The position numbers and the translations under genes were made by a program. Below the pieces are notes generated by a model. That model was given only the letters and a program-made list of their open reading frames with translations, searched no databases and was not told where the DNA came from. Below are positions 1 through 28,512 of a stretch of DNA of 28,512 bases, piece after piece. Source of the stretch: Amoeboaphelidium occidentale (taxonomy: Eukaryota; Aphelidiomycota; Aphelidea); contig JALGPX010000050.1 in NCBI GenBank assembly GCA_023515795.1, forward strand, positions 44,996 through 73,507. Direction: 5' to 3'. Within the stretch, counting starts at the first letter, position 1; each line of letters opens with the position of its first letter.

Positions 1-2182
1 AAACTTTGTTCAGTGGGTCGATGCTAGGAGTACACGCGTTTTCAACGATAACCGGATTGACTCTTACCTTCCAATTAGGTGATTGTTATTGATGCAGTCT
101 TATTTTTTTGTAGAAAACATCGGCTGCATATCAATTGCATCGTGGGATAATGGTGTAATAACTGGTCATCAAGACAGTTTGGTCAGAGCGCGAGATTTCA
201 ATTCTCTTGCTATTGTTGGCATATTCCAAGGTCACCAGGATTCAGTCAGATCTCTTACTTTCGATAGTACAGGGACACTTTATACTTCAAGTAGTGATGG
301 CTCTGTAAAAAGGTGGAATATGGCTTCGAGGAAGGTTGCATTTTCCTTTGAGAACAGAAATAGTTCAGTCACAGTACTAACTGCAAGCGGAAATTATTTA
401 TATATTGGTGTAAAAAGCGGAGTTGTCAATCGCTTTGACATCAGGAATGCAATTCTGGATCGCTCTTCTTCTTCACACAGTGGTTTTATTACTTCTTTCG
501 TCCATGTTAATGGCAGCCTTTATTCAGCAGGAAACGATGGAACTATTGTAAAATTGCCATCAAACCGAAAAGAAGAGCCTGTTGTAATTTTCTCCTCTTC
601 ACCTTTCCCTATTCGAAGTTTGACTTATTCCAAAGTCGAATTCGCTTTCATTCAAGGAGAAAATCAGATTTCATTCCTACCCTTTAATAGCGATGCAGAC
701 GTCTCGAGAACGATCATATCACCAACCCCAATTCTTTGTATAGCTGCTTACCAGTCTTTTGTGATATCTGGATCTAAATCTGGAATCATTTTTGTTTGGA
801 ATATGGATAAGCTCAAACTGGAATACGAGCTGAGAGGCCACACATCTCAGGTCAATATGGTTCTTATTGATCAGAGCTCCCTGTATTCTGCGTCGGATGA
901 TAAGACAATTATTATTTGGTCTTTAGAGGAAAGATCAATCGTGAGAACATTGCAGCGATTATCCGCTAGCGCATTAGGTCATCTTGGCCCTGTCAATGCG
1001 ATTTCTGTTTGCAACGGCTTACTATTCTCTGTTGGTTCAGATGTGGCTACTAGACGATGGAACATCCAGACGGGGAGACACGAAGGTGTGTATTTTGGCT
1101 TCTCAAAACCTGTTACTACTGTAATTTGCCACAACAGAACGGTAATTGCTGGTAGTGAAGATTTTTCCGTTTTGCTTTACAAACCAAATATTCCCGAGGA
1201 GAAAATTCTTTCCACGTCCATAAAGACTCAGTGGCCAACTACAAATCGTGCAAGGAATACAAGAGTTGTGCGAAAAGCACAGACAATCACATCTGAAGCT
1301 TTATCTTCTTTAGTACCGATCTTTGGAGCGGCTGCAGGAGTTGTTGCTTTGCTTCTAATTGTCGTTGTGGTTTACTTGTTTGTTAAGGCAAAGTCTAAAC
1401 AGTCCGCTTCTCCTAGAGATAGATCTACAGAAAACGAAGCGAATGAAACAACTACGGATCTCCAAACCGTTATCAACTCCGTTATGGGCATATCCCGCCA
1501 TGCTGAGTATCTTTTACCCGTTAGTATAATCGCAAGAGTCAAGAAGCTTACAGCTGGTGGTGGCGGCGAAGTTTTTATTGCGAAAGTGATGGACCCTGTT
1601 TTATCAAAGAAATACGGAGACACTGTTATTCAGAAAGTAGTTTTCGTGAACCAAAAGTCCACGGAAGAGTCATTCTTTCAAGAGGTCGGTATAATGATTA
1701 TGCTTTCATCATTTCCACACTTTTGTGAAATAATTGGATATACCGATAAACCTTTGTCGATGATACTTAAGTACTACCCTGATGGATCATTGACAGAGTG
1801 GTTGCAGAATAATTTTTACGGCGAAAAGATTGTGGTCAAATGCACGAAGGAGATTTCCAAAGCATTAAGTGTAATGCACTCTCATTACTTAGCGCATTGT
1901 GATATTAAGACTCAGAATGTGTTGGTTAGAGTCGATAATGGTATTCCGTCCTGTTATCTAACTGATTTCGGCATTACTCAAGTGTTATCTGATAAAATTT
2001 TGGCATCTGCAATGTTCCAAGTTGTTAACTTAAGGGGTCTATCTATACCATATGCTTCACCAGAGGCATTCATCAACTTTAGATCAAAAAATTACGCAAA
2101 TATCAACTTCAAGAAGTATGATATCTATTCCCTTGGTATGATTCTTTATGAAGTCATGGCCAAACGCATACCATGGAAGTGA
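1..2182 (+). CDS. WD40-propeller receptor-like kinase, copy 1 (5' partial)
   Basis: The 3' part of a membrane receptor kinase; its start lies outside the window. Bases 1-78 are the end of one exon, the intron is 79-113 (35 bp, phase 1), and the last exon is 114-2182, giving 714 residues in the window. In order these are ten WD40-like repeats, a basic linker (1244-1279), one hydrophobic membrane helix (about 1310-1387), a conserved juxtamembrane block (1448-1513) and a TKL-like kinase domain. Visible kinase elements are the loop AGGGGEVF, Lys in VIQK (1634), helix-C Glu (1682), HCDIKTQN with catalytic Asp at 1901, DFG (1964), SPE (2057-2065) and helix-F Asp (2120). The protein ends in IPWK, so the lobe after subdomain IX is absent. 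The next family member starts 84 bp downstream. The reading is supported by co-linear alignment with the other copies. Ligand and substrate are unknown. Confidence 0.9.
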
Positions 2183-2188
2183 TTTTAT

Positions 2189-2194
2189 AATAAA
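2189..2194 (+). terminator. AATAAA poly(A) signal of copy 1
   Basis: AATAAA begins 6 bases after the TGA stop of the first receptor kinase gene. It leaves no room for an additional 3' exon before the next gene. Confidence 0.6.
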
Positions 2195-2266
2195 TGCTAT
2201 CTTGAGGAAATTCTCACACGTTGGTACCAGCTTTCAAGGGCAAACCGTTTGTCTCGTTGATCCAAC

Positions 2267-5200
2267 ATGAAACAACAACTTTTAGCGCTGGTTTTGCTTC
2301 TTACGTCAACACTTACTTTGATCTTAAGCTTGGAACATGAGAAAAGTTTCTTGCTTAAAGATGGTTCGACTTCTGTGTACTCCGTTGCTCTGTATCGAAA
2401 CTCTTTGCTCCACACTTCAACTAGTGATATTGTCCAAAAGGATGTCGACACAGGGGCTTTTCAAAGAACATTCAGAGCCCACAAGGGTCGAGTTATGGAT
2501 TTAATTGTTACGAATAGTTCAACGATGTTCAGCGCTGGTATTGATGATACGATCGTAATGTGGGACTTGGAGACAGGTGCCATCATCAAGAGATTCCGCT
2601 TAGGAGCTTCAGGTACTTTGGTCCAAAGCATATCTTTGCAAGGTGATCACATATTTGCTGGCGGAATAGACTTCAAGTTCAGACAAGTGAATGTCATAAC
2701 AGGAATAGTTATGAGAACATTCGGTTAGTTTTTATGTCGTTTGCCCTTATACTTAAAGATGTTCGTAGCCGCATTGAAAAGGTTGTAGCAGACGGAGACT
2801 TTCTTTACATTGGAAAATCAGGAATTCCTCCCTTGGCTAAAGTGTCCATTCTGAATGGAAGGAATCAGTTGATATTCGACGAACATTCAGATGGAGTTTT
2901 TGATATAAGGCTGTATAATGGTATGCTGTTTTCTGCATCTGATGATGCGTTTATCGTTTGCTGGAATGTTCTCAACGCTGCTATTATTGCAACGTATGTT
3001 GGGCACACCGATGGTGTACGTGTGATAACAATTTGGAATGATGTGCTCTACTCTTCGTCTAAAGATCATACAATCATCAAGTGGGACATCTCTAGTACGG
3101 AGATCCTAAAGATATCTCCATATTTCACTTCATCTGGAGCACGCAGCTTCGCATTCAGCGATTCTTATTTAATCTCCGGAGGCACAGATGGAATTCTTCT
3201 TAAATGGGATTTCAATCTCGGGTCACCTCTATTTTCATATTCCGGCTCTGACAAACGTTTAAGAAACGTTGTTTCGTGGAAGAATTATGTTATCAGTGGC
3301 GGCTTCACAAACGAAATCAAACAGTGGGACACATCACAAAATAGTCCAGATCCTTTTTTCATTTATGCTGGTAACGAAGAATCTGTAAATTGCCTCTACA
3401 TTTTCGAGGATGCTCTTTTCTCAGGAGGGCTTGACACTTTAGTTTTATTGTGGAACTTGACGAGTATGATTAAGTCTGGTGTGCTTCGTGGTAAAATTCG
3501 AGTCTATTCGCTTATTTTTGAAAGGACATACAGAAGGTGTTTTAGCTATCGTGGCTGACCAAAATTTTCTTCACTCAGTCGGAGATAATCGAAACATCAA
3601 ACAGTGGATTTGGAAAACAGGAACCTTCAACGGCGAGCTACTCACTGGCACAGACTCAATTCAATACTTGCAGCTGAGCAATGAAGGCCTATTTTCTGGA
3701 TCCGAACAGTATGTGCTGTACAAATGGGATGTAACATCCAAAACTGGAATTCAAGTATTTGTTTGTAAGTATTTGCTCATATTCTAACTTTAGCTTTAAA
3801 CCAAATTTTCACCATCCGCATTTTCGAAAAATACATACTGATAGGATCGTTTGGTCTTGCTAAAATTTCTATTGAGAACGGAGAATCGATTGCAAGTCAA
3901 ACAGGCAAGTTTTGTTCTATCTTTCTTATATTTAGAAAGCGTTATATGTTTGAGTTTAGTATCAAGCTATACTAGAATATTTTCTGGACATGATGACGGT
4001 CTGATAAGAGGAAGGGATGTGCTTTCCTTGGGTGTTTTGGAGACATACCAGGGTCATGTTGATGCTGTTTTTTCATTGTCTATTGATGAGGCAGGCGCCT
4101 TGTATTCTGCCAGCTTGGATGGATCGGTCAGGCGTTGGAGTTACATGACACGAAGAACAGCTTTCTCATTTGAAGATAGAAGTGGTTCGGTATCTTCTCT
4201 TACTGTCCTTGAAAATCATCTTTTTATTGGCACAAGGAGCGGGAGTTTAAACACTTTTGATTTGAGTGACACAACAATACAAGGATCCATGAAAATGCAC
4301 AACGCCGCAGTCACTTCTTTGATTACAGATGATAGTAGAGTGTTTACATCTGGTCTGGATGGTGTGATTTTTAGTATGAGACAGGGCTTCAATGAAAACG
4401 CTAGCATTATTCTGAACTACTCCCCTCTGTCTCTGAAAGGCCTCTTTAACCTCAAGAATGTTTTGTTTTTTATAAGTGACGATACAGAGATTTATTCTAT
4501 TGGCACCAACAGCTCAAATCCTGCGACCAAACGTGTAACATCAGGAATTCCTTTGAACTGTCTCTCTGGGTACAACGGCTTGATATTGGGTGGCTCAAAA
4601 TCGGGCAGCATCTTTGCTTGGAGCTTGGATACTGCCGTACTAACATACGAACTGAGGGGTCACTCTTCTCAGGTGAATTCACTTGGAGTTTCAGGTGATT
4701 TATTGGTCTCTGCATCAGATGACCAAAGCATCATTATTTGGTCTTTAGTTGATATGGCTTCGGTAAATGTACTAAAAAGAGTATCCAGCGATTCTCTAGG
4801 TCACATTGGTCCTGTAAATTCTATTTCATTGTGCAACGGTTATGTTTTCTCGGGAGGGAGTGATGCAACGACCAGGAGATGGAACATTCTTAGTGGCAAG
4901 CACGAAGATGTTTACTTTGGCGCCTCAAAATCGACAACGACTGTTTTATGTCACAATGAAACAGTATATACTGGTGGAGAAGATTCTGCAGTATTAATGT
5001 TCAGGCCAGTCTTTTCTAAAGAAAGTAATTATAAGTCGACTGGTACTTCAAGTCGAGATAGAAGGCTTGTTCAAACCAGATTAAGGCAAAGAATCTCATT
5101 TTCCGGAATGATAGATCTCCAAACTATCATCCCAATGATCGTTGGTTTTGCCATACTAGCAATGGTTATTTTAGGATGCACTATCTATATATTTCGTTAC

Positions 5201-6004
5201 AGAAATTCAAAAGCCAGACGAGATATCTCTCCAGGGCAAAAAACTTCATCCGAGGAAACAAGCCAGGCTGTTACTGACTTGCAAACAGTTGTAAACTCGG
5301 TCATTGGCATTTCAAAACATGCAGCATTTCTTGTAGAAAAGTGGGCAATTGCAAGAGATAAGAAAATTGCGGCCGGTGGTGGAGGGGAGTTGTATCTTGC
5401 AAAAATCATGGATCCTGCGCTAAAAAGAAAGGCCAGAGAAGAAACTGTAATACAAAAAGTTGTGTTTTTGAAAAACAAGATTAACGAAGAGGCATTCTTC
5501 CAAGAAGTTGGGATCATGATTATGCTTTCTTCATTCCCGTGCTTTTGCAGCATAATAGCTTATACGGAAGATCCATTTTCAATGATTTTAAAATACTACC
5601 CCGAAGGAGCATTGCATGAATGGTTGAGATCCAACAAGTATAGCAAAAAAGTTGCTGTTGCAATTTTGTCAGATACTGCTTCTGCTCTGAAAATCATGCA
5701 TTCATACTACTTGGCACATTGTGATCTAAAATCCAAGAATATCTTGGTTGAGTTAGTTAACGGACAACCGTCGTTTAGATTGACAGACTTTGGTATCACC
5801 CAAATTCTATCTGAAAAGGTTATGGACTCGAGATCATTCAAAATAATCAATCTAAGAGGCTTGTCTGTGGACTACGCATCACCCGAAGCGTTTAGAAATT
5901 TCAGAACCTCAAAGTATGTTCGTGTTGATTTCAAAATGTATGATATTTACTCCTACGGCTGTTTAGTGAAAGAAGTTCTAACAAAAACATCTCCGTGGGG
6001 CTAA
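2267..6004 (+). CDS. WD40-propeller receptor-like kinase, copy 2
   Basis: A complete single-pass receptor kinase of 1202 residues. Exons are 2267-2723, 2759-3490, 3525-3764, 3794-3904 and 3936-6004. The introns are 35, 34, 29 and 31 bp, all phase 1, and the last has a GC-AG boundary (AG/GCAAGT). The summed exons are an exact multiple of three. The start ATG opens a signal peptide (MKQQLLALVLLL). WD40-like repeats fill roughly residues 35-880. A basic linker lies at 886-899, the membrane helix at about 910-934 and the kinase from about 990. Kinase residues are GGGG near 994, Lys1021, helix-C Glu1037, HCDLKSKN with Asp1110 and Asn1115, DFG Asp1131, SPE Glu1164 and helix-F Asp1183. Pro-Trp is at 1200-1201, one residue from the end. 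HRD Arg is Cys. It is likely a surface sensor signalling through Ser/Thr phosphorylation; no ligand is inferred. Confidence 0.92.
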
Positions 6005-6024
6005 AGACTATTCATGTTGTGAAC

Positions 6025-6030
6025 AATAAA
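6025..6030 (+). terminator. AATAAA poly(A) signal of copy 2
   Basis: AATAAA lies 20 bases past the TAA stop of copy 2 and about 90 bases before the next start codon. The 3' processing region and the next promoter must therefore share this 114-bp gap. Confidence 0.6.
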
Positions 6031-6118
6031 CTTTAGTTGAGTTGAGAATCTGTTCGAACTCTCGCAAACATGTCGCAGAGTCTTTCCAGACGCTTTTTCG
6101 TTTCACCTTCAAGTCACA

Positions 6119-9100
6119 ATGAAAAACAACAGAGCTTTTTTGGCTATTATCTTAACAGTCATTTTGACCCTATCTAAAGCAATTGTGCAAGAGAAGAGCT
6201 TCATCCTGAAGAATACCACACCAAGCGTCTTTTGCATAGCTTTGTACCAAAACTCCTTGCTACTGACCTCGTTCTATGATATTGTACAGAAGGACATTGA
6301 AACTGGTAAAACACAAAGGACCTTAAGGGGACATGAGAACATTATCTTTTCGTTTGTGGTGACTTCAGATTCCAAGTTGATCAGCTCAGCCATTGATGAT
6401 TCTGTTGTTCTTTGGGACTTGCTCACAGGCTCAGTGTTGCAACGGATCAAGTTACAACAGAAGCAAACGATTATTTCAACCATCTCAGTTCAAGATGATC
6501 AAGTTTTTACAGGTGGTTTTGATAGCCTGGTAAGGCAGATCGATTTAACGGAAGGCAGAGTAGTTAAAACGTTTGGTACATTATCCATTATCATTAGCTG
6601 ACTTTTCTAGCTTTCGGTGACATAATTACAAGCATCGTGGTCAAGGGGGACTTTATTTACGTTGCTACAGCGCAGCAAGGCAACTCAATACAAAAACGGC
6701 GCATTTCCACATCTGAAACTTCTCTTTTCTTCACTGGACACACAGATACCGTTAGTTGCCTGGTCTTACGAGAAGAAACGTTATTTTCCGGCTCAAATGA
6801 TAAGACTATAATCTTTTGGAATGTCGTCAACGGCCAGAGCATAAGGATTCTGGTTGGTCACGCTGGCAGCGTAACAGCATTGACTATCTTAGGCAAGGAT
6901 TTGTACTCTGGGTCGAATGATGGTATGGTCATCAAATGGGATATTGCAAGCGGCGATAAGTTGATCGATTTTCCGAGGCGCCACACGAACGTGGTTAAAA
7001 GTCTTGCATGTAACCAGAATAGTCTTTTCTCTGGATCGGACGATAAATCGGTAATACGATGGAACAAGTTAAATGGTTCTCCTGAATACTTTTACTTAAG
7101 TCAAGAAATTAGAATAAGGAGCATGTTTTTGTGGAAAAATTTCATAATTGGTGGAAGAGACGATTCTGATATTCAACTTGTTGATGCTTCTATTCTCAAG
7201 TTGGAACCAATAGCATTGATGAAAGGCCATATTTCTAGCGTACTGAGTCTTGTCCCGTATGAGAATGAACTCTTCTCTGGAAGCTTGGATACTACAATCA
7301 AACTATGGAGCTTGACGACTTTGACAGTTCAGACTGAATTAAGAGGCAATCTTTCGTTTTCGGCTCATAATTTTAGGACACACTGGTGCTGTAAGAACAC
7401 TTTCGGTTGATAATTTGTACTTATTCTCCGGCGGGGACGATCTTATTGTCAGACAATGGACAAAATCCACATGGTTCATTACGGAGTTCATAGGGCATGT
7501 CGGTCAGGTTAACAATTTACAACTTGAAAATATCAATCTTTTCTCTGGATCTCAAGATAAAGATGTAAGAGTATGGGATACAAGATCAGGATTTAATTTC
7601 CAAACAGTTACTGGTAAATAATTTTCTTAGAAAGACTTACTTCAAGCAACAAATATTGTCAATGTCATACACTTACTTCAGAATTCGTTCATTGTAGGAA
7701 CCAACATTGGGCTGCAATCATTTTCCAAGACAAATGGCGAGAGCTTAATTGTCTACGCTGGTAAATCCCTCTTTTTTTAACGCTGACCTTTAGAATTGAC
7801 TTCCTGTACCTCATTGGCTGCAACAGACCTGGTCCTTTTTAGTGGTCATGATAATAATTTGATCTACACCAGAGAATTCAATCTGCTGTTTGCTTTGACG
7901 ACGTACTTGAGCCATAATGATGTGATCACATCTCTCCACATGGATTCTACAGGAGTGCTATATTCTGCAAGTCTAGACGGGCAGATCCTCAAATGGGATA
8001 CCAAATTAAGAAAAGTAGCTTTTTCATTTGAAGACAGAAGTAGGGCTGTTACTTCCTTGGCTGCAGTCCAAAATTACCTTGTAGTCGGTCTTCAGAGTGG
8101 ATATATCAACATTTTTAACATCGAAGACACTATCCTTATCGATACTGTTTGGCTTCACAACAAATCAGTTGACTCTCTTGCAGCAGTTGGCGATCAAGTG
8201 TTTTCGTGCAGTTCGGATGGAAATTTGAAGTCTTTCAATCCTTTTGAGAGGTTTAACCAAGAAGTTGTTTCTGATCATGGAAAAATCCCCATTCGAGGAC
8301 TAATACAGCATGATAATAACTTGCTTTACATCAAAGGAGACTATGATATTATTATATCCTCCTCAAATGCTTCCTCTCATGTTCTTAGAACCATAAGTTC
8401 TTCTTACCCTGTTTTTTGCATCACTTCAACGACGGACAAGCTTTTTGCAGCATCTCTCTCGGGAGAAATATTCGCTTGGGATCTCAAATCTGGACGCTTT
8501 GAATTCAGCTTAGTCGGCCATCTTGCAGTAGTAAACTCCTTGCTGGTGGCGGATGGATCGTTGTTTTCAGCATCGGACGATAAGTCAATAATTCAATGGT
8601 CGCTGGAGAGACGCGATATTGTGAGAACATACAAAAGGTATTCGGCCGCTGCACTGGGTCATACTGGCCCTGTTAATGCGATTACTTTTTGCTCTGGACT
8701 TTTACTATCTGTCGGAAAAGATGACACGCTTAGAGTTTGGAACATTGACACTGGAAACCAAGTGGATCAATTTCGATACTTTAAGTCTGCTACAGCTGTT
8801 ATTTGTCATAACAATATTTCATACGCAGGTAGTGAGGATTTCTCCGTATTAATGTTTGATTTGGAGAAAATCAATGTGCAAAGTGGACCAGAAACGTCCA
8901 GAATTAAAACAATAAGTACCAAAAAGAGGAAACGGTCCAAAAATGTTCGAGCAACCAGGGAAAGCGAAGACTTATCTCAACGCTGGATCGTTCTGATTAT
9001 TGCTAGCTCGTCAGTATTAGTAATACTCATTACTGGTTTTGTTTTCTACGTATGGAGGTCCAAAATAGCATCCAAGTCCGCCTCGCCTACTGTTAGCAGT

Positions 9101-9853
9101 ACAGCAGATTCAACTTTTACAGAAATGGATCTTCAAACTGTCGTTAATTCTGTAATGGGTATTTCAAAACACGCGGAGTATATTATTGACAATTCAGTGG
9201 TTGCAAAAGTAAAGAAGATTGCAACTGGCGGAGGCGGAGATCTTTTTCTGTGCAAAGTTATGGATCCGCGTCTTGTTAAGACAACTGGTGACTTTGTGGT
9301 TCAAAAGTTGGTGTTTGTTAACAACAAGTTAAAGGAAGAGGCTTTTTATCAGGAGGTTGGAATTATGGTTATGCTTTCGTCATTCCCACACTTTTGCAAA
9401 ATTCTTGGCTACACTGAGAAACCGTTATCGATTATTATGCGCTATTACTTAGAAGGATCTCTATTCGATTGGATCAGAAACAGAAGCCTTAGCAGGTCAA
9501 TCGCAATTCAAATTCTACTGGAAGTGTCTAGAGCATTGAAAGTAATGCATTCTAATTATCTGGCTCATTGTGATTTAAAGTCCCAAAATATTCTTGTTGA
9601 GATCGTGAATGGCATTCCAGCTTTCCGTTTGACGGATTTCGGCATCACAGAAATCCTTTCGGATAGAATAATCGCATCGAAGGCTTTTCGTGTTGTCAAT
9701 TTGCGTGGTCTATCAATTCTATATTCTTCACCAGAAGCCTTCGTTTGTTACAAAACGAAACATTACGTAGGTGTTGATTTTAAGAAGTTTGATGTCTACT
9801 CTCTTGCATGCCTGTCGTATGAGGTTCTGACACAAAAATCGCCATGGAACTGA
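6119..9853 (+). CDS. WD40-propeller receptor-like kinase, copy 3
   Basis: A complete paralogue of 1200 residues. Exons are 6119-6575, 6611-7345, 7377-7613, 7647-7760 and 7794-9853; introns are 35, 31 (GC-AG), 33 and 33 bp, all phase 1. The acceptor at 7646 was chosen over nearer AGs because it keeps the phase and gives exactly the repeat length seen in the paralogues. A signal peptide follows the first ATG. About 21 WD40-like repeats can be counted, many with GH...W spacing (for example GHTDTVSCLV near 6740). The linker KKRKRSKNVRATR precedes the membrane helix (about residues 912-935). Kinase residues are GGGG 993-996, Lys1019, Glu1035, HCDLKSQN with Asp1108, DFG Asp1129, SPE Glu1162 and helix-F Asp1181. 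The protein ends in SPWN. The tail converges on the minus-strand kelch receptor 46 bp away. Confidence 0.92.
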
Positions 9854-9856
9854 ATT

Positions 9857-9862
9857 AATAAA
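9857..9862 (+). terminator. AATAAA poly(A) signal of copy 3
   Basis: AATAAA starts 3 bases after the TGA stop of copy 3, inside the 46-bp gap to the convergent kelch gene. No clear AATAAA was seen for the minus-strand gene in this gap. Confidence 0.55.
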
Positions 9863-9899
9863 ACACTACTAAAACGCATTGTCAATGCCTTCAATTAAT

Positions 9900-12644
9900 C
9901 TATTTGAATTTTGACCACGGTGTTCGTCTGGAAATCATCTCGTAAAGTAAGGATGCCCAAGAGTAAACATCTCCCGCTTTGAAGGTATCCGCACTATCGC
10001 TAAAAACAGTTTTAGCTCTTTGTCTTTTAAATGTCTCAGGTGAAGCATAGGCAAACGATAATCCTCTAATGTTTGAAACATTGAAACCGTTAACCACCAA
10101 ACTCATAGAAAGAACTTGAGTGATACCGAAATCAGTCAGAACACAAAATGCAAAACCATCCTTATCAGTATCAATTAAAACATTAGCACTCTTGATGTCT
10201 GAATGCGACAAATCGTGCTGATGAAGAGCACTTATTCCAGAAGCAATATCGGAGATGAAATGCAGCATGATTCTTTTTGTGATTCTTTTCTCGTTCTTTA
10301 TGAATTTATCCAATGGTCCAAGGCGATAATGCTTCATAAGGATACTCAGAGGCTCTGATCTACAATAACCAATTATCTTTGCAATGTTTTTATGGTTCTT
10401 CAGCATTGCCATAATGCTCAACTCTTGTTCAAACAGTTTAGCTTGTCTAGCGTTCAAGTTCTGGTTACTTGAATTGGAAATCAATCGCTTTACAACTATG
10501 ACATTTCCAAAAATACTGGTCTTTTCATCCAAAGCATCGGCCAGGTACACCTCACCTCCCCCTCCTTGTGAAAGTTTTGACGTTACTCGAAAGCTTGTAT
10601 CTGGTACTTCCATGTAAGCTGGGACCGAAAGCACTTCCTGGCTAAAGGAAACAAGAGTGGCTGTCTCTGTTGAATACGAATCAGGTCTAGCAGGAGTTAC
10701 CTTATAGACCGGCGGAACAGATGGGAGGTAGATTGCTGACTTGAATTGAGCGTAATCACGTCTTTGCCAATATCTTTTATAAAAGAAATAGGCTGCCAAT
10801 AATATTAAAAGTAGTGCGAAACCAGCGCCACCAATTATTATATAGATTAAAGTAGACAAATCTAGGAGATTTTCTAATGTCACTGAATTGTCCGGACTAA
10901 CGCTAGGATTAACCGATCGAGAAATCAATGCTCTTCTTGAGGATCTGTTGTCGTCAACATCACTAACAGAAGTTTTGTTAGAGTAAGTAGAACTCGGATG
11001 AAAAGTTGTTAATGCTGATGCAACAGAAGAAGTTATTTGACTCTCATCCCTTATTGCTGAAGTTTGGTATTCCCCAATCCTTGTTTCCGCTGCTGTTGTT
11101 AATATTTCTGTTGATATTGCTTTCTCTGAAGCAGTTGTCGTGGAAGTTTCTTCTAATTTCGTAGTTGGTGTAGAAACAGGCGGTACCTCTGAGGCAGTTG
11201 AAGTAGAAGAAAATTCAGACGTAATTTCGGTTGTGCTCGTAGTTTGTGATGTTGTGGTTGTGCTACTTGTAGATCCCACGACTAGTTCTGGTGCAGCAAA
11301 TTGAAGTTTCCAAAGATCGCCATTATCTTGCCCGCCGAAAATGTATGACGCGTTCATGCTACTAAAAAATGCAGAACCACCTCTCCATCCTGGTCGATTT
11401 TGACTGCTTTGTACACGATAGGTCCCGTATTTTGGTGCAATCTTGGAGCAAGTATCATTAATGACAAGGTCCCATGTAAAGGTTTGAACATCAAACAGCC
11501 ACTCGTCTGAACATTCATAGAAATCAATATTGGCATCCGTATAATCACCTCCTTGAAGCAAAATCTGATTCCTTCCCGCATCGTACAACCAATTTGGAGA
11601 TATCTTTGCTGCTGGATAAGCATAGCGAGAGTCAACCGTATAATTCCCAGGATCGTATGCATATGGTGACCCTCCAACAAATGCCCACATACCAGCTGTG
11701 ATATTGTACATCCAAGTCTCTGATGTGCAAGCCCAGGTAGTATCCATAGATCCTCTAATTGGGAGAGGTCCACAACCTCCTGTAACAAAAAGGAGGTTGT
11801 CATGTGTTACAATCATGGATGCTGTTCTTCGTAAACCTGGCTTATTTCCACTACTCAATGCACCATAAGACTCGATTATTGAGAACTCATTGGTGCTTGA
11901 GCTCCACAGGGCAGTAAATCGGTTGTTCGACACGCGATACCTCCAAAGAGTATTGGAAGTATATCCAGAGCCGTCGCCACCAAATATGTAAAGAAGTTTA
12001 TCATTATGGCTGTATGCAAATGCAGCGACTTGAAGACCGCCGATATTTGTAGTGTCAGACTCTTCCATGGGAACAAATACAGGCATCTCATCAAGCTCTG
12101 TTGTTCCCCCTATCCACGTAAACATGTTTGTATCAACATCATAAGACCAAAGGTCATTCAAATAACCAAAGTAGGGGTAAATTGTTTTTCCTATGCCTCC
12201 AATTATGAAGAACTTTCTCAAATCAGAATCATAGAAGTATATAAACTCCCCACGAGAACCCGGATAAATACTACTGTTTGTATCTCCAATAGAAGTATAA
12301 ACTCCAACTGCTTCTACCTGATTGCTTCCGTGAATCCATGTCCAAGCAGAGGAAGCATCTCTTGAGAAATCGCATTTCCACAAATCATTAGTTCTATCAT
12401 ACCCCAATTCATAGTCTGAGTATGTATAACCCCCAAATACATATGCAGCGTTTTTTAGATCATCAACGAACATGCCTGAGTAATGCCGTGACCCGACTTT
12501 ATTTGATGCTAGATAGACACCTCTCGATGGCGGATACACTGCGCCTGTTCTATAAGTTTCACCTCCCCACCAGGTCCAATTGTACGGGATAGACTGTGTA
12601 AAGACTGAGGATGCTAATAGTGGCGCCAACAGTTGAATGATCAT
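9900..12644 (-). CDS. Kelch-propeller receptor-like kinase
   Basis: A single-exon gene for a 914-residue type I membrane protein. A signal peptide (about residues 1-16) is followed by six or so kelch-type repeats with the GG doublet and downstream Trp (GG at about 71, 149, 222, 289, 365 and 437). A Thr/Ser-rich stalk covers about 457-590 and the membrane helix about 598-621. The cytoplasmic kinase has the loop SQGGGGEVY (692-700), Lys719, helix-C Glu741, HSDIKSAN with Asp816 and Asn821, DFG Asp838, SPE Glu870 and helix-F Asp892. It ends four residues after Pro909-Trp910. The kinase is clearly related to that of the WD40 array, including the missing subdomains X-XI, but the ectodomain is a different propeller family. 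Kelch/galactose-oxidase-like ectodomains often bind glycans or proteins; binding here is only inferred. HRD is HSD, a non-RD kinase. Confidence 0.92.
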   Translation of the reverse strand: MIIQLLAPLLASSVFTQSIPYNWTWWGGETYRTGAVYPPSRGVYLASNKVGSRHYSGMFVDDLKNAAYVFGGYTYSDYELGYDRTNDLWKCDFSRDASSAWTWIHGSNQVEAVGVYTSIGDTNSSIYPGSRGEFIYFYDSDLRKFFIIGGIGKTIYPYFGYLNDLWSYDVDTNMFTWIGGTTELDEMPVFVPMEESDTTNIGGLQVAAFAYSHNDKLLYIFGGDGSGYTSNTLWRYRVSNNRFTALWSSSTNEFSIIESYGALSSGNKPGLRRTASMIVTHDNLLFVTGGCGPLPIRGSMDTTWACTSETWMYNITAGMWAFVGGSPYAYDPGNYTVDSRYAYPAAKISPNWLYDAGRNQILLQGGDYTDANIDFYECSDEWLFDVQTFTWDLVINDTCSKIAPKYGTYRVQSSQNRPGWRGGSAFFSSMNASYIFGGQDNGDLWKLQFAAPELVVGSTSSTTTTSQTTSTTEITSEFSSTSTASEVPPVSTPTTKLEETSTTTASEKAISTEILTTAAETRIGEYQTSAIRDESQITSSVASALTTFHPSSTYSNKTSVSDVDDNRSSRRALISRSVNPSVSPDNSVTLENLLDLSTLIYIIIGGAGFALLLILLAAYFFYKRYWQRRDYAQFKSAIYLPSVPPVYKVTPARPDSYSTETATLVSFSQEVLSVPAYMEVPDTSFRVTSKLSQGGGGEVYLADALDEKTSIFGNVIVVKRLISNSSNQNLNARQAKLFEQELSIMAMLKNHKNIAKIIGYCRSEPLSILMKHYRLGPLDKFIKNEKRITKRIMLHFISDIASGISALHQHDLSHSDIKSANVLIDTDKDGFAFCVLTDFGITQVLSMSLVVNGFNVSNIRGLSFAYASPETFKRQRAKTVFSDSADTFKAGDVYSWASLLYEMISRRTPWSKFK

Positions 12645-12838
12645 TTGTTGAAAGTACCATTCGAAGCGCTAATCAGTAAGCTTGCAAATCATGACACCAG
12701 CGGATTGGTTGAAATGTAAACTGAGCATAACTAAAACTTTGCTTGTTTAGCATGTTCAGGATGCATTATGAAAATATGGTTACAATTGAGTGTTCAAGGA
12801 CTGTGCTATAATATATCGGAAAAGATAAATTGCTAATG

Positions 12839-12844
12839 TTTATT
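12839..12844 (-). terminator. AATAAA poly(A) signal of the proline-rich gene
   Basis: TTTATT on + reads AATAAA on the minus strand. It lies one base past the stop of the proline-rich secreted protein gene, giving a very short 3' UTR like the other genes here. Confidence 0.5.
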
Positions 12845-12845
12845 C

Positions 12846-13328
12846 TCATGATCCACGACCGCCTCCATTGCCATATCCACGACGAGGTTGCGGCGGTGGT
12901 GGAGGTGGGCGACGTGGTGAAGGTGGACGAGGAGGTGGTGGAGGAGGCATGCGCGGTGGAGGTGGGGGTACATGTGGTGGCGAAGTTGTCATTGGTGGTG
13001 GCGGAGGCACAACAGTAGAAGTTTCAGGCCGTGACAGGGTGCTGCTCGTTGGTTGAGGAGGTGGAGTACTGCTTGTTTGAGTTGGTGGAACTGGTGGAAC
13101 CAAAGTTGTTTCTTGTGCTGGATATGATATAGATACAGTTGTTGTCGGACCTACTGGTGGAAGAGGCGTCATGTACGTGACAGCTGGTGGAGATGGAATA
13201 TGTGTCGACAGATCAGGAAGAGCAGACGTTTTTCGTGCTGAACCAGAACAAGGCGCAGCTCCATTCGCGTCGGGAGCAGCAAATGTTGTCAGTGAAAGCA
13301 AAGTTGAAACAATCAGGATGATCTTCAT
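12846..13328 (-). CDS. Small secreted proline-rich protein
   Basis: A 160-residue open frame from an ATG. The first 18 or so residues (MKIILIVSTLLSLTTFAA) form a typical signal peptide. The rest is low complexity: a Thr/Ser/Pro-rich middle, then runs of three to seven prolines broken by Arg, Met, Ser and His from about residue 106, and a Gly/Arg-rich tail (GYGNGGGRGS). No membrane helix or catalytic domain is visible. Composition fits an extracellular matrix, wall or mucin-like protein, or a flexible ligand; this is inference. It lies upstream of, and on the same strand as, the kelch receptor gene. The low-complexity sequence makes homology hard to establish, but the signal peptide, the stop and the adjacent poly(A) signal favour a real gene. 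Confidence 0.7.
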   Translation of the reverse strand: MKIILIVSTLLSLTTFAAPDANGAAPCSGSARKTSALPDLSTHIPSPPAVTYMTPLPPVGPTTTVSISYPAQETTLVPPVPPTQTSSTPPPQPTSSTLSRPETSTVVPPPPPMTTSPPHVPPPPPRMPPPPPPRPPSPRRPPPPPPQPRRGYGNGGGRGS

Positions 13329-14268
13329 AATACAATGTCGATTGCCAAAACAATAGATTTAGAAATGACATTGACAGTTACGGCCGCTTTTTATGCGATG
13401 CTTGTGTTAGTCGCACATCTTTTTATTGGCTAGGGAGTTACACAATTTAGATCTCATGTCGCACAATTACATGAATCCACGTTACACAGGTTTGACAGGT
13501 GATTTAGAAGAAAACCTGTACGATTTTCCTTAAAATAATCACCGTTTATGAAAACAAAATTAAGCTCTTCTTTTTGCTCATTATAGCGGCAAAATTCTAT
13601 CACCTCTTGAACATAACGTTGAAACAAAGGGTTCAAAATGCAGATGATAGAGGTGTGCTCATTAATGGACCATTCAAGATACACTTCATTAAGGTGAAAT
13701 TGGAACGACCACGTTTGAAGGCACTAGAGTAATGCTAAATAAAGTGATTATCATTGTTTTCAGAGTGATTATATCTCGGTTTAAAACGTCGCAATATTCC
13801 TTATTGGCAACGGCTCGCACTTTCATGCTAAGAGATAATTGAGTTAGTCAAAGCCCTATCATTCTTTTTTTGTAGAAAATGTTTCATAGCAATGTATGCG
13901 CGTTATTATGACAAATAGTTATTTCAAGCTTTATCCCGTTGCTGCCGACAAGACTCACGAAAAGAAATTTGATTATAACTTTTCATCACATTCCATCTGG
14001 GCTAGGGCCCCGATGTGTAGCAGATTCTCTTGATGATGTCTTTGTATAGTGTAAGTCAATGCCTGAATGAGCGGTCTTCGCCATGAGCCCAGCAAGGAAA
14101 TTTGCGTACCTATCAACAATGATATTGCTGTATTTCAAGGTATATTGATTTTTATCAACGGAGCTATGTTTCATGAAAAGAGCTGTCAGACAAGCCGATG
14201 TTTGAAATTCTTTGAGAGTACATTCTAGTTGTTTCCCTGCGATATCCGTTTGAAAAACAGCCTTTTTT
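13329..14268. other. Divergent intergenic region with one doubtful minus-strand frame
   Basis: This 940-bp stretch separates the minus-strand proline-rich gene from the plus-strand receptor copy 4 and must hold both promoters. No repeat, RNA gene or mobile element was recognised. The only coding hint is the minus-strand frame at 13454-13723, listed separately. A longer minus frame at 13986-14651 overlaps exon 1 of copy 4 and looks like an antisense shadow. Confidence 0.5.
13454..13723 (-). CDS. Doubtful hypothetical frame, possible 3' exon or gene relic
   Basis: An open frame of 89 residues that ends at TGA (13454-13456) and has no ATG at its start. It is bounded upstream by TTACTCTAG, which is both an in-frame stop and a good-looking 3' splice site for this genome. 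The composition is protein-like (for example EVYLEWSINEHTSIICILN), but no family was recognised. It could be the last exon of a small gene whose first exon was not found, or a decayed remnant. Low confidence. Confidence 0.25.
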   Translation of the reverse strand, partial: CLQTWSFQFHLNEVYLEWSINEHTSIICILNPLFQRYVQEVIEFCRYNEQKEELNFVFINGDYFKENRTGFLLNHLSNLCNVDSCNCAT

Positions 14269-17200
14269 ATGATGATCATCCGAATGTTCATATCTTTACT
14301 GTCATTACTAAGCTTAGTCTCTTTGGTTTCAACGCTGCAGCATGAGAAGAGCTTTGTTTTTGATAGTTCTGCCTCTAATGTTGTAGACATAGCGCTGTAC
14401 AATCGGTCATTGCTCATAACAGCTTCAAATGCAGTAGTCCAGAAGGATATTGAAACAGGCATTTTTCTTAGAAAATTTTCTGCGCATTCAGGCAAAATTC
14501 GTAGTTTTTTGGTTGTCAATGGCTCTATAATGATAACCTCAGCTTGGGACGATATGATCATCGTTTGGGACTTGGCTACTGGCTCAATTCTGAGGAGAAT
14601 ATGGCTGGAAGCCTTAAATACATATCCTTCGAGCATAAAGTTAGAGAGCAATAGTTTGTTTGTATGTGGACTTGATGGTAGGGTAAGGATTGTGAATATG
14701 ATGTCTGGTAGAGTTGTTCAAACAACCTGTAATTTCTTTCTTGATTTCTTATGATTTCTTTAGCCCTGAACGAAGAAGTAAATGTAATTGCTGTTAAAGA
14801 TGATAATTTTTATGTCGGAAAACGAGGAATATCATCTCAGTTGGAAAAATATTCTACAACTTCCAGATCTTTACAACTGATGTATGTGGGCCATAAAGAT
14901 TCTGTCTTCAGTTTGTCTCTGCAAGAGGGGTTGCTTTTTTCTGGCTCATATGATACCAACATTGTCTGTTGGGATGAAATGAATGGACAAATAATCCGTA
15001 TATATGAAGGCCATCCGGCACCAATTCAGGTTATTTCTATTTTTGAAAATTATTTGTATTCCAGTGGTGAACAAGGTATTATATTGAAATGGAATATTGA
15101 TTCCGGAATCATTGAAACAAGCTTTCCGGCTCTTCATGGAAGCACCATTTGGTGTTTGGCGTTTGAGAGCGGAAGTTTGTTCTCAGGGTCTATTGATACA
15201 ACTGTTGTCCGGTGGGATGTAAACTCTTCATCCGCACTTTTTTCATATGAGGGTCGCATAATCAAGCTTGGCTGTCTTGTTTTGTGGAAAAATGCCGTTA
15301 TAGCTGGAGGTAATAATCCACTATTGTCGATTCAGGACAAGTCGCAAGATTCTGTTTCACCAGTCGAAATTACGTCTGGGCATTTCGGTGATGTTATCTG
15401 TATGATATTACTCGATGACACTCTTTTTTCAGGAAGTACCGATACGACCATTCGCCGCCGAAGTTTGATCGACTACGCTGATTTGAAAATTTATTACGGT
15501 AAGAATTTGCCCATCAGGATTTAAATTTTATAGGCCATTCCAATATTGTTAGTTCGTTGGCTTTAGACGAAAATTACATGTATTCTGGTTCTTATGATTC
15601 TGTGATTAAACGTTGGAATATATCAACCGGATCTGTGGATAAAGAGTATATTGGTCATACAGATTTAGTCTGCGGTATTCAAGTGAAAAGAGAGTTTCTT
15701 TATTCTGCTTCTTTTAATAATGATTTGAGAGTTTGGGATAAAGAATTGGAGATCACGATCAATGCTTTTCAGTGTAAGTTTGTACCGCGAATTAACAGTT
15801 TAGATTTCAAAGAAGTGTTCTGCATCTTCGTTTATGATGATTTTCTTATTGTGGGAACATTTGGTATCGACATTATTTCGACCTCCACTGGTGTACTGTT
15901 GGCTGGACAAAAAGGTTTAACACGGAAGTCTTCACCACTAATTTTATAGAAAATACTATTTGCTTTACAATTATAGCTACAAAGTTGCTTGTTTATTCAG
16001 GGCACGGCGATGGTGTGATAAGAGGAAGAGATCTGATGACTTTAAATGTTTTGCAATCGTTTCAGGGCCACAAAGATAATGTGATGTCACTTTGTTTGGA
16101 TGAGGCTGGTATCTTATTTTCGACGGGGTTTGATGGCTCTATTAAGAAATGGAACATGGCTTCCAGAAGAGTTTCTTTTTCATATGAAAATCGAAATGGT
16201 TCTGTAACAGCATTGGTTGCAACGAGTGGACTCTTGGTGGTCGGAACAAGGCAAGGATTAATCAACTCGTTTGACATACGAACTGCGTACATAATCAAGT
16301 CCACAGCTCACCATCAAAGTTCTGTGACATCCTTGACTATATATGATGGGATGATCTACTCAACTGGGAGGGACGGGATTGTTCTTGCATTTCGTCCGGC
16401 TGATACCTCGATCTCGGATGTTTTGTACGATACAGAGACTCTCCCTATCGCAAGCGCGACTCTCAACATGTTAAATTTGATAATAGTCAGAGGTGAGAAC
16501 GAGGTTATTTTTTTACCCAGGACGAACTCAAGTAGTTCAGTGAGAAGTCTTAATTATGCTTTGCCAATTGTGAGTATCGCAGCCAATGATGATATGATAT
16601 TTGCTGGCACAAAGGCTGGGTCGATTGTCGTTTGGAGCGCCACATCTTTGCAGACTTTGTTTTATATGGAAGAACACACTTCTCAAGTCAATTATCTTTT
16701 GCTGACAGATTCTTCGCTCTATTCCGCATCAAATGACAAAACCGTCATCAAATGGTCTGTAGAGCAAAGACGAAAGATGATTGTGTTTAAAAGATTTTCT
16801 TCGACGGCACTTGGACACTTGGGCCCCGTGAATTCTTTATCTTTGTCCGGCGATACTTTGTTTTCTGCTGGTTCAGATTTATCAACTCGGCGATGGAATG
16901 CACAAACAGGCCGCCATGAAGATGTGTACTTTGGAGCCACAAAGTCTGTAATGTCTGTTTTTTGCTTCAACGGATCTGTTTTTGCTGGTAGTGAAGATTT
17001 CTCGGTGCTGATGTATTCACGTAACCTTCCGTTGAATGCCGCAACTCGAAATGCGATTAGCCTTTCAACAAAAACTAAGCGAGGGGTCAGAAGAAAGATT
17101 GTTTCGAGAACTAATTACTCTGGCTCTGAAAATTCACAAACTGTATTTTTAGTTGGTGGAATCGTTGCCTTATTGATAATTGCCGTTACCGCTATTTGGG

Positions 17201-18012
17201 CATTATTCTATTGTTCATCGAAACCAAGTATTAAGCAGATTGAGAAACATGGGTTGTTTATACAGGAATTATCAGAAATTACTACTGATTTGGAAACGGT
17301 TGTTAACACCGTTGTCGGCTTATCGAAACATGCTGCTTACATGGTGGCGAACTCAAACGTTGCAACTATTAAGAAGCTTGCATCTGGTGGTGGAGGAGAG
17401 ATATTTTTGGCTCGAGTTATGAACGCCTTTTTAACAGAAAAGACCGGAAATCTGGTGATACAGAAGATAGTTTTCATCAAGAACTCCAAATCAGAGGAAG
17501 CTTTCTACCAAGAAGTCGGGATAATGATCATGTTATCTCCGTTTCCGAACTTCTGTCGTATAATCGGACTAACAGAAAAACCTGCGTCGATGATCTTGCA
17601 GTATTATCCTGACGGTTCATTGCAAAGCTGGATTCAAGGAAACAGGTATGACCGAGGTGCTATCGCAAAAATTTCAAAAGAAATTTCTTCTGCTTTGAAA
17701 ATTATGCATTCGCATTACTTGGCTCACTGTGATATTAAACCTCAGAATGTTCTGATTGAAATTGTGGAGGGAATTCCCACATGTTTTGTAACCGATTTCG
17801 GTATTACTCAAGTACTATCTGATAAGATCCTGGCATCTCGTGATTTTCAAGTGACTAATCTTAGGGGATTATCAGTACCTTATGCTGCCCCAGAAGCATT
17901 TTCCTGTTTCATAAAAAGAGAGTTTTTTGGAGTTGACTTGAAGAAATTTGATATTTACTCGTTCGCTTGTGTAGTACTAGAACTTCTAACTAGAAAGATT
18001 CCGTGGTGCTGA
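14269..18012 (+). CDS. WD40-propeller receptor-like kinase, copy 4
   Basis: A complete paralogue of 1202 residues. Exons are 14269-14728, 14764-15498, 15534-15773, 15804-15914 and 15950-18012; introns are 35, 35, 30 and 35 bp, all phase 1. The start could be any of three Met codons at 14269, 14272 or 14284, all opening the same signal peptide (ISLLSLLSLVSLVS). About 21 WD40-like repeats are followed by the basic linker TKTKRGVRRKIVSR, a membrane helix (about residues 913-937) and the kinase domain. Key residues are Lys1021, Glu1037, HCDIKPQN with Asp1110, DFG Asp1131, APE Glu1164 and helix-F Asp1183; the protein ends in IPWC. The 30-bp third intron has no stop and keeps frame, so unspliced RNA would add ten residues at a repeat junction. 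The paralogues lack those residues, so it was treated as an intron. Confidence 0.92.
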
Positions 18013-18047
18013 TTAATCTTTTGGAATAGGAATGTGGTCAAAATGAC

Positions 18048-18053
18048 AATAAA
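18048..18053 (+). terminator. AATAAA poly(A) signal of copy 4
   Basis: AATAAA about 35 bases downstream of the TGA stop of copy 4, in line with the 3' ends of the other family members. Confidence 0.55.
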
Positions 18054-18110
18054 ATGAAGATTTTCCGAGTGCGGGAAATGCTATTGGGTTGCATTACCCT
18101 GTCCTTGGTT

Positions 18111-18155
18111 AAGTTTAACCTGACCCATTCAACCCGTTTATTACAGGTTAAACTT
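18111..18155. repeat. 12-bp perfect inverted repeat with 21-base loop
   Basis: AAGTTTAACCTG (18111-18122) is exactly reverse-complementary to CAGGTTAAACTT (18144-18155), with a 21-base spacer. It lies between the 3' end of copy 4 and the 3' end of the small minus-strand frame. The spacer contains TTTATT at 18137-18142, which is AATAAA on the minus strand. It could be a 3'-end hairpin or chance. Confidence 0.5.
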
Positions 18156-18240
18156 TACATATTGTATTATCTCGATAGTCTGACCAGATCAGTACCTGAA
18201 GAAAAAGCTCTCTATGACCGAACGCTAGTTGCTTGAAATG

Positions 18241-18408
18241 TTAAATAGTCTTTTGCGATGGCAGATAATATTGGGAAATTGTAAACACTGCTAGCCCAAT
18301 GAGCCAAAACCTCAGTTTTTCTGGAAGAGTAGGACTGTCAAAGTATCTTGTTCTTTCGACTTGAGCAGCAACAGAGGTGACATCCGTTTTGGAGCGTTTT
18401 CTCTTCAT
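18241..18408 (-). CDS. Possible small single-pass membrane protein
   Basis: A 55-residue open frame from ATG (18408) to TAA (18241). The N-terminal part is basic and polar (MKRKRSKTDV). A hydrophobic stretch near the C-terminus (LRFWLIGLAVFTISQYYLP, about residues 32-50) suggests a tail-anchored or small membrane protein. The frame stays open upstream to a strong 3' splice-site motif, CTAACAG (18450-18444), so a 5' exon is possible. A minus-strand AATAAA lies at 18137-18142. It is too short for composition to be decisive, and no family was recognised. Confidence 0.4.
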   Translation of the reverse strand: MKRKRSKTDVTSVAAQVERTRYFDSPTLPEKLRFWLIGLAVFTISQYYLPSQKTI

Positions 18409-18505
18409 AAAGTTTTCATACGCGCTTATTGGGTTATAAGAACCTGTTAGAGTAGGGTTTTCTTCTAGCGGCTTTTATCTTCCTTCGTTAAATTGTCGCT
18501 AACTA

Positions 18506-19704
18506 TTAATCCTTTGACAATTTTGGCCACTTTAACCGTGCCGTTGGAGTCTTGGCTGCTGCATCAGAATCACTTGCATATTCCCTTAAAGTTAAAAACT
18601 TTTTGCAAGCTCTGCGGAATTTAGTCGAACACTGTGGTTTGAGCAGCTTCTCAATATCTTTTCGAAGGGCATCATTCCGAACAAGCCCTTTGGGAAATAA
18701 AATATCACGAAGTGTTTCATCAATGATACCAAGAATTAGATAGTCATTTTCGTCACATCGGTATCGCCAGTCCCTAGAAGGAACATAGAACCTCCATTCT
18801 AAACAATTCTTCAGAATATCTACTTGTCCCTGAAAGAATTCATCATATTGCACGAAACAACTGAACGAACTGATCAAATCGCTCACAAAGTCGTTAAAGA
18901 ATAAGTCGTAGTTAAACCTTCTTTTACCAATAATCTCTTTAAACAGGAACTTGTAAAGTTTGGCTAGTCTCGGAAGATTCTTTGGGCAACAGTATTGATT
19001 GATGAAACTGTGACATTCGATAATGTTGGGTGTCCTGAGTTGCGGAATTAGACACGAGAGATTTTTGATTCCAATATCGTAATCAAGGCAACCATCAACA
19101 ACCATGTCCATAGTCCTAGAAACAACTTGTATAATCACCTTTTGTTGAAAACAAGCATAATTATTCTTGCGAGCAAAATCCAAGTATGAGAGCCACCGCT
19201 CAATATCTTCCAGATTTTCAATACAGCGCCGCCCGAACGTAAGATACCGATTTATATCTCTGTAGAAAAGGTCTTCAAAGACATGCCAATACACTGTTTT
19301 TGTTAACTCTGGGTTTTCCTCTCTTAGCTTATGTACACGGTCTTGCAAATCTTGAATCGTAATGAAATCTGAAACTTTGATTTGTTTGAGGTGAAGGGTA
19401 GAAAATACGCGTCCCAGTTCATTTCCAAGGCATTCATGTTCGCAATTAGTTAAATCACTTGTAAATGATTCAGGTTTTTGACTTACATGCTTGTTCTGTT
19501 TATAGAAGAATCTAGCGTTATGCAACGGATCTTTATACAACCTCTTCACGACGTTTCCCCAGTTTGGAATATTTTCCCAATTATCGTGGACATTTTGGAT
19601 AGCGTAATTTGGAGAATGTCTGGTAAAGTACGCTTAGTAGAATGAAACGTCAGAGGTAAGCACCAACACTGTTGCGCTCGACTTTTGAAATGATACCAAA
19701 TCAT
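18506..19704 (-). CDS. Unrecognised soluble protein; first exon tentative
   Basis: A long minus-strand frame ending at TAA (18506). It is open for 347 codons from a GTG at 19549 and continues in frame to an acceptor-like CCAG at 19621. There is no ATG near its 5' end. A consistent model joins exon 19704-19649 (ATG, 56 nt) to exon 19619-18506 across a 29-bp intron, giving 389 residues; the donor GTTTCA is weak. The protein is rich in aromatic, charged and Cys residues, looks mostly helical, and shows no signal peptide, membrane helix or motif I can name. The C-terminus is basic (LKWPKLSKD). It is unrelated to the receptor kinases around it and may be an older single-copy gene or an accessory gene. 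The body of the frame is convincing; the 5' end is not. Confidence 0.6.
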
Positions 19705-20006
19705 AGAAGCCGAGGAACAACGCGATTAGTCGTAGTATCTCTGGTGGCAGGCTTAATAGCGACAAGTTTCTGAACATTCAGTATGAATTCTTTACTTGTG
19801 AGCAATGTAAGTAAGAAGATAATGTTTACGCACTTTTATGAGTCATGTCTTTCTAAGTGAACTATCCTAAATATAAGCCATGAAGCAAGCTTTCCCATAT
19901 CATGATCAACGCAAATCTTGATGAAGTTCAAAAGCTTCGGCTGATGGTTCGACTGTGTCAAACTTCTCTTGGCAACCTGTTGTTTCATAAAAATCAACTC
20001 CATAGT
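19705..20006. other. Intergenic gap, putative promoter of copy 5
   Basis: About 300 bp between the divergent 5' end of the unrecognised minus-strand gene and the start of receptor copy 5. The copy 5 frame is open back to 19902 with another ATG, but those residues do not resemble a signal peptide or the paralogues. No other element was seen. Confidence 0.45.
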
Positions 20007-23000
20007 ATGAGACTTCAGGTTTTGTATGGATGTATGATCATGCTATGCTCTTTCATAGTAGGAAGTTTAGAACATGAAAAGAGCTTCTTTCTTCAAGATG
20101 GAGCTTCTAATGTGCTTGCCATTGGTATTTACAGAGACTCACTGCTGGTGACTGCATCAAACGATGTTGTTCAGAAGGACATTGAAACTGGAATCCTCCA
20201 AAGAACCTTTAGAGCTCATGATAAAACTGTGTATTCCTTCGTTGTTACAAATGATTCCAGGATGATATCATCTGGTTATGATGACATGATGGTCGTTTGG
20301 GATCTTGTTACAGGATCGATTCTCAAAAGGATTTGGTTAAGAGTACCAGATACAAGGATAGAGAGCTTAGCTGTAAAGAATAATATTGTCAATGCTGGTG
20401 GCCTTGATAACAAAGTAAGACAAGTTGATTTGGTCAGTGGAAGGATCATCAGAACAATAGGTACTTCCATAACTTTGCGATAGCTTAATAGTTTTGTAGA
20501 GCTCGATGGTTACGTATACAGCATTGCCGTTGGTAATGAGCACTTCTTTGTTGGAAAGCAAACCTCTCCGAATGTTTTAAGATACTTGATTCAAGGAGGA
20601 ACTGCAAGAATGAGCTTGGATGGTCATACCAACACTGTCTTCACACTCTTCTGGTCTAACGATATCCTTCTATCGGGATCTGCTGACAAGAATGTTATTT
20701 GCTGGAATGCAAGGAGCGGAAATATCATAAGAATCTTAACAGGCCACTCTGACGGTATTTACGCAGTTGGTCTGTTTGAAGGATTTGTTTATTCAGCAGG
20801 ATTCAATCGAATTGTATTCAAGTGGAATATCGATAATGGAGAGATTGTAAAGAAGTTTGATGATCTCCATGCTATTGTGATCAAGTGTTTCGCGTACAGA
20901 CCATCAGAACTTTTTACAGGCTCTATTGATACTACAGTGATAAGATGGAATGCAATATCTGGTGAATCAATATTCCGTTATATAATGAGAATTAAGAAAT
21001 TAAGGGCCGTTGCTGCATGGAAGAACTACGTCATGAGTGCAGGTGAAGATATTGAAATCAATATTTGGGATGTAGCAATCGATAGCATTGAGCCTATTGC
21101 GGTGATAGTCGATCATATTCTTGCTATTAACTGCCTCTCAGTTTATGACGATTTTCTCTATTCGGGAAGCTCTGACACAACGGTGAAGCAATGGAACCTC
21201 ACTCAATTTGCTCTGAATAAGATTTATGAGGGATATCCTCTAACAATCATTTCTCTAACAGCAGACCAATCTTATGTTTATGCATCAGGATTTGCGAGAC
21301 TTATCTATCAATGGAATTCTTCATCGAGTGTACTAGCCGGCCGTTTTGAGGGCCACAGTGGTGATGTGAGTACCTTGAAACTTAGCAGCAGTTTGCTTTT
21401 CTCTGGATCGAATGATCAAACTGTCAGAGTTTGGAATGTACACTCGAAACAAACTGAGAAAGTTTTTAATTGTAAGCCTTTACCAGATACTAACCTTCGG
21501 TAGCGGTTGATCCTATTAATGATATTATAATTGACGGAGACTTACTTGTTTCAGCCACGGTTGATGGCATAGAATCATTTTCACTTGCTTCCGGCGAATC
21601 TTTGGTTTATCTAGAAGGTTTTGATAATTTAAAATTTGAAGCTCATTTTTAGAGTTCATTGTCTGCGGCTGCGTTGTATCTCTGCGAAATCGCTTGTTCA
21701 CCGGTCATCCAGACGGTATCATCAGAGTTAGAGATTTGAGCACTCTAACAGTCCTTGAATTATATCAAGGTCATTCGGATTTCGTGTTTGCACTTTGCTT
21801 TGATTCCTCATTTAACCTTTACTCAACAGGGTTCGATGGGAGCATCAAAAAGTGGAACATGGCAACAAGAAGGGTTGCGTATTCTTTTGAGAGTCGCTTC
21901 TCTTCGGTAACCACTCTGGCCGCTGATGGGCCGATCCTGCTGGTAGGTTTAAGAGGCGGTAGTATTAACGCCTACAACATCAATGATGCCTCAGCTTTAT
22001 ATACCATTTCGATTAATAAGCAGGCTGTTTCATCATTATTGGCTTTAAATGGATCAGTTTACGGAACAGGCCTGGACGGGCTTTTGGTGAAATTCCCGGC
22101 GTTCCTTCTGAGAAATATCTTTACAGTTTACAGCTCTAAAGATGAACAATTACGAAGTGTCTTATTTAATAGCCTTTATTTGGTTGTGTTATTAGGCGAA
22201 AGCAAAGCTTTATTTTTCTCAAATGACCAAGTTGTGAAGACTGTTGATTTGCAAATAGCTTTGATTTGTATGACTTCAACCGAAAGTTTCCTTTTGGGAG
22301 GTTCGAGATCTGGAGCAATTTACTCTTGGAACATGGATACTTTTAAATTGGAATTTGAGTTGAAAGGTCATTTAGCTCAGGTTAATGATATTCTTGTTGT
22401 TGGACAACGGCTTTTCTCGGGTTCAGATGATAAAACTATCATTCAATGGTCTTTAGATGACAGAATCGTTGGAAATGTCTATCAAAGACTTTCCGCAAAT
22501 GCTCTAGGGCATCTTGGCCCTGTGAATGCATTATCATACTGTTACGGAACGCTGTTCACTGCGGGCGCAGATTTGTCTGCTCGTCGATGGAACACTCAAA
22601 CAGGAAGGCATGAAGATGTTTATTTTGGGTTCTCAAAAGCTGTAACCACGGTATTATGTCATAACAGTTCGATTTTCGCCGGGAGCGAGGATTTCGCAGT
22701 GCTAATGTTTCAGCCCTCTTTCAATGATTTATCACAAGATTCAACCATTTCACGGACCCTTATTTCTACTAGAAAAAACAGAGTAACAAGACTCGTTCAA
22801 AGATCTCAGTCTATTGGGTCCAGCGATTCCCCTATTTTGTCGATTATTATTGGGGCAATTGTTTTAATTATTTCATTACTTTCTTTGACTTTCTTTTTAT
22901 TTTATTGGAACTCAACTAACAGAAAACAGGCCCCTGATATTAATTCTAGCTCTGCGTTCGACTCAAGCATAACAACAACCGATTTACGTACGATCGTTAA

Positions 23001-23706
23001 TTCCGTCATGGGAATTTCAAAGCATGCATCTTATTTAATTCCTTCTTCGATGATTGCCGGAATCCGGAAACTAACAAGCGGTGGTGGTGGTGAGCTTTTA
23101 ATCGCTAAAATTATGGATCCAACCTTGCAAAAGAAATTCGGAGACACAGTAATTCAGAAAATTGTATTTATTAGGAACAAAGCGAATGAACAGGCATTCT
23201 TTCAAGAAGTCGGAATTATGATCATGCTGTCTTCTTTTCCTCATTTTTGTCGAATCATTGGATATACTGAGAATCCATTATCCTTAATTTTGAAGCTTTA
23301 CCCTCAAGGTTCTCTTTCAGAATGGTTACACAAACTCCAAGGTGCATCAAAATTTGATGTGAAGCTCTTAAGAGAACTTGCTGAAGCTATACGTATAATG
23401 CACTCGCATTATTTGGCACATTGCGATATTAAGCCTCAAAATGTCTTGATGCAAGTTGATAACAGCGTACCGTCGTGCTACTTGACAGATTTCGGTATTA
23501 CACAAATATTGTCAGACGAGATTCTCGCATCCAAAACTTTCAACATAATCAACTTGAGAGGCCTTTCTGTATTCTATGCGTCGCCCGAGGCTTTTACCAA
23601 TTTTAAATCAAAGATGTATTTGCAGACCGATTTCAAGATGTATGACATTTACTCTTTTGCTTGCGTCATATTCGAAGTTATAACACGCAAGGTTCCATGG
23701 AGTTAA
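20007..23706 (+). CDS. WD40-propeller receptor-like kinase, copy 5
   Basis: A complete paralogue of 1197 residues. Exons are 20007-20460, 20500-21471, 21504-21617 and 21653-23706; introns are 39, 32 and 35 bp, all phase 1. The ATG at 20007 was chosen because it opens a signal peptide (MRLQVLYGCMIMLCSFIVG) aligned with the other copies; an in-frame ATG at 19902 would add 35 unlikely residues. The intron that copies 2, 3 and 4 carry after repeat 9 is absent, and the coding sequence continues without a gap there. After about 21 repeats come the linker RKNRVTRLVQR, a membrane helix (about residues 908-931) and the kinase. Kinase residues are Lys1016, Glu1032, HCDIKPQN with Asp1105, DFG Asp1126, SPE Glu1159 and helix-F Asp1178. 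The protein ends in VPWS. Confidence 0.92.
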
Positions 23707-23739
23707 ACTATCTGGTTGTTCTAATCGTTTCCTCGTTGA

Positions 23740-23745
23740 AATAAA
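23740..23745 (+). terminator. AATAAA poly(A) signal of copy 5
   Basis: AATAAA 33 bases after the TAA stop of copy 5, before the truncated kinase fragment. Confidence 0.55.
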
Positions 23746-23880
23746 AGAAATTTCTGACCATAGGTTATAATCAAACAGATTCTCTTCTAACTTGTAAGAT
23801 CGCGAATGGAGCTTCATTTCCCAACAATAGACCAGAGTTCTGATATAAACTCGGCACAGAAAGCGCAACTGTAAATCGGC

Positions 23881-24555
23881 TTTCTTATTGAGAGTTCTTC
23901 CATCGCAAAAGTCAAGAAGATTGCTTCTGGTGGTGGCGGAGAGTTGTTCTTATCGAAAATCATGAATCTTTCTTTAGCCGGAAAGGTTGGCGATGCAGTA
24001 ATCCAGAAGATTGTCTATACCAAAAACACAGCCGCGGAAGACGCGTTCTATCAAGAAGTTGGTATTATGATCACTCTGTCAAAATTTCCACATTTCTGTC
24101 AAGTTATCGGATACACAGAGAAGCCTCTTTCCATGATTTTGAAGTATTACTCCGAAGGCTCCTTTTTTGACAGGTTGCATAAGAATACAAGTGGCAAAAC
24201 GATTAGGATTAAGATCTTGAAAGAAATTGCGCAGGCTCTGAATACCATGCATTCCCACTATTTAGCACATTTTTGTCTAAAGTCCCAGAATGTACTTATT
24301 GAAGTTTTTCAGGGTATCCCTTGTTGTTATTTAACAGATTTCGGAATTACACAGATTCTTTCAATGAACATTGTGGCTTCCAAAATGTTCAATGTGACTA
24401 ATTTACGCGGGTTGTCTGTCCATTATGCTTCTCCAGAGGCGTTCACTAATTTCAGGGCAAAGTTTTATGAAAGAGTTGATTTCAAGAAGTATGACATGTA
24501 CTCTTTTGGTTGTGTCTTGTATGAAGTACTGATTAGACGATCCTCATGGTCCTAA
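23881..24555 (+). pseudogene. 5'-truncated receptor-kinase fragment with lost catalytic Asp
   Basis: The frame (open from after TAA at 23872) matches only the kinase end of the array genes. It starts just before the glycine loop (SGGGGELFLSK) and ends at TAA (24553). VIQK Lys, the helix-C QEVGIM segment, LTDFGIT, YASPEAF and the helix-F Asp are all kept. The catalytic-loop HCD is replaced by HFC, so the catalytic Asp is missing, and the terminal Pro-Trp is Ser-Trp. There is no propeller, membrane helix or ATG at the front, and no AATAAA soon after the stop. The best reading is a partial tandem duplicate of the 3' end of an array gene that has lost function. A short expressed pseudokinase started at an internal Met (23962) cannot be excluded, because the frame is intact. 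Confidence 0.8.
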
Positions 24556-26031
24556 AGCAGGTTGCTGCAAGATAAGATAAGGCAAGCTTTTCTCAACAAT
24601 TAATGTTGCATATTGATATTACTAAATGATCGTTCATTTCCGTAATATATCCCTCTGCTGAGATGTTCTGCAAATCGACATTATTTTTTAGGGCTGCAGC
24701 TCTTTCTCCTTAAAACGTCTGCCATGCTAGCATGTTTTTCTGCAATGACTGTCTTTAGAACTGTTACTGTTACACTCTCACACTCTTATGCTTTCATGCT
24801 CTGGACAGTTTTACTATGCGTACACTTCTTTTCTTTTGTCACGTAATCATTTGCTCGTCTTATTCGAGCGCGTCAAGCGGGGTGATCGTGTATTTGCGCA
24901 TTTGGAGGATGTTGACTTGTTTGATCGTTATCACTGGTTGCAAAGGCAATCTCGCCGCATTTATTGAAAATATAGAGTCAGATAATGTTACCGTATGAGT
25001 GTACTAAGGATAGTCCCTTGATCAAGGTTGACAAAGGCTATTCACTGAAATCCATCACCAACGCCTGCTCGTTAGCACGCTGAATATCGAATATCTCTTT
25101 ATGATAAATGCTATGAGATTTAAGAATACACCGATAAATCGTTAAGTTCTTGTCTCTAAACTGGAGAGTACCCACAGCGTCATTTTTTCTAAATGACGTG
25201 AAACGCTGATTCCCGACATGCTGGGGATCTTTATCTCTCACAGGAAGTTCTATCATGCTAGGCTTGTCAACTGGCTCCTTTAGACGATATTTTACCACCT
25301 AATTATGATTCTTATCACTCTAGTTTCACCAAAGGTCTGGTTTGGATCACTGCAAGCTTCTAAACGCCGTAACCGCTCAATAGAGCCTCCTATCCCGTAC
25401 CATAGTCGATTCTGTACTCACTGTTCATTTTTGTATAGTCTTATAGCGTGAAACTTAAACTAGCTTGCAGCATCTGAACCTCGCACTTCTCAAAATTTGC
25501 AGAGGCAGCACGAGAACAATGTATCATACCAAAAAGAACATAAACGAAAAGCATCATCACTCTGAAATTATCGAACCTAAATGTTCCCATGGGATGTTGT
25601 ATTAATTTGGCGAATCATGTTAGTTCAGGGGCAGAATTGCCTGATTTAAAGAGATTGTTGAAAAACGATATATACTTCTCACCAAGGATGTCACACTCCA
25701 TAAATATCTAGCCGGTGCAATGTGCTCAACAAGAAAGAATCAAAAATTGATTGTCGATAAGTGCTAAGGGCCTTCTGTATTGCACTCGCCAACAAGCTAG
25801 CGTGCGATTGTCTGGCTTGGTCAACCATTAAATAACCGCTGCGGGAAACTTCATCAAAGTGAATTTTTTAAGCAATCATTTCACGCCGCCTGTAAAAATC
25901 GAACGAAGTCTTCTGCTAGTCCAAACAACTCATTCAGCGCCGCTGATCGGTTTCAAACAGAAAGGCTATAGTTTCGAGACTTAAGTTCCTTTTCTTCTTG
26001 AACTTGAACAAGTCAACAACTCATTTCTTCA
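24556..26031. other. Gene-poor stretch with weak relics
   Basis: Almost 1.5 kb without a convincing gene. It contains a 12-bp palindrome CATGCTAGCATG (24723-24734), a 59-codon ATG frame at 24788-24967 (+) whose second half looks protein-like (LFERVKRGDRVFAHLEDVD), and the BTB-like frame listed separately. No tRNA, transposon end or long repeat was recognised by eye. Its last part must carry the promoter of the gene at 26032. Confidence 0.5.
25038..25298 (-). pseudogene. Possible BTB-domain relic
   Basis: A minus-strand frame of 86 codons with no ATG start (GTG at its 5' end). Its second half reads like the first half of a BTB/POZ domain: an acidic start (NDAVGTLQF), then a His/Tyr-x-CILKS-S-type segment (YRCILKSHSIYHKEIF) and an LVMDFSE ending. 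After the TAG stop the same frame continues with PLSTLIKGLSLVHSYGN, which could be the next BTB helix, suggesting a broken gene. The family match is from memory of the motif pattern and is weak. Confidence 0.25.
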
Positions 26032-28512
26032 ATGATCATACTTGTCTGGATTACTTTAGCCATTCTGGTTGCTGGCAACAGTGATAATTCTCTTGCAAAG
26101 TATCTCACAGCTAAGAAGCCTTCTTTCCAAATCAATGAGTTGTATAAACATGGAATGTACGAAAACTTGTTGATCGGCTCCATCGCTGGTAACATCTACA
26201 TGGTTGATATTGATACTGGTATTCTGGTCAAAACTATCACAGGTATATTTTGAAGTTCCTACTGACACCATAGCCTCTTTCACATCCACTGGCGGGACCG
26301 GCATAATGTCATCTGTTCAAGTTATTGGAAAACACTTGATCATCTTCTATTCAGACAGTGCTATTCAGCAATGGAATCTTGATACTGGAGAGATCGTAAG
26401 AGAAATCAAGCCTTCAAGGAGTAGCATTCTCAGCGGGGAATGCGTTTGGCATTTTGATTTAGACCTTGTCTTCTGTAGCTTGGCAAACGGCTTTGTAAGA
26501 AAAATCAACATGGCCACCAAAAGAATTGAGACTGAGTTCGATGCCCATGATAACTATTGTAATGTTCTTGTCAATGGATCTCTTCTGTACACAGCAAGTT
26601 TTGATGGTCTGGTCAAGAAGTTTGACTTGTTTGGAAATTTGTTGAGAACGTATGAAGTGGCACTTGGATATGCTAATCTTGCAGCGTTTGAAGGTGATTA
26701 CTTGTTCGTTTATTACTACAATATTGAATTCGACCGAAAGGTTCGCATAGTCAGATGGAACCATATAACAGGAATCCCTGAAGAATTTCCAGTACCCGTA
26801 TCGTACATTCTAGATCCAGTGAGGGCCTCTAAAGACTCTTATATTTGTTTTGGCTTAGGATCCTTAGGTTTGAATTTTATTCAGTTGTCCAAATCGGATT
26901 TGTCAATTATAAGATCAGATCTCCGCGACCAGCTCCATTCATTTGCAGCGCCCTACTTCAGCAATGGTGAACGATTTTTCTTTTTACCAAACTCTACTAT
27001 TTATGAAATCAACATTTCAAGCGAAGGAGTCAATTTGAGAAACACACTGGATGTGGAAGTATTCAGTTTCCCGTTCGCTGATCTTGTTGTCATCAACGAC
27101 ACAACAGTTCTTGTGGTTTTTTCTCAGTCCAGTTCAGTTAACTTTCAGGCAAAGTTTCTTGATACCCGCTCAGGGATTTTCTCCGATGGTATTGAAATTT
27201 TCAATGATCATCATCAATTCCAGAAATCAGGAGACGTTCTTATAGCTGCCGTTGGACAAAAAGTTGCAGCGTACAACATTGCTGATTTGACATTGCTTTG
27301 GAAATCTCCAACAATCGCTCCGCAAACGATTACTACATTGCGCTATCAAGAAGGCTTAATTTACTTTACCACCCTAAACTACGCTGGTTGCTATAATGCT
27401 TCGACATTTGAAAAGATTGGCTTACTTTACTTTGATGATGGCCTCTACGGAACACCAGCATTTCTTGATCAGGTATTCTACAGATTATATACAGAGTTTT
27501 CGATGTTTGCATACGATTTCACTGATGGGCGTATGTTGATTAAATATGATCGAATGCCGAACTTCTTTATTCATGCTTTAATTTACGAAGGGTATCTTTA
27601 CGTCGCAAATACAGACAGTTTTATCTATAAGTACGATATTTCTAGTCCGGATATTGTTCTTGTTTTTTCCGGCCACACATTTGAGGTCTCAGTCATACTA
27701 ATTGATGGCTTGTTTATGTACTCTGGATCTGCAGATCAAAAAATCCGTAAGTGGAACATCGAAAATGGTGAATCCCTCTTCATCTATCATGGACACAGTG
27801 AAAGGATTGATAAGTTATATCTTCATGACAGAAAACTCTTTTCGCTGACAAGAACAGAAATCAAGATTTGGGATCTGACTAGAGATCGTTTGTTGGCGAC
27901 ACAATTTGAAAAATCATCTGTTCTGATTTCACTGTCCGTTTTTCAGAACGGGCTATTTTCTTGTTCTGTAGATGGAACTATTACGTCCTGGAATATTGAT
28001 CAAGGTCGCAAATATTCTGAACTCAAGAAGAAGACACCAGGGAAGTTTTTTGTTACAGTACAAAGTTTGAATAACTCTTTGGCCGTAAGTTATAACGATG
28101 GTTCTATCGTGCAATACTTCCTTGAAGAGAACGCAACCTCTAAGATAATTTCAAACCCCGCGGTGGTCGAATTATCGAACTTTGTTTTATTTAAAGATTT
28201 ACTTTTCCTATTTGGAGCTGCAGAGGGTCTTGCTATTAAGAATTTAACGAGCGACATTGTACGTAGAATCGAGATTAAGAATTACGTCTCAAATTCTCTC
28301 CTAGTTACCGATCAGTTCATTTTCAGCGGGAACAATGATACTTCAATCACTAAGTATGATGCTAGCTCTCTCGGTTTGCTCAGAACTATTAAAGCCCATA
28401 CCGGATCTGTCACAGTTCTAGGACAGTTTGAAAATGAGCTCATATCAGGTAGCGAAGATAATTCCTTAAGAACATGGAACCTCGACAATTTGAATCTGAT
28501 TTCGGATCTAAA
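26032..28512 (+). CDS. Divergent secreted or membrane WD40-propeller protein (3' partial)
   Basis: Exon 26032-26242 joins exon 26274 to the window end across a 31-bp phase-1 intron with a CTGAC branch-like site. This gives at least 816 residues without a stop. The first 15 residues (MIILVWITLAILVAG) form a signal peptide. The rest is about 19 WD40-like repeats, most degenerate; clear ones near the end are GHTFEV..GSADQKIRKWN (27673-27755) and AHTGSV..GSEDNSLRTWN (28393-28483). The intron sits after the repeat that aligns with repeat 3 of the array genes, so this gene appears to lack about two N-terminal repeats. It lacks the later introns in the part seen. Membrane and kinase parts, if any, lie beyond the window. 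It is probably a distant member of the same receptor family, but that is inference. Confidence 0.8.

Follow-up and report, generated by a model that had tools for sequence, protein, structure and literature searches.

A family of aphelid receptor-like kinases whose genes end at helix F

Whether protein kinases need the last three helices of their domain, G, H and I, is a question for which nature offers a test in the aphelid Amoeboaphelidium occidentale (Aphelidiomycota; algal parasites), where a family of kinases is cut about 70 residues early. The stretch of DNA that raised the question, hereafter the window, comprises 28,512 nucleotides of contig JALGPX010000050.1 from an 11.3 Mb genome assembled in 204 contigs. 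A description made from the letters alone (the sequence-only reading) had stated that all seven kinases in the window end 1–4 residues past the tryptophan of helix F, and the translations bear this out (Table 1). Pfam scans of the window proteins gave Pkinase and PK_Tyr_Ser-Thr matches well above the cut-off, and the Pkinase match ends at profile position 197–198 of 263 (4 of 7 window proteins scanned). Copy 1 is an open frame whose 5′ exons would sit upstream of the window, and copy 3 has a signal-like N-terminus followed by WD40 propellers, a transmembrane segment and the kinase, as judged from its translation and a full-length model. The count of seven kinase copies was right in that all are present, but copy 6 is no equal of the others: it lacks an ectodomain, and its catalytic Asp is gone. 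For these reasons it is probably dead, and it is probably a pseudogene left behind by tandem duplication. Next to the Kelch receptor lies a small open frame (12846–13358, minus strand), proline-rich and beginning with a signal-like segment.

Table 1 Features of the kinase array, in window coordinates
Feature	Coordinates	Strand	Basis
Copy 1: WD40 ectodomain (3′ part), transmembrane helix, juxtamembrane segment and kinase, ending IPWK-stop	83..2182	+	ORF, translation, Pfam
Copy 1 transmembrane helix	1313..1384	+	Sequence by eye; hydropathy on family proteins
Copy 1 juxtamembrane segment and kinase, beta1 to helix F, stop TGA	1433..2182	+	Alignment, AlphaFold2 model, fold comparison
Copy 1 AATAAA poly(A) signal, starting 7 nt past the stop	2189..2194	+	
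Copy 2 kinase domain, ending SPWG-stop; AATAAA from 6025	5264..6004	+	ORF, alignment
Copy 3 gene (NCBI MP638_003508), with introns, kinase ending SPWN-stop; AATAAA from 9857	6119..9853	+	
46 bp separating copy 3 (+) from the Kelch copy (-), stop to stop	9854..9899	.	ORF map
Kelch-transmembrane-kinase receptor, ending TPWSKFK-stop; kinase 9900-10640	9900..12668	-	ORF, alignment, Pfam
Copy 4 kinase domain, ending IPWC-stop; AATAAA from 18048	17269..18012	+	ORF, alignment
Copy 5 kinase domain, ending VPWS-stop; AATAAA from 23740	22969..23706	+	ORF, alignment
Copy 6 kinase-only fragment, ending SSWS-stop; HCD reads HFC	23875..24555	+	ORF, alignment, Pfam

The kinase of copy 1, used as a query, has at least 151 matches in its own genome, gene pieces and ordinary kinases included. 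We examined 98 kinase 3′ ends, drawn from this match list or from the window and with fragments counted as ends: 94 terminate at the end of helix F or close to it, three belong to full-length TKL kinases and one is cut by assembly Ns. With 94 of 98 ends at or close to one point, the end shared by the window copies is not a matter of chance. Among the first 72 ends, 71 reach the final tryptophan and stop 1–17 residues further on, 52 of them exactly one residue on; one piece of L053 is broken by Ns, and a second L053 piece is counted among the 71. Six more divergent ends stop 1–12 residues past the tryptophan. The 20 most distant ends are more varied: 12 stop 1–6 residues past the tryptophan (or a phenylalanine), L093 and L096 run on into unrelated stretches of 33 and 35 residues (2/98 ends), and L094, L095 and L098, on contigs C123 and C96, stop at helix F with the PW ending absent. 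The last three constitute a further kinase group, with 22–30% identity to copy 1. L090, L091 and L092 are ordinary TKL kinases, in which the PW/AW position reads directly into helices G–I. They provide a natural control in the same genome: where helices G–I exist, they follow unspliced at the very point at which the family stops. They also qualify the idea that an early end is common to all copies, which holds for the seven window units but not for these three distant, full-length relatives.

Three protein searches returned 83 proteins that we took as family members, 21 of them gene models of this genome or window proteins and 62 from elsewhere. None of the 83 has helices G–I. The end lies 0–11 residues past the motif in 77 (76 by script, plus P0063, which the script had set aside for an absent DFG); the other six (P0010, P0031, P0064, P0065, P0066 and P0184) are shorter or partial models. 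Kinase identity of the 62 outside proteins, measured against fetched loci and named models and not the whole genome, is 98% or above for none, 90–98% for 19, 70–90% for 18 and below 70% for 25, ten of which share only 30–40%. One of the relatives, P0185, is a Paraphelidium tribonemae protein (EukProt Partr_v1), based on a transcript that may be incomplete at its 3′ end, whose sequence stops just past helix F; the Partr_v1 transcriptome version is described in PMC6299283. The family thus spans 94 genomic ends (fragments included), two aphelid genera and unnamed environmental relatives. The proposal of a conserved minimal kinase ending after helix F is upheld by this spread, since the same end recurs outside the genome, once in a transcript-derived protein.

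Proteins were left out as ordinary kinases on the basis of score, name and layout: the 52 lower-scoring of the best 120 of 509 matches, 50 of 59 in the second protein search (plus two repeats) and 37 of 46 in the third. Of these left-out proteins, the last 70 residues were inspected in the second search, and the kinase stretch in a few others. P0070 scores among the ordinary kinases and was retained for its layout, motifs and end; having been chosen partly by its end, it does not provide an independent test of the end point, and neither do the relatives found with it. Ectodomains vary across the family according to precomputed Pfam annotation: besides WD40 there is Kelch (in the window receptor at 9900–12668 and in P0067, P0122–P0125 and P0183) and IPT/TIG (in P0180). 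Kelch–kinase proteins of similar look occur in chytrids; none turned up in this analysis. Automatic annotation calls P0010, P0014, P0015 and others ‘Bud32’ or ‘WD40 repeat protein’, so that the family is hidden under other names. We took the Bud32 identity, which stems from JGI pipeline labels on some matches, as a misnaming.

To see which catalytic elements the shortened domain retains, we aligned 65 sequences: 14 distant members and 51 close intact copies, the latter being 57 locus kinase stretches minus six (window copies 1 and 5 as repeats, copy 6 twice, a near twin and a partial). The Lys, the αC Glu, HxD, Asn and DFG are invariant in all 51 close copies, copy 6 being left out. The 14 distant members keep the catalytic set with one exception, the Lys position, which reads K in 8, R in 3, T in 2 and S in 1 and at which the alignment is uncertain. 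The activation segment ends in APE, with proline in all 65 sequences, glutamate in 61 and aspartate in four; the APE Glu is thus retained, as had been claimed, even though its Arg partner from the helix I region is gone. Within helix F the Asp is present in 65/65 sequences and an aromatic residue plus Ser in 51/51 close copies, where the glycine position is occupied by Gly in 17, Ala in 29, Ser in four and Phe in one. This glycine is found in 8/8 canonical kinases and in two of the three TKL controls, the third having Ser. The catalytic loop reads HCD rather than HRD, which implies an activation-loop control unlike that of RD kinases. Two basic positions near the APE motif, 201 and 217, hold Arg or Lys in 61/65 sequences each, and it is our guess that one of them pairs with the APE Glu.

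Structure prediction of the domain alone, which the sequence-only reading had proposed, agrees with a kinase fold, which is what AlphaFold2 and fold comparison predict for the remaining part of the domain. The copy 1 model places a juxtamembrane helix at residues 18–25, residues 1–20 having a pLDDT under 50. The Foldseek and VIA match lists hold the best 50, and other minimal kinases may exist beyond them. A hydrophobic segment precedes the kinase in 78 of 80 family proteins by hydropathy, and an LSIPAYLE-like juxtamembrane motif lies ahead of the G-loop in all 14 distant members. The full-length model of copy 3 shows propellers (pLDDT 73.3, pTM 0.58), and Pfam assigns WD40 as well. The layout is that of a receptor, with an ectodomain, a single predicted transmembrane segment, a juxtamembrane segment and a kinase, in an inferred membrane orientation.

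If helices G–I had been separated from the domain by an intron or a stop, traces of them might lie downstream. A profile search in three forward frames, up to 1.5 kb past 72 stops (94,918 nt, 1921 pieces), gave no clear G–I remnant, the best downstream E value being 1.3 with a mixed profile; a TKL-only profile reached 0.66, and the two profiles together 1.7. The mixed profile, built from bacterial and own kinases, recovered 5/8 leave-one-out controls at E <0.05; the missed controls, L006, L007 and L008, scored E 1.6–2.7, no better than the best downstream noise. Because this profile is only moderately sensitive, the search was repeated with one made from three TKL relatives of the same genome, which recovered 3/3 controls, run on the G–I stretch itself and not on frame pieces. 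Given the three missed controls, the search speaks for the set and not for each copy, and a single decayed remnant could escape it. Poly(A) signals are enriched at the stops: AATAAA occurs within 60 nt of 31/72 stops and in 2/71 like-sized stretches 300 nt further on. The signals said to follow copies 1–5 closely do so, starting 7, 21, 4, 36 and 34 nt past the stop, and AATAAA is absent within 120 nt past the stop of copy 6. A close neighbouring gene was likewise found in two cases, with the next ATG at +85 after copy 1 and +115 after copy 2. Mean pairwise identity changes from 0.78 before the stop to 0.24 after it (27 pairs), the downstream figure being rough on account of free end gaps. In the pair L046/L050 the similarity even rises, from 0.77 over the last 300 coding nucleotides to 0.88 over the 240 nt past the stop. 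In view of the end gaps and of this pair, we do not lean on the drop in identity.

These data bear on the explanation that helices G–I are encoded in the same gene after all, through hidden exons, recoding or stop read-through. Hidden exons had been judged unlikely, and that judgement holds, given the lack of a clear G–I signal in the forward frames up to 1.5 kb downstream, the poly(A) signals at the stop and the like ends of relatives, among them the transcript-based Paraphelidium protein. Helices G–I take about 200 bp to encode, so the 46 bp that separate the stop of copy 3 from that of the oppositely oriented Kelch gene could accommodate those of neither. Recoding draws its plausibility from the congener A. 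protococcarum, which is described as reading UAA and UAG as Gln (PMC6299283, PMC5304391), and from the stop codons themselves, TAA at 29 and TAG at four of the 72 ends; the window stops in question are those at 6004, 9900, 23706 and 24555. The other 39 ends carry TGA, however, with the same spread of end points, and reading TAA and TAG as Gln yields 32 incoherent tails of 2–247 residues in which no common sequence is visible. Moreover, 53 long receptor frames are free of TAA and TAG over 39,092 codons; they are so by choice of frame, but frames so long could not exist were both common Gln codons. Taken together, these tests show both codons working as stops in the family. On this evidence TAA and TAG appear to be genuine stops in A. 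occidentale, which would mean either that the code changed within the genus or that the two species are not close. On the downstream profile search, the poly(A) enrichment and the stop-codon test we rejected hidden exons, read-through and a variant code, an explanation to which we give very little credence. It is also improbable, if slightly less so, that the kinase is split and a separate protein consisting of G–H–I completes it. Partner activation of a kinase with a small C-lobe does occur, in OspG with E2-ubiquitin (PMC13395416). A G–I-only protein was not seen, however, in a PF00069 search of the genome (123 of 318 candidates scored), so short a piece being a weak target and the generic profile having missed 3/8 controls, and the four listed matches starting beyond position 160 each have an N-terminal neighbour in the same frame.

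Two further explanations accept the end and dispute the function. The copies could be pseudogenes in a degenerating array that share an old truncation, as the broken state of copy 6 and of several genome fragments might suggest. Against this stand 49 copies with open frames of at least 650 codons, a dN/dS of about 0.1 (from sequence pairs that share members and so are not independent), invariant catalytic residues and the recurrence of the end in proteins from elsewhere; on dN/dS and the conserved catalytic residues we rejected it, and we regard it as scarcely credible. A more serious contender, although still an unlikely one, is that the domain is no working kinase but a scaffold or pseudokinase, binding ATP or nothing, in which loss of G–I was tolerated because docking is unneeded. 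In its favour, the family has neither helix G, which docks substrate, nor the Arg that pairs with the APE Glu, the helix F Gly is often replaced, and one window copy, copy 6, has no catalytic Asp. Pseudokinase families usually lose some phosphotransfer residues, whereas here these are invariant in 51/51 close intact copies and, with the Lys position excepted, kept in the 14 distant members, and the dN/dS argues in the same direction. What the computations establish is that the genes end at helix F, that the cut is common to the family and its distant relatives and that the catalytic residues are under purifying selection. The domain without G–H–I is probably an active kinase, judging from its residues, although a kinase-like fold with the catalytic set may still be inactive.

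We compared the family with known kinases of full and reduced length. Plant receptor-like kinases consist of an ectodomain, a transmembrane segment and a kinase. The aphelid family shares this layout with them (PMC2939053) and, with both them and TKL kinases such as RIPK2 and B-Raf, a common fold from the G-loop to helix F, the catalytic motifs and APE. Unlike these kinases, it has no helices G, H and I and no helix I Arg, its catalytic loop is HCD, and its ectodomains are WD40 or Kelch propellers or others. Bacterial effector kinases without helices G–H–I are already known (OspG, NleH and CtkA), and they are described as missing the activation loop too (PMC4588518). In contrast, the aphelid family, as its alignment indicates, keeps the activation segment, APE and helix F, and differs from OspG and NleH further in being receptor-like at the membrane, large and eukaryotic. 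SteC, a Salmonella effector kinase, is unlike the family in that it keeps a helix called G, its APE is not evident and its DFG is unclear. The RIO kinases have a similarly trimmed domain, yet are described as missing the activation/APE loop (PMC5374425), whereas both activation segment and APE are present in the aphelid alignment. Bud32, for its part, is described as working within the KEOPS complex. The eukaryotic protein kinase (ePK) core contains a network, beside helix G, that links the APE motif and the helix F motif W-[SA]-x-G to an Arg where helix I begins; the source describes helix G and this APE–helix F–helix I Arg network as specific to ePKs and pknB relatives (PMC1821047). The family kinases have neither the three helices nor the network Arg (PKA R280). 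A trimmed kinase domain is also found in Bud32.

How might such a domain work? We consider it likely that these single-pass, TKL-like aphelid receptor kinases truly end at helix F, that G–H–I were lost and that the kinases, predicted to be active, would depend on a trans contact in their place. The loss of the three helices would predate the radiation of the family. The propeller (WD40 or Kelch) or other ectodomain would bind a ligand, and the receptors would then cluster, perhaps on an algal surface. The kinase domain would bind ATP and phosphorylate, while a trans contact, with a second receptor or a partner protein, would take over the role of G–I and of the helix I Arg, namely bracing the APE Glu and the P+1 loop and docking the substrate. 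Family-specific features that may take part in the contact are the juxtamembrane helix, the stretch from APE to helix F, in which basic residues are conserved, and the PW-bearing, exposed end of helix F. That missing parts can be replaced in this manner is shown by LegK4, in which a dimer interface takes the place of a displaced helix G (PMC4588518), and by OspG, which is switched on by E2-ubiquitin (PMC13395416). More tentatively, and at odds we would put well short of even, the family may represent an ancient, hugely expanded class of aphelids and their relatives in which activity requires two receptors, or one receptor with a partner, to meet in trans, each contributing the brace that G–I furnish in cis in other kinases; it would be a built-in coincidence switch for the recognition of algal surfaces.

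We found no report of this family in the titles and opening abstract lines searched; the A. occidentale genome paper (Mikhailov et al. 2022) may mention it. The words ‘kinase’, ‘WD40’ and ‘kelch’ are all absent from the available portions of PMC6299283 and PMC11767097, and the kinase content in those of PMC8657485, PMC10406608 and PMC5701793 concerns other matters. A 2010 survey described LRR receptor kinases as lacking in fungi (PMC2939053); the present family points to a large receptor-kinase system in a lineage adjoining them. It also offers a ready means of asking what catalysis, regulation and substrate docking each demand of the kinase fold. A last observation concerns two receptors: in L011 and L018, on contig C36, the kinases are 87% identical and the ectodomains lie far apart (dN 0.41, dS 2.7), a contrast suggestive of gene conversion or of an exchange of domains among receptors.
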